Shown here: piece by piece, positions 1-46,694 of the stretch
Position numbering within the stretch: position 1 is the first letter of the stretch
Layout of the letters: each line of letters opens with the position of its first letter
Assembly (NCBI GenBank): GCA_902812365.1
Contig: CADDZC010000026.1
Coordinates: 1-46,694 of the forward strand
Direction of reading: 5' to 3'
Source of the DNA: Acidobacteriota bacterium
Lineage (GTDB): Bacteria; Acidobacteriota; Terriglobia; UBA7540
Length of the DNA stretch: 46,694 nucleotides
Translations under genes and position numbers: made by a program
Notes under the pieces: generated by a model
The model's input: the letters and a program-made list of their open reading frames with translations, nothing else
What the model was told of the DNA's origin: nothing
Database searches by the model: none

Positions 1-1149
1 GGCGCGGCGCGGGGCAAAGCGCGGCCTCTGGTCCGGCTCGCGCACGGTGTAGGTGCGATCGCCGGGCTCTGCCGGGGTTCCGGCCGGCCCCGCCTCGGTT
101 TCGGACGCAGGATAGTCAGCCGGCGTTTCCGCCGCGTCGCCCTCGGCCTCCTCCCGGGGCGCTGCGGCCGGCTCGGCCAGCGCTTCCGGACCGGTCTCTT
201 CGGGCGTCTCCGGCCCTGCCCCCAAGGGCGTCTCTTCATCTTCGAAACCGGCTTCCTCCTCGCCGTCTCGGGCGGAGTCTTCGGAAGGCTCCGGAGGTTC
301 GCCCGGCAGTTCGCCTTCAGCCGCCTCCTCGATCGCCGACGGCGGGCGGAGAGACGGAGCCGGTGAACGATCGGCAGGAGCCCGCGTCATGCTCTCGGCC
401 TGCGTTTCAACCGCCGCGGCGGAGGCGGCCTCGGCCGGCGGGGGCGAGGGCGTCATCGCCTCGGAAGGCTCGCCCGCAGCCTGGCTGGGGAGCGCCGCGG
501 CAGCGCCCGAGTCCGCCGCCGTCCCCGGGGCCGCCGGTTCACCAGCCTCGCCCGCAGCCTTGCTGTATCGAGCCAACGACTCGCCGGGCAAAACCTCGAA
601 CGTGGGAGTGGTTGGCCCCGGGCCGGAGTACTCACGCGGACGGTCGTGAGCGTCTCGGCGCGGCGCAAAACGAGAGTCGGCGAAGCCTCGGCCTGGGCGC
701 CGCCGGCGCCGGCGGCCGCGATGCTCGTGCCGATTGTACGGATGGCTCTCCGGAGGGAGGTTCGGCGCCGGAGGGGTAGGGGTTCCCGCCGCTTCGGAGG
801 GGAGGGCAGCGCTCGGTGCCGCCTCACCTGTCGGCGGGACCTCCGGCGCCGCCGGGGCTTCCTCCGTAAACTTGCTGACCCGCGCTTCGGCCTCGGTCAA
901 GACCTTGTCGTACTCTTCCGAGTCTTCGAAGAAATCCGACACGTAAAGGAAGGCATCCCGTCCGAGGCCGATATCCACGAACGCCGACTGCATTCCTGGC
1001 AGCACGCGGCTGACGCGGCCCTTGTAAATGCTGCCGACCAAACCCCGGTCGGTATCGCGCTGGTAATACACTTCGACCAGCTCGCCGTCTTCCCACACGG
1101 CGACCTTCGTCTCGTGCGGCGACGAGGAGATAAAAAGCTCCTTGGTCAT
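1..1149 (-). CDS. rng: Ribonuclease E/G family protein, N-terminal part (cut by window edge)
   Basis: The reading frame is open from the ATG at 1149 to base 1 (383 codons, no stop), so only the N-terminal part is present. Residues 1 to about 75 match the start of RNase G/E, endoribonucleases that mature rRNA and turn over mRNA: the segment GSIYKGRVSRVLPGMQSAFV followed by DIGLGRDAFLYVSDF is the typical first half of the S1 RNA-binding domain. The S1 domain is then interrupted by a very long low-complexity insert, first Pro/Ala-rich, then an Arg run (RRRRRR at about residue 147), a short conserved-looking patch (FEVLPGESLARYS), then about 170 residues rich in Ala, Pro and Glu. The catalytic DNase-I-like domain lies outside the window. 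AAGGAG stands just upstream of the ATG. It follows rodA on the same strand, an order I recall from acidobacterial genomes. The family is clear; G versus E cannot be settled from this part. Confidence 0.88.
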   Translation of the reverse strand, partial: MTKELFISSSPHETKVAVWEDGELVEVYYQRDTDRGLVGSIYKGRVSRVLPGMQSAFVDIGLGRDAFLYVSDFFEDSEEYDKVLTEAEARVSKFTEEAPAAPEVPPTGEAAPSAALPSEAAGTPTPPAPNLPPESHPYNRHEHRGRRRRRRPGRGFADSRFAPRRDAHDRPREYSGPGPTTPTFEVLPGESLARYSKAAGEAGEPAAPGTAADSGAAAALPSQAAGEPSEAMTPSPPPAEAASAAAVETQAESMTRAPADRSPAPSLRPPSAIEEAAEGELPGEPPEPSEDSARDGEEEAGFEDEETPLGAGPETPEETGPEALAEPAAAPREEAEGDAAETPADYPASETEAGPAGTPAEPGDRTYTVREPDQRPRFAPRRA

Positions 1150-1461
1150 GGAAACTCCTTTTTCAGGAGCGACAGGAAGGATCCATCCCGCCACCGCGGG
1201 AGATCAACTTTCTAGGCTCCCGTTCAGGCCGGGCGTCCGAACGGTTCGTTTCAGCGCGATCCGGTTCTCTTCGGCACCTCGCAGCCGCGATGGCGGCGCG
1301 AGACGGGACGCCGTCCGGATCTGACCTCTTTGAAAGACGCTCGGCACAAAGTCAACTACGGGTATAAACCCTCGCGTTCGAACACCATCGGCAGCCCGGA
1401 ACTTCCGCCCGCCGTACACCGGCTCGAACACCGGCCGTCCGCGGCAGCCTCCGGGCCGGGC
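1150..1461. other. Intergenic region between rodA and the RNase gene
   Basis: These 312 bases lie between rodA and the downstream RNase gene on the same strand. No protein here resembles a family I know. On the minus strand a TTGACT at about 1350 could be a -35 element for the RNase gene, but no good -10 follows. No tRNA or strong terminator is visible. Confidence 0.4.
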
Positions 1462-2550
1462 CTAATTCACAAAGCGCCGCATTTTAACGCTCATGGCCAA
1501 TCCCAAGCCGAGGAAGGTAAACAATGCCGATGACCCTCCCTGGCTCATGAGCGGCAGCGGGATGCCCGTAATGGGCAGAAGACCGATCATCATCCCGGTA
1601 TTCACCGCCACTTGGAAGAACAGCACGGCGGCGAGACCCACGATCACATACGCGCCGGCCCGATCGGTGGCCCACTGAGCTCCGTCGAGCAGGCGTAACA
1701 GCAGTATGAAGTACAACAACAAGACGACCAGCGTGCCCGCAAACCCCTGTTCCTCAGCAAACGCCGCAAAAATGAAGTCCGCGTGAGAAACGGGGATAAA
1801 ACCCAACTGACTCTGCGTGCCGTTCCCGATTCCTTTGCCCCAAAACCCGCCGGAGCCGATCGCGATCTTCGATTGGGCGACCTGGTAGCCGGAACCTTGC
1901 GCATCCTCTTTAGGGTTGACGAAGGTCATTAGCCGTTCGCGCTGGTAGGGTCGCAGAAAGTGCCATCCTACCGGCAGCATCAGCGCTCCCAGCAGAGTCA
2001 AGACAGCCACCTGGCGCCATCGGATTCCAGCCAGGAACGCACCGGCCACGATCACCGGAAAATACGTCAAGGCCGTCCCCAAATCCGGCTCCAGCGCGAC
2101 CAACGTGGCTGGGACGCCGGCCAAACCTGCGAGAACGACCAAGTCCTTCCAAGCGACGGAGTTAGCCCTCCTCCCACCCAGGTACGCCGCCACCGCTAAT
2201 ATTATAACTAATTTCACCATCTCCGACACTTGAAAAGTTTGTCCACCGACGCTTAGCCAGCGATGCGTCTTGGCCACCCGGTGGCCGGCCACCAGGACAG
2301 CCAGAAGCCCCAGGATACCGAGCCCGTAAAGCGCCGCAACCTGCTCAAGGAGCCGGTGATAGTCCATCCGGCTCACCAGGATGGCAAGGAGGCACCCGAC
2401 GACGACCCAGTAAATCTGCTTCTTATACTGAGAAGCCAGAGCGGAATGCGCCGTGGTGCTGTAGATTTCCATGACGCCAACGGCGGCGATCAGCAATGCC
2501 ACCAATAGGAGCATCCAATCGAGGTCACGAAAGCTGAGATTCTTACGCAT
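1462..2550 (-). CDS. rodA: Rod-shape-determining peptidoglycan glycosyltransferase RodA
   Basis: This 362-residue SEDS-family membrane protein polymerises lipid II glycan strands for lateral wall growth in partnership with PBP2. About ten hydrophobic segments span the protein. Family signatures include the loop motif ALEPDLGTAL at about residue 153, VNPKEDAQGSGYQVAQSKIA with FWGKGIGNGTQSQLGFIPVSH, FAAFAEEQGF, and the C-terminal ITGIPLPLMSQGGSSAL. Length is normal. The gene lies 125 bases downstream of mrdA, its expected partner, in the same orientation. The start ATG at 2550 is preceded by a GGAG about ten bases upstream. I am confident that it is RodA rather than FtsW because of the PBP2 neighbour. 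Confidence 0.95.
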   Translation of the reverse strand: MRKNLSFRDLDWMLLLVALLIAAVGVMEIYSTTAHSALASQYKKQIYWVVVGCLLAILVSRMDYHRLLEQVAALYGLGILGLLAVLVAGHRVAKTHRWLSVGGQTFQVSEMVKLVIILAVAAYLGGRRANSVAWKDLVVLAGLAGVPATLVALEPDLGTALTYFPVIVAGAFLAGIRWRQVAVLTLLGALMLPVGWHFLRPYQRERLMTFVNPKEDAQGSGYQVAQSKIAIGSGGFWGKGIGNGTQSQLGFIPVSHADFIFAAFAEEQGFAGTLVVLLLYFILLLRLLDGAQWATDRAGAYVIVGLAAVLFFQVAVNTGMMIGLLPITGIPLPLMSQGGSSALFTFLGLGLAMSVKMRRFVN

Positions 2551-2675
2551 TAGATTCGCTCCGCCGCCAACTTGGCCCTGTCACCGGCGGTCGATCGCCC
2601 CCGAACTCTCTTGACTGCCAAGGCCCTGCGTGCGCTCCTCTCAAATCTCAATATGAACCGCTGCCTTCGCCCCGT

Positions 2676-4550
2676 CTACGGCCCGCGTGGCGGTGGTTCG
2701 AGCCGGGCCTGCGTCTCGGCCGCCGCAAAGCGCGGCGGGCGGGGCGCGTGCTGATCGTAAAAAGCCTTGATGACCGCCGCCGCAATGGGCGTTGCCACCG
2801 TGGAATGCCCACCGTGCATCACCAGCACCGCCACCACGATCTCGGGATTGACGGAGGGCGAGTAGCCGACGAACCAGGCATTGTTCCGGTAATCGGCACT
2901 GTGGGTCGCCTCCTTCAGGCTGACGCTCACGACTTGCGCCGTGCCCGTCTTACCCGCGATGTCGAGGCCCGGCACGCGCGCGCCGGTTCCGGTGCCACCA
3001 CCCTCGTTCACAACCCCCCACATGCCGCGCGTCACGGCTGATACGGTAAGAGGGCTCAGCGGAAACTGCCGCTCGCCGTCCGGCGGGGGATCAAGGTCAT
3101 GCGCCACGAGCTGGCTCGGGAAGGCGACGTGAGGGCGATGAAATACGCCTCCCGAGGCCACTCCGCCGATCATGTAGGCGAGTTGTAACGGAGTCACCTG
3201 GAGCGCCCCTTGGCCGATGGCGACCGAAATCGTTTCACCGGGAAACCACTTGTGCTTGAAGACCCGCTCGACCCACTCGGGCGTGGGGACGAGACCGGCA
3301 TCCTCACCGGGCAAGTCGATGCCCGTGCGCGCTCCGAGGCCCAAATGCTGGGCGAAATAGGCTAACTTATCGATGCCCAGGAGCTTGCCAACCGTGTAAA
3401 AGTACACGTCGCAGGAGTTAACGATGGCCCGGTGCAGATCCACCCGGCCGTGACCGCGCCCTTTTTCAAATACCCAGTCGTGGTACGTATGGCCGTAAAT
3501 GTTGACGTAGCCGGGACAGTCGACCGTGAAATCTGGTTTGATCGTGCCGGTCTCCAAGGCGGCACACGAAGTGGCGATCTTGAAGACTGAGCCCGGAGCG
3601 AGCTGGGCCTGGATGGCCTTATTCATCAGCGGCTTAGCCGGGTCAGCCGTGAGCTGCTTCCACTGCTGGCGGTCGAGCCGGCGAGCGAAATCGTTGGGGT
3701 CAAAGTCGGGATGGCTGGCCATCGCCAGCACCTCGCCGGTGCGCGGATCGAGCGCCACCACCGCGCCTTCCCGGTCTCCCAAAGCCATTTCGGCCGCCAT
3801 CTGCAAGTCCAAATCGATGGTCAGGCGCAGGTCGGAGCCGGGATGGGCGTCAATGGCGGTCATCGAGCCCACTTCCTGGCCCCGGCTGTTGACGATCACC
3901 CGCTGCATCCCGTCGCGCCCCGAAAGAATGGCGTTGTATTGGGCTTCGATCCCCGATTTTCCAATCACGTCGCCGGGCCGGTAACGCGACCCGGACTTGG
4001 CAATCGCTTCCGCCGAGACCTCGCCGACGTAGCCGAGAAGCGCGGCGGCTATGGTATGCTTCAGATAGAAGCGGCGCTGAGTCTGGATCAGTTGCAGCTC
4101 CGGATATTCCAGCCGATGCGAGTCGACAAACGCGACGTCTTCCAGAGTGGCGGAAGGTTTCAAGACAACGGGCTGAAAACAGGGCAACCGGGCCGTGCGG
4201 GTGACGAGCTGCTGGACCTCACCCGGGTCCAGTCCGAGGCCGCGCGCGATGCCCACCAGGCGCGCCGGAGTCAGCGCCTGGGCGTTGTCTCGCAGCAGCA
4301 ACACACTGAAAGCAGGCGTGTTATCTACTAGTACCCGGCCCTCGCGGTCCAGAATTCGCCCCCGCGCGGCGATAATGGACAAGTTGCGGATGCGATTCCG
4401 CTCCGCCTGCTCGACATAATAAGCATGCTCGCCGATTTGAAGCTTCCAATAGCCGACCAGCAGGACCAGAAACGCGGCCGCGACAACATATTGCAAAAGA
4501 ACGATCTTCCAGGCCGGAACCCGTTGATCTTCCGCAAGACGGACTTCCAT
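2676..4550 (-). CDS. mrdA: Penicillin-binding protein 2 (peptidoglycan D,D-transpeptidase MrdA)
   Basis: This 624-residue class B PBP cross-links peptidoglycan during elongation in the periplasm. It has a short cytoplasmic tail, one N-terminal membrane segment (residues about 15-34), the pedestal start ARGRILDREGRVL (62-74), and the transpeptidase domain with all three active-site motifs: S321-V-F-K324, S379-C-D381 and K534-T-G-T537. The dimerisation region and FxxDxHPGSDLRLT-like linker are present. The C-terminus is Pro/Arg-rich (APRPPRFAAA onward). It is the first gene of a mrdA-rodA-rng group; mreB, mreC and mreD, which commonly precede it, are not here. A divergent small gene starts about 400 bases away, so the group should have its own promoter. 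Confidence 0.95.
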   Translation of the reverse strand: MEVRLAEDQRVPAWKIVLLQYVVAAAFLVLLVGYWKLQIGEHAYYVEQAERNRIRNLSIIAARGRILDREGRVLVDNTPAFSVLLLRDNAQALTPARLVGIARGLGLDPGEVQQLVTRTARLPCFQPVVLKPSATLEDVAFVDSHRLEYPELQLIQTQRRFYLKHTIAAALLGYVGEVSAEAIAKSGSRYRPGDVIGKSGIEAQYNAILSGRDGMQRVIVNSRGQEVGSMTAIDAHPGSDLRLTIDLDLQMAAEMALGDREGAVVALDPRTGEVLAMASHPDFDPNDFARRLDRQQWKQLTADPAKPLMNKAIQAQLAPGSVFKIATSCAALETGTIKPDFTVDCPGYVNIYGHTYHDWVFEKGRGHGRVDLHRAIVNSCDVYFYTVGKLLGIDKLAYFAQHLGLGARTGIDLPGEDAGLVPTPEWVERVFKHKWFPGETISVAIGQGALQVTPLQLAYMIGGVASGGVFHRPHVAFPSQLVAHDLDPPPDGERQFPLSPLTVSAVTRGMWGVVNEGGGTGTGARVPGLDIAGKTGTAQVVSVSLKEATHSADYRNNAWFVGYSPSVNPEIVVAVLVMHGGHSTVATPIAAAVIKAFYDQHAPRPPRFAAAETQARLEPPPRGP

Positions 4551-4624
4551 GCTTCCGACGACCGCCTGAGAATCGGTCGATTCCGGCGGCCCCGCTCCAT
4601 CTTTCCCCTTTGGTATCGAACGTT

Positions 4625-4653
4625 ATCATACATCTCCGGTGGGCACAAGGTAA
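4625..4653 (-). promoter_or_regulatory. Putative sigma-70-type promoter for mrdA
   Basis: On the minus strand the sequence reads TTACCT, 17 bases, TATGAT, pointing at mrdA about 75 bases downstream. The -10 matches the consensus at five of six positions; the -35 is weak (three of six). This is prediction only. Confidence 0.35.
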
Positions 4654-4841
4654 CGCCGCGACCCTGTAAGAATTATAAGAATTATCGGAAGCGGGAGCGC
4701 GGGCAATGAGGGAAGCTTCGGGAGTCGGCTCGGTTGGTTCGCCCCCAATCCGCTTGGCGCTCGCCCCACCGCCCCCTGAGCTTGCCCAGCCGTCGCCTGG
4801 CGGGATTCGGCATCGCCGAAATCCAGATATGGCGCGCGGAC

Positions 4842-4872
4842 TTGACAATAGGTTTACTATAGAATTTCCTAT
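4842..4872 (+). promoter_or_regulatory. AT-rich promoter/operator-like element with nested palindromes
   Basis: A perfect TTGACA (4842-4847) is followed by ATAGG, then CTATAG (itself a palindrome), then CCTAT, so ATAGG and CCTAT form an inverted repeat centred on CTATAG. It lies 75 to 105 bases upstream of the small gene at 4947. No -10 hexamer stands at the usual 17-base distance, so this may be a promoter read by a different sigma factor, or an operator overlapping one. Confidence 0.35.
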
Positions 4873-4946
4873 CCCGGCTCGATGGTCCGAGCATCGGGTT
4901 AAGATGCGGAGGAAAATGACCCGAAGGGTTACTTTTCGAGGCTGGT

Positions 4947-5213
4947 ATGCTGGCGACCGAACCCAATCTGAGCGAACCCAAGTACGAGGCAGCTTTCTTT
5001 TATGGGCTTTTCCTTCGCGGGTATCCCCTCCAGCAGCTTCGCGCCGACATTGACGTGCCGCCCCGCGTGCTCGAGAGCTGGCAGCGCCAAGCCACCCGCG
5101 ATCCCTGGTATGAGATGACGATGAACCGTATGCTGACGTACCGCAAGCAAGTCCTGGCCATTTTTGACTCGCTCGTATTCGGGGAAATCGCCGCGCCCAC
5201 GCGGACCCAATAG
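4947..5213 (+). CDS. Small protein of unknown function (88 aa), possible HTH-like
   Basis: This 88-residue protein starts at an ATG with GAGG five bases upstream. I do not assign a named family, although the core FYGLFLRGYPLQQLRADI followed by DVPPRVLESWQRQ reads like a compact helical protein and I have the impression of similar short proteins in Acidobacteriota. The stretch GYPLQQLRADIDVPPRVLESW resembles a helix-turn-helix (a short helix, a turn at DVP, then a second helix with Arg and Trp), as in homeodomain-like transposase or phage-terminase small-subunit N-termini. No signal peptide or membrane segment is present. It stands alone, has an AT-rich promoter-like region upstream, and faces the convergent ubiA gene. 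It could be a small DNA-binding regulator; that is inference. Confidence 0.6.
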   Translation: MLATEPNLSEPKYEAAFFYGLFLRGYPLQQLRADIDVPPRVLESWQRQATRDPWYEMTMNRMLTYRKQVLAIFDSLVFGEIAAPTRTQ

Positions 5214-5338
5214 CTCCATCCTCACATCGTGTTCCGGCGGAGTTGAAGGCGGGTCAACATTTGAGGTTAGCCGCCGGGTTTGATCTTCCGCCGTTTCTGC
5301 CCCCGCCAAGTTCGCCGGACAGGGGCACCGGATCGCCC

Positions 5339-6247
5339 TCAACGGCCCAAAATAGCCATCGCCCAAGTCATAAAAAAGACCACGCTGACGTATCCATTCA
5401 ACGTGAAAAAGGCGGCGTTGACGCGGGAAAGATCATTTGGCCCGACGATGCGATGCTCCCAGGCCAGTAGAGCCGTCACCAGCGCCAGACCCGCGAACGC
5501 CGGCCAGCCGAGGCGCTCGAGCCGGGCCACCCCGACGAGCGTGGCCAGCATGGCCAGATGAAGCAGTCCGGAGGCCCAAAGGGCGGCGCGGATTCCAAAC
5601 CGCTGGGGAACCGAGCGGAGTCCGTGGGAGCGATCGAACTCGGCGTCCTGGCAAGCGTAAATGAGGTCGAAGCCGGCGACCCACAGGGTAACGGCAGCCC
5701 CGAGCAGAAGGATGGCCGGGCTCACGCTGCCCCTCACGGCAATGGCCGCCGCCACCGGCGACAGTCCCAGGCAGAGCCCGATCGCCAGGTGAGAAAGCCA
5801 GGTAAACCGCTTGGTATAAGAGTAGCCTAGAATTAAGCCAATGAGGAGCGGTGAAAGCCGGAAGGCCAGCGGATTCAGTTCCCGGGCGGCGATGACCAGG
5901 ACGGCACAGGACACCACGGTGAAACCGGCGGCGAAGCGCCGGCTCAGGTGGCCGGCGGGAAGCGCTCGATGGCGGGTGCGGGGGTTCAGGCTGTCAAATC
6001 TGAGGTCGGCGAGGCGATTAAATGTCATGGCCGCGCTTCGCGCTCCAACCATGGCCACAATAATCCAAAATACCACTCTCCAGCCGGGCCAGCCCCGCGC
6101 GGCCAACAAAGCGCCGGTCAGGGCGAAGGGCAAGGCAAAAACCGAATGTTCAAATTGGATCATCGCCAGCGTCGTCCGGACCCTGCCGGTAAGTGCCCGT
6201 GGAACCCCGGAGTTCGGCGCGGCGCTGTCTGCGGTTCGGGAATTCAT
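5339..6247 (-). CDS. UbiA-family prenyltransferase (4-hydroxybenzoate/futalosine-pathway type)
   Basis: This integral membrane protein has the two Asp-rich motifs that bind Mg-prenyl diphosphate: NRLADLRFDSLNPRT after the second membrane segment and YACQDAEFDRSHGLRSVP later. It also has about eight hydrophobic segments. UbiA enzymes attach a polyprenyl chain to an aromatic acid; the version with FEHSVFALPFAL near the N-terminus and GFDLIYACQD resembles the MqnP-like/UbiA enzymes of menaquinone or ubiquinone synthesis. The substrate is not determined by the sequence. The start is uncertain: in-frame ATGs at 6280, 6259 and 6247 all have poor ribosome sites; I use 6247. The DUF421 gene lies just upstream on the same strand. 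Confidence 0.85.
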   Translation of the reverse strand: MNSRTADSAAPNSGVPRALTGRVRTTLAMIQFEHSVFALPFALTGALLAARGWPGWRVVFWIIVAMVGARSAAMTFNRLADLRFDSLNPRTRHRALPAGHLSRRFAAGFTVVSCAVLVIAARELNPLAFRLSPLLIGLILGYSYTKRFTWLSHLAIGLCLGLSPVAAAIAVRGSVSPAILLLGAAVTLWVAGFDLIYACQDAEFDRSHGLRSVPQRFGIRAALWASGLLHLAMLATLVGVARLERLGWPAFAGLALVTALLAWEHRIVGPNDLSRVNAAFFTLNGYVSVVFFMTWAMAILGR

Positions 6248-6348
6248 ACCCCCGTCCATCCTGCCTGAGGGGGAACCCATCCGTCAACCGGCTCGGGCTC
6301 TGCCGCCCGTTCGCGCAGGAACCGGCGGTGCGCACCCGGAGGGCTGAT

Positions 6349-6924
6349 TCAGAGTGCCGGCCGCAGGCGGGCTAACTCTTGGGAGATTTGTTCCAGCCGG
6401 GCCAGCAACTGCTGGTGCCGGGCTTCTTCCGGCGGCGGCTCCTTGCGGACGAAATAAATGCCGCCGCCCGGCTCGAGGACGGCGCGCTCCACCTCGGCCA
6501 GAGACCCGAAACCTTGTTTGTGGGCCGAGGCTTCCAATTCTTCGAGTGTGATCAATTCCGCTTTGAGACGATCCATTCTGATCTGACCGCCTTCGATCAG
6601 CGTGGCGGGCTGGCCTTCCACGAGCCGGTCAAGCCGCTGGCGGCTAAAGAGGAACCGCACCACAATGTAATTCACTGCCAGCAGGGTTGCCGCGCCGATG
6701 AGTCCTCCGCTCACCGAATTGTCGTTGCCGATAATGGCGTTTTGCACGGTGTTGGCGAGCGTCAGGAGCACCACTAAGTCAAACGCGTTCAGTTGGGCCA
6801 GTTCCCGTTTCCCGGCCAGCCTGAGGCCGATGACCAGGAAGGCGTAAACCAGAATGGATCGCAGAACCTTTTCGAGCACGGGAACTCCCATAACGAACAT
6901 ATCGGTCCACATGTTTGTGTGCAT
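6349..6924 (-). CDS. DUF421 (YetF-like) membrane protein
   Basis: This 191-residue protein has three N-terminal hydrophobic segments (about residues 14-35, 45-65 and 70-92) and a soluble C-terminal domain, the layout of the DUF421/YetF family. Family features visible are the segment RLAGKRELAQLNAFDLVVLL, NTVQNAIIGND, and the cytoplasmic start GQPATLIEGGQIRMDRLKAE with the following LITLEEL. The C-terminal tail (residues 165-191) looks like a short amphipathic coiled coil. The molecular function of the family is poorly known; members in spore-formers affect germination, which does not apply here. A strong AAGGAGGA site precedes the ATG. It is divergent from yqeY and probably cotranscribed with ubiA. 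Confidence 0.85.
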   Translation of the reverse strand: MHTNMWTDMFVMGVPVLEKVLRSILVYAFLVIGLRLAGKRELAQLNAFDLVVLLTLANTVQNAIIGNDNSVSGGLIGAATLLAVNYIVVRFLFSRQRLDRLVEGQPATLIEGGQIRMDRLKAELITLEELEASAHKQGFGSLAEVERAVLEPGGGIYFVRKEPPPEEARHQQLLARLEQISQELARLRPAL

Positions 6925-7010
6925 CGGCTCCTCCTTGGCTGCGGCGCGCGGGTCGGGCCCGCCGGGATGCCTTATGGTATATTCGCGGAAGGGGTGAAGG
7001 AGAATATAAT

Positions 7011-7475
7011 ATGGCCATTGTCGATCAGGTGGACAAAGACCTGGTGGCCGCCATGAAAGCCAAAGATGAGCTGCGCCTCAGCACCTTGCGCCTGATGAAA
7101 TCGGCCTTGAAACTGAAGCAGGTGGAGCTGAACCAGGCGCTGGACGACGGGCACGCAGCGGCCGTCCTGCGCACGCTGGTGAAGCAGCGGCACGAGTCGG
7201 CGGAGCAGTACCGCAAGGCAGGTCGAGAGGCCCTGGCGGCCAAGGAGGAGGCAGAGGTCAAGATCGTCGAGGAGTACCTGCCGGCGGCGGCCACCGAAGC
7301 GGAAGTCGAGGCGGCGGTGGCGGCCGCCATTGCGGAGGTCGGCGCCTCAACGGCGAAGGATATCGGCAAGGTGATCAAAGTGGCGATGGCGAAACTGGCC
7401 GGCAAGAACGTAGACGGCAAGCGGGTGAACGAGAAGGTACGGGCCAGGCTCGGAGCCTCGCCAGAGCGGGTGTAA
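7011..7475 (+). CDS. yqeY: GatB/YqeY domain-containing protein
   Basis: This 154-residue protein starts at the ATG at 7011, with AAGGAG eight bases upstream. It covers the whole YqeY fold: an N-terminal helical domain (VDKDLVAAMKAKDELRLSTL, where KLRLMKSALK-type residues follow), the ELNQALDDG turn, the helix LRTLVKQRHESAEQYRKAGR, EEYLPAAATEAEVEAAV, and the C-terminal domain with DIGKVIKVAMAKLAGKNVDG. It is related to the tail domain of GatB that contacts tRNA in the transamidase, but free-standing members have no proven reaction. It is followed 15 bases later by the OPT transporter gene and may be cotranscribed with it. Confidence 0.92.
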   Translation: MAIVDQVDKDLVAAMKAKDELRLSTLRLMKSALKLKQVELNQALDDGHAAAVLRTLVKQRHESAEQYRKAGREALAAKEEAEVKIVEEYLPAAATEAEVEAAVAAAIAEVGASTAKDIGKVIKVAMAKLAGKNVDGKRVNEKVRARLGASPERV

Positions 7476-7490
7476 TCGAGGGCGCAGACT

Positions 7491-9641
7491 ATGGCCTCCG
7501 AAAAGGCGGATGTGGCGGATCAGCCCGGCGCGGCGGAGTTTCAACCTTACGTCCCGGCCGACGCCGTGCTGCCCGAGTTCACCCCGCGGGCCGTGATCCT
7601 GGGCGCGCTGCTGGGGGTCGTTTTCGGCGCGGTTTCCGTCTACCTTGCGCTCAAGGCGGGGCTGACGGTCAGCGCCTCGATCCCGGTGGCGGTGCTTTCG
7701 ATCAGCATTTTCAAGTGGCTGGGAAATTCGACGATTCTCGAAAACAATATTGTCCAGACGGTCGGTTCGGCCGGTGAGTCGATTGCCGCCGGGACCGTCT
7801 TTACGCTTCCCGCCCTGATTTTTCTCGGCTTTAGCCTGGATTATTCCCGAATCCTTCCCTTGGCCCTGGCGGGCGGGCTTTTGGGGGTGCTATTCATCGT
7901 GCCGCTGCGCCACGCTTTGGTGGTCAAGGAACACGGAAACCTGGTCTTTCCGGAAGGCAAGGCATGCGCCGACGTCTTAATAACCGGGGAAAAGGGAGGG
8001 GTTCAGGCCGGCAAGGTCTTTGGGGGGGCGGCGATCGGCATGGTCTACAAGTTTCTGATGGGCGAGACGGGGGGGCTGGGCTTCTGGAAGGCGGTCCCGA
8101 CATGGAATCCCGGATGGTATCCGGGCGGTACGCTGGCTGCCGAGATTACACCCGAGTACCTCGGCGTCGGCTACATCATCGGGACGCGTGTCGCCGGCAT
8201 CATGTTCGCCGGGGGAGTGCTCTCCTGGCTGGTGCTGATCCCGCTGATCAAGTTTTTCGGAGCGGGGTTGCCCGGGGTCATCTATCCCGCCATTCAGCCG
8301 ATCTCCACCATGACGCCGAATCAGATCTGGTCGAGTTACATCCGCTATATCGGCGCCGGGGCCGTGACGATGGCCGGCATCATCACCCTGGGCCGCACCG
8401 TTCCCACGATCGCCGGTTCCTTTCGCGATACGTGGAAGCAGCTTCGCCGGAGTCGCGTGCCGGCGTTCGATGCCGGCGCGCGCGAGCGGACGGCGCGCGA
8501 CCTGCCCATGTCTTTGGTGGCGGTCTGGGCGGTGGTGATGGTGGGAGTCGTGTGGGCGCTGCTGGCTTTTCACGTCAATCCCCGCGCTCGAGGCAATTTT
8601 GTGGCCGCGGTTCTCATGGTCATGTTTGGCTTTTTCTTTGCCACCGTCTCGGCGCGGATCGTGGGATTGATCGGTGCCTCTTCCAACCCGATTTCCGGGA
8701 TGACGATTGCCACGCTGATGGGCGTCTGCCTCATCTTCGTGCTGGTCGGCTGGACGGGAGGGGCGTACGCGGCCGTGGCGCTGAGCGTCGGCGCCGTCGT
8801 CTGTATCGGGGGCGCGAGTGCGGGCGCCGCCACGCAGGACCTCAAGACCGGGTTTCTGGTGGGTGCGACGCCCAGCCACCAGGAGCTCGGTTACGCGGTT
8901 GGCGTTATCACCTCCGTCTTTGTGGTCGGACTCACGCTGCAACTGTTGAACCGGAGCGCGACCCGCGTCAATCCCGTGCACCTGAAGAGCGTGGCGGTCA
9001 CGGCGGAATGGAAGCCGCAAGGCACCATCCGTTATCGGGGTCAAGACTACCAGGTCTACACGGTGATCGGCTCTCGGGCCATCCCGAACGGCAAGTATTA
9101 CTACAGCGCCGCCCGAGGCGAGATTGATTATCAGGAAGTGGCGGGGATCGGCTCGGCGGATTACTCCGCTCCCCAGGCCACACTGATGAGCGTGGTCATC
9201 AACGGCATCCTGACGCGGCGGCTTCCGTGGACGCTGGTCTTGTTTGGCGCCTTCCTGGTGATGGCGCTCGAGCTGTGCGGTGTCCGCTCGCTCCCGTTCG
9301 CCGTCGGGTCGTACCTGCCCATTTCAACCACCGCGCCGATCTTTGCCGGCGGCGTGATGAAATGGCTGGTGCAGGAAGTGGCGAACACCACCGCGGAAGA
9401 GGCGGAGACCGGCTCGGGAGCTTTGTTCAGCTCCGGCCTCATCGCCGGCGGATCACTCGGCGGGCTGGCGCTGGCCGTCGTGGTTGGCGCGAGGAAGGCG
9501 GATGAATTCAACCTCGGACCGCGCTGGCTTCCCCACTTGGCCACGAGCGATGGCGTGGCGCTGGCAATGTTTACGGTTCTGGCGGCGCTGCTGTTTTACG
9601 TCGCGCGTTCGCGGAGCGGGACCGGGCGTGACGAAAGATAA
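7491..9641 (+). CDS. OPT-family oligopeptide transporter
   Basis: This 716-residue polytopic membrane protein has about 14-16 hydrophobic segments. It starts at an ATG 15 bases after yqeY. Signatures of the prokaryotic OPT branch are clear: the N-terminal ELTLRAVILGALLGVVFG-type segment (here FTPRAVILGALLGVVFG), LENNIVQTVGSAGESIAAG at about residue 83, FPEGKACADVL, and NPISGMTIATL in the second half. The family moves small peptides or metal chelates by proton symport; substrate is not predictable here. Residues about 500-570 form a hydrophilic loop that contains the KYYYSAARGEIDY stretch. Length fits the family's usual 600-700 residues. Confidence 0.93.
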   Translation: MASEKADVADQPGAAEFQPYVPADAVLPEFTPRAVILGALLGVVFGAVSVYLALKAGLTVSASIPVAVLSISIFKWLGNSTILENNIVQTVGSAGESIAAGTVFTLPALIFLGFSLDYSRILPLALAGGLLGVLFIVPLRHALVVKEHGNLVFPEGKACADVLITGEKGGVQAGKVFGGAAIGMVYKFLMGETGGLGFWKAVPTWNPGWYPGGTLAAEITPEYLGVGYIIGTRVAGIMFAGGVLSWLVLIPLIKFFGAGLPGVIYPAIQPISTMTPNQIWSSYIRYIGAGAVTMAGIITLGRTVPTIAGSFRDTWKQLRRSRVPAFDAGARERTARDLPMSLVAVWAVVMVGVVWALLAFHVNPRARGNFVAAVLMVMFGFFFATVSARIVGLIGASSNPISGMTIATLMGVCLIFVLVGWTGGAYAAVALSVGAVVCIGGASAGAATQDLKTGFLVGATPSHQELGYAVGVITSVFVVGLTLQLLNRSATRVNPVHLKSVAVTAEWKPQGTIRYRGQDYQVYTVIGSRAIPNGKYYYSAARGEIDYQEVAGIGSADYSAPQATLMSVVINGILTRRLPWTLVLFGAFLVMALELCGVRSLPFAVGSYLPISTTAPIFAGGVMKWLVQEVANTTAEEAETGSGALFSSGLIAGGSLGGLALAVVVGARKADEFNLGPRWLPHLATSDGVALAMFTVLAALLFYVARSRSGTGRDER

Positions 9642-9837
9642 GCCGCGCGATGCCTGAACCCGGAAAAGCGCCCGGATCGGATTTTCGGAAATGCCGGCCG
9701 GCGGGGCGGTCGAGCCCGAAGGGCGGTCATCTTGCGCCGGGCTCGGTGTGTTAAACTCGATTCCCAGGGTCCGATGCGGGCGGCGGGAGATTGGGATCGC
9801 CGAACGATCGGGACCGATGGGCAGAAACGAGGCGACG

Positions 9838-10302
9838 ATGCCTGAAGACACCAGCGGACCCTCCGGCTTCAAAATCGTGGACAAGCGCAGCTTTGCCGCC
9901 GACGGCACGCCGCGCGAGAACGTCCAACAGGAGAAGCGCGAGAGCGATGAACAGCCGCTCCGCCGCGAACCGGGAGCGGTGGCGGCGGGCTCTGAGCCCG
10001 GGGCAAGCCGCGAGGAGTTCGGCGAACTGGAAGACCAGGAGATGACCGGGTTTGAAACGCTCGTTTCTTACCTGAGCACGACGGCTATGTTCCAGCTGGG
10101 CTTGCTGGCGGGCCCGGGCGGCGAGCGCATTCCGGCGGACCTGGTCAGCGCGCGGCGCACGATCGACTTGCTAGAGGTGTTGGAGGAGAAAACGCGCGGC
10201 AACCTGACCTCGAGTGAGGCTCAGCTGTTGGAGACCGTGCTCTACGAGCTTCGCCTGAGCTACGTCGAAGCGCAGAAGCGTGGAGCTCGAAAGAGCAAAT
10301 GA
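9838..10302 (+). CDS. DUF1844 domain-containing protein
   Basis: This 154-residue soluble protein begins at the ATG at 9838 with GAGG five bases upstream; an upstream in-frame ATG at 9817 is a weaker choice. The N-terminal 60 residues are charged and probably disordered. The C-terminal 85 residues match DUF1844: FETLVSYLSTTAMFQLGLL, then IDLLEVLEEKTRGNLTSSEAQ and LYELRLSYVEA. The function of the family is unknown. Its last four bases (ATGA, 10299-10302) overlap the start of the MBL-fold hydrolase gene, so the two are translationally coupled. Confidence 0.88.
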   Translation: MPEDTSGPSGFKIVDKRSFAADGTPRENVQQEKRESDEQPLRREPGAVAAGSEPGASREEFGELEDQEMTGFETLVSYLSTTAMFQLGLLAGPGGERIPADLVSARRTIDLLEVLEEKTRGNLTSSEAQLLETVLYELRLSYVEAQKRGARKSK

Positions 10303-11099
10303 AGCTGACGTTTCTTGGCACTGGCACGTCGACCGGCGTCCCGACGCTGGGCTGCCATTGCAAGGTCTGCACCTCCTCCGACCCCCGCGATAAGCGACTG
10401 CGGCCCTCCGTGGGGCTGGAATACGACGGCCGCTTTGTCGTGATCGACACCTCGCCCGACTTCCGCGAGCAGGCCATGCGGGAGAGGATCGAGCGGCTGG
10501 ACGCCGTCGTGTTCACCCATGATCACGTCGATCACGTTTTCGGCCTCGATGACGTTCGCGTTTTCTACTTCCGGCAGAAGGTCCCGATTCCGATCTATGC
10601 CGACCGCCGCACGATGCAAAGCATTCGGCGCATTTATCAACATATTTTCGACCAGACGTACCCATACGGCGGCATCGCCAAACTGGATCCGCATGTGATC
10701 GAGGGACCCTTCGAAGTGTGGGGCATGACGATGACTCCGCTGCCCGTCTGGCACGGAAATCTGCCCGTGCTGGGGTTTCGCTTTGGGCGGGCCGCCTATG
10801 TGACGGATTTTAGCACCATCCCCGATTCCACCTTGGCGCTGCTCGAAGGACTCGACGTCCTGATTCTCGACGCGCTGCGCCACCAGCCGCATCCGTCCCA
10901 TTCGACGCTAGAACAGTCGCTGGCCCTGGTCGAGAAGCTGAAGCCGCGCCGAGCCTTTTTCACCCACATCGCCCATGAGCTGGGTCATGCTGAGACGAAC
11001 GCCCTGCTGCCGCCCCACGTGCGATTGGCCTATGACGGGCTGAAGCTGGACCTCAAAGAGGAGGGCGCCCCGAGCCCGCCGTCGCCGGCGGCGGGGTGA
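10299..11099 (+). CDS. MBL-fold metal-dependent hydrolase (PhnP-like)
   Basis: This 266-residue protein has the metallo-beta-lactamase fold motif FTHDHVDHVFGLDD at about residues 71-84, where the HxHxDH set binds two metal ions, plus a later metal ligand in VWHGNLPVLGF and YVTDFS, and a C-terminal THIAHE. The N-terminus, FLGTGTSTGVPTLGCHCKVC, matches the PhnP/lipoyltransferase-linked hydrolase group; the Cys residues may bind a structural zinc as in PhnP. PhnP is a cyclic phosphodiesterase, but no phn genes are nearby, so the substrate here is open. Its start overlaps the stop of the DUF1844 gene. Confidence 0.9.
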   Translation: MKLTFLGTGTSTGVPTLGCHCKVCTSSDPRDKRLRPSVGLEYDGRFVVIDTSPDFREQAMRERIERLDAVVFTHDHVDHVFGLDDVRVFYFRQKVPIPIYADRRTMQSIRRIYQHIFDQTYPYGGIAKLDPHVIEGPFEVWGMTMTPLPVWHGNLPVLGFRFGRAAYVTDFSTIPDSTLALLEGLDVLILDALRHQPHPSHSTLEQSLALVEKLKPRRAFFTHIAHELGHAETNALLPPHVRLAYDGLKLDLKEEGAPSPPSPAAG

Positions 11100-11211
11100 A
11101 AAAGCGGACGAAAAAAAGTCGATTGTGGAAACAGGGGCCGGTCGGTCGAGCGGGAAGGCGTAACGGTGGGGTTGGGTGGCCGTCGAGTCTGGGCTTGGGT
11201 CGGCTTGCTGC

Positions 11212-12189
11212 ATGCGCGTGATTCGTGATCTCGATGAGCTGGTCGCTCCGGTTGAGACCGTCGTCACGATCGGCAACTTTGACGGCGTTCATGTGGCTCA
11301 CCAGGCCCTCCTGCGTGCCGTCGTGGAGCAGGCGCGGAGTTTGCGGGCGACCGCCGCGGCGATCACCTTCGATCCTCATCCGATGCGGTTGCTGGCGCCC
11401 GAACGGGCGCCGCAGTTGCTGACTCCGCTGGAAAAGAAGGCGGAGCTCATTGCCCAGTCCGGCGCCGAGCTTCTCGTCGTCCTCCCTTTTACACGGCAAC
11501 TGTCCGAGCGTTCGCCCGAAGAGTTCGTCACGCAGGTTCTGCGCGGCCGCTTGCACGCGCTTTCGGTGCACGTGGGTCCCAATTTTCGATTTGGACACGG
11601 GCAGAAGGGCGACGTTCAGTTGCTGGAGAAGCTGGCCCGCAGCGAAGGGTTTGAACTGCACGTGCTGCCGGCCATCGTGATCCGCGGCCAAGCGGTATCG
11701 AGTACGAGAATTCGCCAGCTCTTGTCCCTGGGGCAAGTCCACAAGGCGGCTCGGTTGCTGGGCCGCCCCTTTTCCGTGGGCGGGGAAGTTGTGGCCGGCT
11801 CGGGCCTCGGACGCGCCAAGACGGTGCCGACGCTCAATCTGGCGCCGGTCGATCAACAACTTCCCCGGAACGGCGTTTATGTCACCTGCACGCGGATTAC
11901 CGAGGCCCGTCACCCTTCGGTCACCAACGTCGGTTACAAGCCGACCTTCGGCGACCATCCGCTCACCGTGGAGTCTTTTCTCCTCGACGTGACGGGTGAT
12001 GCCCGCGCCGAAACCATGGAAATCGAATTTCTTTTCCGCTTGCGCGACGAGAAAAAGTTTCCCGACGCCGCGGCCCTGAAGGCGCAGATCATGCAAGATG
12101 TGCGGCGCGCCCGCCGCTACTTCCACCTGTGTGAACTTCTCTCCGCTGCCGGTTCGCGCCAGGAGGGCGGGAAGGTTCGGGCCTGCTGA
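11212..12189 (+). CDS. ribF: Bifunctional riboflavin kinase / FAD synthetase
   Basis: This 325-residue enzyme converts riboflavin to FMN and FMN to FAD. The N-terminal adenylyltransferase domain shows VTIGNFDGVHVAHQALL (the usual VHxGH is VHVAH here), ITFDPHP, HVGPNFRFGHGQKGD and the VSSTRIRQLLSLG segment. The C-terminal flavokinase domain begins at about residue 183 with GEVVAGSGLGRAKTVPTLNL, where the canonical GFPTANL is changed to TVPTLNL, and continues with RNGVYVT, TNVGYKPTFG and a normal C-terminus. I use the ATG at 11212; an upstream in-frame GTG (11176) adds a tail that does not fit the family. The ribosome site is weak. It converges on the DUF2752 gene. Confidence 0.93.
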   Translation: MRVIRDLDELVAPVETVVTIGNFDGVHVAHQALLRAVVEQARSLRATAAAITFDPHPMRLLAPERAPQLLTPLEKKAELIAQSGAELLVVLPFTRQLSERSPEEFVTQVLRGRLHALSVHVGPNFRFGHGQKGDVQLLEKLARSEGFELHVLPAIVIRGQAVSSTRIRQLLSLGQVHKAARLLGRPFSVGGEVVAGSGLGRAKTVPTLNLAPVDQQLPRNGVYVTCTRITEARHPSVTNVGYKPTFGDHPLTVESFLLDVTGDARAETMEIEFLFRLRDEKKFPDAAALKAQIMQDVRRARRYFHLCELLSAAGSRQEGGKVRAC

Positions 12190-12228
12190 ACGGGGCGCAA
12201 CGCCGCACCGCGGGTAAAGCTGGCATCT

Positions 12229-12567
12229 TCAGCCGGCGCGCTGCCGCAAGCGGCGGGCGGCTGAGGTGGCCCGAGGGAGGTATCGGGCGGCTGCGCTGTG
12301 CAGATCCCGCGCGAGGAGCAGCAAGAGTGCCGGCGCTGTAACGGCCACGTTGTGGTTAAAAGCCCAGGCCTCGGCCCAGCGGCCATGAAAGAAGGCCTCG
12401 AGGGCGCGGGTCGACCCACAGGCCGGGCAGGCCGAGAGATGGAAGAGCCACCGCCACAAGCAGAGGGTGGGGCCTCGTTCGAGGGCCGGGGCGGAGGCGA
12501 GGGACACGAAACCAAGGACGGCCAGCAGGACGGCCAGGCGGGGCAGACGGCGCGCGAAAGGAGGCAT
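12229..12567 (-). CDS. DUF2752 small membrane protein
   Basis: This 112-residue protein has two hydrophobic segments (about residues 10-28 and 77-90). Between them lies the DUF2752 core: LCLWRWLFHLSACPACGSTR with the CPxCGxTRA signature, then ALEAFFHGRWAEAWAFNHNV, equivalent to the family's HGxxxxAxxxNP. Function is unknown; the paired Cys suggest a metal or redox site. It starts three bases after the TM2-protein stop, so the two are almost certainly cotranscribed; members of these two families are often neighbours. Confidence 0.85.
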   Translation of the reverse strand: MPPFARRLPRLAVLLAVLGFVSLASAPALERGPTLCLWRWLFHLSACPACGSTRALEAFFHGRWAEAWAFNHNVAVTAPALLLLLARDLHSAAARYLPRATSAARRLRQRAG

Positions 12568-12570
12568 GGT

Positions 12571-12942
12571 TCAAGTTTGCCGCAGCGGTCGGCCCTGAGC
12601 GTCGGGCAGGCGGTTTAAGGCGATCAGCACGATGTCCACAATCCACCAGATGCCGCAGCCCCCGAGGGTGACCAGCTTGAGAATCCCCAGGCCCACGTAG
12701 CCCAGATAAAAGCGATCGACACCGAGCGTACCGAGCAGGACGGAGAGCAGAAGCGCGATTAACCACTCCTTCTGGACCGGCGGCGCTAGTTGCGCCCCGC
12801 ACTTGACGCACATCTCTGCGTTCGGGCCGACCTCGGTTCCGCAAGACCAGCAGTAGCGCCGGCTTCCTCGGGCCGGTTGGCCGCACGACGTGCAAGACTC
12901 CGCAGGCTCCGCAATGATTCGGCCGCAGTTTTGACAGTACAT
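12571..12942 (-). CDS. Zinc-ribbon and TM2 domain protein
   Basis: This 123-residue protein joins two zinc ribbons to a TM2 domain. The N-terminal half has four CxxC pairs (CQNC, CTSC, CWSC and CVKC at about residues 3-6, 17-20, 31-34 and 45-48). The C-terminal half has two membrane helices linked by the family motif [22 protein letters not shown], here split as [15 protein letters not shown] and [20 protein letters not shown]2 proteins are of unknown function. It is followed immediately by the DUF2752 gene; a GGAGGG lies upstream of its start. Confidence 0.9.
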
Positions 12943-13065
12943 GGAGACGTCTTCCCTCCTTCCGTCGCCGGCTTTCCGAGCGGCGGTCAGCTATACCGGA
13001 CTTGGCGGCGGAAGTCAAACCGGGCGCGGAGCCGGCTTGTTCACCCAGCCTTAGGAGCCCGTTCC

Positions 13066-13887
13066 CTAGCCTCGAAGCTGTTGAAGCTTGCGCTGCGCCT
13101 CGCCCTGAAAGCGCAACTCCAGCCGGTTGCGCGGAGCGAGGCGGGCAATCTCGCCGAGCGTTTTCACTTCCTCGGCGCGGTCACCCGCCATCTCGTAGGT
13201 GAGGGCGAGCTGATAGCGAGCATAAACCGACGTGGGATCCAGCGCGACCGCTTTCACCAGCATTTTGCGGGCGTCATCCAGCGTGACCTTGGGAAGATGT
13301 CCGTACAGGCTTTCGGCAAGAGCTCGTTCCAGCCAGTTGAGGCTGGCGACTTCGCGGTAAAAGACACCCAAGACCGCATACGGCGGCGCGTAATTCGGGT
13401 CGAGCGCGATGGCCTTTTCGGCATAGCCTTCGACCTCCCTGCCCAGCATGATCTTTTGCCGGCCCCCTTTGAGCAGTGAGAGGCTGCCATAAGAGGCGGC
13501 GAGATAAAAGTATGACTGCGCTCGGCTGGGGAACTGCCGCCGCATCACTTCGGCGTATTGAATCGCCTCGCGGAAATAGGTTTCGGCTTCTTTCGACCGC
13601 TCCTCGACGAGTTGGTTCCCCAGGTCGATGCACGCCTGGGTCAACTTCTCGAGGGCTTCAAAATCCTGGGGAGCCAACCGGTGGGCCCTTTCGTAGGCGG
13701 AGCGGGCGGCGGCCTCATCCAGGCGATGCGAGGCCTGGTCGCCTTCGATCAGAGCGGCGCGATAGTCTTCGGCCGGCGTGCTGCGTTGCGAGGCGAGCAC
13801 CGCGGCGGCACATAAAACGAAGTTCAGAATCTTTGGGAGCCGAAGTTCGGCAGAAAGTTCCGCCGTCCACCGCCGTCTGCGCCGCAT
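13066..13887 (-). CDS. Tetratricopeptide-repeat protein, RMDN-like
   Basis: This 273-residue protein begins with a basic stretch and a hydrophobic segment (about residues 19-33) that could be a signal peptide. Helical TPR-like repeats follow. Residues about 120-200 carry YFYLAASYGSLSLLKGGRQK, AEKAIALDPNYAPPYAVLGV, FYREVASLNWLERALAESLYG and LPKVTLDDARKML. That order (repeat, GREVE-type helix, N-W-L-E-R-x-x-A, LYG-xLP) resembles the RMDN (FAM82) type TPR proteins found in bacteria and in eukaryotic organelles. The role in bacteria is unknown. It follows lptE on the same strand by about 80 bases. Confidence 0.75.
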   Translation of the reverse strand: MRRRRRWTAELSAELRLPKILNFVLCAAAVLASQRSTPAEDYRAALIEGDQASHRLDEAAARSAYERAHRLAPQDFEALEKLTQACIDLGNQLVEERSKEAETYFREAIQYAEVMRRQFPSRAQSYFYLAASYGSLSLLKGGRQKIMLGREVEGYAEKAIALDPNYAPPYAVLGVFYREVASLNWLERALAESLYGHLPKVTLDDARKMLVKAVALDPTSVYARYQLALTYEMAGDRAEEVKTLGEIARLAPRNRLELRFQGEAQRKLQQLRG

Positions 13888-13970
13888 TCGTAATCTCCTT
13901 TCTAACCCTCGGGTGGTGTGATGCCCGCGCCTACCCCTTCCCGTTGCATGCCGGCTCCCATCTGCTCCCC

Positions 13971-14540
13971 TCAGAAATTCTCAAGAATATCCGTCACCAG
14001 GGTTCGCGCCATGTCCTGGGAAAGACGGTTCAGCGCCGCCTCATCTTCTTCGAAAAGCGCCGCAGACGACGGATTGACCTGGTACTGTTCGCGGAAGATG
14101 TAGTTGGGGTTGGAAAAAATCACCTTCTGGTTGTGCCGATCGAGCAGTTGAACGCCGGCCGCGACCTGAATCTGCAGCGTTGTCGCCCGGCCCGTGGCAA
14201 GGTCGAAGGTCACCACCCCTACCTGGATATCTTTCACCGTACCCTCCAGCACCGCATCCGCCTGGGAGGGCTCGTGGGTGACGCGGAACCGGGTTCGCTC
14301 GATCAACTCTCGGGTGACCGCCGCGGCCAGTTTCTGCTCGATGCGATAGCGGCTGGTTTGATTGATAAATGCGGGCACGGCGATCGTCTTCACGTCGGGC
14401 GGAATCCGCTCGCCCCGCCCCGCCACGTGATACCCGCAAGCACCCAGCCCAACGCCTCCGAGAACCAGCAGGAGGACTCCGCAGAGGTGCGGCTTGATGG
14501 CCCCCAGGCGAGCGAGCGGCCACTGGACAGGGCGCTGCAT
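13971..14540 (-). CDS. lptE: LPS assembly lipoprotein LptE
   Basis: This 189-residue protein starts at the ATG at 14540, four bases after the S9 peptidase stop. It has a lipoprotein signal: a basic start, a hydrophobic core (CGVLLLVLGGVGLGA) and the lipobox LGAC with the lipid-anchored Cys followed by GYHVAG. The conserved LptE start CGYHVAGRG and the segment PPDVKTIAVPAFINQTSRYR are as expected, followed by ITRELIERTRFR-like and FSNPNYIFREQYQV. LptE plugs the LptD barrel in the outer membrane and helps insert lipopolysaccharide, so its presence supports a diderm envelope. Family assignment is firm, though LptE proteins diverge strongly. Confidence 0.85.
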   Translation of the reverse strand: MQRPVQWPLARLGAIKPHLCGVLLLVLGGVGLGACGYHVAGRGERIPPDVKTIAVPAFINQTSRYRIEQKLAAAVTRELIERTRFRVTHEPSQADAVLEGTVKDIQVGVVTFDLATGRATTLQIQVAAGVQLLDRHNQKVIFSNPNYIFREQYQVNPSSAALFEEDEAALNRLSQDMARTLVTDILENF

Positions 14541-14544
14541 GGGC

Positions 14545-16647
14545 TCACCGGCCCGCGCCGAGGTGGGCGTCAAAGAAGGCGGAAGCTGCTTCGTACGCCG
14601 CCAGCCACGTCCGGTGCATGAGGAAGTCATGAATCTCGTCGGGAAACACAACCTGCTTAAACTCCACGCCTTGTTTTCTCAGCGCTTCCACCAGGCGCAC
14701 CATTTCGGTGAACGGCACGTTGCGATCGTCGTCCCCCTGGATCAGCAGCACTGGGGAGCGCCAGGTGGCAACGGAAGCGAGCGGCGAGGACTCCCACGCC
14801 ACCCGCGCGAAATCCTGACGCGCGGCGGGGTCGTACCACGGAATCCAGTTCTTGATTTCCAGGTTCCAATCGTGTACGCCGTGCAGATCCACGCCGCACG
14901 CAAACAGGTCTGATGCGCGGGCGAGCCCTAAGGCTGTAAGGTAGCCGCCATAGGATCCACCCCACAGGCCGATCCGGCGAGGGTCGACGTCGGGGCGGCC
15001 GCGCAGGTAGAGCCCCGCGCCCTCGACGTCGTTGAACTCGCTCGCGCCGGTAGCGCCGTAATTGAGCGCCTCGCGAAAGTCCAGGCCGTAGCCGATGCCG
15101 CTCCGATAGTTGACCGACAGCACGATATAGCCGCGGCTAGCCAGGTACTGGTTGAGAGCGTAAGCATTCGAGTAATAGCCCATGTAATGCCAGCCGAGCA
15201 GCATCTGGCGGCGTGATCCGCCGTGGAAGAAGATCACCGCCGGGCGGCGCTCGCTCTTCCCAGCCCCAGCCGGCAAGAAGAGCTGCCCATGAAGGGTTAG
15301 CCCGTCCGCGGCGGCGAACACGACGGGTTGCGGCACAACCAGTTGGGCGGCCGGAAAATCCGCCGGCAGGGTTTCCGGGGCGAGATCACGGAGGGTATCG
15401 CCGGCGAGCAGTGCCGGACGCAGGGGCCACCGGGCATCCGACCGCAGGACGGCGATCGTCCGATTGTCACTGGCGACAGCCGGTGCGGTCTCAATGCCCT
15501 CGCCCCGGGTCAGCGGTCTGGGGCGGCCTTGATTGACGCCCACCTGCCAGACGTGGCGGCGATCAATGTCATCCTGATTCGAGGAATAGACCAACGTTTT
15601 CCGGTCCGGGCTCATCGCCACAAACTCCACCTCAAATGCTCCAGGGGTCAACAGCCTCGGGGCACCGCCCGCCACCGGCACGGCGTAGAGGTGGGTCCAT
15701 CCGTCTTTTTCCCACGGAAACACCAAAAAATCGCTGTCGCCCCACATCAGCTGATGGTCGGCGACGACAGGACGGAAAACGCTGCCGCCTCCCTCGTCGG
15801 CCTTCCAGATTGGCCGCCCCCGCCCGGTAGAGGCATCGGCAATCCGAATCGACCATGGCTGTCCCGTGCGCTTGGGGCCAAAAATCAACGCTTCGCGGTC
15901 ACTGGGAATGCGGATAAACGCGATCTGGCGGCCGTCCGGCGACCAGACCGGAGCCGTATCGTGATCGACGCTCGGATCCAGATACACTAGCGATTGATCC
16001 GCGAACCGGTAGACACCGATGAAGCTGTGATCGCCGCGCCGGCTGACGAAGGCCAGGGCGGACCCGTCTGGAGACCAAGCGAGCGATGAATCCTGGCCGT
16101 TTGAGTGGATAAGCTGTTGGGGTTTCTCGCTGCCGTCGATCTTGGCCAGCCAAACTTGGTCTTTGAAAACGAAAGCGACGTCGCGCCCGCCGGGCGAAAC
16201 CGCCGGCGAATGCCCCTCGCCCAGCCTCCGCGGCGATCCACCCTCGACCGAGACCACCTCGACGTCCTGCTCCACACCCTGGGGGAAACTGCGCGGGTTC
16301 GGATACGTCTTGTCATTTTCGAAGTCGCCGCCGCGGGTATAGACAATCGAGGCGGCGTCGGGCGCCCAGCGAAGCTCGCCCACGTCCTGGCCGTCATCTT
16401 CCCCATACGCGGTCACCGGCCGGGCTCGGTAACTTCCTTCGGCCGTAGGTTCCGCGATCCACACATTGCGCCGGCCTTGGGCGTTAAACACCCAGGCGAA
16501 TCGCTGCCCGGCGGGAGCGGCTATCAATTCGGTGGGGAACGGCGCGCTCATCACCTGCGGGAGAGTGAACGAGCCAGGATCCGCGCCAGCCATGATTTGG
16601 AAGGACAGGCAGAACGAAAGCAGCCATCCGATTCGGCACCGAGCCAT
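14545..16647 (-). CDS. S9-family prolyl oligopeptidase-type serine peptidase, secreted
   Basis: This 700-residue protein has a short signal peptide (residues 1-20), a beta-propeller domain (about 35-420) with repeated WSPDG/AFV-type blades, and a C-terminal alpha/beta-hydrolase domain. The catalytic triad is visible: Ser565 in GGSYGGY, Asp641 in QGDDDRNVPF and His673 in DEIHDFL. A further active-site region is FFHGGSRRQMLLGWHYMGYY. Members cleave peptides after proline or act as dipeptidyl/acylaminoacyl peptidases; the exact specificity is not visible. A GGGAGGT site lies seven bases before the ATG. It heads the minus-strand group that includes lptE, but there is no functional link that I can see. 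Confidence 0.93.
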   Translation of the reverse strand: MARCRIGWLLSFCLSFQIMAGADPGSFTLPQVMSAPFPTELIAAPAGQRFAWVFNAQGRRNVWIAEPTAEGSYRARPVTAYGEDDGQDVGELRWAPDAASIVYTRGGDFENDKTYPNPRSFPQGVEQDVEVVSVEGGSPRRLGEGHSPAVSPGGRDVAFVFKDQVWLAKIDGSEKPQQLIHSNGQDSSLAWSPDGSALAFVSRRGDHSFIGVYRFADQSLVYLDPSVDHDTAPVWSPDGRQIAFIRIPSDREALIFGPKRTGQPWSIRIADASTGRGRPIWKADEGGGSVFRPVVADHQLMWGDSDFLVFPWEKDGWTHLYAVPVAGGAPRLLTPGAFEVEFVAMSPDRKTLVYSSNQDDIDRRHVWQVGVNQGRPRPLTRGEGIETAPAVASDNRTIAVLRSDARWPLRPALLAGDTLRDLAPETLPADFPAAQLVVPQPVVFAAADGLTLHGQLFLPAGAGKSERRPAVIFFHGGSRRQMLLGWHYMGYYSNAYALNQYLASRGYIVLSVNYRSGIGYGLDFREALNYGATGASEFNDVEGAGLYLRGRPDVDPRRIGLWGGSYGGYLTALGLARASDLFACGVDLHGVHDWNLEIKNWIPWYDPAARQDFARVAWESSPLASVATWRSPVLLIQGDDDRNVPFTEMVRLVEALRKQGVEFKQVVFPDEIHDFLMHRTWLAAYEAASAFFDAHLGAGR

Positions 16648-17382
16648 TTGTGCACCTCCCAGGGGAGGCCAGCACCGGTCATCGAGGGTCTCGTGCCGGT
16701 GTCGGCCGTTCAGGTTCGCGAAAACCGCTGGCCTCTCAGTTCGCGCTTGTCGCCACTTCCTGATACCCGGCCGCGCGGTTCCTGGTCCGGCGGGCCAACG
16801 ATTTGAAAACAGTCGCCAAACTTTCTAGACGCGCCGCGAGAGTCAGGGTGGCCATCGCGAGCCTCAACTCGAGGGTTGGGCCGCGAATCGACAACGCGGC
16901 GCGCTGGTCTGTCGGGCGGCATGCAAGCGTCCTCGGCTGACAACGTTCCGCCGCGCCGCCGCCAAAGCCAGCATCTTAGAACGAACCGGCTCGCTTTTGG
17001 AAGCTGCGATGTATCAGCATGTGAGATTTGAGCCCTGATCTTGTTGATACTACGGTTCTCAGACGGACTGGTCCTCTGGAAAGCGACCTCGCCAACCACG
17101 CGAACTTGGTTGAGGTTGTGCGCGGTTTCGTTTGCCGGCGTGCGTCCACGGGCGTAGAAACCGGCTGGGGTCGGGCTTCGGGTCGGCGTGACGGGCGGGA
17201 CGGGTTGGCGCTAAAAAATTCCTCATGGGGGAAATTAGGACTTGCAATCGTATGTGTGATTAAGGTAATGTGCGCTTGATAACCTCAGCGGCGACTCGGG
17301 GTGGCCGGTGTCAGCAGCAGGCTCAACAGTCCTAGATCGGAGCGCTTGAGGTGATGATCGGTGTGCAGGTAGGGAGCGTCCT
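16648..17382. other. Long intergenic region upstream of the flagellar cluster
   Basis: This 735-base gap separates the divergent S9 peptidase and OmpR-type regulator genes. No reading frame looks like a real protein. The right-hand 160 bases become AT-richer and contain a promoter-like element (17242-17271) for the regulator. The rest shows nothing I can name, and could hold a small RNA or decayed gene. Confidence 0.5.
17242..17271 (+). promoter_or_regulatory. Putative sigma-70-type promoter for the OmpR-type regulator
   Basis: TTGCAA (17242-17247) and TAATGT (17266-17271) are separated by 18 bases, about 110 bases upstream of the regulator start. Both hexamers match the consensus at four or five positions, and the surrounding area is AT-rich. 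Confidence 0.4.
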
Positions 17383-18072
17383 ATGCGCGTTCTGATTGTG
17401 GAAGACGACGAGCCGGTTTCAAGATTTTTGCAAAGAGGGTTAGAGGCCGAGCACTATACGGCGGAGATCGTCGCCGACGGTGATCGCGCCCGGGCCCTCA
17501 CCGAGCAGCGAGAGTATGACTTGGTGATCTTGGACCTGAATCTGCCTGGGGTTGATGGGTTGGAGGTACTCAAGCATCTCCGGGCCAAGCGGGGATCGGT
17601 GCCGGTGCTGGCACTGACTTCGCGCCGGGAAGTCGAAGACCGAGTCAAGACGCTGGATTTAGGAGCGGACGATTACCTAGCCAAGCCTTTTGCCTTTGCC
17701 GAGCTTTCGGCCCGGGTCCGGGCGCTGATGCGGAGGGCGGCGCGGCCAGCCGATGTGGTGCTGCGGGTTGAGGACCTGGAACTGAATCGGGTGGAGCGCA
17801 CCGTCAAGCGCGGCAACAAGACGATCGAGCTGACTCCGAAGGAACTGGGGCTGCTGGAATACCTGATGCTCAACGCCGGGCGCTGTCTGACGCGGACGAT
17901 GATCCTGCAAAACGTCTGGAAAATGAACTCCGAGAGCGTGACCAACGTCGTCGACGTTTATGTGAACTACTTGCGCAAGAAAATCGACGAGGGGTTTGAC
18001 CGCAAATTAATTCACACGGTGCGGGGCGCGGGTTATCAAATCGGCGGAACGGCGGCGAAAGCCCATGCTTAA
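17383..18072 (+). CDS. OmpR/PhoB-family response regulator
   Basis: This 229-residue regulator has an intact receiver domain: acidic pair in VEDDE (residues 7-9), the phosphoacceptor in VILDLNLPGVDG (Asp at about 51), the Thr in LALTSRRE and the Lys in YLAKPF. A winged-helix DNA-binding domain follows (about 130-222), with ELTPKELGLLEYLMLNAGR, the recognition helix NVVDVYVNYLRKKID and IHTVRGAGYQI. Its stop overlaps the start of the kinase gene by eight bases. It is the first gene of the plus-strand run leading into the flagellar genes, but nothing proves it controls flagella. The start has only a weak ribosome site (GTAGGGAG, 10 bases off). Confidence 0.92.
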   Translation: MRVLIVEDDEPVSRFLQRGLEAEHYTAEIVADGDRARALTEQREYDLVILDLNLPGVDGLEVLKHLRAKRGSVPVLALTSRREVEDRVKTLDLGADDYLAKPFAFAELSARVRALMRRAARPADVVLRVEDLELNRVERTVKRGNKTIELTPKELGLLEYLMLNAGRCLTRTMILQNVWKMNSESVTNVVDVYVNYLRKKIDEGFDRKLIHTVRGAGYQIGGTAAKAHA

Positions 18073-18781
18073 GACGGCGGCCCCGGCGCGGGGCGAAGTT
18101 GACGCGCCAGGGGCAGAAGCGGCACGGTCTCCGGATTGGACGCTGAATGTACTCCGTGCGCTGCTCCATGAGATGAGCCAACCCTTAACCGCCCTGCAGG
18201 GAGAACTCGATCTGGCGCTCGCCGCCGACCCCGGGCGAGACTCCTGGCGCGCGGTTTTGCAGGCCTGTTGGGCCGAAACGGACCGATTGAGCGAACTGGT
18301 GCGTCGCGCTCGGGAGTTGGCGGAGCTCGAATGGTGCCCTCACCCGCGGGGTGAGGTTCGAGTGGCGGGGGTGGCGCGACTGGCGGTGGAGTCGCTCAGC
18401 CCGGTCGGTGCTTCCCATGGCGTCGGAATCCGGTTGGTCGTCGACCGGGAAGCGACGGTGACAGCCGTGCCGGAGGCGCTCGAGCGAACGGTGTGTAAGC
18501 TGGTCGAGCGGGCCATCGCCCGAAGTCCAAAGGGGGGCCAAATCCGGGTTGCTGTCGGCGTGTCTGGCGCCAGCGCCACGCTCGAGGTCGCAGACGAAGG
18601 GCCCTCTCCCGCGTTGCCCGACAGCCAGCGAGGGATTGACGCGCCGGGTTCCGGGTTCGAATGGGCCTACGCGAAGAGGTTCGCCGAGCGTTCGGGAGGC
18701 GCGCTGCGGATCGAAAAGGCCCACGGGCGCGGATGCGTGGTTAGGTTGTCCTTACCTCTGTTCCCCGAAATGAATCCCTAG
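18065..18781 (+). CDS. Histidine-kinase-like protein with degenerate ATP-binding domain
   Basis: This 238-residue protein lacks any sensor or membrane part. A dimerisation/phosphoacceptor helix is present (LLHEMSQPLTALQGELDLAL, with His35), and the rest resembles a HATPase domain. Several catalytic boxes are altered. The N box (CKLVERAIARSP) has Arg149 where the Mg-binding Asn is expected, and the G1 box reads DEGPS, ending in Ser rather than Gly. The G2 region is better kept (GSGFEWAYAKRFAERSGG). It may therefore bind ATP poorly and act mainly as a phosphatase or scaffold for the regulator encoded directly upstream. Translational coupling is likely because the genes overlap. I am confident in the family, less so about loss of activity. 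Confidence 0.8.
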   Translation: MLKTAAPARGEVDAPGAEAARSPDWTLNVLRALLHEMSQPLTALQGELDLALAADPGRDSWRAVLQACWAETDRLSELVRRARELAELEWCPHPRGEVRVAGVARLAVESLSPVGASHGVGIRLVVDREATVTAVPEALERTVCKLVERAIARSPKGGQIRVAVGVSGASATLEVADEGPSPALPDSQRGIDAPGSGFEWAYAKRFAERSGGALRIEKAHGRGCVVRLSLPLFPEMNP

Positions 18782-18858
18782 TCGCGGTCTTAAAGATGGC
18801 TTATGGCGATGGCGTTGGCGGTGTGGTTGAGGAGTTCCCGTTCATTAAACGGCTGTAA

Positions 18859-18874
18859 GTTAAACAATTTTAAC
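18859..18874. promoter_or_regulatory. Inverted repeat in AT-rich leader of the sigma-54 activator gene
   Basis: GTTAAA, four bases, TTTAAC forms a perfect 6-bp inverted repeat 20 bases upstream of the ATG at 18895. The surrounding 40 bases are AT-rich within a GC-rich genome. It could be an operator or part of a promoter; no clear -35/-10 or -24/-12 pair is visible. Confidence 0.3.
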
Positions 18875-18894
18875 GACTTCATAACAGAGCTCTC

Positions 18895-20157
18895 ATGCCG
18901 TCGTGGCGCTCCGACGATACTGGTCTGGTGGAGGAACCCGTGACCCTTGCGGCCACCGCGCGGTCGAGCCGCCGGTCATCCAGCATGTTAGTGGCAAGTT
19001 CGAACGCTGACGTTCGCCGGCAGCTGCTGCAGGTACTGAAGGCATGGAGTCGGTCTGTCGGCGAAGCGGCGGGGGGAGCGGAGGCTCTCGCCAAGCTGGA
19101 GGCCGAGCGCTCGGAAGTCCTGTTGCTGGACCGGCGACTATCTGACCTGGACGCCACCGAACTGCTGGCCACGATCCGGCGGCAACATCCTGATCTGGAA
19201 GTAGTTGTGTTCGATTCTCAAGGTGAAGAACCGATCCTCGCGGCCGGCTCCCGCGACTCATTCCACGGCGGTGCGATTCTCCGATTGCTGGAACAGATCG
19301 GCCAAGCTCCCCCTCACGTAGCCCAGCCGGAGAATTCGTTCACCTCGCTTGTTCAGGTTGGCACCCTCTCCAGGGCGGGCGCCGAACCGCTGCCCAACAT
19401 GATCGGGGCAAGCGAGGCCATGAAACAGGTCTATCGTTTGGCGCGTTTAGTGGCTCCCCGGAGCACGACCGTGCTGGTGAGCGGCGAAACGGGTACGGGC
19501 AAGGAACTGGTGGCGAGGGCCATTCACCTACTCGGCCCGCGTAGCAGTAAGCCGTTTATTACGGTCAATTGTGCAGCGATTCCGGAACCCTTACTGGAAG
19601 CGGAGCTGTTCGGCTACGCGCGCGGAGCCTTTACGGGGGCGTTTCAATCGCGCGTCGGGCGCATCCACGCCGCCCACGGCGGAACCTTGTTTCTCGACGA
19701 AGTGGGGGAACTGCCGCTCGGTATGCAGGCCAAGCTGCTGCGCTTCTTACAAGAGGGTGAGGTGCAGCGCCTGGGCAGCGCGGACATTGTCCGCGTGGAC
19801 GCTCGGGTGGTCGCCGCGACCAACGCGGATTTACTACAACGCGTTGAAAACAAAGTTGTTCGGGAAGATTTGTACTATCGCATCTCCGTGTTTCCTATCG
19901 ATATCCTGCCCCTGCGAAGCCGCCAGGAAGACATCCTGCCCCTCGGGATCCACTTCCTACATGCCTTTTGCCAGGAAGCCAGCGTTCCCGCCAAGAGCAT
20001 TTCGCCGGCAGCCCAAAGACTCCTTGAAGAGCACACCTGGCCCGGCAACGTGCGAGAATTGCGGCACGTCATGGAGCGCGCATTCATCTTGTCGGAGGAA
20101 TCCGACGTGATCCTTCCTCAGCACATCCGGCTCCACCCACACGGCAGTCTGAGATGA
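18895..20157 (+). CDS. Sigma-54-dependent activator lacking a DNA-binding domain (FlrA/FlgR-like)
   Basis: This 420-residue protein has an N-terminal receiver-like domain (about 31-135) and a complete AAA+ sigma-54 interaction domain: Walker A GETGTGKE (197-204), sigma-54-binding loop GAFTGA (244-249), Walker B GGTLFLDEVGE (262-272), and the WPGNVRELRHVMERAFIL segment (382-399). It ends 21 residues after that segment, so no Fis-type helix-turn-helix is present. The receiver is degenerate: the phospho-Asp site survives (LLLDRR, Asp79), but the acidic pair is SSN and the Thr/Lys pair is missing. This fits a flagellar master activator that works from solution, as FlgR of Helicobacter pylori (also HTH-less) does. 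The start could also be Met31 (18985). Its ATGA stop overlaps the next gene. Confidence 0.88.
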   Translation: MPSWRSDDTGLVEEPVTLAATARSSRRSSSMLVASSNADVRRQLLQVLKAWSRSVGEAAGGAEALAKLEAERSEVLLLDRRLSDLDATELLATIRRQHPDLEVVVFDSQGEEPILAAGSRDSFHGGAILRLLEQIGQAPPHVAQPENSFTSLVQVGTLSRAGAEPLPNMIGASEAMKQVYRLARLVAPRSTTVLVSGETGTGKELVARAIHLLGPRSSKPFITVNCAAIPEPLLEAELFGYARGAFTGAFQSRVGRIHAAHGGTLFLDEVGELPLGMQAKLLRFLQEGEVQRLGSADIVRVDARVVAATNADLLQRVENKVVREDLYYRISVFPIDILPLRSRQEDILPLGIHFLHAFCQEASVPAKSISPAAQRLLEEHTWPGNVRELRHVMERAFILSEESDVILPQHIRLHPHGSLR

Positions 20158-21488
20158 GGGAAATCTTATCGCAGGAGTCGGAAATTGGCCCATTCCATGC
20201 ACGTGACGGGAGCGGAATGTCCAACGTAACGACAGCGGGAGCCGTCACTCCGGGCCCGGAGGAGATCGCCGGTCTGGATCCTACGGCGTTGGTCCAGGCA
20301 TTCGAAACCTTTACCCAGGCGGCCGGGTCCCTGGAGAATTCTTATGCTCTCCTGCAAGCCGAAGTGGCGCGGCTCCGTCAGGAGTTGGAACGTAAGAACC
20401 GCGACCTCGCCGGTAGTCTGGCCGAGAACGAACGGATGCGCCTCTACCAGGAGCGCATTCTCGAGGGCCTGCCGTGCGGCGTCCTGGTTGTGGACCCTCG
20501 TTTTCGCTGGCGGTACGCGAACGCCAGTGCGCGTCACTTGCTGAGGCTGGACGGGCGGGCGCCCTTCCGGGCTGAGCCCATCGTCCCGTCGGAGCTCAGG
20601 CGACTGCTGGAAGATGCCGTTCTGGCCGGAGCGGGAGCCGAGCGGGTGTGGTCGCAGGGCGAGGCGGAAGACTCTTGCACCCTCGGCGTCACCTGCGCGA
20701 TTTTGCCCCAGGATGGCGTCTCGCGCGGCGATTTCGTCTTCATCCTGCGCGATATGACGCAGCAACGGCGTCTTGAAAAGGAGCGTGAGTTTGCCCGACG
20801 GATGCAAGCGCTCGCCGAAATGACCGCTCTGCTGGCTCACGAGATTCGCAATCCTCTGGGCAGCATGGAGCTGTTCGCGAGCCTGATCAAAGAAGCCACG
20901 CTCGATGAGCCGGAGGTGTCGCAATGGGTGATGCACCTGCAAGCGGGACTGCGTGCCTTATCGGCCACCGTGAACAACGTGCTCCACTTTTACAGCCAAG
21001 CCACGCCGCAAACGGTGTCCCTCGATCTGGTGCGCTTGCTTTCCGACACGATCCAGTTTCTGCAGCCGCTGGCTTTGCAACGCAGCCTGGGAATTGAACT
21101 GGCCAGCCCAGCCCGCGAAATCATGGTGCAAGCTGACCCGCACCGTCTGCAGCAGGTGTTTTTCAACCTGGCGATCAACGGTTTCCGCGCCATGTCGGCC
21201 GGGGGGGTGATGACCGTTCGCGTGGTCGTCGACGATCAGGCGGATAGCACCTGGGCCGGTATCGAGTTTGAAGATCAAGGCCCGGGAATTTCAGCCGAAA
21301 ACCTGGAAAGGATTTTCGAGGCGGGCTTCACGACCCATCGCGGGAGCCCGGGTTTAGGCTTAGCGGTGTGCAAGCGACTCGTTGAACAACACGGGGGGAC
21401 GCTGACCGTGGAAAGTATTCTGGGCCGCGGCACCATTTTCCGGGTGAACCTTCCCCGTCAGCGAGGTGCGCCGGGGAGTCATCGATGA
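20154..21488 (+). CDS. flrB: PAS-domain sensor histidine kinase (FlrB/FleS-like)
   Basis: This 444-residue soluble kinase has a coiled-coil start (about 45-100), a PAS domain (100-200), and a complete kinase core: LLAHEIRNPLGSMELF with His229 and the HATPase boxes VFFNLAINGFRAM, FEDQGPGIS and GLGLAVCKRLVEQHGG. No membrane segment is seen, as in the FleS/FlrB family, which senses the state of basal-body assembly in polar flagellates. It starts at the ATG that overlaps the previous stop (ATGA, 20154-20157); an in-frame ATG at 20217 with GGGAG just upstream is an alternative. Its C-terminus overlaps the start of the regulator by four bases, as expected for a kinase/regulator pair. Confidence 0.88.
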   Translation: MREILSQESEIGPFHARDGSGMSNVTTAGAVTPGPEEIAGLDPTALVQAFETFTQAAGSLENSYALLQAEVARLRQELERKNRDLAGSLAENERMRLYQERILEGLPCGVLVVDPRFRWRYANASARHLLRLDGRAPFRAEPIVPSELRRLLEDAVLAGAGAERVWSQGEAEDSCTLGVTCAILPQDGVSRGDFVFILRDMTQQRRLEKEREFARRMQALAEMTALLAHEIRNPLGSMELFASLIKEATLDEPEVSQWVMHLQAGLRALSATVNNVLHFYSQATPQTVSLDLVRLLSDTIQFLQPLALQRSLGIELASPAREIMVQADPHRLQQVFFNLAINGFRAMSAGGVMTVRVVVDDQADSTWAGIEFEDQGPGISAENLERIFEAGFTTHRGSPGLGLAVCKRLVEQHGGTLTVESILGRGTIFRVNLPRQRGAPGSHR

Positions 21489-22813
21489 GAAACGTACTCG
21501 TGGTTGATGACGAGGTGGGCATGCGAGCGGCCCTCGAGGCGAACTTCCGCCACCAAGGTTGGGCGGTGCGAACCGCGGGCGGCAAGAACGAGGCGGTCGC
21601 GCTTTTCCGGGCGGCGCCTTGCCCGCTGGTGGTTACAGACATGCGCATGCCCGACGGAGATGGGATTGAAGTCATGAACAGTGTTCGGGCCATCGCTCCG
21701 GAAACGGTCGTGATTCTCCTGACGGCGTTCGGCAACGTTCCCGACGCGGTGACGGCGATGAAGGGCGGTGCGTTCGACTACCTGATCAAGCCCGTGGCTT
21801 TCGACCAGTTGAAAGACGCCGCCCTGCGGGCGCTCGCGGCTCGCGACGGTGAGGAGACAGGCGGGACCACCGAAAGCCGCCTGATCGGCAGTGCTCCGAG
21901 ATTTCGCCGGGTCGTGGAGCGGGCGCAACAGATCGCCCGCAGCGAGGCCGACGTCCTGATCGAGGCCGAAAGCGGTACCGGCAAGGAGCTGCTGGCCCGG
22001 TACATTCACCGGGCCAGCGCGCGCTCCGCCGGCCCTTTCGTCGCCGTCAACTGCGCGGCATTTCCCGAGAACCTGCTGGAAAGCGAGCTGTTCGGGCATG
22101 TGCGCGGAGCCTTTACCGGGGCCACGGCCACCAAGCCGGGAAAATTTGAGCTGGCCAACGGCGGCACGCTTCTGCTCGACGAAATTGGGGAAATGCCGCT
22201 TAGCCTCCAGCCCAAGCTCCTGCGCGTGATCCAAGAGCGCGAGGTCGATCGGCTGGGCGATACGCGATCGGTGCCGGTCAGTGTGCGCGTCATTGCCACC
22301 ACCAACCGGTCGCTGCGTGATCTGGTTCGCGAGGGCAAGTTTCGGTTGGATCTTTATTACCGCCTGAACGTCATACCGCTCGGCATTCCGCCGCTGCGCG
22401 AGCATCCCGAAGACATTCCGGAACTCGTCGAACACTTTATCGGCAAGTATGCACCCCGGCGGTCGGGTCCGGTGGTGCGTTTTGCGCCGGAGTTACTCTT
22501 GCGGATGCGCGCCTATGACTGGCCGGGCAATGTTCGCGAGCTCGAAAACTTCGTCCGACGCGCGTTGGCTTTGTCGCCGACACCGGTGATGGGCCTTGAG
22601 GTGATGGACGGCATCCAGTCCCCGGCCAGTGCGCCGCCGAAGAATGTCTTCGAAGCCGGCCTGACCCTGCGCGAGGCCGAAAAACAACTCCTCGCCACAA
22701 CGCTCGAAGCCACGGGCGGGAACCGAACCCGGGCGGCGGAGCTGTTAGGGGTCAGCCTGCGGACTATCCGCAACAAAATTCGGGAGTATGGACTCCCGAG
22801 AAAGGAGGCGTGA
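21485..22813 (+). CDS. flrC: NtrC-family sigma-54 response regulator (FlrC/FleR-like)
   Basis: This 442-residue regulator has an intact receiver (VVDDE at 7-10, Asp52 in VTDMRMPDGDG, Thr80, Lys102), an AAA+ sigma-54 interaction domain (AESGTGKE at 161-168; GAFTGA at 208-213; LLLDEIGE) and a C-terminal Fis-type HTH (GGNRTRAAELLGVSLRTIRN). The Walker A begins with Ala rather than the usual Gly (AESGTGKE), which is uncommon but not fatal. It pairs with the upstream kinase and precedes flgB. In the FlrABC/FleQSR scheme the third component drives late basal-body and hook genes from sigma-54 promoters. I saw no clear -24/-12 element nearby, so that role is inference. Confidence 0.92.
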   Translation: MRNVLVVDDEVGMRAALEANFRHQGWAVRTAGGKNEAVALFRAAPCPLVVTDMRMPDGDGIEVMNSVRAIAPETVVILLTAFGNVPDAVTAMKGGAFDYLIKPVAFDQLKDAALRALAARDGEETGGTTESRLIGSAPRFRRVVERAQQIARSEADVLIEAESGTGKELLARYIHRASARSAGPFVAVNCAAFPENLLESELFGHVRGAFTGATATKPGKFELANGGTLLLDEIGEMPLSLQPKLLRVIQEREVDRLGDTRSVPVSVRVIATTNRSLRDLVREGKFRLDLYYRLNVIPLGIPPLREHPEDIPELVEHFIGKYAPRRSGPVVRFAPELLLRMRAYDWPGNVRELENFVRRALALSPTPVMGLEVMDGIQSPASAPPKNVFEAGLTLREAEKQLLATTLEATGGNRTRAAELLGVSLRTIRNKIREYGLPRKEA

Positions 22814-23178
22814 TGAGCCTGCTCGATACATTGCAGATTGGCGAGCTCGAACGGCTTTTGGACGTGGCGTCCTTTCGCCAGCAGCTTGTGGTCAGCAACA
22901 TGGCGAACGTGGACACCCCTCACTACCGTACGAAAGACATCAATTTCGAACAGGCGCTCGCGCAGGCCGAGGCGGCGCTCTCGGCGCCGCCGACTCCCGC
23001 CGTCGAGGAAGTGCCGGGGCTCATCCAGCGGCCGGACGGCAATAACGTCAATATGGACCGCGAGAGCATGATCCTGGCGAAAACCGACCTGGAGTTTCGC
23101 GTGGGAGCGCAACTGCTCCGGCGGGAGTTCCAAAGGATTCGCTACGCGATTTCGGAAGGAGGTCAACCTCAGCTATGA
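22813..23178 (+). CDS. flgB: Flagellar basal-body rod protein FlgB
   Basis: This 121-residue protein starts at the ATG at 22813, which overlaps the preceding TGA by one base, with AAAGGAGG just upstream. It has the flagellar rod motif near the N-terminus: FRQQLVVSNMANVDTPHYRT, followed by DINFEQAL, and the C-terminal helix that pairs with it to form the rod (MILAKTDLEFRVGAQLLRRE). FlgB is the proximal rod component of the basal body. Length is normal (about 115-135). It is the first of the structural genes of this block. Confidence 0.93.
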   Translation: MSLLDTLQIGELERLLDVASFRQQLVVSNMANVDTPHYRTKDINFEQALAQAEAALSAPPTPAVEEVPGLIQRPDGNNVNMDRESMILAKTDLEFRVGAQLLRREFQRIRYAISEGGQPQL

Positions 23179-23615
23179 ATCTTTTTGCCATGTTAGATGT
23201 CAGCGGTTCGGCGCTGACGGCGGAGCGCGAGCGCGCCGAGGTGGTGGCCAGCAACCTGGCCAACGTCGAGACCACGCGCACGGCGCAAGGCGGCCCTTAT
23301 CGCCGGCAGGAGGTCGTCTTCAGCGCCCGCCCCGTGGCCGGCGCGAGCTTCGGCGACGCTTTGCAATCGATGGCCGATCTGGCCGTGCAAGGGGTGGCGG
23401 TGACGCGGGTGGCTACCGATCCGACGCCACCCATCCGGCGCTACGATCCGTCTCATCCGGATGCTGACGGACAAGGCTACGTGCAGTACCCGGCGATTAA
23501 CCCGACTGAAGAGTTGGTGGACCTGATGGGCGCGGCGCGCAGCTATCAGCTGAACGTGTCGGCGATTCAGTCCACGAAGGACATGATTTTGCAGTCGCTG
23601 GCCATCCTTCAGTGA
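23175..23615 (+). CDS. flgC: Flagellar basal-body rod protein FlgC
   Basis: This 146-residue rod protein overlaps flgB by four bases. The N-terminal domain has the family motif LTAERERAEVVASNLANVET, and the C-terminal region has YPAINPTEELVDLMGAARSY and the terminal helix QSTKDMILQSLAIL. FlgC joins FlgB and FlgF in the proximal rod. Length fits the family. Confidence 0.94.
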   Translation: MNLFAMLDVSGSALTAERERAEVVASNLANVETTRTAQGGPYRRQEVVFSARPVAGASFGDALQSMADLAVQGVAVTRVATDPTPPIRRYDPSHPDADGQGYVQYPAINPTEELVDLMGAARSYQLNVSAIQSTKDMILQSLAILQ

Positions 23616-23742
23616 TCTGCGCCGCCCGCCCGCCTCGATTCCGGTCATCGAGGGGAAAACTCCGCGGGCACGGCCATTAGCCGGTGCTTCATCGCCGGCA
23701 GGCGGATAGAGATGGAATGGCAGAACGACTGGGAGCCGCCGC

Positions 23743-24075
23743 ATGGTTAATCCCATTTCCGGATTTCCGCCGGTTGATCCGGCGAGTTTTCAGAGGCCGA
23801 TCCAGAAACCGGAGGCGCAACCGACCTCGGAACCGGCGGCCACCTCCGCCTCCTCGTCTCCGTTTCTGGATACTCTGAAGAAGACCATCGACCAAGCCCA
23901 GCAGGTGCAGACGCAGGCCGACCAGCAAGTATCGCGGCTGGTCAGCGGGCAAGGCGGAGACATTCATTCGGCGATGATCGCTGTGGAAAAAGCGGATCTT
24001 TCCTTCCAGCTCATCATGCAGGTGCGTAACAAAATCATCCAGGCTTACGAGCAGATTTCACAAATGCAGTTTTAG
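23743..24075 (+). CDS. fliE: Flagellar hook-basal body complex protein FliE
   Basis: This 110-residue protein has a Pro/Ser-rich N-terminus and a conserved helical core: FLDTLKKTIDQAQQVQTQAD, then GGDIHSAMIAVEKADLSFQL and IMQVRNKIIQAYEQISQMQF. FliE links the MS ring to the rod. GGGAG lies seven bases before the ATG. A 127-base gap separates it from flgC. Confidence 0.93.
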   Translation: MVNPISGFPPVDPASFQRPIQKPEAQPTSEPAATSASSSPFLDTLKKTIDQAQQVQTQADQQVSRLVSGQGGDIHSAMIAVEKADLSFQLIMQVRNKIIQAYEQISQMQF

Positions 24076-24085
24076 CGGGTAGTCG

Positions 24086-25735
24086 ATGGCTCTGGATTCT
24101 TCGCAATTCCTTCCGCAAGCGCGCGCTTTGGTGCGCGGCCTGACGCTGCGCCAGAAAATGACGATCATAGCCGGCGTGGCGCTGGTGGCGGGAGTGTTGT
24201 GGCTGTTGGTTTCATGGCTGGGGCAAAGCGAATATCGAACTCTATACTCGGGCCTATCCCCGGACGAGGCGCAGTCCATCGTGCGGGCGCTCGAGGCCGA
24301 CAACATCCCGGCCAAGGTTTCGGCCGATGGCACCACTCTTAGCGTTCCTGCCCGTCAGCTGGACAAGGCGCGGCTCGAAATGGCGGCGCGACGCCTTCCC
24401 ACCACCGGCCGCCTCGGTTTCGAAGTCTTCGATAAGCCGAACTGGGCCGGCAGCGATTTTGTGGAACAGGTGAATTACCAGCGGGCGCTCGAGGGTGAGC
24501 TGGAGCGCACGATCGAGTCGATGAACGGGGTCGAGGGAGTGCGAGTGCACTTGGTCATGCCGCAGCCCTCGCTATTCACGGAACGCGAGCAGCCCGCCAA
24601 GGCGGCCGTGCTCATCCGCTTGCGGCCGGGCGCGCGTCTTTCGGACAACAATCTCACTGCGATTCAATATCTGGTGGCGAGCTCGGTCGATCAGCTGAAG
24701 CCTGAAGACGTGACGGTGGTGAACGCCGAAGGCGGCGAGCCGCTTTTGGCGCACCAGCATCAGGGGTCACAGGCTGCCCAAGACCTCGAGAAGGCTCTCG
24801 CCCAGAAGCTGATCGCCACGCTGGCCCCAGTCGTCGGGTCGGACCAAGTCCGCGCCAGCGTCACCGTGGAATACGACATGGGTTCAAGCGATAACCTGCA
24901 GGAGACGTATGATCCGGCCAATTCCGTCGTGCTGACCTCGCAGACTTCGCAGCAGCAATCGGGCACGAGTCCCCCTCAGGGGGTCCCCGGCGCGACCAGC
25001 AATGTGCCCCAAAACCAGGCGGCGGCAAGTGTCGCTCCGGCCGAAGGCGAGGCGATGGCCCAAAGCTCCAAAACCGATAACAAGACTTATGCGGTCGGCC
25101 ACACCGTCAAGCACCTGGTGGAGCCTCCCGGAACGCTGAAGCGGATCTCCGCTGCGGTTCTCGTGGACGACGCCCTTGAAACCACAACCCAGAACGGCCA
25201 GACGGTGACCACCCACCGCAAGCGGACCGCGGATGAGATGAAGCAGATCCAGGCCTTGGCTGCCGCGGCCATCGGCATTGATCCGGCGCGGGGTGACAAG
25301 CTGGACGTGGAAGACATCGCCTTCAGCACCCTGCCGACGGAGACGGTGAAGCCTCCCGGCTTCGTCGATCGCATCGCCCCGTTCGTAAACGACTTCCTGC
25401 CCGCGCTGCGCTACCTTGCCTTAATCGTGCTCTTCCTGCTGGTGTACGCGCTCATCCTGCGACCAATTAAGAAGTCGGTGGTGACGAGTTTCCGCGAAAT
25501 TCCGGAGCGCCTGGCTGCGGCGGCCCCCGCGGCGGCTTTGGGCGCTACGGCGGCTGAGGCAGCGGCGTCCGCGCCTGGAACCCCTCCCTCGGCGGCTGCG
25601 GTACCACCGGAGCTGACGGCCGGGAGTCCGGAAGCGAAGCAGGCGGCGGCGCTCCGCGAGGCGATCGCGCAGAGGGCGGTTCGAGAGCCGCAGCAGATTG
25701 GCCGGCTAATTCAGGATTGGGTGAGGCAAAGGTAG
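24086..25735 (+). CDS. fliF: Flagellar MS-ring protein FliF
   Basis: This 549-residue protein forms the MS ring in the inner membrane. It has a first membrane segment (about 25-45), the periplasmic ring-building region (YSGLSPDEAQSIVRALEADN, VHLVMPQPSLF, VVNAEGGEPLL, then a beta-collar with TYDPANSVVL and GVPGATSNVPQ), a second membrane segment (about 440-462, YLALIVLFLLVYALILRPI), an Ala/Pro-rich cytoplasmic stretch, and a C-terminal tail (REPQQIGRLIQDWVRQR) that is the FliG-binding element. It follows fliE by ten bases and precedes fliG. Confidence 0.95.
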   Translation: MALDSSQFLPQARALVRGLTLRQKMTIIAGVALVAGVLWLLVSWLGQSEYRTLYSGLSPDEAQSIVRALEADNIPAKVSADGTTLSVPARQLDKARLEMAARRLPTTGRLGFEVFDKPNWAGSDFVEQVNYQRALEGELERTIESMNGVEGVRVHLVMPQPSLFTEREQPAKAAVLIRLRPGARLSDNNLTAIQYLVASSVDQLKPEDVTVVNAEGGEPLLAHQHQGSQAAQDLEKALAQKLIATLAPVVGSDQVRASVTVEYDMGSSDNLQETYDPANSVVLTSQTSQQQSGTSPPQGVPGATSNVPQNQAAASVAPAEGEAMAQSSKTDNKTYAVGHTVKHLVEPPGTLKRISAAVLVDDALETTTQNGQTVTTHRKRTADEMKQIQALAAAAIGIDPARGDKLDVEDIAFSTLPTETVKPPGFVDRIAPFVNDFLPALRYLALIVLFLLVYALILRPIKKSVVTSFREIPERLAAAAPAAALGATAAEAAASAPGTPPSAAAVPPELTAGSPEAKQAAALREAIAQRAVREPQQIGRLIQDWVRQR

Positions 25736-25809
25736 AGCTGGAGAGGGCCGCGCGCCGCCGGTTGGGACCGCATGGTGGATGGCCGAAAGATGATTAGAGA
25801 AGGATGGTG

Positions 25810-26832
25810 ATGGCTTCATCGACGTTACCCGAGGTTAGCGGGCTGCGCAAAGCAGCCGTCCTGATGGTGCTGCTCGGTGACAAGGTGGCGAGCAGCGTTT
25901 ATCGGCATCTGTCGCAGGACGAGGTGGAACAGTTGACGCGCGAGATTGCCGAAATGGACGTGATTACCCACGACCTGGCCCTGCAGGTGCTCGATGAGTT
26001 TAACAAACTTACCGTCACCCAGGACTATCTGGCGAAAGGAGGTGTCGAGTACGCGCAGAGATTGCTCGTCGGCGCCTTTGGCGAGCAGGCAGCTAAAGAC
26101 CTGCTGAACCAGGTGCTGCGCACTCAAGAAGTCTCCATCAAGGACTTGGAGGCCGTGCAAAGGGCTGATCCGGTTCAGTTGGCCAAGTTCCTTGAGGGCG
26201 AGCATCCGCAGACGGTCGCGCTGCTTGTCGCTCACCTGCCGGCGAAATCGGCTTCCGCTCTGCTCAAGCTGCTTCCCGAGTCGATGCGCGCCGAGGTGGT
26301 GCAACGCCTGGCCAAGCTCCGGCAGTTTTCGCCGGAAATGGTGCAAAGGATCATCAGCGTGTTGCGCAAGAAGATCGTCGCGCTCGGGACCCAGAACCAA
26401 TTAGCTTACGGAGGCATTGAGGCTGTTGGCGACCTGCTCAATCGCCTCGATCAGCGTCTGAGTCAGGCCATCCTGGCCACCATCGAGCAGCAGGACGCCG
26501 AGCTGGCGCTGGCCATTCGCAACACCATGTTTACTTTCGACGATTTTCTCGTCGTTCCGGAAGTTTCCATCCGCGAGTTGCTCGGGCTGATCGACAAGAA
26601 GACGCTGGCCATCGCCCTCAAGGGCGCCTCGCCGGAGCTGAAAAGCCATTTCACCAAAACTCTGTCGTCGCGCGCCGCCGAAATGTTGACCGAAGACATG
26701 GAGGCGCTGGGCGTCCTGCGAGCCCGTGACGTCCAGCAGGCGCAGCAGGAAATCGTGGCGGTGGCCCGCAAACTCGAGGCGGAAGGAAAGATCGTGCTGA
26801 AAAACGAGGCGGAAGATGCCTATATCGTCTAG
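25810..26832 (+). CDS. fliG: Flagellar motor switch protein FliG
   Basis: This 340-residue C-ring protein couples the MS ring to torque. I use the ATG at 25810 because AGAAGG lies six bases before it; the ATG at 25804 is too close. The N-terminal domain (KAAVLMVLLGDKVASSVYRH) binds FliF. The middle domain has the EHPQTVALLVAHL motif (EHPQ, for FliM). The C-terminal torque domain has MFTFDDFLVVPEVSIRELLG and ALKGASPELKSHF. Charged residues of the torque helix appear present but are not identical to E. coli. It overlaps fliH by 17 bases. Confidence 0.94.
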   Translation: MASSTLPEVSGLRKAAVLMVLLGDKVASSVYRHLSQDEVEQLTREIAEMDVITHDLALQVLDEFNKLTVTQDYLAKGGVEYAQRLLVGAFGEQAAKDLLNQVLRTQEVSIKDLEAVQRADPVQLAKFLEGEHPQTVALLVAHLPAKSASALLKLLPESMRAEVVQRLAKLRQFSPEMVQRIISVLRKKIVALGTQNQLAYGGIEAVGDLLNRLDQRLSQAILATIEQQDAELALAIRNTMFTFDDFLVVPEVSIRELLGLIDKKTLAIALKGASPELKSHFTKTLSSRAAEMLTEDMEALGVLRARDVQQAQQEIVAVARKLEAEGKIVLKNEAEDAYIV

Positions 26833-27541
26833 ATCGCGCTTGATCGAATCCGACGCGGCGCCAATGGAAGAGGCGTTCGTCTATCATCCGGCGCACGCGG
26901 CGATGCCCATCAACAGCGCTGCGGAGGGTGGCGCGAGGCCGGCCATGCCTCAGCAAGGATCGGTGGAGAGCCTGTGGTGGGATGCCGCCCAGGCGTCGCG
27001 CGGGGACGGCCGCCTCACGGAAGCGGACCTGCGCGCGCGGGAACAGCAGGCCTACGAGCGCGGCTTCCGCGAAGGGCAAGCACAGGCGCGCGCCGAATAC
27101 GAGAAGGCGTTGGCTGGCCTACGGCTCAGTGCCGCCGCATCGCTCGAGCAATTCGCGGAGGAGCGCAAGTCCTACTTCCAGCGGGTTGAACCGGAGATCG
27201 TCCGGCTCGCGCTCAGCATCGCCCGCAAGATTTTACACCGCGAGGCGCAGATTGATCCGCTGTTGCTGTCGGGAATTGTGCGCGTTGCGCTGGAGAAGGT
27301 GGCCGCCGCCGGTCCGGTTAAACTCCGCGTGCCGGCCGGCGAACTTTCACGTTGGCTCGAGATCATGGCGGGTCAGACGCACCTTGATCCTCCACCCGAA
27401 GTCGTCGGCGACCCGTCGCTGAGTCCTGCCGAGTGCCGGCTTGAAACCGAAGTGGGTACGACCAATTTATCGCTCGAGACCCAGCTCGCCGAGATTGAGC
27501 GTGGATTCCTCGACATTCTCGCCCTGCGGCCTGGATCTTAG
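26816..27541 (+). CDS. fliH: Flagellar export ATPase negative regulator FliH
   Basis: This 241-residue protein has a variable N-terminus, a Gly-spaced helical stretch (YERGFREGQAQARAEYEKAL, about 80-100), and a conserved C-terminal domain (VRLALSIARKILHREAQI; VRVALEKVAAAGPVKLRVP) that resembles the delta/epsilon stator of V-ATPases. FliH binds FliI and keeps it in a dimer. It starts inside the end of fliG, preceded by GGCGGAAG. Confidence 0.9.
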   Translation: MPISSRSRLIESDAAPMEEAFVYHPAHAAMPINSAAEGGARPAMPQQGSVESLWWDAAQASRGDGRLTEADLRAREQQAYERGFREGQAQARAEYEKALAGLRLSAAASLEQFAEERKSYFQRVEPEIVRLALSIARKILHREAQIDPLLLSGIVRVALEKVAAAGPVKLRVPAGELSRWLEIMAGQTHLDPPPEVVGDPSLSPAECRLETEVGTTNLSLETQLAEIERGFLDILALRPGS

Positions 27542-27599
27542 TCGGCAAGCGGCCGGGTTGCCGGCCGGTGGCCAGCGAATCGTGCATCGGTGTTGGGCT

Positions 27600-28907
27600 A
27601 TGGCGGAGTTTTTAACGGCTTACTTCCGGTGTCTTGAGACGTGTTCAACCACCCGTTGGCACGGGCGAGTGGTGAAATCCGTTGGGCAGATCGTGGAGTC
27701 CGAAGGCCCTTTCTGCTCGCTGGGCGAGTGTTGCGAAATTGAAGACCGTGCCGGGCAGAAGTATGCCGCCGAGGTGGTCGGCTTTCGCGGTGCAAGAGTG
27801 CTGTCCATGCCTCTCGAACGGCCGCGGGGCATCCGTTACGGTGATCGTATTACGGCTTGGGGCGAACAACCGACGATTCGCGTGGGGGACGAGCTGCTCG
27901 GTCGCGTTATCGACGCCACCGGGACTCCGATTGACTCCGGAGCCTTCTGCCGGGCTCGGGAAAGTTGGCCTCTAAACTCGGCACCGCCGCGGCCGCTCGA
28001 GCGGAGTCCGATCCACGAGCCGCTCGGTTGCGGTGTTCGCGCTATCGATGGCTTTATCACGTGCGGGCGCGGCCAGCGCCTGGGCATTTTCGGTGGCAGT
28101 GGTGTGGGCAAGAGCACGCTAATCGGCATGATGGCGCGGGGCAGCGCCGCCGACCTCACGGTGCTCGGACTTGTCGGCGAGCGGGGGCGCGAGGTCCGCG
28201 AGTTTCTTGAAAATGCTCTGGGCGAGGAGGGTCGGAAACGCTCGGTGGTGATCGTCTCGACCTCCGACCAGTCCCCCGTCCTGCGCATTCGCGCCGCGCT
28301 CGCCGCGAATTCCCTGGCCGAGTATTTCTGCTCGCGCGGCAAGCACGTGCTGCTGGTTGTCGATTCGCTCACGCGCGTGGCGATGGCGCAGCGGGAAATC
28401 GGCCTGGCCGCCGGCGAGCCCCCGACGTCACGTGGCTATACTCCCTCGGTGTTTACCCTCCTCGCCCGGCTGATCGAACGGGCCGGACACTTCGGCAATG
28501 GCAGCATCACCGCATTCTATACCGTGCTCATGGAGGGCGACGACCAGCAGGATCCTCTGGTGGACGCCGTGCGAGCGTTGCTTGATGGTCATATTGTTCT
28601 TGACCGCAAGCTCGCCGCTCAAAACCATTATCCGGCCATCTCGGTGCTCGACAGCCTGAGCCGTCTCATGCCCTCCGTGTGCCCGCCGGAGATTCTGACC
28701 AAGGCGCGGCGGCTCCGGAAATTGCTGGCCGCCTACACAGCCGCAGAAGACCTGATCCGTGTGGGGGCCTACCAGAAGGGCCTTGACCCCGTGCTTGATC
28801 AGGCCGTGGTTTCGCTCCCCGCCATTACCGAGTTTCTGCAGCAAGGCGCGGACGAAACGGCGGCCTTGGAGCGAAACCTGGCAGCGCTGGCAGCGTTGCC
28901 CGGATAA
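27600..28907 (+). CDS. fliI: Flagellum-specific export ATPase FliI
   Basis: This 435-residue ATPase energises the flagellar type III export apparatus. I place the start at the ATG at 27600 (upstream codons in this frame do not fit the family). It has an N-terminal beta domain, the Walker A GGSGVGKS (about 165-172), the Walker B LLVVDSLTRVA (about 251-261), the segment GLAAGEPPTSRGYTPSVF, and the C-terminal YQKGLDPVLDQAV. Length and motifs are normal. It lies 58 bases after fliH. Confidence 0.94.
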   Translation: MAEFLTAYFRCLETCSTTRWHGRVVKSVGQIVESEGPFCSLGECCEIEDRAGQKYAAEVVGFRGARVLSMPLERPRGIRYGDRITAWGEQPTIRVGDELLGRVIDATGTPIDSGAFCRARESWPLNSAPPRPLERSPIHEPLGCGVRAIDGFITCGRGQRLGIFGGSGVGKSTLIGMMARGSAADLTVLGLVGERGREVREFLENALGEEGRKRSVVIVSTSDQSPVLRIRAALAANSLAEYFCSRGKHVLLVVDSLTRVAMAQREIGLAAGEPPTSRGYTPSVFTLLARLIERAGHFGNGSITAFYTVLMEGDDQQDPLVDAVRALLDGHIVLDRKLAAQNHYPAISVLDSLSRLMPSVCPPEILTKARRLRKLLAAYTAAEDLIRVGAYQKGLDPVLDQAVVSLPAITEFLQQGADETAALERNLAALAALPG

Positions 28908-28989
28908 GCAACCCCTCCGCCGCGGACGTCCGGCTGGTGCCTGGGAGCGCCGTTCGAGACCGATCTCTGATTTGGCAGCGGTCGAAGAT

Positions 28990-29454
28990 ATGAAACTTAG
29001 CATGGCCTTTCGGTTTCCACTTCAGGCGGTTCTGCAGGCGCGGAGAAGTTACGAACGCCGCGAAGAGTTGCGATTAGCGATCATCACGGCTTATCTTCAC
29101 GAGCTCCGGCGGGAGTTCGAAGGCTTGAGCCAACAGAAGATCATGGCCCATCGGCGGCTGGCCGAACGCCTTCGCGAGGGCATGATCGCCTGCCAGTATC
29201 AGTTCGAAATGGCGTCGATGGCTGCGATGGCGGAGCGCCAGAGACTGATGGCCATCGAGATCGCCAAGGCCGAGCGGACGCGCGCCGCGCAGGAGCGCGC
29301 CTATCGCGAAGCTAGGAAGAGCCGAAAGACTCTTGAAAACTTGCGTGACCGCCAGTGGACCGCTTACCGTCAGGTGCAACTTCGGCGGGACCAGCAGCAA
29401 GTGGACGATTTTTTTGCCATCCGCCTGGCTCTCCGTGATGAGCCGGTGATCTAA
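28990..29454 (+). CDS. fliJ: Flagellar export chaperone-like FliJ
   Basis: This 154-residue protein is an almost continuous charged helix (coiled coil) from about residue 10 to the end, as in FliJ, which is the central stalk-like subunit that inserts into the FliI hexamer. Its N-terminus (FRFPLQAVLQARRSYERR) matches the FliJ start. I chose the Met at 28990; Met at 29002 is an alternative. It lies 80 bases after fliI, the usual neighbour. Assignment rests on context and coil pattern because FliJ diverges strongly. Confidence 0.82.
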   Translation: MKLSMAFRFPLQAVLQARRSYERREELRLAIITAYLHELRREFEGLSQQKIMAHRRLAERLREGMIACQYQFEMASMAAMAERQRLMAIEIAKAERTRAAQERAYREARKSRKTLENLRDRQWTAYRQVQLRRDQQQVDDFFAIRLALRDEPVI

Positions 29455-29841
29455 TCTCCGCCGTTCTGTACCGGCGCCTTTCCAGCCTCCTCTTGAAGCA
29501 TCGGCGTGAAGAGCTTGCCTCGCCGAAGCGAGGACGGAGTAGTGTGCGTTGCCAATTTGATGGCGGCGGCCGCCGGGATAGTCTTCCTTACGTAGAGATT
29601 TGTATCGCCAAGGACTGATGCCGCTCCATGCCTCCGGCGGGGATATCCGTTCCCTGGTTCCAGTGCGCTCGGCAAAAGTTGCCCAGAATCTGACACCGCT
29701 CGCTCTCGATCGCTGGGTCTGGATTTTCGGTCATCGTGATAACCGACCTATTCTCAACGAGTTTGAAGCGCTTGCCAGCCTCAATCGACTTTGGAGCACG
29801 GCATGCTAATCCTGCAGTGGATGCATGAGGTGGTTTAGGTC
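29455..29841. other. Gap between fliJ and fliK
   Basis: A 387-base stretch without a recognisable gene. A 6-bp hairpin with loop CGAA occurs at 29518-29533 (CCTCGC/GCGAGG) but no T-run follows. Short frames on both strands exist; none has a family I can name. It could be the remnant of a small gene, since a MotE-like gene sits here in other species. Confidence 0.4.
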
Positions 29842-31527
29842 GTGACGAACTTGCCGTTGATTCCCATCGAGCTCGAGGCGAAAGCCGTGAGCACGGTGAC
29901 AGATCCCGCCTCGCCGCGCGGGCTTGACTCGCGGGCGTCGCCCTCGTTTCGAGCGCACTTCGATCGCGTTCTCGAAAGTGCTTCCCACCGAAGTTCTGGT
30001 TGGCGTCCGAACCGGACTCAACCGGGCTTGCGTTCGCCACAGGGGCGCCATAATAACCGGCGCAGCCGAGCCTTCCGACCGATTGACGAGCCAGCAACTC
30101 AAAATCCGCAATCCTCGCCGGATGGCGCCGCGGCAACCCCGGACTCAGCCAGCGCTTTCGCTGACGGTGGTTCCACCGGCGATTTGCATCATACGGCGCT
30201 CCTTGCGGACCAGAGCGCGTTCGTTAGCCAAAGTCAACAAGATCGCTCTTCGTCGCCTCCGGTTGAATCGCACGGTGCTGGTTGCCCCGATGCCCCGCCA
30301 GCCGCTGGCGACCGAAGGCCAGCTACGCTCAAAGGTGTTTCGGTCTCCAGTGCGACGGGGGCCGTGCCTGCGGATGCCGAAACCGGGAACAAGGTGACGC
30401 CATCCTCGGCCGTTACCATCTCGTCCGTCGTTGAAGTGTTGATGGCCAACCTTTCCGTGTCCGGCGGTACTGACGGTGAGGCCGGAGCGCAGCCAGCCAA
30501 CTCTCAGAGTCCGCACCCCGGATGGCCGGACTCGCTTCCTGTGCGACCTGACTCTCGCAGGCCCGAATTATCACCTTCACTGCCTTCAAAGACCTCGACA
30601 ACGCCTGATGACGTCCACGCCGGCCAGCACTCAACTGAGTCTCATCCTCTGATCGCGGAGGTGGCGTACTCGGAGGAAGAGTCTTCGATCAGCCTGCCGG
30701 ACCTCGGAACGAAGCCGGGAAGCGACAATTCGCCCAGCGACAGCCAGGTCCAGCCTGCCCCGACTGCGCCCGGGGCGCGAGCGTTCTTCGCCAATGCCTC
30801 CGAAGCCAGGTCCGGGCCCGCTCAAAAGCTCAACGGGCAGGGCGATCCGGCGTCGGGGGCGGCGGAGACGCCCGGGCGTGATTCCGATCCAGGGACCGTG
30901 ATGCCAACCATGGCTCGAGCGGGCGCTTCATTGCCGATCTCGGAGGGGATCGGCGTCCACCAGGCAATGCCAGCGGCACCCGAGGCCGGTTCTCCGAAGG
31001 GTTCCAATGGCTCGTCGGACCAGATGGAATTGCCGTTGCCTTCGGCTTCGCCTCGGGCGCAGGAGCAGGCTTTCACGGCATGGCAGAACGCCACCGCCGA
31101 GCTCGGCCGCATTGTCGATGCAGCATCGCTCTATCAAGACATGAGTCGCGCCGAGCTGCGGGTGCAGTTTCGAACAGATAGTTTGGGTACCCTGGAGCTC
31201 CATGCCGTCCTTGACGGCGATCGGCTGGGCGCTACGATCGGGGTGCAAAACGCCCAGGCGCACCAAGCGCTTCTGACCCAGCTTCCGGCGCTTGAACAGT
31301 CGCTGGTCCATCAGAACCTGCGGGTGGAGCATTTGGCGGTGTTAAACGGGCCGGCAGACGGAGCGATGCATGGCGATGCCCAAGAACAGCATCAGCCGGA
31401 AGGCTTCAAATCATCGTCATCACGGGTGGAACGATGGCGTGCGGAAGGCGCCGTGGAGGCGGCCTCCTCCAAGGCGGAGGTGACACCCCTCGAAGGGAAC
31501 GCGCGGCGGTTGAGTGTGCGAGCTTGA
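29842..31527 (+). CDS. fliK: Flagellar hook-length control protein FliK
   Basis: This 561-residue protein starts at a GTG. Residues 1 to about 420 are low-complexity, rich in Ser, Pro, Ala, Gln and Gly, as expected for the unfolded molecular-ruler part. The C-terminal domain (about 425-510) has the FliK pattern: ELRVQFRTDSLGTLELHAVL, then LGATIGVQNAQAHQALLTQL and LEQSLVHQNLRVEHLAVL. FliK measures the hook and triggers the export-specificity switch through FlhB, which is encoded downstream. It is long for the family (E. coli 375). Confidence 0.85.
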   Translation: MTNLPLIPIELEAKAVSTVTDPASPRGLDSRASPSFRAHFDRVLESASHRSSGWRPNRTQPGLRSPQGRHNNRRSRAFRPIDEPATQNPQSSPDGAAATPDSASAFADGGSTGDLHHTALLADQSAFVSQSQQDRSSSPPVESHGAGCPDAPPAAGDRRPATLKGVSVSSATGAVPADAETGNKVTPSSAVTISSVVEVLMANLSVSGGTDGEAGAQPANSQSPHPGWPDSLPVRPDSRRPELSPSLPSKTSTTPDDVHAGQHSTESHPLIAEVAYSEEESSISLPDLGTKPGSDNSPSDSQVQPAPTAPGARAFFANASEARSGPAQKLNGQGDPASGAAETPGRDSDPGTVMPTMARAGASLPISEGIGVHQAMPAAPEAGSPKGSNGSSDQMELPLPSASPRAQEQAFTAWQNATAELGRIVDAASLYQDMSRAELRVQFRTDSLGTLELHAVLDGDRLGATIGVQNAQAHQALLTQLPALEQSLVHQNLRVEHLAVLNGPADGAMHGDAQEQHQPEGFKSSSSRVERWRAEGAVEAASSKAEVTPLEGNARRLSVRA

Positions 31528-31567
31528 GGATTGAGCCTCGGCGATCCACGAAGGAAAGGAGATGGTC

Positions 31568-31951
31568 ATGCAGATCAACCCTCTGTTGTCGAGATTCGGA
31601 GTGACGTTGCCAACCGCGATCGGCCGGACCCCTGCCGGTTGGCCCGCCATTGGCCCGACGGGTCCCGGCGGTCTTACAGCGGCGAGCGAAGCTGCCGCTT
31701 CGGCCAGCGGCCAGTTTTCCGAGGCTTCGTTCATGACACTGCTGACCACCGAGCTACAGGCGCAAGATCCGTCGAATCCTTTAGATCCCAACCAGTTTGT
31801 GAACCAGCTCGTGCAGTTTAATGTCCTGGATCAACTCATTCAGATTCGCTCCCTGCTCGCCGGCAGCGGTGGGCGGAGCGCTGGTGTGCAGGTCAGTAAC
31901 GCGACGTCTTCAAAAATGGGGCCGACGCGCTCCGGATCGAGGCTCGCGTAG
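31568..31951 (+). CDS. flgD: Flagellar hook-capping protein FlgD, short form
   Basis: This 127-residue protein starts at the ATG at 31568 (AAGGAG seven bases upstream; the ATG at 31562 is too close). It contains only the N-terminal hook-scaffolding region: FMTLLTTELQAQDPSNPLDP, NQFVNQLVQFNVLDQLIQI. After it only about 25 residues remain, so the Ig-like and Tudor-like C-terminal half of E. coli FlgD (231 residues) is absent. Whether short FlgD is the rule in this lineage cannot be told here. It lies between fliK and flgE as usual. Confidence 0.88.
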   Translation: MQINPLLSRFGVTLPTAIGRTPAGWPAIGPTGPGGLTAASEAAASASGQFSEASFMTLLTTELQAQDPSNPLDPNQFVNQLVQFNVLDQLIQIRSLLAGSGGRSAGVQVSNATSSKMGPTRSGSRLA

Positions 31952-31964
31952 CAGGAGGAATATC

Positions 31965-33206
31965 ATGCCAACGTTTTCGATTCCGCTTTCCGGGTTGCTT
32001 GCCAACGAGGAAGCATTGGGGATCATTTCCAACAACCTGGCGAACCTCAATACGCCCGGCTTCAAGGACGTGACGCCAGAGTTTGCGGATTTGTTCAGCC
32101 AGCAGTTGTCGCTGGCCGGTGACGGCGACCCGATTCAAGTCGGTCTCGGGACCCAGGTGGAATCCACTTCTACACAATTTACCCAGGGAAGCCTCACGGC
32201 GACGGGTGCCAACACGGATGTAGCGATTCAAGGCGACGGCTTTTTGCAATTGCAGAAAGGAGGCCTGACGCTGTACACACGCGATGGGAATCTTTCCATC
32301 GATAAGAACGGCTTTTTGGTCACCCGGGACGGTTCCAACGTTCTCGGGTATCCGGCCGTGAATGGGGTCATCACGCCGGGCGGATCCCCTGTACCCATTC
32401 AAATCGGCGCCGGCCAGACAACTGCTCCGGCGTCTACCGCCAACGTCTCACTCAATATGAATCTGGACGCCAGTGCTGCCGTCGGGTCGACTTTCAGCAC
32501 CTCGGTGGGAGTGTTTGACTCTTTGGGAGTCACCCACGTGCTGACCTACAACTTTACTAAGACGGCCGCTAACACTTGGAGTTACCAAATCACGATTCCG
32601 GCCGCCGACGTAGGAGCGAGCGGCAATCCGGTCGTGCTCAACAGCGGCACCCTGACGTTCAACGGTTCCGGCGCGCTCACCGCGCCCGCGGCCAACGTAG
32701 CGGGGATTACCGCCAGTGGATTGGCCGACGGCGCCAAAAACCTCACCTTTAGTTGGAACCTTTACGATCCGACCACGAATGCGCCGGTGGTCACGCAGGT
32801 CGCCGGCGCGTCGGCGGTTTCGAGCAGTCGGCAGGACGGCCTACCGAGCGGCACGTTAGTGACCTTTACCATTGAGCCCAATGGCACGATCTCCGGTGCC
32901 TTTACAAACGGACAGACGGAAAACCTGGGGCAGGTGGCTTTAGCCACGTTTCCCAACTCGGAAGGCTTGTTGCGGATCGGGCTTAACAACTTCGTGGCCA
33001 GCTTGGCCTCGGGGTTGCCGAGTGTGGGCGCACCGGGCACCGGCGGGCGGGGCACGATCACGGACGGCAGCTTGGAAAGCTCGAACGTGGATATCGCGAG
33101 TGAGTTTGCGAAACTCATCCTGGCCCAGCGGGGCTATGAGGCGAATGCTCGGGCATTTACGACAGAAAATACGGTCATCCAAGACACGATCAACCTCGGG
33201 CAGTGA
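31965..33206 (+). CDS. flgE: Flagellar hook protein FlgE
   Basis: This 413-residue protein starts at the ATG at 31965 with AGGAGG six bases upstream. The N-terminal domain shows the rod/hook motif IISNNLANLNTPGFKDVTPE, and the C-terminal region has SNVDIASEFAKLILAQRGYE and FTTENTVIQDTINLG. The middle is a set of beta-rich hook domains. FlgE polymerises into the hook after FlgD caps it. It is the last gene before a 589-base gap. Confidence 0.94.
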   Translation: MPTFSIPLSGLLANEEALGIISNNLANLNTPGFKDVTPEFADLFSQQLSLAGDGDPIQVGLGTQVESTSTQFTQGSLTATGANTDVAIQGDGFLQLQKGGLTLYTRDGNLSIDKNGFLVTRDGSNVLGYPAVNGVITPGGSPVPIQIGAGQTTAPASTANVSLNMNLDASAAVGSTFSTSVGVFDSLGVTHVLTYNFTKTAANTWSYQITIPAADVGASGNPVVLNSGTLTFNGSGALTAPAANVAGITASGLADGAKNLTFSWNLYDPTTNAPVVTQVAGASAVSSSRQDGLPSGTLVTFTIEPNGTISGAFTNGQTENLGQVALATFPNSEGLLRIGLNNFVASLASGLPSVGAPGTGGRGTITDGSLESSNVDIASEFAKLILAQRGYEANARAFTTENTVIQDTINLGQ

Positions 33207-33795
33207 TGAACCAACTGGGCCGATCAATGAGAGATAGCTAGCGGAAATCCTCCGGGCTCGACGGAACGGAGCTCGCCGCCGTTCGGATAAGCCGGGACGG
33301 AGGCGGGTGTGTACTGAGAGCCAGCTGGCCGCCGTTCCTATCCTGAGCGCCGTCAGGTCATCAGGACGCCCAGATGGTTATCGATGCTTCTCGTTGGCCG
33401 TATTGTGAACCGAATTCGCGAAGGCGGCTCGGTGTTAGTTTACAATTGTCGCCTTGAAGTTCCCCATCCTGCCCTCGGCCTGCGCTAGCATCCCTAGAAG
33501 GTGTCGGCCTTCCCGGAAGCGAGGCGACTAACGGAATTTTGCCGTTCTGCGGCACTGCCAACGTTTCCGCCGTTCTGGAAGCTGTACATCTCGGCTTGGT
33601 AGGTTTCAGGCGGGGCGCAGAAACTTCCAATCCGCTAAGCAAATGCTCATGAGAGTCTGCTGTCCGAATGATGCTAATCGTGTTGAACTCCATTAGGAAT
33701 TCTCATGGGCTAGCATCGGCGGCGGCTAACGGCTTGACCGGTAAGCAGTTACTGGGACCTGGCGATGGGTCGATTTTCTCTGCGCGGCGGGGGCT
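33207..33795. other. Unassigned gap between flgE and fliL
   Basis: A 589-base stretch with no gene that I can support. In many flagellates motA, motB or flbD sit here; I saw no trace of their motifs. A minus-strand frame at 33361-33693 exists but has no recognisable family and lies on the wrong strand for this run of genes. A decayed gene or a regulatory leader is possible. Confidence 0.4.
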
Positions 33796-34347
33796 TTGGC
33801 GGAGCAGTTGCTAGTTCCAGGGGGCGTGGCAGAACGACAGCCAGCTGAACCTGCCCCCGCGCCGCCAGAATCCCGCAAGCGGTCGAGGCTTGTGATCATC
33901 GCCATCGTCGTGGTCATGGTTGCTGGCCTCGCCGGCGGCGCCGGGTGGTTACTGTCGCGCAAAGCGTCCGCGGAGCCCGGAAAGAAATCGGGAGGCGGTG
34001 CCCATACGCAGGTTTCTTCCGAAGATCGGGTGACGGCGGTTGTGCATCTCGAGTCGTTTGTCGTGAACCTCGCCGACACCGATCAAAGTGCCTTTCTACG
34101 GGTGGGCATTGACCTGGGCGTCGGAAAGCTTCCACCCGAGGCCCAAGGCGATATCAAGAACTCGCCGCTGACGCCCAAGGTGCGCGATTGCGTGCTGGGG
34201 ATCCTCAGCAGTTGGCGCTCGGACGCCCTGTTGGCCTCGGACGGCAGAGACAAATTGAAGCAGGAACTCCTCGCAGCGCTCCGCAAGCGGGTTCCCGAGT
34301 TGGATATCCAGGAAGTCTATTTCACGGAGTTTCTCGTACAGCGTTAA
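33796..34347 (+). CDS. fliL: Flagellar basal body-associated protein FliL
   Basis: This protein (183 residues from the TTG at 33796) has one membrane segment (about 30-52, LVIIAIVVVMVAGLAGGAGW) and a periplasmic domain of FliL type: VHLESFVVNLADTDQSAFLR, then GVGKLPPEAQGDIKNSPLTP and ELDIQEVYFTEFLVQR. FliL associates with the stator. No ATG fits; TTG 33796, TTG 33808 and GTG 33826 are the options in this frame, and none has a strong ribosome site, so the start is uncertain. It precedes a fliN-type gene. Confidence 0.87.
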   Translation: MAEQLLVPGGVAERQPAEPAPAPPESRKRSRLVIIAIVVVMVAGLAGGAGWLLSRKASAEPGKKSGGGAHTQVSSEDRVTAVVHLESFVVNLADTDQSAFLRVGIDLGVGKLPPEAQGDIKNSPLTPKVRDCVLGILSSWRSDALLASDGRDKLKQELLAALRKRVPELDIQEVYFTEFLVQR

Positions 34348-34349
34348 AG

Positions 34350-34655
34350 ATGGAGAGCGAAACGGAAAACCTGCCGGCGACAGTGAATCCCGCTGTGGCC
34401 GCGAGTCCTGAAACGACGGAGCCCGACGCCCCCTGGGCGGCGGTGGTGGACCTTTTATGTAACCTGTCCGTGGATCTGGCAATTCCGGGAATAACGGTCG
34501 GCGACCTGTTGGCGCTCGAGATCGGTTCGGTGATTGACAGCCGGATTCCCGAAGGGTCGCCTCTCCCCATCTGGGTGAATGAACTGGTGGTCGGCTGGGC
34601 GGAATTCGACGTTGTCGGCAAGCATTTGGCGGTGCGGGTCGCGGAATTGCGGTAA
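34350..34655 (+). CDS. fliN: FliN-type (SpoA domain) flagellar motor switch protein, first copy
   Basis: This 101-residue protein starts two bases after fliL. It has a short acidic N-terminus (MESETENLPA) and a single SpoA domain: NLSVDLAIPGITVGDLLALE, then VIDSRIPEGSPLPIWVNELV and VVGKHLAVRVAEL. The conserved VNELVVGWAEFDVVG equals the VN-xx-x-GE-VVxG motif of FliN. FliN forms the lower rim of the C ring. A second, longer FliN-type gene lies after fliM, so this copy may be a specialised form. Confident in the SpoA domain. Confidence 0.85.
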   Translation: MESETENLPATVNPAVAASPETTEPDAPWAAVVDLLCNLSVDLAIPGITVGDLLALEIGSVIDSRIPEGSPLPIWVNELVVGWAEFDVVGKHLAVRVAELR

Positions 34656-34690
34656 GCGACGAGTCCAGCGGATGGCCGACGTGCTGTACC

Positions 34691-34740
34691 GCTGGGCGGA
34701 GCCGGGTGGGGAGAGAGTCCACCCGGTAGTTCTCCGCAGC
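34691..34740 (+). promoter_or_regulatory. Long hairpin between fliN and fliO
   Basis: The sequence can fold into a stem of about 17 bp with two bulges: CCGGGTGG (34702-34709) pairs with CCACCCGG (34719-34726) around a 9-base loop. CGGAG (34697-34701) pairs with CTCCG (34732-34736), and GCTG pairs with CAGC. No T-run follows. It sits 35 bases upstream of the fliO start and could be an mRNA processing, stability or attenuation element. Confidence 0.45.
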
Positions 34741-34775
34741 GTCCGCTCCGCCCGAAGACGATGAGGAGCGTCACC

Positions 34776-35090
34776 ATGGAGCCGGACCGGTGGATTCATC
34801 GGCTGCTCGCCATATTCAGCGGGAGAATGGCAGCGCGACGACGCGAGAAAACGATGAAGCTCTGCGAGACTCTGCCGCTGGGTGACCGAAAGTTCTTGGC
34901 CGTGGTGCAGGTCGAGCGGCAGAAGTTTCTGGTGGCAAGCGCGGGGAATTCGGTGTCATTGCTGGCGACGTTGCCCTGCCATGACCTAGGGCAGGAGCGC
35001 CAAGCTCCGGCAGACCAGTGGGGGGGAAGTCCGCTCGGCGGGCTTCGGCGAATTCGAGGCGGCAATCCGTTTGGGAAGGTCCACGAATGA
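34776..35090 (+). CDS. fliO: FliO-like export-gate assembly protein, no clear membrane anchor
   Basis: This 104-residue protein begins at the ATG at 34776, with AGGAG seven bases upstream. The segment KLCETLPLGDRKFLAVVQVE, then KFLVASAGNSVSLLATLP, matches the beta-domain of FliO, which helps assemble the FliP ring in export gates. Ordinary FliO has an N-terminal membrane helix; here the N-terminus (WIHRLLAIFSG) is short and barely hydrophobic. Position, directly before and overlapping fliP (ATGA), supports the call. The C-terminus is basic and unstructured. Confidence 0.65.
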   Translation: MEPDRWIHRLLAIFSGRMAARRREKTMKLCETLPLGDRKFLAVVQVERQKFLVASAGNSVSLLATLPCHDLGQERQAPADQWGGSPLGGLRRIRGGNPFGKVHE

Positions 35091-35878
35091 CCAGAAGCTT
35101 TCCGGTGGCCAGGATCGGATGGGCGAGACCGTGCCGGACGGTGGTGAAAGCGCTGGGGCTTGTCCTTTTGTTTGCAACCGCCACTGGGGAGGCGATGGCC
35201 GCTCCGCCTCCGGGCGGGGCGGGGTTGGCGCTGCCCAACCCGGTCGGCGGCACAACCCAGCTTACCTGGACGATCCTGGTGCTGCTGTCGGTGCTTACCT
35301 TGATTCCGGCGATTCTAGTCTCGATCACACCCTTCGCCCGAATACTTATTGTCTTCCACTTCCTGCGTCAAGCCCTCGGGACGCAGACCGCGCCGAGTAA
35401 CCAGACGCTGATCGGTTTGGCGCTCTTTCTGACCTACTTCATCATGGAGCCTGTTGGAGCCCAGATTTACGAAACGGCCTTGGTGCCGTTGGAACAAGGA
35501 ACCGTGAGCGCGCTCGGCGCCGTCGAGTTGAGCTCAGGGCCGCTCAAAGACTTCATGCTGAAGTACGCACGCGAGAAGGACCTGGCACTGTTTGTTGAGC
35601 TGACGAAGTCGCCGCGCCCGCGCCGACCCGAAGACTTGCCCATGCGCGTGGTTATCCCCGCATATATGATCTCGGAGCTCAAAGCAGGGTTTCAGATCGG
35701 CATGGTGTTGTTTCTACCCTTTATGGTGATCGACCTGGCGGTGGCGGCGGTCACGACCTCGGTGGGCATGCTGCAACTGCCTCCGGTGGTGATTTCGACC
35801 CCGCTCAAAGTCGTCCTGTTCGTCATGGTAGACGGTTGGCACTTGATCGTCGGGTCCCTGATGAAGAGTTTTTACTGA
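35087..35878 (+). CDS. fliP: Flagellar biosynthetic protein FliP
   Basis: This 263-residue membrane protein starts at the ATG at 35087, overlapping the fliO stop by four bases. It has a cleavable-looking signal peptide (about 14-36), then four membrane segments. Signatures are ITPFARILIVFHFLRQALGT, SNQTLIGLALFLTYFIMEP, RVVIPAYMISELKAGFQIG and LFLPFMVIDLAVAAVTTSVG with MVDGWHLIVGSL. FliP forms the core of the export gate with FliQ and FliR. Length is normal. Confidence 0.95.
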   Translation: MTRSFPVARIGWARPCRTVVKALGLVLLFATATGEAMAAPPPGGAGLALPNPVGGTTQLTWTILVLLSVLTLIPAILVSITPFARILIVFHFLRQALGTQTAPSNQTLIGLALFLTYFIMEPVGAQIYETALVPLEQGTVSALGAVELSSGPLKDFMLKYAREKDLALFVELTKSPRPRRPEDLPMRVVIPAYMISELKAGFQIGMVLFLPFMVIDLAVAAVTTSVGMLQLPPVVISTPLKVVLFVMVDGWHLIVGSLMKSFY

Positions 35879-35924
35879 GGCCGTTACGCCGTACTGGCGG
35901 GATTCGTCGAGTGAGGCGAAGCCG

Positions 35925-36194
35925 ATGTTTCCGGAAAAAGCCGCTGCGCTCGCCCGGTTAACGCTTGAAACGACGCTGTGGGTCAGCGCCCCGATTCTCG
36001 TTGTCGCCATTGTCGTGGGGCTAATCACCAGCGTTCTGCAAGTGATGACCTCCATCCAGGAGACGACTATCGGCACCGTTCCGCGGCTCGCCGCGGTCGG
36101 CGTTGCGACATTCCTGTTAATGCCCTGGTTGCTGCGCCGTCTGGTGGTATTTGCACTGCGGCTGCTGTCCGATTTTCGTCCTTATTTGGGGTAA
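35925..36194 (+). CDS. fliQ: Flagellar biosynthetic protein FliQ
   Basis: This 89-residue protein has two membrane helices (about 15-38 and 52-75) with the family pattern LETTLWVSAPILVVAIVVGL, then TSVLQVMTSIQETTIGTVPR. FliQ surrounds the FliP/FliR core. It lies 46 bases after fliP. Length is standard. Confidence 0.94.
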   Translation: MFPEKAAALARLTLETTLWVSAPILVVAIVVGLITSVLQVMTSIQETTIGTVPRLAAVGVATFLLMPWLLRRLVVFALRLLSDFRPYLG

Positions 36195-36274
36195 GGTCCT
36201 GCCGCCGCCCGGCGTTCACCGTCATGCCGGCTTCGCGGCGCGGGGAGTCCGGTGGGGCGTGGCGGTCGCGCGAT

Positions 36275-37042
36275 ATGGAAGCGTTATTCCAGCCCGTTCT
36301 GACTAAGGCTCTTCTCATTGGAGCGCGCGTGGGCATGATGATGGTGTTTGTGCCGTTTTTTGGAAGCGGCGCGATTCCTCGCCAACTCAAGGCGGGGGTC
36401 ACGGTCGCCTTGACCGCTTTTCTTTATCCGATCGTCGGCCTCCAGGCGCCGAGGCTCGGTTCAGCCGGTTGGACGCATACGCTCGCCGCGGAGGCGGCGA
36501 TCGGGATGCTGATCGGCTTGGTCCTGCAATTTGTCTTCGAGGCCGTCGAGACGGCGGGGCAGATTTTCGGATTCCAGTTAGGGTTGTCGCTCGAAAATAT
36601 CATCGATCCCCAAACCCAGGCCGACACACCCCTGCTTTCGCTCTTTTGCCAGTACGTCGCCATTCTGATTTTCTTCGCCCTCGGCATTCATCTCTGGATG
36701 CTGCATGCGCTGGCCGACAGCTTCCAGTATTTACCGCTGGGTGCGGAAGTGGCGACTCCGGTCGTCACCTCGACCTTAATGCGCGAAGCGGCCACGATGA
36801 TCGTCGTGGGCGTGCAGATCGCGGCTCCGGTGCTGCTGGCCACGATCATGACCGACGTAGCCTTGGGCTTCATCGGACGGGCGGCTCCGCAGCTTCCGGT
36901 AATGCTGGTAGGCATTTCCCTCAAAGACTTGGTGGGGCTTGGCGTGCTTGCCTTTTCGATTATGTTGTGGCCGAGTCAACTGCAGAGTCATTTCGAGCAC
37001 GCCTTCGGGGCGCTTCAGTCTCTGTTGCATCAGGCGCGTTGA
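36275..37042 (+). CDS. fliR: Flagellar biosynthetic protein FliR
   Basis: This 255-residue membrane protein starts at the ATG at 36275, 80 bases after fliQ. Recognisable segments are IGARVGMMMVFVPFFGSGAI, PRQLKAGVTVALT, EAAIGMLIGLVLQFVFEAVE with TAGQIFGFQLGLSL, and the late PQLPVMLVGISLKDLVGLG. FliR caps the gate assembly and is structurally related to FliP. Six membrane segments are visible. Confidence 0.94.
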   Translation: MEALFQPVLTKALLIGARVGMMMVFVPFFGSGAIPRQLKAGVTVALTAFLYPIVGLQAPRLGSAGWTHTLAAEAAIGMLIGLVLQFVFEAVETAGQIFGFQLGLSLENIIDPQTQADTPLLSLFCQYVAILIFFALGIHLWMLHALADSFQYLPLGAEVATPVVTSTLMREAATMIVVGVQIAAPVLLATIMTDVALGFIGRAAPQLPVMLVGISLKDLVGLGVLAFSIMLWPSQLQSHFEHAFGALQSLLHQAR

Positions 37043-37114
37043 CCATGAAGAGGGTGTCAAGGGGTAAGAGGCGGCGGCTATCGCGCGAGCTTCTGCCCGT
37101 GAAAGACGACCGCC

Positions 37115-38206
37115 ATGGCGGACGCTAACAAAACCGAGAAGGCCAGCGGGCGCAGACGCCAGAAGCTCCGCGAAAAGGGTCGCGTGGCGCGAACCCGCGA
37201 GCTGCCGGGAGGCCTTGCGGTGCTTGCCGTGCTCCTGGTGATCGGCTGGGAAGCGACGACATGGCGCGAGCAGTGGGGGGCGCTGTTGGCGAACTTGCTC
37301 GCCCTTGCGGCTGGCGGGCGCTCGGATGCGGTTACCCCGTTGATGCGGGAGGCCGGCGTGGTGCTGGTGAGCTGGACGCTTCCAGCCATGGCCCTCGGCT
37401 GGCTCTTGTCGGTGGCCGGACACGTGCTCCAGGGTGGATTCGTGGTTGCCCCCCAGGCCCTGACGCCGGATTTCGGCAAACTGAATCCGGCGAATAACCT
37501 CGGCAAGTTGTTTTCGTTCGGGGCTGTCAACATGGCACTGAAGTCTCTGGTGCCGATCTTTTTCATCACGTACCTGTGCATTAGCATTTTCAGCCGCGAG
37601 TGGACCCACATTATCTACGCCGGGCACGCCAATGCTCTTTTGACGACCGGATGGGGGCTTGATCGGGCGTATGAAATCGCTTGGAAAGCGGGGCTGGTGT
37701 TTTTGGCCTGGGGTGCCGCGGACTATTTCCTGGAAAAGTTCAATTTTGAACGGCAGATTCGGATGAGCCGCGAAGAAGTCAAGGAGGAAGCGAAAGAAAC
37801 GGAAGGCAATCCTCAGACCAAAGGCCGGATCCGGCGGTTGCAGCGGCAGAAACACCGCCGGTTCCGCCTGCGTGACGTGGCCAGGGCGGCGGTTGTCGTT
37901 ACCAATCCGACCCATTACGCGGTGGCCCTCGAATATCGGCTTCAGGAGATGACGGCGCCGGTCGTGATTGCCAAAGGGCGCAATCTGCTGGCGCGAAAGA
38001 TTCGTGAGGAGGCGATGTGGCACGGGATTCCCATTGTCGAAAACCCACCGCTCGCTCAAACCTTATATCGCGCCGTCGAGATCGGCGACGCGATTCCCTC
38101 GAAGCTGTACGCGGCCGTGGCGGAAATCCTGGCCTTCGTGTTTCGCGCGCAAGGGCGCCGGATCGCTGCTGCGGAGCCCGCACCCAGCGCAAGGCCGGCG
38201 CGGTAG
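37115..38206 (+). CDS. flhB: Flagellar biosynthesis protein FlhB
   Basis: This 363-residue protein sets export substrate specificity. It begins with the basic KTEKASGRRRQKLREKGRVA, has four membrane segments, and a cytoplasmic domain with the autocleavage site NPTH (in VVTNPTHYAVALEY, about residue 270), followed by VVIAKGRNLLARKIREEAMW, GIPIVENPPLAQTLYRAV and EIGDAIPSKLYAAVAEIL. The C-terminal 30 residues are a Pro/Ala/Arg tail. The start lies 72 bases after fliR. Confidence 0.95.
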   Translation: MADANKTEKASGRRRQKLREKGRVARTRELPGGLAVLAVLLVIGWEATTWREQWGALLANLLALAAGGRSDAVTPLMREAGVVLVSWTLPAMALGWLLSVAGHVLQGGFVVAPQALTPDFGKLNPANNLGKLFSFGAVNMALKSLVPIFFITYLCISIFSREWTHIIYAGHANALLTTGWGLDRAYEIAWKAGLVFLAWGAADYFLEKFNFERQIRMSREEVKEEAKETEGNPQTKGRIRRLQRQKHRRFRLRDVARAAVVVTNPTHYAVALEYRLQEMTAPVVIAKGRNLLARKIREEAMWHGIPIVENPPLAQTLYRAVEIGDAIPSKLYAAVAEILAFVFRAQGRRIAAAEPAPSARPAR

Positions 38207-38322
38207 GAGCGGAGAGCGGCTGCCCGGGGCATATTCCCGGGACGTCGATCTGATGGTGGATTCCGGCGGGAACGGACGAGATTGCTTCGCCACTGATTTT
38301 CATTCTTGGCCGAGACAGTTCG

Positions 38323-40389
38323 ATGGCATCAACACCCACATCGCCGCTCAAGCCGCCTAACTCGGGTACCGACTGGATCGTTCCGGTCCTCGGCGTGGCC
38401 ATGGTGTTTGTGATGCTCGTGCCTGTCCCTGCCGTGGCGCTCGACTTTCTTCTGGCCACCAGCATTACGGCCGCGGTACTGGTGCTGCTCACCTCGATGT
38501 ACATCCTGCGCCCGGTGCAGTTTTCGGTTTTTCCCTCTTTGCTTCTTCTCCTGACGTTGTTTCGCTTGTCCCTCAACCTGGCGAGCAGCCGTCGGATCCT
38601 GTTGCATGGAAACGAGGGTCCGGCGGCGGCAGGACACGTGATCGAGGCGTTTGGGCAGTTCGTGGTGGGCGGCAATTATGTGGTGGGCTTCGTCTTGTTT
38701 ATTGCTTTGATCGCTATCCAGTTTTTGGTCATCAACCACGGCGCGGTGCGCATTGCAGAAGTCACGGCACGGTTCACCCTGGATGCTCTGCCTGGGAAGC
38801 AGATGGCCATCGACGCCGATTTGGGTGCCGGGTTGCTCGACGAAAAGGAAGCGCGGCGCCGGCGGGAACAGATCGGCAAGGAAGCGGAATTTTACGGGGC
38901 GATGGATGGTGCGGCTCGGTTCAGCCAACGAGATGCGCTGGCCAGCATCCTGATTACCGCCATCAATATCATCGCAGGTTTCCTGATTGGAGTTTTCTAC
39001 CAGGGCGTACCTCTTCAGGAAGCGCTCCAGACATACACCATTCTCACCGTGGGCGATGGTCTGGTGACCATTATCCCGTCGCTTTTGGTTTCCGTGGCCG
39101 GAGGGATGGTGGCGACGCGCGCCTCAGCGGAGTCGAGCTTGGGAGTGGATCTGAGTCGCCAGTTGTTGCCTCGCAGTCGGCCGCTGTGGATCGCTTCCAG
39201 TGCGATGTTCGCCTTGGGCTTGATCCCCGGGTTTCCCAAGATTTCCTTTTTCGCGCTCTCCGGAGTGGCGGCTTGGCTCGCCTCGCGGGTGCGACCGGTT
39301 GCCGAGACTGAGGCGAAATTGCTGCCCGGCAAACCGGAGGAGAAGCCAGCCGCCGAGGCCGTCCCGGTGTTGCCGAAGCTCGATGACCTTAGCATTGAGG
39401 TGGGTTACGCCCTCGTGCCGCTCGTGGACCAAGCGCAGGGTGGACAGCTTTTGCAGCGGATTCGCGCGCTGCGCAAACATCTGGCCGGCCAGCTCGGCTT
39501 TATCGTGCCGCCCGTCCACATCACCGACAATCCGCAGTTGCGACCCCGCGAGTACGTCATCCGCCTGCGCGGGGTGGAAATCGCGCGCTGGGAGATGTAT
39601 CAAGATTGGCTGCTGGCGATCAGCTCCGAGGCGATAGCGCGACCGATTGAGGGTCGGGATACCAAAGAGCCGGCCTTCGGAGTCGACGCCAAATGGATTG
39701 CGCCCCATCAGCGCGAGCAGGCATTAGCGGCCGGCTATGCCGTGGTGGATCAAACCTCGGCCCTGGCGACTCACCTGGCCGAAGTCATTAAGCAGCACGC
39801 TTACGAGCTTTTGACTCGGCAGGAAACGAAGCGCCTGCTCGATTCGCTGGCGGAGAGCCAGCCCAAGCTGGTCGAAGAGCTGATACCCAAGGTGCTCAGT
39901 CTGGGTGAAGTACAGCGCGTGCTCCAGCAGCTTTTGCGCGAGCAAGTATCGATCCGCGACCTGACGACGATCTTGGAAACTTTGCTGGATACCGCGCCCA
40001 TGAACAAGAACCCGGTGATTCTTGTCGAAGCGGTGCGGCAGGCGTTGGGGCGCTCGCTCGTCCGGCCGCTGCTCAACGACGAAGGCAAGCTGACCGTCGT
40101 CACGCTGGATCCGCAATTGGAAGAGCAGATCTATCAGGCCTTTGATCCCCAGACCCAGGCGCCGCGCTCCCTGCACGCGCAAGCGTCGTTCCTGCGGCGG
40201 GTGCTCGACGGGTTAAGGGCTCTGATGGGGGAGCAGATGCCCATCGCCGCCCCGACCATTGTGTGCAGCTCCCCGGCGCGATTCCATCTGCGGCGGCTGG
40301 TCGAGCCGTTTTTACCCAAGTTGGTCGTGCTGTCGCCGGCGGAGATTCCGCCGACGGTACCCATCCAGTCGATGGGAATTGTCAGCTGA
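38323..40389 (+). CDS. flhA: Flagellar biosynthesis protein FlhA
   Basis: This 688-residue export-gate component has eight N-terminal membrane segments (about 18-310), with the conserved segments LLTLFRLSLNLASSRRIL and RFTLDALPGKQMAIDADLGA, YGAMDGAARFSQRDA and IITAINIIAGFLIGV, then TYTILTVGDGLVTIIPSLL. A large cytoplasmic domain follows (about 345-688): VPPVHITDNPQLRPREYVIR, VVDQTSALATHLAEVIKQHA and APTIVCSSPARFHLRRLVEP. It ends with the usual ELP-type tail (LSPAEIPPTVPIQSMGIV). The next gene, fliA, begins 13 bases later, without flhF or flhG between. Confidence 0.96.
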   Translation: MASTPTSPLKPPNSGTDWIVPVLGVAMVFVMLVPVPAVALDFLLATSITAAVLVLLTSMYILRPVQFSVFPSLLLLLTLFRLSLNLASSRRILLHGNEGPAAAGHVIEAFGQFVVGGNYVVGFVLFIALIAIQFLVINHGAVRIAEVTARFTLDALPGKQMAIDADLGAGLLDEKEARRRREQIGKEAEFYGAMDGAARFSQRDALASILITAINIIAGFLIGVFYQGVPLQEALQTYTILTVGDGLVTIIPSLLVSVAGGMVATRASAESSLGVDLSRQLLPRSRPLWIASSAMFALGLIPGFPKISFFALSGVAAWLASRVRPVAETEAKLLPGKPEEKPAAEAVPVLPKLDDLSIEVGYALVPLVDQAQGGQLLQRIRALRKHLAGQLGFIVPPVHITDNPQLRPREYVIRLRGVEIARWEMYQDWLLAISSEAIARPIEGRDTKEPAFGVDAKWIAPHQREQALAAGYAVVDQTSALATHLAEVIKQHAYELLTRQETKRLLDSLAESQPKLVEELIPKVLSLGEVQRVLQQLLREQVSIRDLTTILETLLDTAPMNKNPVILVEAVRQALGRSLVRPLLNDEGKLTVVTLDPQLEEQIYQAFDPQTQAPRSLHAQASFLRRVLDGLRALMGEQMPIAAPTIVCSSPARFHLRRLVEPFLPKLVVLSPAEIPPTVPIQSMGIVS

Positions 40390-40402
40390 GTCATTATATG
40401 AT

Positions 40403-41215
40403 ATGTACATGACCGTGCCCACTCACTCCAAAACCGCCCAGCGGAGCTACGCCGAGATTTCCAGGCTCGACCCTGAGGAACGCGAGCGCCTGTTGATGGA
40501 GAACCTGCCGCAAGTGAACTACATTGCGCGCCGCATCCATGACCGGTTGCCTTCCCACGTGCTGCTCGAGGACCTGGTTCACGCCGGCATTGTGGGATTG
40601 CTCGAAGCGATCCAGAACTTCGATCCCAGTCGCAACGTTAAGATCAAGACCTACGCCCGACTGCGCATCGAAGGTGCGATTTTGGACAGCCTCCGGGATC
40701 TGGATTGGGGACCCAGGGACCTGCGCAAGAAAGGACGGCAGGTGGAGCAGGCGATCCAGAGCCTGCAGGGAAAGCTAGGCCGGTCGCCGTCGGAGACGGA
40801 GTTGGCGGCGGAGCTACATCTCGACTTGAAGGCGCTTCAAGATTTGCTGGCGGAACTGCGAGGTTTGGACCTCGGGAGCCTCCAAGCGCTCACCCCGGAG
40901 GGCGGCAGCGAGGAGGACGTCTTCCGGTACCTCCCGAACGCTCCCCAGGAAGACCCGCTCTACCTCTGTTTGCAGTCGGAGCTGAAGGAATGCCTGGCGC
41001 GCGCCGTGAGCGAGCTTCCCGAGAAAGAACGTCAGGTCCTGGCGCTCTACTATCATGAGGAGCTGACGATGAAGGAGGTGGGGGCCGTGCTCGGGGTCGG
41101 CGAAGGTCGAATCTCGCAGATTCACTCGGCGGCCCTGCTGCGTTTGAGGTCGAGAATGCAGGAGATGCTGGCGGCACGCCCTCAACCGAAGACACTCCAA
41201 CCCAAGGATCCCTGA
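40403..41215 (+). CDS. fliA: Sigma factor FliA (sigma-28)
   Basis: This protein (about 270 residues) directs RNA polymerase to late flagellar genes. It has sigma region 2 (LLEDLVHAGIVGLLEAIQNF and the DPSRNVKIKTYARLRIEGAI segment), the FliA/WhiG marker DSLRDLDWGPRDLRKKGR, region 3 (LGRSPSETELAAELHLD) and region 4 (ELPEKERQVLALYYHEELTM, then VGAVLGVGEGRISQIHSAAL). Two ATGs (40403 and 40409) are possible; the ribosome site is weak. It overlaps nothing, but fliM begins one base after its stop. No -28-type promoter was recognised in the window. Confidence 0.93.
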   Translation: MYMTVPTHSKTAQRSYAEISRLDPEERERLLMENLPQVNYIARRIHDRLPSHVLLEDLVHAGIVGLLEAIQNFDPSRNVKIKTYARLRIEGAILDSLRDLDWGPRDLRKKGRQVEQAIQSLQGKLGRSPSETELAAELHLDLKALQDLLAELRGLDLGSLQALTPEGGSEEDVFRYLPNAPQEDPLYLCLQSELKECLARAVSELPEKERQVLALYYHEELTMKEVGAVLGVGEGRISQIHSAALLRLRSRMQEMLAARPQPKTLQPKDP

Positions 41216-41216
41216 G

Positions 41217-42212
41217 ATGCCGACGGAAAAAATACTCAACCAGGAAGAAATCGAAGCTTTGCTGCGGGCGGCACGCAACCGCCCGCTCAGCGAGGAAGAG
41301 AGCCAACGCCGGCCGCGACGGGTCTCCGCCTTCACCTTTGGCCAAGCCGGCCGCATCAGTCTCCAGCAGGTCGGCTCCATCAGTTTGCTTCATGACACCT
41401 TTGCTCGCAATGTCTCTCAGCGGTTGGGGGCGCATCTGCGGGTCCTGTTCGAGGTCAACCTCGTCTCGGTTGAACAACTCTCGTACTCGGAGTTCCTGCC
41501 GCGCGTCGCCGAGCGGGCCTATGTGGCCTCATTGAATCTGCAGCCGCTCGAAGCCACGGCGGTCTTCCAGCTCGATTTGGCGCTGGCTTTCCCGATCATT
41601 GACCTGCTGCTCGGCGGAGAGGGAAAGAGCCAACCCCTCAACCGTGACCTGACGGAAATCGAAGAACAAATTCTCGAAAGCATTGTGGCCATTATTTCCC
41701 AGGAGATGGAGACCGTCTGGGAGCCGCTGGTCAGCCTGAAGTTCCTTTTTGACCAACGGCAACAACAAGCTCAGGTGATCCGGCTGTTTCCATCCAACGA
41801 GAAAGTTTTGACTCTGAACTTTGAAATTCGAATGCCCGAGGTCCGTGGTTCCCTGGGTTTTGCCTTCCCGGCGGCCGTGTCGGGGGTCTTATTGCGCAAG
41901 ATCTCTGAGCAGTGGCTGACGAAGAAGCGGCACCTCGCCCAACACTACATCGAACAACGACGGCAGCGGCTTCTCGACTGCCGGTTTACGACGGAGATGA
42001 AACTTCCCGAAACCCCAGTTCGTGGCAGCGACTTGCTGGCCCTCGAGGTCGGCAAGACGCTCGTCCTTCAACATCGCACCTCCGACCCGGTCGTGATTTC
42101 CGTCGCCGATAAGAAAATGTTCGCTGCTTACCCGGTGCGAACCGCGAAGGCGCGCGGCGGGCTCATCCAGCGACGGCTGGCCGGCGCCGTCGCCGTCAAG
42201 GAGTTGCCATGA
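41217..42212 (+). CDS. fliM: Flagellar motor switch protein FliM
   Basis: This 331-residue C-ring protein has the N-terminal phospho-CheY-binding motif (ILNQEEIEALL), the middle CheC-like domain (HDTFARNVSQRLGAHLRVLF; FEVNLVSVEQLSYSEFLPRV; FPIIDLLLGGEGKS), and a C-terminal SpoA domain with VRGSDLLALEVGKTLVLQ. It is essential for switching and C-ring assembly. Its ATG lies one base after the fliA stop; its end overlaps the next gene by four bases. Confidence 0.94.
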   Translation: MPTEKILNQEEIEALLRAARNRPLSEEESQRRPRRVSAFTFGQAGRISLQQVGSISLLHDTFARNVSQRLGAHLRVLFEVNLVSVEQLSYSEFLPRVAERAYVASLNLQPLEATAVFQLDLALAFPIIDLLLGGEGKSQPLNRDLTEIEEQILESIVAIISQEMETVWEPLVSLKFLFDQRQQQAQVIRLFPSNEKVLTLNFEIRMPEVRGSLGFAFPAAVSGVLLRKISEQWLTKKRHLAQHYIEQRRQRLLDCRFTTEMKLPETPVRGSDLLALEVGKTLVLQHRTSDPVVISVADKKMFAAYPVRTAKARGGLIQRRLAGAVAVKELP

Positions 42213-43078
42213 ACGGAGCGGCTGGGCAACAGAAGGTGGGAGTCGAAACGTATCAGCAGGTGTGGATCGAGAGCGCCGCCGAGGTGCTCCGCGGTGTACT
42301 GGGTGGCGTGCTGAACGTTGAACGGCTTACGGCCGAGCAAACCCGAGCTGAAATTCAAACCATTGCCGCAAGCGGCGCCTGGCGCCGCTTCGCGGTCGGC
42401 AAGCCATTGGCGGGCGAGCACGCCGTGCTCACGCCCGTGACCGACGGGCTGAAGCTGGGTCAACTGCGGAGAGGAGAGTCAACGGCTGAGGAAGGGGCCT
42501 TCGACCCTCCGCGCCAGGAAGCTTTCACCCAGCTCATCGGACTGATGGCCGGTGCGGCGGCGGCGGCGCTCGGGGCGAAGCTGGGTGCCGCTGTCGAGAT
42601 CACGTTGGCGGGGTCCGGTCACCCCTCGTGGAGCCCGGCGGCCCCGTTCGGCTTTCGATTGAAAAGTCAGCGATTCGGGGAGATTTCTTTGTATTCCGTG
42701 CTGAGCGGTGAGCTCGCCGCCGCCCTGGAGGCGGCCGATGCGCCGGCGGAGGTGGCGATGCCCGGAAATCTCAAAGAACCCGAGGTCGCCTCCGCGCAAC
42801 GCGCTGAGGCCCGGACGACGAACATCGATCTGCTGAAAGATGTGGAACTGGCCGTGACGCTGCGCTTTGGCGAGCGGCAGGTTCTGCTTCGCGACGTTTT
42901 GGAGTTGGTTCCCGGTGCGGTGGTGGAACTGGATCAGCAAGTCGACGATCCGGTTGAGCTGTTAGTGGGCAAGAAGGTGATTGCTCGTGGAGAGGTGGTC
43001 GTCGTCGACGGGAACTACGGTTTGCGGGTGACGGAGATCGCCAGCCCAGCGGAGCGCATCGCTTCGCTGCGGAAGTAG
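42209..43078 (+). CDS. fliN: FliN-type motor switch protein, long second copy
   Basis: This 289-residue protein overlaps fliM by four bases. Its last 80 residues are a canonical SpoA domain: LLKDVELAVTLRFGERQVLL, then RDVLELVPGAVVELDQQVDD, PVELLVGKKVIARGEVVVVDG and YGLRVTEIASPAERI. The N-terminal 200 residues are not a plain FliN; two Gly/Ala-rich regions and the segment LAGSGHPSWSPAAPFGF suggest a FliY/CheC-like arrangement, though CheC active-site motifs are not obvious. It may be a FliN with an extra regulatory domain. Compare the short FliN at 34350. Confidence 0.85.
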   Translation: MNGAAGQQKVGVETYQQVWIESAAEVLRGVLGGVLNVERLTAEQTRAEIQTIAASGAWRRFAVGKPLAGEHAVLTPVTDGLKLGQLRRGESTAEEGAFDPPRQEAFTQLIGLMAGAAAAALGAKLGAAVEITLAGSGHPSWSPAAPFGFRLKSQRFGEISLYSVLSGELAAALEAADAPAEVAMPGNLKEPEVASAQRAEARTTNIDLLKDVELAVTLRFGERQVLLRDVLELVPGAVVELDQQVDDPVELLVGKKVIARGEVVVVDGNYGLRVTEIASPAERIASLRK

Positions 43079-43081
43079 CCA

Positions 43082-43103
43082 CGCCGGCCGCGGGCGGCCG
43101 GCG
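43082..43103. terminator. Perfect GC hairpin after the second fliN
   Basis: CGCCGGCCG (43082-43090) and CGGCCGGCG (43095-43103) form a 9-bp stem with a 4-base loop, four bases after the stop of the FliN gene. The stem is almost all G/C and no T-run follows, so it may be an attenuator, mRNA end stabiliser or Rho-dependent element before the next gene. Confidence 0.4.
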
Positions 43104-43166
43104 CCGGCGGCGAGCACCGCGCGCCCGGTTCGATGGCCCCAAACTTCACACGCTCCCTGGCGGGTC

Positions 43167-44159
43167 ATGTCGCAGTTGGACAAGCTCTTCGATCAGCTCG
43201 GCTCCCCGTTCGCGGCTGCGCCTCCCTGCGCCAATGCGTTCTGTCCTCATCCAAGGCGTCGATGGCGTCTGGCGTTTTCGAAGACGGAGTCGCCGATTTC
43301 GCTGAATGGACAGACTTACTGCGGCTTTGACTGCTTCGAGCTGGGGGCCGTGACGGCCATCGCGAAATTGCTGCCGGCGGCGGCCCGCCGGAGCCTGCCC
43401 GGTCACCGGATTCCGCTCGGGTTGCTCATGCTTTCCCGGGGCCTCGTCAATCACGCGACCCTCAAGGAGGCCTTGCGGGCGCAGCGTGAGGCGGGCGCAG
43501 GCAAGGTGGGAGAGTGGCTGTGCCGGCTCGGGGCCGTGAACGAGGATCAGGTCACGGCCACCCTGGGAGTCCAGTGGGGATGCCCGGTTTTCCCGCTGGA
43601 AAGACATCCGGGCTTTGTTGAGTGCGCTCGGTTGGTGCCGCTCCCCATCGTCGAATCCGTCCGGATGATGGTGGTTCACTATCTGCCGGTCAGCCGCCAC
43701 CTCTATGTGGCCTTTTCGGACGGTGTGGATCACACGGCGTTGTATGCGCTCGAGCAGATCTTCCGGTGCCGCACCGAGCCGTCGCTGACTTCGGACTCGG
43801 CGTTCCGGCGCGCCTTGGACGCCCTTCGGCGGCTGCCTCCTGCTCCCGAACAGCGAGTGCCCGGCCTGCGCGACCCCTTGGAAATGGCGCGGCTCCTGCG
43901 ACGCCACGCCGCTGAGATGGAGGCGCAGGACGTCCGCATGGCGAGTTGCGCGAAATTTATTTGGGCACGACTGGAAAGCGCCATTCAGATCAAGAATCTG
44001 CTGTTCGAAGTGCCGTCCGGCTCGCCAAGCTTGTCTCCCGGTCTTCCGCACAACGCCGATGAGGCTGGCCACGCGGATCGCGGCTCGGCAGCGGATCGGC
44101 GAGCGCCGATCACGCCCGGCCCACCGCCAGATGCCGGCCACTCCTCCTGGCGGGGCTAA
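43167..44159 (+). CDS. MshEN-domain protein with CX4C/CX3C motif (GspE N-terminal-like), no ATPase domain
   Basis: This 330-residue protein starts at an ATG 88 bases after the second fliN. Residues 21-56 hold Cys21/Cys26 and Cys52/Cys56 in a zinc-ribbon-like arrangement. Residues 81-136 carry two aligned repeats of the MshEN type: PLGLLMLSRGLVNHATLKEA then KVGEWLCRLGAVNEDQVTAT; in both, G at position 2, G at position 9, L at 20 and Q at 23 match. The following residues (about 155-220; RHLYVAFSDGVDH) fit the rest of the T2SSE/PilB N-terminal module. The ATPase domain is absent. MshEN modules in MshE-like proteins bind c-di-GMP; the first repeat here has Pro rather than Arg before LG, so binding is not assured. 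The C-terminus is low-complexity. Confidence 0.75.
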   Translation: MSQLDKLFDQLGSPFAAAPPCANAFCPHPRRRWRLAFSKTESPISLNGQTYCGFDCFELGAVTAIAKLLPAAARRSLPGHRIPLGLLMLSRGLVNHATLKEALRAQREAGAGKVGEWLCRLGAVNEDQVTATLGVQWGCPVFPLERHPGFVECARLVPLPIVESVRMMVVHYLPVSRHLYVAFSDGVDHTALYALEQIFRCRTEPSLTSDSAFRRALDALRRLPPAPEQRVPGLRDPLEMARLLRRHAAEMEAQDVRMASCAKFIWARLESAIQIKNLLFEVPSGSPSLSPGLPHNADEAGHADRGSAADRRAPITPGPPPDAGHSSWRG

Positions 44160-44180
44160 CGGAAACGATCCTGCTTTCCG
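44160..44180. terminator. Weak hairpin between convergent genes
   Basis: CGGAAA (44160-44165) pairs with TTTCCG (44175-44180) around a 9-base loop, in the 41 bases between the convergent MshEN and malic enzyme genes. It could act in both directions, but the stem is only six base pairs. Confidence 0.25.
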
Positions 44181-44200
44181 GCGCCAGGGCCATTCGGCGT

Positions 44201-46489
44201 TCAAGCGCTCTTCGCCGGCGAGGATCGATCCGGTGCCGGCGGGACGCCCGACCGCGCTTCCGATACGGCAATGGCTGCCATGTTCACAATTTCTTCCACC
44301 GTCGCGCCGCGCTGCAGCACATGGACCGGCTTGACGAGTCCGGTTAAAATCGGCCCGAGCACTTCCGCTCCGCCGAGGCGCATCATCAGTTTGTAAGCGA
44401 TGTTGGCGGAGTCGAGGTCGGGGAAAATGAGCACGTTTGCGCATTCGCGAAGAGTTGAAAAGGGGTACTCGGCTAGCAGCTCGGGTACGACCGCCGTGTC
44501 GGCCATCATTTCGCCGTCCACCATCAGTTGCGGGTAACGCTCTTTCACCAGCTCAGTGGCCCGCCGCACCTTTTCCGACAGGGGATTCCGCGTGCTGCCG
44601 AAGTTGGAAAACGACAGCATGGCCACGCGCGGCTCAACGTTGAAGCCTTTGGCGACTTCGGCGGTGAGATAAGCGATCTCGGCGAGGTCTTCGGCGGTGG
44701 GTTCCACGTTGATCGTTGTATCGGCAAAGAAATAGACCTGCTGCTTGGTGACGATGACGTACACGCCGGCTACCCGATGCACGCCCTCGCGCGTCTTGAT
44801 CACCTGGAGTGCCGGGCGGACCGTGTCGGGATAGTGCTGGGAAACTCCGGCCACAAAGCCTTCGGCGTCTCCTTGCTCGAGCATCATCACACCGAAGTAA
44901 TTGGGATTCAGGACCTGTTCGCGCGCCTCGCTGCGCGTGACGCCACGGCGCTGGCGCAGCTGATAGAAGCGCTCCGCGTAAGCTTCCAGGCGGAATGAGC
45001 GGAGCGGCTCCACGATTTCCGGCGGATGTTTCTGAAATCCGAGCTCCCGCCATTTGCCTTCGATGACCGCCGGGCGCCCGACCAGGATGGGGTAAGCGAT
45101 CTTCTCCTCCATCACCTGGTAACTGGCGCGAATGATCTTCTCATGTTCGCCTTCCGAAAACACAATCCGGCGGCGGGCGGCCTTGGCGCGCTGCCGCACA
45201 CTCTGCATGACCTCGTAGGTGCGCCCGAGCCGGCGCGACAACTGATCGCGGTATTCGTCGAGGTCGATCTGGAGACGGGCCGCGCCGGTGTGCATGGCCG
45301 CCTCCGCCACCGCCGCCGACTCCCAGATCAGCACCCGCGAGTCAAACGGTTTGGGCAGGATGTATTCCGGCCCGAAGCGAAGCCGGCCGACTCCGTAAGC
45401 CTCGAGCACCGAGTCGGGAACGTCTTCCTTGGCGAGCGCGGCGAGCGCCCGGGTGGCGGCAATCTCCATCTCGGCATTGATCGCGCGGGCGCGGACGTCG
45501 AGCGCCCCGCGGAAAATGAACGGGAAACCCAAAACGTTGTTGACTTGGTTCGGGAAGTCGGAGCGTCCAGTGGCTACAATGGCGTCCGGCCGTGCCGCCC
45601 GCGCCTCGGCGTAACCGATCTCGGGTACCGGATTCGCCATCGCGAACACGATCGGCCGCTCCGCCATCGAGCGAAGCATCTCGGGCGTGACGCATCCGCC
45701 GACGGAAAGACCGACGAAAACGTCGGCACCCCGCATCGCCTCGGCCAGCGTCCTCGTTTCGGTGCGGGCGGCAAACCGCGCATTGTACCGATTCATACCT
45801 TCCGCCCGGCCTTCGTAGATCACCCCGTAGAGGTCGCACATGAGGATATGCTGGCGCTTCAGGCCCAGGCGAACGTAATGCTCGGCGCAGGCGACGCCGG
45901 CCGCGCCCGCGCCGTTCACCACCACGCGCACCTCTTCAATGTTTTTGCCGACCAGCTCGAGGGCGTTCAACAGGGCGGCGCCGGAGATGATGGCCGTCCC
46001 GTGCTGATCGTCGTGAAAGACCGGGATCGACAGGGTGGCGCGCAACGCCTCTTCGATCTCGAAGCACTCGGGAGCCTTGATGTCCTCCAGGTTGATGGCC
46101 CCGAATGTGGGCTCGAGAAGCTGGCAGAAACGAATGACCTCCTCGGGCTTTTCCGAGTTGACTTCCAGGTCAAAAACATCGATGTCGGCAAACCGTTTGA
46201 AGAGCACGGCCTTGCCTTCCATGACCGGCTTTCCGGCGAGCGCTCCGATATTCCCGAGCCCGAGCACGGACGTGCCGTTGGTGACAACGGCCACCAGATT
46301 TCCGCGCGCCGTGTATTCGAAGCTCATCTCGGGAGCCCGGGCGATTTCCAGGCATGGCTCGGCAACTCCCGGGGTATAGGCGAGGCTGAGATCCCACTGG
46401 GTCCGGCACGGCTTGGTGGGGTTAACCTCGATCTTGCCTTTGCGGCCCCGGCGATGGTAATCGAGCACGTCCTGCTTGCGAATATCCAT
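44201..46489 (-). CDS. maeB: NADP-dependent malic enzyme fused to phosphotransacetylase-like domain
   Basis: This 762-residue protein starts at the ATG at 46489 ([12 protein letters not shown]); a longer version from 46540 would add 17 residues that do not fit the family and overlap the gene upstream. The malic enzyme part (about 1-420) shows [43 protein letters not shown] and the nucleotide-binding [12 protein letters not shown]. The C-terminal half (about 430-755) is phosphotransacetylase-like ([41 protein letters not shown]-type segment), which in MaeB proteins is regulatory rather than catalytic. It converts malate to pyruvate, CO2 and NADPH. Length fits MaeB. Confidence 0.95.
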
Positions 46490-46536
46490 GGTTACTCTTG
46501 GCCTCCGGTGGGGAAAGTGTAACGCAAGCCAGGCCG

Positions 46537-46694
46537 TCAAGGCCTCGAAATGCGGTGCTCGGGCGCTTGCGCGGGCTTCTTCCTGCGGACGAATACGCAG
46601 GCAACCCCGGACCCGAGAAGCAGTACGGTTCCCGGTTCAGGAGTGGGGGCCGGGGGCGTAAGGGGAGGAGTCTCCGGGGGTAGATGAGTCCGGT
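46537..46694 (-). CDS. PEP-CTERM sorting domain, C-terminal end of a truncated gene
   Basis: The minus strand reads into the window from the right edge and ends at a TGA (46539-46537). The visible tail is PETPPLTPPAPTPEPGTVLL, then LLGSGVACVFVRRKK and a short end. That is the classical PEP-CTERM form: a Pro-Glu-Pro motif, a hydrophobic segment of about 14 residues and an Arg/Lys cluster, used by exosortase for sorting to the cell surface. Only about 52 codons are inside the window; the N-terminal part, and so the function, is unknown. Its stop is 47 bases before the malic enzyme start on the same strand. Confidence 0.75.
   Translation of the reverse strand, partial: RTHLPPETPPLTPPAPTPEPGTVLLLGSGVACVFVRRKKPAQAPEHRISRP

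Follow-up and report, generated by a model that had tools for sequence, protein, structure and literature searches.

In Caulobacter, ChpT joins a DHp hairpin that bears a phospho-accepting His to a CA-like domain whose ATP site has decayed; it acts in a cell-cycle and flagellar setting, and its partner CtrA is an OmpR-type regulator. Phosphotransfer in ChpT, as in Spo0B and PhyT, runs through the His (PMC5898713, PMC3433190 and PMC9981736, excerpts). Spo0B of Bacillus is a hairpin dimer phosphotransferase that has been likened to a degenerated kinase (PMC5898713 and PMC3433190, excerpts), and PhyT, Spo0B and ChpT have been grouped as phosphotransferases resembling degenerated kinases (PMC5898713, excerpt). 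In Sphingomonas melonis, PhyT/PhyP has a degenerate ATPase domain, retains the DHp His and is encoded at the locus of its regulator (PMC5898713, excerpt). DivL, a Caulobacter pseudokinase, keeps a kinase fold without kinase activity, and has PAS domains in front and a Tyr where the His should be.

We analysed a locus of an Acidobacteriota bacterium with features of these systems. The window, which is the whole stretch of DNA analysed (46,694 nt, contig CADDZC010000026.1), belongs to a genome of 3.5 Mb in 123 contigs and encodes an OmpR/CopR-type response regulator followed by a 238-aa kinase-like protein at 18065-18781, labelled HKx here (Table 1). The short overlap of the two genes would couple their translation, and of the 41 relatives in which the two genes share a contig, 17 have a 4-nt ATGA or GTGA overlap. 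Downstream lie a PAS histidine kinase and two sigma-54 regulators, of which the NtrC/FlrC-like one is likely the partner of the PAS kinase, and then frames read as flgB, flgC, fliE, fliF and fliG, in an order also seen in relatives. We take this kinase and the sigma-54 regulators to follow the plan of the FlrB/FlrC and FleS/FleR cascades, and as far as we know those cascades do not pair an OmpR-type regulator with a degenerate HisKA protein. The FleQ-like protein has a weak REC match (36.8 bits) without the acidic pair, as read by eye, and no recognised C-terminal HTH, so it is an activator without an obvious DNA-binding domain.

Table 1. Features of the regulator-HKx locus, in positions of the window (residue numbers are those of the respective protein)
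Feature	Position	Strand	Basis
OmpR/CopR-type response regulator, 229 aa	17383..18072	+	Response_reg 103.8 bits, Trans_reg_C 92.7 bits
Phospho-Asp51 of regulator	17533-17535	+	
HKx, 238-aa protein of HisKA origin with degenerate CA domain	18065..18781	+	Pfam, AF2, residues
8-nt overlap, regulator stop / HKx start	18065..18072	+	
DHp helical hairpin of HKx, helices 17-54 and 58-90	18113..18334	+	AF2 model md000a79a6b71
H box, residues 31-48, with Gln39 and Pro40	18155..18208	+	Family conservation
Phospho-acceptor His35 of HKx	18167-18169	+	
CA-like alpha/beta domain, residues 96-232	18350..18760	+	AF2; matched by HK CA domain structures
Ruined N box, residues 138-158	18476..18538	+	Alignments
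Arg149 at N-box Asn position	18509-18511	+	
G1 box remnant D-E-G-P-S, residues 177-181	18593..18607	+	
G2 remnant GSGFEW, residues 195-200	18647..18664	+	
FleQ-like sigma-54 activator with weak REC	18895..20157	+	Pfam
PAS histidine kinase, N box intact (NLAINGFRA)	20154..21488	+	Pfam, alignment
NtrC/FlrC-like sigma-54 response regulator	21485..22813	+	Pfam

In Pfam, HKx gives weak matches that still clear the cut-offs: 28.8 bits for HisKA (cut-off 26.9) and 35.0 bits for HATPase_c (cut-off 26.4). It has no sensor domain in Pfam down to E 1, as originally predicted. The H box is sound, with H35, E36 (the acid after the His), Q39 and P40 all present. In the G1 box D177 and G179 are retained and S181 stands where Gly is required, and the GxG of the G2 box is broken. 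Hence, the residues bear out the original prediction of a kinase-like protein with a good phospho-His helix, Arg for the N-box Asn and a G1 box ending in Ser. Realignment was to be checked as a way of restoring the Asn, and this is impossible because HKx has Asn only at residues 28 and 237. Among the 33 HATPase_c domains found in the window's own genome, HKx alone lacks the N-box Asn; the Asn was read by eye in the other 32 (30 in one alignment, 2 in another), at least three of which look GyrB-, MutL- or anti-sigma-like rather than histidine kinases. A sequencing or assembly error as the cause was ruled out, since the loss is common to the whole HKx family. These residues would almost certainly rule out ATP-dependent autophosphorylation by HKx.

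The AF2 model of HKx (pLDDT 84.2, pTM 0.77, from a 19-sequence alignment) shows a DHp hairpin and a CA-like fold from residue 17 on, with low confidence at residues 186-190 in the lid region. The best structural matches, among the matches listed, are the ordinary HisKA kinases 4kp4 (Z 19.9) and 7zp0 (Z 19.7), with DivL 4q20 close behind (Z 18.1, 207 aligned residues, rmsd 5.5, 20% identity). Neither ChpT nor Spo0B is among the best 50 matches listed, which carries no weight.

We collected 43 HKx proteins, all within one class (Terriglobia): 24 from the GTDB family of the window and 19 from elsewhere. Because the profiles used to collect them were whole-length or DHp ones, forms without the His may be under-represented. 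All but two, which lie at contig ends (L054, L124), were seen adjoining an orthologous regulator (41 of 43). Within the GTDB family, 23 of the 39 genomes have HKx at 180 bits or more; a clear gap follows, and the next match (G005, 130 bits) is a further member, giving 24 of 39. A class-wide search matched 75 of 399 genomes at E <= 1e-33, many of them in frames of about 450-930 aa; three such long-frame or outgroup loci (L128, L200, L201) were inspected, found to encode ordinary kinases and left out of the counts. A phylum-wide search (E <= 1e-38) matched 9 of 396 genomes, one of them that of the window, and the seven matches listed besides the window and G137 lie in frames of 466-518 aa. A contig-level scan gave 14 loci, 11 of them at 23-33% identity.

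Identity to the window is 53-67% for the regulator (alignment A2) and 22-38% for HKx (alignment A1), and conservation in HKx is concentrated around the His: H35 and Q39 are present in all 43 proteins, P40 in 42, and T42 and L44 in 40 each. Gln at the latter invariant position, H+4, also occurs in FixL-type kinases. When the 210 columns are ordered by conservation (n=43), H35 and Q39 come first and the N-box column is at index 207. The N-box Asn is found in only three members (L117, L118, L122), with an Asn one column away in three more (L047, L167, L183), and N together with DxGxG in one (L118). The acid at H+1 is kept in nine members, the window protein among them, and is replaced by Arg in 16. 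Hence, the original reading of HKx as a non-kinase is well supported and much strengthened by the family-wide loss of ATP-site residues.

HKx has the marks of a DHp-type phosphotransferase, namely a hairpin with a conserved His and a degenerate CA domain, and it resembles the described systems in different ways. It has the architecture of ChpT, and its partner is of the same class as CtrA. Unlike ChpT, it scores as HisKA plus HATPase_c (the ChpT family model PF10090 gives only 15.0 bits, cut-off 22.9), occurs in Acidobacteriota and has no known hybrid donor kinase. With PhyT/PhyP it shares the degenerate ATPase domain, the retained His, the location beside the regulator and, in the 16 members noted above, the Arg at H+1; PhyT differs in its predicted membrane anchor and HRxxN motif, where HKx has HxxxQP and no sensor domain. 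The likeness to Spo0B lies in the hairpin, whose dimer is only predicted for HKx; the Spo0B Pfam model is not among the HKx matches to E 1, and the gene context differs. Like DivL, HKx appears from its residues to have a kinase fold without kinase activity.

The adjacent regulator is intact, as had been claimed: the acid pocket, Asp51, Thr79 and Lys101 of the REC domain are present and both Response_reg and Trans_reg_C are matched, which makes it an OmpR/PhoB-type protein. A class-wide search for this regulator (E <= 1e-100) found 63 places in 62 of 399 genomes. We inspected the surroundings of all 63 and found HKx at 40 (including a bare hairpin, L180), a second hairpin at one (L185, found later and outside the 43 collected proteins) and none detected at 22; the HKx proteins of L054, L122 and L124 lie outside this list. 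Hence, HKx is dispensable to the regulator at those 22 places.

The members form a graded series. The ATP site is complete in L118 (G046), which has Gln at H+1. The change from the H+1 acid to Gln abolished kinase activity in CrdS (PMC3510030, excerpt), so L118 may not be an active kinase; with its ATP site complete, it hints that the acid after the His may have been lost first. The N box is kept and the G boxes are lost in L117 and L122, and the CA domain is fully degenerate in the window HKx and most other members. Two loci have only the hairpin. The L180 protein (94 aa) is encoded in a flagellar operon of a one-contig genome, and its AF2 model has helices at residues 2-36 and 41-70 (block pLDDT 86-91 for residues 11-70). 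The L185 protein has 62 aa, counted from an ATG that overlaps the regulator stop, and matches the DHp profile at 43 bits. No frameshifted gene or hidden CA remnant was found in any frame beside L180 or L185, nor at the remaining loci without HKx; there the CA profile matched separate full-length kinases only, and a control (L172) was recovered at 103 bits. A sensitive DHp search left 28 of the 29 regulator loci without annotated HKx still empty, L185 being the 29th; the 28 comprise the 22 places of the class search and six more, with five of these six in one paralogue clade. On the regulator tree, L110 with HKx and L112 without it are sisters (SH-aLRT 98), which places a loss within one genus. 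The five HKx states need at least 15 changes on this quick tree, in which many deep forks are unresolved.

The gene does not appear to be dead. We found dN/dS of 0.15-0.41 for HKx in 11 of 11 close pairs (Nei-Gojobori, own script), with synonymous sites near saturation in some pairs; the regulator has 0.01-0.29 in the same pairs. By part, the hairpin has 0.07-0.30 and the CA domain 0.10-0.48 (one pair undefined). Hence, the HKx reading frame is maintained. The dN of HKx is at least three times that of the regulator in nine of the 11 pairs; in the exceptions (L044/L049, L043/L048) the regulator frames have mechanical N-terminal extensions that possibly inflate dN. As judged from the sequences, then, HKx has kept its phospho-His helix and lost its ATP-site residues, its regulator is intact, and the pair is conserved under purifying selection.

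Since HKx should be unable to autophosphorylate, the phosphate of the regulator should come from elsewhere. This part of the original prediction is supported by the missing ATP-site residues and by the phospho-Asp, retained at 22 of the 23 non-paralogue loci where the regulator stands without HKx. The D8 of the acid pocket is replaced in four of these 23 (Ser twice, Gly and Ala once each; e.g. L186, L191, L195), a hint that some of these regulators may function independently of phosphorylation. Relaxation of the docking helix in HKx-less regulators was considered and rejected: the identity of alpha1 to the consensus falls from 0.70 to 0.56, and the effect is not specific because the entire HKx-less regulator diverges too (REC 0.74 vs 0.64).

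The PAS kinase, which had been named as the possible donor, does not hold as a general one. Its orthologue (E <= 1e-60) occurs in 13 of the 39 GTDB-family genomes vs 24 with HKx, and ten genomes have the pair with neither this orthologue nor FlhA (G003, G006, G007, G010, G019, G022, G023, G028, G029, G032). The listed completeness is 90% or more for six of these ten, absence from incomplete genomes being weak evidence. An obligate flagellar function of the pair is ruled out by the same ten genomes; in flagellate members the PAS kinase may still be a donor. Possible donors in the window's own genome are receiver-bearing hybrid kinases (four of the six proteins scanned), and the genome also encodes three Hpt domains. 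Across the loci, no donor receiver consistently adjoins the pair. Nine loci (L052, L053 at 10792-11868, L055, L119, L122, L123, L125, L167, L169) have a REC-HD-GYP gene in divergent orientation to the regulator, but it was rejected as a fixed partner receiver because the closest copy of the window is on another contig. More distant copies occur in L195 and L197, and within the GTDB family high-identity copies (77-100%) are confined to genus g3.

Eight loci without flagellar neighbours (L042, L044-L047, L049, L051, L056) have a kinase/NtrC-like pair and/or a FliA/WhiG-type sigma factor nearby, domains that Pfam confirmed at L042 and L056 alone; L043 and L048 have neither. The sigma factor lies downstream of HKx in seven (L042, L044, L046, L047, L049, L051, L056), with no FlhA match, so that these genomes apparently have a flagellar-type sigma factor without flagella. 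No common DNA motif was found upstream of the regulator: the best gapped pair occurs in 7 of 42 regions (47 minus five near-duplicates) vs at most 6 in five shuffles, and a strict sigma-28 promoter pattern occurs in 2 of 47 regions, which is not significant (shuffled mean 0.34, maximum 4). The element GCCGAAATA is present in 9 of 21 GTDB-family upstream regions (L042, L043, L045, L048, L050, L053, L057, L123, L125), in several of which a TMAWCTTT-like element was seen by eye 12 nt before it. Together they resemble what we take to be a sigma-28/WhiG promoter. The GCCGAAATA element was not found upstream of the window's regulator.

Our preferred reading, to which we give an even chance, is that HKx is a HisKA kinase that has passed beyond ATP use and now serves as an ATP-independent DHp phosphotransfer partner of the adjacent regulator. 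HKx would dimerise through its DHp hairpin; His35 would take a phosphoryl group from a receiver, be it that of a hybrid kinase, of a response regulator elsewhere or of the adjacent regulator in reverse; and His35 and Asp51 of the regulator would exchange it. The CA-like domain would be a leftover or at most a docking aid, since two loci have dropped it, and the regulator would then act on putative flagellar, sigma-54 or sigma-28 regulatory loci. For the HisKA kinases examined, kinase activity alone depends on the acid after the His and phosphatase activity alone on Thr/Asn at H+4; CrdS N375Q, changed at H+4, has no measurable phosphatase activity and about 40% less kinase activity (PMC3510030, excerpt). 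HKx has lost the ATP site and mostly the kinase acid and has Gln in place of the classical H+4 phosphatase residue, while its His is intact, so phosphotransfer via the His, as in Spo0B, ChpT and PhyT, is what remains.

The original prediction proposed a phosphatase or scaffold and omitted a histidine phosphotransferase, which fits the invariant His better; its phosphatase stands as the main rival. Here HKx would dock on the regulator and strip its phosphate, added by another kinase or by acetyl phosphate, and we consider this possible if rather unlikely. A removable brake would fit the lineages that have lost HKx and retain the regulator, changing the H+1 acid spares phosphatase activity in CrdS, HK853, HK4262 and HK1190 (PMC3510030, excerpt), FixL-based chimeras show net phosphatase activity (PMC11164954, excerpt), and PhyP/PhyT was initially read as a phosphatase (PMC5898713, excerpt). 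Against this, the Gln at H+4 in 43 of 43 members is the change that left CrdS N375Q without measurable phosphatase activity, and the PhyT tested in the excerpt of PMC5898713 had none. The His itself speaks both ways: CrdS H371A barely mattered (half-life 2.6 vs 0.7 min), but PleC H610A lost phosphatase activity too (both PMC3510030, excerpt), so an invariant His is no proof of phosphotransfer.

A DivL-like adaptor, in which HKx would serve the regulator as a docking or sensing platform that works independently of phosphorylation, is improbable: DivL, a repurposed pseudokinase (PMC4211667, excerpt), is among the best structural matches, but ordinary kinases match equally well or better, and DivL has Tyr where 43 of 43 HKx proteins have His. 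Neutral decay, with HKx as a kinase in the course of being lost and no longer under selection for any function, would explain the graded series from a complete ATP site through a degenerate CA domain and a bare hairpin to none; the open frames, the dN/dS values of all 11 pairs and the invariance of His and Gln despite the low identity among HKx proteins make it quite improbable. We regard as very improbable a cryptic kinase that still binds ATP through other residues and phosphorylates the regulator. The window HKx does retain E36, D177 and G179, but its N-box, G1 and G2 residues are degenerate, the H+1 acid is gone from most relatives, the whole CA domain is absent at two loci, and an N-box change (N482K) served as the kinase-dead control in CrdS (PMC3510030, excerpt).

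HKx is apparently an undescribed branch of a known protein type, and its record of decay is unusually complete; no description of the family was found in the open-access literature, which leaves subscription journals aside. Automatic annotation may label HKx a sensor kinase, as both Pfam cut-offs are passed, and yet ATP use is improbable. We suggest tentatively, as the less probable view, that the Terriglobia hold a separately evolved class of DHp phosphotransferases, derived from a HisKA kinase whose CA domain has eroded stepwise beside a slower-changing regulator. The pair would have become a branch point, through which distant receivers feed into gene control of the flagellar and sigma-28 type. 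We would then know of no self-assembling His phosphotransfer protein smaller than the bare hairpins of 62-94 aa. How a two-component system becomes a phosphorelay is mostly deduced from end products such as Spo0B and ChpT. In this family, complete, half-ruined, hairpin-only and absent partners stand beside orthologous regulators, and hence the order of loss may be tested in living relatives.

Follow-up and report, generated by a model that had tools for sequence, protein, structure and literature searches.

A stand-alone MshEN-domain protein encoded after fliN is a candidate flagellar c-di-GMP receptor in Acidobacteriota

Most of what is known about the control of swimming by c-di-GMP comes from PilZ proteins and the Cle proteins of Caulobacter. 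In reviews, PilZ proteins are the route by which c-di-GMP acts on the flagellar motor, and MshEN is tied to pilus and secretion ATPases (PMC12564702, PMC10519070). The MshEN motif, RLGxx(LVI)(LVI)xxG(LVI)(LVI)xxxxLxxxLxxQ, is present twice (PMC5013675). The open-licence literature yielded no description of this family or of any MshEN protein encoded in a flagellar operon. The family described here was seen in Acidobacteriota genomes, and no claim is made of its absence from other phyla.

The window, a stretch of 46,694 nucleotides, contains an ORF on the forward strand at 43167-44159 that has an ATG start, encodes 330 amino acids, and begins 88 bp past the fliN stop (43078). The genes leading up to it are as follows:

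38323..40389, + strand: flhA, named from sequence; orthologues occur in most fetched operons
40259..41215, + strand: FliA-type sigma factor with sigma-70 regions 2, 3, and 4; the true start is probably near 40400
41217..42212, + strand: fliM (Pfam FliM and FliMN_C)
42209..43078, + strand: fliN, long form, with FliMN_C at residues 208-278 (Pfam; FliY/FliN NCBIfam)
43167..44159, + strand: ORF for the stand-alone MshEN protein, 330 amino acids, whose orthologues share this operon place; the last flagellar-operon gene here

The original prediction placed this gene directly after fliM and a long fliN, and both order and coordinates agree with the ORF and Pfam calls (E values at the window fliM and fliN of 2e-37 for FliM and 2.5e-22 for FliMN_C). 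Neither a canonical terminator nor a sigma-70 promoter was found in the interval between fliN and the MshEN gene. The window FliN (42209-43078) has 289 residues, and FliMN_C covers only 208-278, which leaves about 190 N-terminal residues unassigned.

The MshEN protein is made up of the following parts, for which conservation is given as the number of 62 family members:

43227..43334, + strand: CX4C-X25-CX3C cluster, residues 21-56, a predicted zinc-binding treble clef (Cys conservation)
43413..43484, + strand: MshEN motif I, residues 83-106, PLGLLMLSRGLVNHATLKEALRAQ (NF053729 match; G85 in 62/62, Q106 in 61/62)
43503..43574, + strand: MshEN motif II, residues 113-136, KVGEWLCRLGAVNEDQVTATLGVQ (NF053729 match; G115 in 61/62, Q136 in 62/62)
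43608..43832, + strand: MshEN C-terminal subdomain, residues 148-222 (Pfam PF05157, 20.5 bits; profile match to MshE 5htl)
43872..44021, + strand: conserved C-terminal region, residues 236-285, unassigned (W266 in 62/62, R268 in 59/62)

A search of the PDB with the single sequence matched MshE (5htl, 3e-7), PilF (6f8l, 6e-10), and PilB. With a profile of 38 members the E values reached 3e-28 for MshE 5htl and 2e-62 for PilF, so that the likeness to MshEN is far beyond chance. Positions 67-207 of this profile align to residues 7-145 of MshE 5htl (E = 3e-28), a stretch that spans both MshEN subdomains. The NCBIfam c-di-GMP_motif model NF053729 matched 38/38 family members; on the window protein it covers 83-136 (E = 1.1e-8) with 34.8 bits, slightly below the 38-bit cut-off. 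Both of the repeats that had been predicted at 81-136 are therefore present, with motif I starting at 83 rather than 81. The two motifs are separated by six residues, compared to five in MshE, and positions 2 and 17 of window motif II are V instead of L. The predicted remainder of the GspE/PilB N-domain was found at 148-222, where the Pfam MshEN score of 20.5 bits is below the 23.1 cut-off and the family profile matches MshE. The claim that the protein has no ATPase also held: no ATPase family, and thus no RecA-like domain with Walker A, matched the 330-residue protein at an E value of ≤1. The Pfam search gave no PilZ match in it either. By sequence, therefore, the window protein is confirmed as an MshEN-domain protein without an ATPase.

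The CX4C/CX3C N-terminus was found as claimed, with C21-X4-C26 and C52-X3-C56, and its Cys residues are kept in nearly the whole family (C21 in 60, C26 in 62, C52 in 61, and C56 in 62 of 62 members). The second half of the cluster resembles a treble-clef knuckle (YCSxxC), and the cluster probably binds zinc. The other end of the protein may be a remnant of the start of the PilB N2 domain, a reading that we treat as a lead: a full-profile hhalign alignment runs collinearly into the N2 domain of PilB/T2SSE (the ASDIHIEP region), while the C-terminus alone gives a probability of 4%, and chance ORFs rank above PilB in HMMER searches with it. AlphaFold models of two sequences had pLDDT values of 37 and 44, which are too poor to use; the order of helices and strands in them is MshEN-like.

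The predicted c-di-GMP site was assessed from the conservation of 13 positions equivalent to ligand contacts in MshE, selected from PMC5013675. Their mean entropy is 0.66 bits, compared to 2.18 bits for the other residues of 79-142 (P = 8e-7). The Gln pair, which makes the ribose/phosphate contacts in MshE, and both RLG-type Gly residues are kept in 98 to 100% of members, L99, L103, and L133 are kept in 90 to 98% (62 members), and residue 81, which aligns with R7 of MshE, is Arg in 53/62. The second Gly of a motif is lost in some family members. The first position varies more: it is Pro in 43/62 members in motif I, with R, K, L, or T otherwise, and R or K in 60/62 in motif II. The first repeat of the window protein reads PLG, not RLG, as had been observed, and the original prediction took this as a possible weakening of ligand binding. 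That suggestion did not survive comparison. P83 is invariant in the 41 aligned members of the window's class and also occurs in L122 and L123, with R, K, L, or T in other members, so that Pro is a class-wide lineage signature. Furthermore, the GSPII-C domain of Thermus PilF has MshE-like affinity for c-di-GMP though one of its motifs begins with Pro (P335), and PilF GSPII-B, which has Lys and Leu at the motif starts and no Arg, binds c-di-GMP at 6 nM (PMC11731258). Loss of binding is thus not to be expected from PLG, and we rejected it as a sign of such loss. Judged from these residues, the family protein probably binds c-di-GMP.

Conserved linkage to fliM and fliN in related genomes had been set beforehand as a check on the flagellar assignment. 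Two hundred relatives were searched, and 40 loci were fetched with approximately 10 kb on either side where the contig allowed. In 40/40 of these the MshEN gene is directly downstream of fliN. The commonest order is flhA, sigma factor, fliM, fliN, and the MshEN gene, often with flgF/flgG-type genes next. When 396 genomes of the phylum were searched with a profile, full-length members turned up in other families as well, and 19/21 further loci share the flagellar-operon context; the exceptions are L118 and L121, the latter of which starts at a contig end. One locus, L123, comes from an Acidobacteriota MAG and is the sole one from the single-protein contig scan. A tblastn search against plasmids gave no match. 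Altogether, 59/61 loci have a same-strand fliN within 2.5 kb upstream of the gene, 42 of these within 300 nt, so that the linkage is borne out across families.

Where fliN and the MshEN gene are farther apart in other families, the cases read have HDOD and DUF2802-like genes in the interval; at L104:8114-9529, for example, an HDOD protein is accompanied by one that is DUF2802/DUF6115-like. DUF2802-like proteins also follow fliN in several clusters without the MshEN gene (e.g., L131 and L143). In two flagellar systems without it, an HDOD-domain protein, assigned by Pfam match in L139 (7590-8300) and by likeness in L140 (7636-8334), fills the slot after fliN. At L034, L053, L066, and L067 fliN and the MshEN gene remain together in an operon in which no fliM was found; in G134, G137, and G149 the FliM match is located elsewhere in the genome. 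At L118:9449-10300, a full-length homologue is found between SecDF and TatD-like genes, outside the flagellar operon of a FliM-positive genome.

The presence of the gene was compared with that of FliM, counting as carriers those genomes with a full-length member at an E value of ≤3e-52 with the broader profile, which leaves a clear gap to PilB-type matches (from 2e-37). The full-length gene is found in 56/396 phylum genomes and FliM in 101/396, and 56/56 carriers are among the latter. None of the 295 genomes without a FliM match carries the gene (Fisher's exact test, 1.6e-40, a descriptive value, as the genomes are related and the carrier counts are therefore not independent). About 45% of FliM-positive genomes (45/101) do not have the gene, e.g., those of family f35, nor does the second flagellar system of G191 (L140), which indicates that the protein is accessory and not a core part of the C ring. 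Where it is present, its pairwise identity tracks that of FlhA (r = 0.91), FliM (r = 0.90), FliA (r = 0.85), and FliN (r = 0.66).

The window genome contains three GGDEF genes, two of them with an intact GGEEF/GGDEF motif, along with an EAL match, five PilZ matches, and flagellins. Approximately 5 kb separates a GGDEF gene with an intact GGDEF motif from a flagellin gene on its contig (G000:C30:7795-13638). No YcgR-type PilZNR/PilZN domain was found in this genome. PilZNR occurs in 12/396 genomes of the sample, none of them from the window's class, and PilZN occurs in 1/200 relatives, one without a FliM match. PilZNR and the MshEN protein occur together in four genomes of family f40 (G302, G375, G429, and G443), and the two are therefore not strict alternatives throughout the phylum.

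On the basis of these results, a role of the MshEN protein in flagellar function is very likely. The explanation that we favor, with a confidence somewhat above even, is that it is a dedicated flagellar c-di-GMP receptor, with the FliN/FliM C ring as its likeliest target. A single c-di-GMP would be bound in the MshEN_N bundle, between the two 24-residue motifs, and binding would shift MshEN_C together with the conserved region near the C-terminus. Docking could take place through the zinc-ribbon-like N-terminus and through the C-terminus, and high c-di-GMP may in this way alter switching, torque, or C-ring assembly via FliN/FliM. We favor the C ring since the gene stays behind fliN also in the operons in which no fliM was found (L034, L053, L066, and L067), and from gene position we give it roughly an even chance of being the direct target. 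Taken alone, a neighborhood that includes FlhA, a sigma factor, FliM, FliN, and rod genes is not enough to point to the C ring in particular. The proposed c-di-GMP input to the flagellar switch thus stands as far as MshEN identity, a constrained predicted ligand site, and fliM/fliN linkage are concerned, while its assignment to the switch is a proposal from gene position. More tentatively, and with confidence below even, we propose that a PilB-like MshEN module with a zinc ribbon and without an ATPase is a C-ring adaptor, forms a non-PilZ route at the level of the phylum, and replaces YcgR in the window's class.

The main rival explanation keeps c-di-GMP binding and moves the target, so that the protein would govern flagellar assembly or expression, e.g., via the FliA-type sigma factor or the FlhA/FlhB export gate. 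Both the sigma factor gene and flhA share the operon with the MshEN gene, the predicted zinc cluster might be a contact site for other proteins or for nucleic acid, and a c-di-GMP-dependent anti-sigma factor of a flagellar-clade sigma factor is known, RsiG/WhiG (PMC8325347). However, the gene comes after fliN and not after the sigma gene, and the MshEN proteins known so far act on their own machine (pilus, type II secretion system, or glycosyltransferase), and we consider this explanation rather unlikely. A still smaller probability is given to a structural or assembly adaptor that retains the MshEN fold without using c-di-GMP, as in XpsE (2D27), where the fold is retained and binding is lost (PMC5013675). 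The change of Arg to Pro in motif I, the spacer longer by one residue, and the loss of the second motif Gly in some members would fit such a protein, but constraint is much stronger at the contact positions than in the remaining subdomain, the Gln pair is 98 to 100% kept, and PilF GSPII-C binds with Pro at the same place and GSPII-B without any Arg. Finally, the gene might share only an operon history with the flagellum, riding along for coexpression while its product serves type IV pili or surface attachment. Homology to PilB and the L118 homologue in the SecDF/TatD locus of a FliM-positive genome are in keeping with this, yet 0/295 FliM-less genomes carry the gene, though many have PilB-like proteins, and the linkage holds across families with different operon layouts, which makes this explanation very improbable.

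If the protein is the C-ring-directed receptor that we favor, a different class of c-di-GMP receptor acts on the flagellum in a poorly studied phylum, and a domain of pilus motors has been reused in a rotary motor. In flagellated species of the phylum, the gene would also offer a target for single-gene deletion. Among known systems, MshE, PilB, and PilF (GSPII) have in common with the window family both 24-residue motifs, both subdomains, and the key Gly, Leu, and Gln positions; the family differs from them in having no ATPase, its own CX4C/CX3C N-terminus and C-terminal region, a six-residue spacer, and a flagellar rather than a pilus locus. NfrB and other MshEN glycosyltransferases likewise carry MshEN outside secretion ATPases (NCBIfam PRK11234 matches), whereas the window family has no glycosyltransferase part and is found in a flagellar operon. 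The PilZ brakes YcgR, MotI, and FlgZ would share its role as c-di-GMP receptors acting on the flagellar motor, but their domain is unrelated. In RsiG-WhiG, a flagellar-clade sigma factor is controlled by c-di-GMP (PMC8325347) through a coiled coil, RsiG, for which no sequence relation is expected. Cle proteins of Caulobacter likewise interact with the flagellar switch in a c-di-GMP-dependent manner (PMC5677366), but they combine a CheY fold with an Arg-rich tail in place of MshEN.
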